Shown here in pieces: positions 1-6,600 of a stretch of 6,600 nucleotides of DNA. The position numbers and the translations under genes were made by a program. The number at the start of each line of letters is the position of its first letter. Within the stretch, counting starts at the first letter, position 1. The stretch comes from Phycisphaerae bacterium (GTDB lineage Bacteria > Planctomycetota > Phycisphaerae > Sedimentisphaerales > SG8-4). The notes beneath the pieces were generated by a model. That model worked only from the letters and a program-made list of their open reading frames with translations, was not told the DNA's origin and searched no databases. The stretch covers positions 1-6,600 of the forward strand of contig JAUXAH010000104.1 of assembly GCA_030614945.1 (NCBI GenBank), in the 5' to 3' direction.

Positions 1-786
1 GATAGTTATACGCTTGTCCCTTATGAAATGTGAGATTTGACGATACCTATTAGTGTAAAGATTGGTTGCTCCGACCCAAAGAGGTAACAATTTCCCAACG
101 GTAAGACCGAAAGAATGATGGGGCGGCATAATATGGCCGAGTTTATCCGCCACAGTTATTGTTACCACATCCAAAGCGCCTTGCATATTGGCAATAAGAT
201 TAGAATGTGTTATTTCCACCTCGCGGGGGTCGCCGGTCGTGCCGGAAGTACACAGAATTACCGCCGTGTCGTCGGCTTTAACCTCAGTGCGGATTTCAGC
301 CACCAGCCTGGCAACGCTGATACTATCTAAACTCGGCTTCTCATAGACGGTCATTTCAACAAGACTGATGCCGTGGTGCCGGAGAAACTCTTTTAGTTTT
401 TCTCGGCAATTGCCGTCCTGGTAGTCGTCAGCCATAACCAGCAGTTTGGCATCCGTATGAAGCAGGTGTTTTTTGACGCCTTCGGCGCGCCTTTCCGGGT
501 CGATAAGCACCGGAACAGCACCGGCCAGTATAATACCCCAAAGAGCCACATCCCAATCAGCGCGGTTCTTCCCCAAAATAGCAATCTTATCTCCTGCTCG
601 AATGTCTCTGCTTTGAATCAGGTGTACAGCAAACTCGCGGCCCTTTCTCCATAGTTGGCCGAAAGTCAGCTTTTCTTCGCGTTCTGTTCTGACAATCTCC
701 AGACAATCCTTTTCCGCCAGCTCTGCCCTGCCCAAGGACTGATTAAAAAGCTCGATTAACGTTTGGCACTTAAGTTGGACTTTCAT
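1..786 (-). CDS. AMP-forming acyl-CoA synthetase / AMP-dependent ligase, N-terminal part (3' end beyond window)
   Basis: Only the first 262 residues are in the window. The family activates a carboxylic acid with ATP to an acyl-adenylate, usually followed by transfer to CoA or a carrier protein. Visible motifs are the A1-like stretch ILGKNRADWDVALWG (about 70-84) followed by ILAGAVPVLIDPE, the A3 P-loop LCTSGTTGDPREVEITHSNL (178-197), and an A4-like segment MPPHHSFGL (220-228). In the P-loop the usual PKG is PRE: the Lys is Arg188 and the Gly is Glu189, a mild departure. The start is ATG at 786, preceded by AAGGTG at 792-797 with 5 nt spacing. No signal peptide or membrane segment is seen, so it is probably cytoplasmic. 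It lies 127 bp downstream of the AsmA-like gene on the same strand. Family assignment is firm; the acyl substrate cannot be told from this part. Confidence 0.93.
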   Translation of the reverse strand, partial: MKVQLKCQTLIELFNQSLGRAELAEKDCLEIVRTEREEKLTFGQLWRKGREFAVHLIQSRDIRAGDKIAILGKNRADWDVALWGIILAGAVPVLIDPERRAEGVKKHLLHTDAKLLVMADDYQDGNCREKLKEFLRHHGISLVEMTVYEKPSLDSISVARLVAEIRTEVKADDTAVILCTSGTTGDPREVEITHSNLIANMQGALDVVTITVADKLGHIMPPHHSFGLTVGKLLPLWVGATNLYTNRYRQISHFIRDKRITI

Positions 787-790
787 TTCT

Positions 791-871
791 TCACCTTAAA
801 AAACAGACAAGCTGCCACAGGTACTCAAACACTTCGCTCTTCACAACTCCATCCTCAATTTCAATTATCAA
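791..871 (-). other. weak candidate leader peptide ORF (26 aa) in the gap before the ligase gene
   Basis: The 127-bp gap 787-913 contains a 26-codon frame from TTG (871) to TGA (793-791). It reads roughly MIIEIEDGVVKSEVFEYLWQLVCFLR. AAGGG lies 8 nt before the TTG, and the TGA falls inside the Shine-Dalgarno sequence of the ligase gene, 4 nt before its ATG. That arrangement would suit translational coupling. Against it, the TTG lies in an AT-rich stretch with three CAATT units (856-873) that looks like repeat sequence, and a frame this short can occur by chance. Nothing else is seen in the gap: no clear promoter, and only a weak 6-bp stem (ACTCAA/TTGAGT) just after the AsmA-like stop. Confidence 0.15.
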
Positions 872-913
872 TTAAAAAACCCTTCAACTCAAAAAACTCT
901 CGGCGTTGAGTCT

Positions 914-1738
914 TCACTTTTCTTCTTTCTTGGGTTTTAGCAGGCCCTTTAAGCCCTCGACAAGTTCCTTGCCAACATCTTTACCTTCTTCTATAAGCTT
1001 TTCACCCTCTTTTGCGGCGGTTTTACCCAGGTCTATAGTTTTGCCCAGAGTTGATTTCATTGTGTTGACTATCTCTTCAGGTAAAACGCCAACACCCTGC
1101 TCAGCTACTCCGCCTGCGATGGCCGATAGGATTTTGCCGGTTAGCTTAGCCACAGTCAGTTTATCATCGCTGCCTAAATCGCTCATCCTGATAGGGTCAA
1201 GTTTTAGCGTAATAGTATCTATCCTGCCGGGAATGGGCAGCAGCTTCGCCTTGACTGTTACGTTGGTAATTTCAAGGTTATCTATACGCAGCTTTTTACT
1301 TGGCTTCTTCGTTTCTTCTTCAGCTTTTGGTTCGCCGCTGGGGATTGCTTTTATTATATCCTGCAGGTTATTGGATAAAGCTTTTTGTTCAATGACTAAA
1401 TCTATGGTGTCAAGTTTAAGTTCTTTAATACGCACCGTATCGTCGAGCAGAGAGCCGATATTTGCTGTTACCCTGCCATGGCCCAACTCGAGCAGGTTCT
1501 CATAAGTGTAACCAGCCGGATTTTTAACTATTAAACCATCAATTTCCACAGTACCTTTAAGAATTGAAATATCTAAGTCATTAATATTCACCCCAACGCT
1601 AAGAGCTTCGGTAGCGGCTGTTTCGATTCCTACTTTGAGCAGATGTTCGCCGAACAGATAAAAAGCTGCACCTAAGATTACGAGCAAAATAATAATGGAT
1701 AAAACTGCAAGCTTCAGGATTTTTTTCACAGCTTTCAT
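914..1738 (-). CDS. AsmA-like, single-pass membrane-anchored protein
   Basis: The 274-aa protein has a positively charged N-terminus and a strong membrane segment at about 8-30 (LKLAVLSIIILLVILGAAFYL). The rest is predicted to face the periplasm. Residues 33-116 have the features of the short AsmA/DUF748-like family: a helix (VGIETAATEALS) followed by alternating beta segments with the typical phrases GTVEIDGLIVKNPAGY and TVRIKELKLD. A low-complexity Glu/Lys/Pro linker (134-149) leads to a second beta block (150-184). The tail (228-274) is a Lys/Glu/Gly-rich amphipathic helix ending KPKKEEK. Large AsmA relatives are beta-taco lipid-transfer or outer-membrane assembly proteins; whether this short version moves lipid is unknown. 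The start is ATG 1738, with AAGGAGG at 1747-1753 and 8 nt spacing. It may belong to the same transcript as the small-gene cassette upstream and the acyl-CoA ligase downstream, which would loosely suggest an envelope-lipid role (inference). Confidence 0.8.
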   Translation of the reverse strand: MKAVKKILKLAVLSIIILLVILGAAFYLFGEHLLKVGIETAATEALSVGVNINDLDISILKGTVEIDGLIVKNPAGYTYENLLELGHGRVTANIGSLLDDTVRIKELKLDTIDLVIEQKALSNNLQDIIKAIPSGEPKAEEETKKPSKKLRIDNLEITNVTVKAKLLPIPGRIDTITLKLDPIRMSDLGSDDKLTVAKLTGKILSAIAGGVAEQGVGVLPEEIVNTMKSTLGKTIDLGKTAAKEGEKLIEEGKDVGKELVEGLKGLLKPKKEEK

Positions 1739-1769
1739 TTTTTAGTCCTCCTTAAAAAACTGCTCGTTT

Positions 1770-1883
1770 TTACAGCGTATCCGTCGTGCAAGAGCACCGG
1801 CTAGATAGTAGTCTAAATATATTGCCGAAGAAAGATTCCAAAACTCCGGCACAATCAGCACACCACTGAACCTCCGTGCTCAG
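1770..1883 (-). pseudogene. relic of a duplicated small ORF (homologue of the 68-aa gene at 2781-2575)
   Basis: The sequence just after the 232-aa gene's stop aligns, without gaps at an 898-bp offset, with the first part of the 68-aa small ORF. Both read EVQW-x(3)-CAGVL early on, and then FF..IFR. In this copy the position of the TTG start is CTG (1883-1881), overlapping the preceding TGA. An in-frame TAG lies 6 nt upstream, and the frame ends at TAA 1772-1770 after 37 codons, so there is no ordinary start and about 30 C-terminal residues are missing. The match fades beyond about position 1811, so the last 13 or so codons are unrelated. It could still be translated from CTG or from an internal TTG, but decay after duplication is the simpler reading. 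Confidence 0.5.
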
Positions 1884-2181
1884 CCGCTATGTTTACTCTT
1901 GCGCGCAGTCCTTACTGTCAACTCCTTTATTGCCTGGCACTGGATATCCTTACCGTAAAGATTGCCTTCATCCACCGCATACACCTTAAGCGCGTTGCCG
2001 TCAATCTCATTCAGTTGTTCCCTGCGAAGCAGCTCATTAAAATTAAGCTCCCGCATCGCCACGTCGTTTTCATCACCGCCTTTGGTATCCTCAACGATGC
2101 TCAACAGCAAATCCAGCCCTAACAGCTCCATACCGCTGTGCAAATCTTTCCCTCTTTCCTTCGCCGGCTTATCCTTCAGCT
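1811..2181 (-). repeat. copy 2 of a 371-bp direct duplication (C-terminal domain plus small-ORF start)
   Basis: This segment matches 2709-3079 at a constant offset of 898 bp, with no indels seen by eye and roughly 75-80% base identity. It covers the last part of the 232-aa gene, its TGA stop (same place in both copies) and about 70 bp beyond. The match ends near 1811 on one side and near 2181 on the other, where the two proteins' N-terminal halves become unrelated. The divergence means the duplication is old. Confidence 0.85.
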
Positions 2182-2578
2182 CTTTGAGAGGTTTACCGAT
2201 AAGTTCCCTGGGTTCATCGACGTGGGCCTCCATTGCCGGAGCTAAGGATGGTAATTTTACTTCTTCCAGTGGTTTTGGGCCGTGAAGTCGTATCTCTCGT
2301 ATTTTGGTCACGGGTTTCTGCGTAACGGCTTTGCTCCGGGCAGTATCTCTGGGGCTCAGTTGGATTTGCCAGTGCCACCGGCGCTGAGTGCCTGGGCTGC
2401 CGGTGTCCTCAGGGTAGTCCTGCTGCTGGTCTTTGAGCTTCTTTGCTCTTGTTTTGAGCAGACTGTATATCCCCCAGGAAGCCACTATCATCACCAGGAC
2501 CAGCATTTGCATCCAGACAGTATCCTCCCCCTCGCTGTTGCCGGCAGCCAGGATTGTTTGTATTAGAAGGCCGTTCAT
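1880..2578 (-). CDS. membrane-anchored hypothetical protein with duplicated C-terminal domain (232 aa)
   Basis: I do not recognise the family. A short N-terminus (1-20) is followed by one membrane segment at about 21-41 (VWMQMLVLVMIVASWGIYSLL) and the basic stretch KTRAKKLK. By the positive-inside rule the C-terminal 190 residues should be cytoplasmic. Residues 45-138 are charged, Pro-rich and probably disordered. Residues 139-232 form a conserved domain shared with the 135-aa protein upstream: about 70 of the last 92 residues are identical. Landmarks are ERGKDLHSGMELL, LLSIVE-x-TKG, DENDV, LNFNE-x-LRR, EGNLYGKDIQC and a basic tail. The start is fixed at ATG 2578: an in-frame TAA lies 12 nt upstream and no good Shine-Dalgarno is seen. 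The ATG overlaps the stop of the 68-aa ORF (ATGA), so translation is probably coupled. An anchored version paired with a soluble paralogue suggests the two work together (inference). Confidence 0.82.
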   Translation of the reverse strand: MNGLLIQTILAAGNSEGEDTVWMQMLVLVMIVASWGIYSLLKTRAKKLKDQQQDYPEDTGSPGTQRRWHWQIQLSPRDTARSKAVTQKPVTKIREIRLHGPKPLEEVKLPSLAPAMEAHVDEPRELIGKPLKELKDKPAKERGKDLHSGMELLGLDLLLSIVEDTKGGDENDVAMRELNFNELLRREQLNEIDGNALKVYAVDEGNLYGKDIQCQAIKELTVRTARKSKHSG

Positions 2579-2781
2579 AGTTCTTTCTTATGGCCCCCCT
2601 CGATATTTACTGTGCTTGGCTCGGATGCTTCCAGGTACCAGCCTATTTCGCCAGAGAGGCTGGTGCAGGCAGGTCCGGTTACAGGAACGTTGTAGCCGCC
2701 GGAGCGTGGTCTGAATATATCGGCGAAGAAAAACTTCAAAACTCCGGCACAGCTGGCGTACCACTGAACCTCCGTCCTCAA
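2575..2781 (-). CDS. small hypothetical protein (68 aa), translationally linked to both neighbours
   Basis: This frame begins at TTG (2781-2779), overlapping the TGA of the 135-aa gene as TTGA. It ends at TGA (2577-2575), overlapping the ATG of the 232-aa gene as ATGA. Such paired 4-nt overlaps are typical of coupled genes. An in-frame TAA lies 9 nt before the TTG and no ATG or GTG follows, so TTG is the only sensible full-length start; no Shine-Dalgarno is evident. The protein begins with an aromatic, partly hydrophobic segment (EVQWYASCAGVLKFFFADIF, about residues 4-23) and continues with a Gly/Pro/Thr-rich part ending GGHKKEL. No membrane helix is clear and I recognise no family. A degraded copy follows the 232-aa gene. 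The overlap pattern is the main support; chance cannot be ruled out because 200 bp lacks any other gene. Confidence 0.55.
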   Translation of the reverse strand: MRTEVQWYASCAGVLKFFFADIFRPRSGGYNVPVTGPACTSLSGEIGWYLEASEPSTVNIEGGHKKEL

Positions 2782-3079
2782 CTTTTGCGTTTACTCTTAT
2801 GCGCGGTCCTCGTTGTCAGCTCCTTCATTGCCTCACACTGGATATCCTTACCGTAAAGATTACCCTCGTTTATCGCGTACACCGCGAGCGAATGGCTGTC
2901 GGCCTCGTTCAGTTGGTCCCGGCGAAGCATCTCATTAAAATTAAGCTTCCGCATCGTCACGTCGTTCTCATCATCGCCTTTGGTATTCTCAACAATGCTC
3001 AACAGGAAATCCAGCTCTAACAGTTCCATACCGCTGTGCAAATCTTTGCCTCTTTCCCTGGCCAGCTCATCTTTCGGCT
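2709..3079 (-). repeat. copy 1 of the 371-bp direct duplication
   Basis: This is the partner of 1811-2181 (offset 898 bp, no indels seen). It spans the C-terminal domain of the 135-aa gene, its TGA at 2780-2778 and the first 24 or so codons of the 68-aa ORF. Because sequence after the stop is retained about as well as the coding part, the duplicated unit included the small ORF's beginning. Confidence 0.85.
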
Positions 3080-3185
3080 TCTCCTCGCCGGCCGCCTCAG
3101 AAGGGCCTTTGCCTGATGCTCGCACCTCGACAACTTTACCCGGTGCCATCCTTTTCGTTTTTTCGCTTGTACTATTCCAAGCCAT
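2778..3185 (-). CDS. soluble hypothetical protein, paralogue of the C-terminal domain of the 232-aa protein (135 aa)
   Basis: The frame is open to a TTG at 3206, but the start is better placed at ATG 3185 (MAWNSTSEKT). GGAGGT at 3198-3193 sits 7 nt before that ATG, whereas the TTG has no ribosome site. Residues 1-41 are charged, Lys/Glu/Ser-rich and probably disordered. Residues 42-135 are the domain shared with the 232-aa protein, including GKDLHSGMELL, LLSIVENTKG, DDENDV, LNFNEMLRR, EGNLYGKDIQC and a basic tail (KSKRKS). There is no signal peptide or membrane segment, so it is probably cytoplasmic. It is the first gene of the chained cassette and lies about 100 bp downstream of a promoter candidate. 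I do not recognise the family. Good coding character and conservation against its paralogue make it a real gene; no function can be given. Confidence 0.82.
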   Translation of the reverse strand: MAWNSTSEKTKRMAPGKVVEVRASGKGPSEAAGEEKPKDELARERGKDLHSGMELLELDFLLSIVENTKGDDENDVTMRKLNFNEMLRRDQLNEADSHSLAVYAINEGNLYGKDIQCEAMKELTTRTAHKSKRKS

Positions 3186-3192
3186 CCTTTGT

Positions 3193-3198
3193 ACCTCC
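3193..3198 (-). promoter_or_regulatory. ribosome binding site that decides the start of the 135-aa gene
   Basis: On the minus strand GGAGGT is followed by 7 nt and then ATG at 3185. It favours ATG over the upstream TTG at 3206 and shortens the protein by seven residues. Confidence 0.8.
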
Positions 3199-3287
3199 AA
3201 TTTCAATAAAAAACCCGACTACCTGATTCCAGCAATTCCATTAACATCCGCTGTATATCTCCAGCGAAAACTGTTCAAAGCAACGCT

Positions 3288-3316
3288 TTTATATACTTAC
3301 TTTCTCTGCCAATCAA
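3288..3316 (-). promoter_or_regulatory. candidate sigma70-type promoter for the small-gene cassette
   Basis: On the minus strand TTGATT (3316-3311) and TATAAA (3293-3288) are separated by exactly 17 nt. Transcription would start near 3280 and leave a leader of about 95 nt before the ATG at 3185. It is the best match in the gap between the secreted-protein gene and the cassette. The AT-rich setting makes a chance match possible. Confidence 0.5.
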
Positions 3317-3345
3317 GTATATTTCCTGCAAAACATTGCTTTTTA

Positions 3346-3489
3346 TTGTATCTTCAGACCTGCTAATAGCTTGTAGCGTTTAGTTTTTCCCCAAAAATAC
3401 GAGATGTGCCCCTCCACTCGAGCACCGTTAAAAGTCCGCGTGGGATTCGGCACCTTACTTCTCACGGGGTAGGCCGAGAAGTAATTGCT
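3346..3489 (-). other. 48-codon start-less open frame continuing in phase after the secreted-protein stop
   Basis: Directly after TAA 3492-3490, the same frame stays open for 48 codons to TAA 3345-3343. It includes segments such as RTFNGARVEGHISYFWGKTKR and LLAGLKIQ, a protein-like composition rich in aromatic and basic residues. There is no ATG start and no ribosome site. It could be the end of a lost gene, a mobile repeat with coding remains, or a chance frame. The hairpin at 3455-3484 lies within it. Confidence 0.3.
3455..3484 (-). other. 9-bp perfect inverted repeat / RNA hairpin after the secreted-protein gene
   Basis: TTACTTCTC (3455-3463) and GAGAAGTAA (3476-3484) pair perfectly around a 12-nt loop, starting 6 bp after the stop of the secreted-protein gene. 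In either direction no run of T follows, so it is not a standard rho-independent terminator. It could mark the transcript's 3' end, protect it from decay, or belong to a REP-like repeat. Confidence 0.5.
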
Positions 3490-3954
3490 TTACTGTATAT
3501 TATAAAAGTAACCTATTATGCATCCTTTATGTGTGCCAATATTGGGACTCTTTACGAGCTTCAACGTTTCATTTTCATCCACCAAGACACACCTATCAGG
3601 AAAATCTGCAAGATAGGTACCAAAAACATTTAAATCCACAAAAAGATTGTCGTTTACAGTTAAATCGTCAAACTCGTCTGTCCAGGCCAGCTTCAATAAG
3701 ACGAATCGTTTGCCTGTTGGGACAGTAAGAAGTGTTTCGGCAGAACTTGCACCTGTAAATTCAAAGCACTGAATATAGCCTTCCCTTTCAGTAATCCCGC
3801 TTGAAGCAATGTTATAGATGTCATCAAGTGTCTTCATCGTGGGCGCCGGTGGCGCCGTTGGGTTCAATTCGCCGGCTATTGCGAATAGTGAAAAACCCAA
3901 CAGCCCACACAAAACTATTGCTATTATGCAAATTGTCAAATTGCTGGTTCTCAT
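3490..3954 (-). CDS. small exported protein with PPAPTMKTLDDIY-type N-terminus (154 aa)
   Basis: A clear Sec signal peptide is present: MRTSN, a hydrophobic core at about 7-24, and an AIA cleavage site after residue 27, giving a mature protein starting GELN. The mature N-terminus NPTAPPAPTMKTLDDIYNI resembles a motif I recall from many secreted proteins of Planctomycetota and similar environmental bacteria. The remaining 95 or so residues look like a compact beta-rich domain (FVLLKLAWTDEF, NLFVDLNVFGTYLADFP, CVLVDENETLKLV, CIIGYFYNI) with three mature Cys (63, 122, 145). There is no lipobox, so it should be free in the periplasm or outside. The start is ATG 3954, with AAGGAG at 3962-3967 and 7 nt spacing. 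It has its own promoter candidate at 4090-4118 and appears monocistronic. Function is unknown. Confidence 0.85.
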   Translation of the reverse strand: MRTSNLTICIIAIVLCGLLGFSLFAIAGELNPTAPPAPTMKTLDDIYNIASSGITEREGYIQCFEFTGASSAETLLTVPTGKRFVLLKLAWTDEFDDLTVNDNLFVDLNVFGTYLADFPDRCVLVDENETLKLVKSPNIGTHKGCIIGYFYNIQ

Positions 3955-4024
3955 TTTACTTCTCCTTAAAGAATTGTAGATATTTATGGTGTACTGGTAC
4001 GTTATCAGTAAAAGTCACCGAAAT

Positions 4025-4037
4025 GTCTGTGACAGAC
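4025..4037. promoter_or_regulatory. 13-bp perfect palindrome in the leader of the secreted-protein gene
   Basis: GTCTGT-G-ACAGAC is a perfect 6+1+6 inverted repeat. A one-base loop rules out a useful RNA hairpin, so a dimeric regulator's binding site is the more natural reading. It lies about 45 bp downstream of the predicted transcription start and about 70 bp upstream of the ATG. It could be a chance match. Confidence 0.3.
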
Positions 4038-4089
4038 CTGCATTTATCGTCACCTTCCTACCTTTAGCAAACCGGCCAAAGGAGATACG

Positions 4090-4118
4090 ATTATACACTT
4101 TGCCTCACTGCCAGGCAA
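4090..4118 (-). promoter_or_regulatory. near-consensus sigma70-type promoter of the secreted-protein gene
   Basis: On the minus strand TTGCCT (4118-4113) is followed after 17 nt by a perfect TATAAT (4095-4090). Transcription would begin near 4083, giving a leader of about 130 nt. An inverted repeat, TTGCCT-7-AGGCAA (4100-4118), overlaps the -35 box and spacer and could be an operator. Confidence 0.7.
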
Positions 4119-4159
4119 CCAAAAACATAGCAAATTCGTGATAATTCGTGGCTAATATT

Positions 4160-4218
4160 GTCATTCCTACGGAAGCAGGAATCTATAATCTGCTCTGGTT
4201 CCCCGCCTTCGCAGGGAC
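4160..4218. repeat. double-hairpin dispersed repeat element (GTCATTCC...GGGAC type)
   Basis: The element starts GTCATTCC and ends AGGGAC. The first hairpin is ATTCCTAC-GGAA-GCAGGAAT with one mismatch and a GNRA-type loop. The second is TCCCCGC-CTTC-GCAGGGA, also with one mismatch. It matches the general form of a very widespread bacterial intergenic repeat (GTCATTCC...GGAATGAC ends, known from memory). Its arms have begun to diverge. Confidence 0.65.
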
Positions 4219-4280
4219 AAGCTTTGTGTCTTTGTGTCTTGGTGGCTATATTTCCCCGCGCAATCTGCGTCTAATTTTTT

Positions 4281-4306
4281 ACGCAATACGCATCACGCAA
4301 TACGCA
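4281..4306. repeat. 12-bp direct repeat overlapping the kinase stop codon
   Basis: ACGCAATACGCA occurs at 4281-4292 and 4295-4306, separated by TC. The kinase stop TGA (4295-4293) lies in the spacer and the edge of the second copy, so that copy supplies the last residues (LRIA) of the protein. Confidence 0.75.
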
Positions 4307-6518
4307 ACAGAATTGTTACCGTCGTTCCCTTGCCGGGCTCGCTTGTAATCTCCAGCGTGCCCTTGTTCAATTGTATGAGCCGGGCGGCGTGGGCAAGACC
4401 CATTCCTCGTTTGCGCCCTGCCGGCTTAGCCGAGAAGAGCGGCTGGGTCGCCTTTTGGAGCGTCTCAGCGTCCATTCCGCAGCCGAGGTCGTTGATTTGC
4501 AATTTCACAAAGTTGCCGCCCTCGGCATCGGCGGTAACCTTTATGGGACCGAGACTGCCGGTGTAGGATTCAATAGCGTTGGAAAAGATATTTGCAATTG
4601 CTGATACAATCTGGCCTGAATCTACGAAAACGCTTTTGACATCCTCGGCAACTTCAATCTGGACATTGATATGTTCTACACCTGTCTTTTGGCTGGTTAA
4701 TTGCACAGCTTCATCGAGCATCTGTTTGATATTCGTCTCGGCCAGCCTGGGCTCCGGCGGATGGGCAAAGCTCATCAGGTCCTCGATAACCGCAGATATT
4801 TCGCCGGTATTTTCCTGTATCTGTTTCAGGATTCGTTTTTTTTCCGGGTCGGTCTCGGCCTCGTCGAGTAATTGCGCTCGGCCGGATATGACCGAGAGGG
4901 GATTATTCAATTCGTGTGCTGCTCCGGCTGCCATCTCAGCCAGGGCGTTCAGCGGGCTATCTGCCGCAATTCGGGGTTGGGCATCTTTGGGTTTGGTAAG
5001 AAGCCGGGCAAACTGCTCGGCGAAATGCTGCTGGTTTGCGGATGTAAAAGCCATATCTAAAACAGCCCCGGCAATCGAAGTAGCTGTTCGGAACTTTTCC
5101 TCGAACAGCCCTGCGTCGCCCGGATAACGAAGCTCAAAAACAATTGCTCCGACTGCCTTACCGTTGGCTAAGAGAGGCGCCAATTTAGTCTGCTTCAGGT
5201 CAAAGTCAACGTCTAATTGCTCGAACAGCCAGTCGATATAATCGTGGGCATCTAAAATTGCAAAGCTGGTCGCTATCGTTTCTGGTACGGCCGGTGTCCT
5301 CACAGGAGCGTTTAATATGACCGTTTTTGTTTGAGCCAAGTTCTCCACAACGACGGCTTTGAGAAATTGCGGCCTGGCCGGAGGAACTAAATACACACAA
5401 ACCATACCTGTTTGATAAAACTTTTGCCACCGCACAGCAAAGTTTTCTGCTATATCGATTGCCGGGGTGCTCGAATTTATACTCAGCAGAAATTCTCTTG
5501 TAAAATCTAAATGGCTCGAAGCAGTTTGCAACTCGCGATTTTCAAGGGACAATTTTGTGTGCTCCTGCGCTAACTGGGCGGCGGCAGTATGAGCAGCGTC
5601 GCAATAGCTCGCCACGGCGTTTGCTAAATCCAGGCCCAGAACTTTGAATTTTTGCCCGGCTGTTTCGGGCAGCTCCCGGCGGATTTGCCCTAATTGCTCA
5701 GACGGAATCGCAAGTGATTGGGCTATTTTCTCTGCCGGCTCGGGTGAATCATAACTGCCGGACTGGCCGATGCCGCATTGGCGTGCTACAAAATCGGCTA
5801 ACTGAACGACTTGAGCAATTCTTACTTCAGGCATATTTTGAGAAATTATCCCGGTGTCACTGTGATGAAGCCAGATGGCAAGGGTAATTTGATTTGGCAG
5901 GTGCCATTTTTGAGCCAACCGCTTGCCGAGTATTGTATGGTCGGTGCCGAGGTGTTTTTGCTCGATGGCACAGGCGCCGGCTTTTGTTGATTTCGCTTCT
6001 TCGACAATACGGGCAAGACTTTTCGGCATTGCCTCTTCGAGTGCAAGTTTTCCGATATCGTGCAGAAGCCCCGCAGAAAAAGCCAGCTGTGAATCCATTT
6101 GAGGTGATATGATTTCGGCGATGTCTTTAGCACAGCAGGCGACTGCAAGAGCGTGTTGTATAAGCTCTTTTCTAAGCACGATTCTGTCGTTGTCGTGGTC
6201 GAAGGTGCGGAAAACTTTAACAGATAAAACTGCGTCGCGGACCAGGTGCGCGGCCAGTTTGTCAAGCGCCTGGCGAAGTGAAAATTTCTCATCAGGCGAC
6301 CTTACGCCTTGCTGGTGGATGAGCGAAAGAATCTTGGCCGTAAGGGCCGGGTCTGATTCAATAATATCAGCTATGGCTGAGGGTGAGAATTGGGGCTGCA
6401 GCAGCTTGGAAAAAAATCGTGCTGCAACTGAGGGTAAGGTCGAAAGCGAATCGAGCTGACGAATAGCAAGCTCTACCTGGTGGGCAGATGCTGTTGTATT
6501 AGACGGTTTGTCCGGCAT
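4293..6518 (-). CDS. HDOD domain / GAF-like / histidine kinase hybrid sensor protein
   Basis: Numbering is from ATG 6518 (741 aa). Residues 15-210 form an HDOD domain (LSTLPSVAARFF, DPALTAKIL, GLLHDIGKL). HD-superfamily ligand positions appear intact: H122, H153-D154, H194, H218-H219, D242. A coiled coil (about 307-340) links to a GAF-like region (about 341-490). The kinase core follows: HisKA with GAAHELNNPLS (phospho-acceptor H535), N-box NIFSNAIES (N647), G1 NDLGCGM (D677) and G2 GMGL (705-708). There is no signal peptide or membrane helix, so it is cytoplasmic. It presumably autophosphorylates in response to a ligand at the HDOD or GAF region; no receiver domain or response regulator is nearby, so the partner is elsewhere. 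ATG 6518 is preferred over the in-frame ATG 6548 because GGGAG (6529-6525) sits 6 nt before it. The C-terminus is encoded by a repeat unit. Confidence 0.92.
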   Translation of the reverse strand: MPDKPSNTTASAHQVELAIRQLDSLSTLPSVAARFFSKLLQPQFSPSAIADIIESDPALTAKILSLIHQQGVRSPDEKFSLRQALDKLAAHLVRDAVLSVKVFRTFDHDNDRIVLRKELIQHALAVACCAKDIAEIISPQMDSQLAFSAGLLHDIGKLALEEAMPKSLARIVEEAKSTKAGACAIEQKHLGTDHTILGKRLAQKWHLPNQITLAIWLHHSDTGIISQNMPEVRIAQVVQLADFVARQCGIGQSGSYDSPEPAEKIAQSLAIPSEQLGQIRRELPETAGQKFKVLGLDLANAVASYCDAAHTAAAQLAQEHTKLSLENRELQTASSHLDFTREFLLSINSSTPAIDIAENFAVRWQKFYQTGMVCVYLVPPARPQFLKAVVVENLAQTKTVILNAPVRTPAVPETIATSFAILDAHDYIDWLFEQLDVDFDLKQTKLAPLLANGKAVGAIVFELRYPGDAGLFEEKFRTATSIAGAVLDMAFTSANQQHFAEQFARLLTKPKDAQPRIAADSPLNALAEMAAGAAHELNNPLSVISGRAQLLDEAETDPEKKRILKQIQENTGEISAVIEDLMSFAHPPEPRLAETNIKQMLDEAVQLTSQKTGVEHINVQIEVAEDVKSVFVDSGQIVSAIANIFSNAIESYTGSLGPIKVTADAEGGNFVKLQINDLGCGMDAETLQKATQPLFSAKPAGRKRGMGLAHAARLIQLNKGTLEITSEPGKGTTVTILLRIA

Positions 6519-6524
6519 ATAGTT

Positions 6525-6529
6525 CTCCC
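6525..6529 (-). promoter_or_regulatory. ribosome binding site deciding the kinase start
   Basis: GGGAG is 6 nt before ATG 6518. The alternative in-frame ATG at 6548 lies in GCATTACGCATT-like repeat sequence and has only a distant AGGT, so the longer version (10 more residues) is less likely. No promoter could be recognised in the 70 bp that remain upstream (6530-6600). Confidence 0.6.
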
Positions 6530-6600
6530 TGTCTCTTCGTATTGGCATTACGCATTAGATACCTGCAACAAGATAGTATCCCCCATTATTTCTATTGGCC

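Follow-up and report, generated by a model that had tools for sequence, protein, structure and literature searches.

The locus analysed here, which had been described as a chain of three small genes, is in our reading a two-gene module. It encodes a soluble protein of 135 amino acids and a membrane-anchored protein of 232 amino acids that share a C-terminal helical domain, and the DNA separating them is very probably not translated. We hold this reading, together with the role at the membrane and the placement at FloA patches that sequence comparison suggests for it, to be somewhat on the probable side. The family is unnamed and occurs mainly in Phycisphaerae; the gene pair itself is an unnamed lineage-specific pair, an ordinary kind of discovery, and none of the papers listed in searches of an open-access library deals with it. 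A doubtful small protein is in this way replaced by something that can be tested: an unnamed family of some thousand protein clusters with free and anchored forms. Moreover, if the floA lead described below is true, the pair becomes a candidate client or adaptor for flotillin patches, which to our knowledge have been little studied in planctomycetes.

Organization of the locus

The window, that is, the whole stretch of 6,600 nucleotides analysed, has its nearest relatives among genome contigs in two Phycisphaerae bacterium MAGs, L001 and L002. Its features are:

6548-4293, minus strand: gene of an HDOD/histidine-kinase protein
3954-3490, minus strand: gene of a 154-aa protein whose N-terminus is signal-like, located upstream of the soluble/anchored pair
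2778..3185, minus strand: soluble 135-aa gene
2706..3079, minus strand: repeat copy 1 (soluble-gene domain, stop codon and 72 nt of 3' flank)
2575..2781, minus strand: 68-aa open frame, judged very probably non-coding
2725..2745, minus strand: core of the conserved element (GGAGTTTTGAAGTTTTTCTTC), at 33-53 nt past the 135-aa stop codon
1880..2578, minus strand: anchored 232-aa gene
2432..2578, minus strand: codons 1-49 of the anchored gene, a membrane module shared with a floA-linked small membrane protein
1808..2181, minus strand: repeat copy 2 (anchored-gene domain, stop codon and 72 nt of 3' flank)
1738-914, minus strand: gene of a DUF748/AsmA-type protein
786-1, minus strand: gene of an AMP-binding enzyme, running off the window end

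The 154-aa protein (3490-3954) gave no match above the cut-off in a Pfam scan. Direct reading of the sequence bears out the 4-nt overlaps reported in the first-pass annotation (TTGA at 2781-2778 and ATGA at 2578-2575), as well as the in-frame stop, which begins 12 nt upstream of the starts of both the 232-aa gene and the 68-aa frame. The weak ribosome site described for the 232-aa gene was also found by reading, as just weak purine-rich sequence near the start, and the 135-aa gene has a good site (GGAGG at 3194-3198, 8 nt before the ATG). The same annotation had seen in this arrangement a compact multi-protein module; the soluble and the membrane-anchored proteins with their common domain stand, but the third gene is not supported.

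The soluble gene precedes the anchored one in all 18 loci that were laid out (the window and 17 others). The very close spacing of the two conserved genes is not kept in the relatives: with start codons picked by us, all 17 other loci have gaps within 24-199 nt, of which three measure 24, 25 and 31 nt. In L010 the second gene corresponds to the N-terminal part of the anchored gene alone; this locus, a soluble gene followed by the N-terminal fragment, lies on the G004 chromosome about 230 kb from L004, an anchored gene without a soluble neighbour.

A conserved operon including outside neighbours was rejected, as the largest cluster of neighbours besides the family itself comprised 4 loci in a comparison of 35 (the window and 34 others), made with a crude gene call on loci of which some were short and a few came from the same genome.

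A shared domain of an unnamed family

The C-terminal domain claimed to be common to the 135-aa and 232-aa proteins is clearly present, with 79 of 130 residues identical (61%). It spans roughly 85 residues and is predicted to form four helices with a pLDDT of about 90 or more. In the 135-aa protein, whose orthologues in L001 and L002 are 94% identical, the four-helix domain follows an N-terminal tail of about 48 residues that is predicted with low confidence and probably disordered; in the 232-aa protein it follows a membrane module (residues 1-49) and a long low-confidence linker.

That no well-studied family lies behind this domain agrees with our searches. Neither protein matched a profile of Pfam, NCBIfam or PADLOC, and the 135-aa protein and the four-helix domain had no match in PHROGs either; PHROGs gave two weak matches without a known function (E 0.0022 and 0.011), both confined to the membrane anchor. 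A profile search returned 1,013 protein clusters at E<=0.01, and among the best 120 of these 1,013 none has a Pfam domain. Foldseek gave no match at E<=0.001 in a fold search, the PDB gave no clear relative by sequence (the sole match had E 0.68), and none of 86 pattern matches was viral.

The domain was found in 38 of 161 genomes of the order and in 26 of 397 genomes spread over the class. By our own tally from match coordinates, the 38 genomes comprise 22 with two adjacent copies, three with two non-adjacent copies and 13 with a single match, the one in G017 being at a contig edge. The single-gene forms keep an N-terminal W motif and a long linker. A contig titled Candidatus Kuenenia stuttgartiensis (L019 / L065) also bears a single-form member; a locus in G095, a genome of the same order as G002, has the same gene coordinates and an equal protein, so that the title probably reflects a MAG that was misnamed.

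In a tree of 42 domains the soluble, anchored and single forms cluster, with 5 label changes against 18.5 in shuffles (a value as low was found in 0 of 200). The soluble group needs 3 label changes and the anchored group 5; of the 39 inner branches 11 are well supported and 19 weak, and the position of the window's anchored copy is not firm.

The 3' end of the anchored gene

The two repeat copies are identical at 307 of 374 nt and extend 72 nt beyond both stop codons. Since the repeat passes both stops, the 3' flank of the 232-aa gene also contains, as a partial copy, the sequence that opens the 68-aa frame. For the two genes of L001 and L002, similarity ends ahead of the stop codon. When the 441-bp end of the window's anchored gene was compared with soluble genes, it was 84% identical over 369 nt to that of G001, stop and flank included, and 82% over 374 nt to that of G002, flank included; compared with anchored genes, it was 86% identical over 292-295 nt, up to the stop only. 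Going by these alignments, the anchored gene of the window has a 3' flank of the soluble-gene type. As likeness is about equal within the domain, the switch point, somewhere in the last codons, is not closely placeable.

Such a flank may be due either to natural recombination or to an assembly chimera, in which two strains were joined inside the repeated domain, the anchored gene coming from one strain and the tail, the flank and the AsmA gene from another. A chimera, which would concern only the end of the anchored gene and is compatible with the other readings discussed here, is possible, and we lean against it. It would account for a soluble-type flank in the window where L001, L002 and L137 (G017) differ in tail and following gene, L137 having the anchored tail of L001 and L002 and then the same following gene; the AsmA homologue of G002, moreover, lies on another contig. 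However, within the domain the tail is about equally like anchored (86%) and soluble genes, and its divergence from the soluble gene of the window is about 18%, which speaks against a simple collapse of identical copies. In addition, almost the same tail occurs on another anchored protein from the database (P0019), so that recombinants of this kind may be natural.

In near relatives (L002:5649-7844, and L137) the gene directly after the anchored one encodes a DUF5060-type protein with a signal-like start, and not an AsmA-type protein.

A floA-type anchor and the proposed function of the pair

Membrane helices may resemble one another by chance. Residues 1-49 of the anchored protein, and nothing beyond them, align with the alignment of a floA-linked small membrane protein (A6) with an hhalign probability of 98.5, an E-value of 3.5e-15 and 43% identity, and this match also takes in residues on either side of the helix. 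The alignment of soluble and single forms (A2) gave no match to A6, which is a weak control because these forms have no membrane segment.

The floA-linked protein emerged from a whole-profile search of 16 genomes, 11 of which have a further, separate gene that shares the N-terminus only. This gene (L068-L078) lies directly after floA in 11 of the 11 loci examined, in two of which (L071 and L077) floA is cut by the contig end, while one (L076) has a less similar floA (59%). The identification as FloA relies on PF12127 for two copies, on NF010186 for one and on likeness for the rest. The small membrane protein itself received no Pfam or NCBIfam name in the one copy scanned, and it has a C-terminal stretch of the LKRAILHYEILG type in ten aligned copies. 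In a wider set 70 of 148 genomes matched, many by the N-terminal stretch only. Among the seven window proteins scanned with Pfam there is no FloA.

From the likeness of its anchor, the anchored protein would probably be placed at FloA patches together with a cytosolic partner. The first gene yields a soluble protein and the second the same helical domain tethered to the membrane by a floA-type N-terminal module; the shared domain may bind a common partner or pair with its sister copy. Through the anchored copy, the soluble one or a partner common to both would then be brought to the membrane, with FloA patches as the probable site, and the intergenic element described below might affect the ratio of free to anchored protein. 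Taken as a whole, a planctomycete-specific FloA-patch adaptor pair of this kind, with a free and an anchored domain, a floA-type anchor and a cis element that sets their ratio, is a tentative proposal with a rather small chance of being right in every part.

The two genes could instead be lineage-specific paralogues with independent jobs, their tandem arrangement a leftover of duplication and the likeness of the anchor irrelevant to location. The tree, in which soluble and anchored domains are mostly apart as in old paralogues, fits such an origin, as do the single domain match in 13 of the 38 genomes and the lack of conserved neighbours outside the pair; against it stands the adjacency kept in 22 of the 38 despite wide sequence divergence. 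We consider independent paralogues unlikely, while granting them a serious share of the probability.

A conserved element between the two genes

The region between the two genes contains an element whose 21-nt core, AGAGTTTTGAAGTTTTTCTTC, was found with <=3 mismatches in 7 of 12 genomes, once in each and always in the gap between the soluble and the anchored gene, whereas the reversed core pattern, used as a control, was found in 2 of 12. Among the 18 loci, 10 have the core (<=4 mismatches) and 8 lack it (>=8 mismatches). In those that have it, it lies 19-50 nt after the soluble stop and at varying distances from the anchored start.

Fifteen intergenic regions (the window and 14 others; L015, L016 and L057, with gaps <35 nt, were left out) were aligned locally in pairs, and the scores were above those of all 100 shuffles for most cross-species pairs among L003, L008, L009, L011, L012, L014, L053 and the window group. 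No resemblance to the window group was seen for the gaps of L005, L007 and L017, and only some for those of L006 and L010.

We also considered a structured RNA, and found no support for it: the consensus fold reached -5.83 kcal/mol with a positive, that is, unfavourable, covariation term (0.42), even though 4 of its 15 pairs changed on both sides, and single folds had z-values of -1.08 to 0.87 in nine loci. No Rfam match to the element was obtained up to E 1, and a scan for promoters and terminators found one of each, against 2.8 and 2.6 expected. The element would most likely be a cis signal that affects expression of the anchored gene.

The 68-aa frame is very probably non-coding

The 68-aa frame had been taken for the middle gene of the three. 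In L001 it is interrupted by a TGA at codon 36 while both neighbouring genes are kept, an observation that the first-pass annotation had named as one that would refute its reading. The frame does not look coding and, like the rest of the DNA between the two genes, it is very probably untranslated. The window, L001 and L002 align without gaps over the 207 bases of the frame. Changes at first, second and third codon positions were distributed as follows, with those of the 135-aa gene for comparison:

Window and L001: 11, 11 and 13 in the 68-aa frame; 6, 3 and 20 in the 135-aa gene
Window and L002: 5, 4 and 9 in the 68-aa frame; 8, 2 and 13 in the 135-aa gene
L001 and L002: 7, 11 and 8 in the 68-aa frame; 6, 1 and 17 in the 135-aa gene

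One of these comparisons is counter-evidence to the non-coding reading, namely that of the window with L002, where 9 of the 18 changes in the frame fall at third positions. Among the three sequences omega was 0.54-0.72 in the frame versus 0.08-0.16 in the 135-aa gene, and it was not clearly below what this DNA gives in its other two frames (0.38-1.75).

A second test covered the first 22 codons in the ten element-bearing taxa of the 18 loci, the other 8 loci being left out. The pooled dN/dS was 0.95 (0.91 in a seven-taxon subset), a value inside the 5-95% range of a column-shuffle control (0.59-1.30); conservation in this stretch therefore looks like conservation of nucleotides, not of a protein. 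As for the frame itself, one of such length and composition was open in 4.5% of 20,000 mononucleotide shuffles. A frame starting with ATG, GTG or TTG near the first stop and closing in a 4-nt overlap with the anchored gene occurs in one of the 17 other loci (L002); in L003 and L011 a 43-codon ATG frame ends just before the start of the anchored gene.

Other peptides from the same DNA were rejected as well. The next frame, which in the window ends in GTPAVPEF and a stop, seemed suggestive on inspection, but its omega of 0.73 is within the shuffle range, and in L003, L011 and L012 its register does not agree with that of the soluble gene. The third forward frame has an omega of 0.53, just below the 5% point of 0.59, but is interrupted by stops in 8 of 10 taxa. 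On the antisense strand the three frames gave 0.75, 1.11 and 0.61, none under the 5% point, with stops in 1, 8 and 4 of 10 taxa, respectively.

It is very improbable that the middle frame encodes a genuine small protein that evolves fast, starts at NTG and is coupled by reinitiation to its neighbours. An NTG start is indeed found in all ten element-bearing taxa (ATG in 2, TTG in 3, CTG in 5) and the first 22 codons are free of stops in all ten; the frame is intact in L002, it closes on the ATG of the anchored gene in the window, L002, L008 and L014 (in the last two from a CTG start), and the databases include two predicted proteins that align with all 68 residues, at 96% and 78%. However, besides the TGA in L001 there is a TAA inside the frame in L053, half of the ten starts would be CTG, and the length ranges from 32 to 68 codons in the 9 of 10 taxa where the frame closes within the stretch shown. 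There is, moreover, no clear codon-position signal, the omega of 0.95 was obtained on the 22 most conserved codons, and the core element is missing from 8 of the 18 loci. We thus retain the non-coding reading of the frame.

Spacing of the genes and reinitiation

Termination-reinitiation had been proposed to chain all three genes. The chain loses its middle link in a frame without clear purifying selection, and most gaps between the two remaining genes in relatives (24-199 nt) exceed the 22-38 nt at which reinitiation was largely or wholly lost in two organisms. PMC10666635 reports that a distance of 22-23 nt abolished coupling in H. volcanii, and that in E. coli 38 nt cut it by at least 80%. 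As the gaps are mostly above these reported coupling distances, reinitiation between the soluble and the anchored gene is unlikely, a conclusion tempered by an earlier reporter study, cited in the introduction of the same paper, in which coupling was seen over 150-850 nt. The 4-nt overlaps would then be a feature of the window's lineage rather than a mark of reinitiation.

Comparison with known systems

Reinitiation-coupled overlapping gene pairs, as described in PMC6728339 and PMC10666635, share with the window the 4-nt TTGA and ATGA overlaps; unlike those pairs, the window has a middle frame that is not coding-like, and its relatives are gapped by 24-199 nt. Compared with helical-repeat proteins (EMC2, Fis1 and designed armadillo repeats, which appeared as VIA-align rows), the predicted domain has no counterpart that stands out. 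With the floA-linked family the 232-aa protein has in common the N-terminal membrane module, without the C-terminal stretch of the LKRAILHYEILG type. The floA-linked gene lies directly after floA, whereas the window pair is not beside it; and where the floA-linked protein ends in a stretch of the DPDxLKRAILHYEILGxPLSLR type, the 232-aa protein ends in the four-helix domain.
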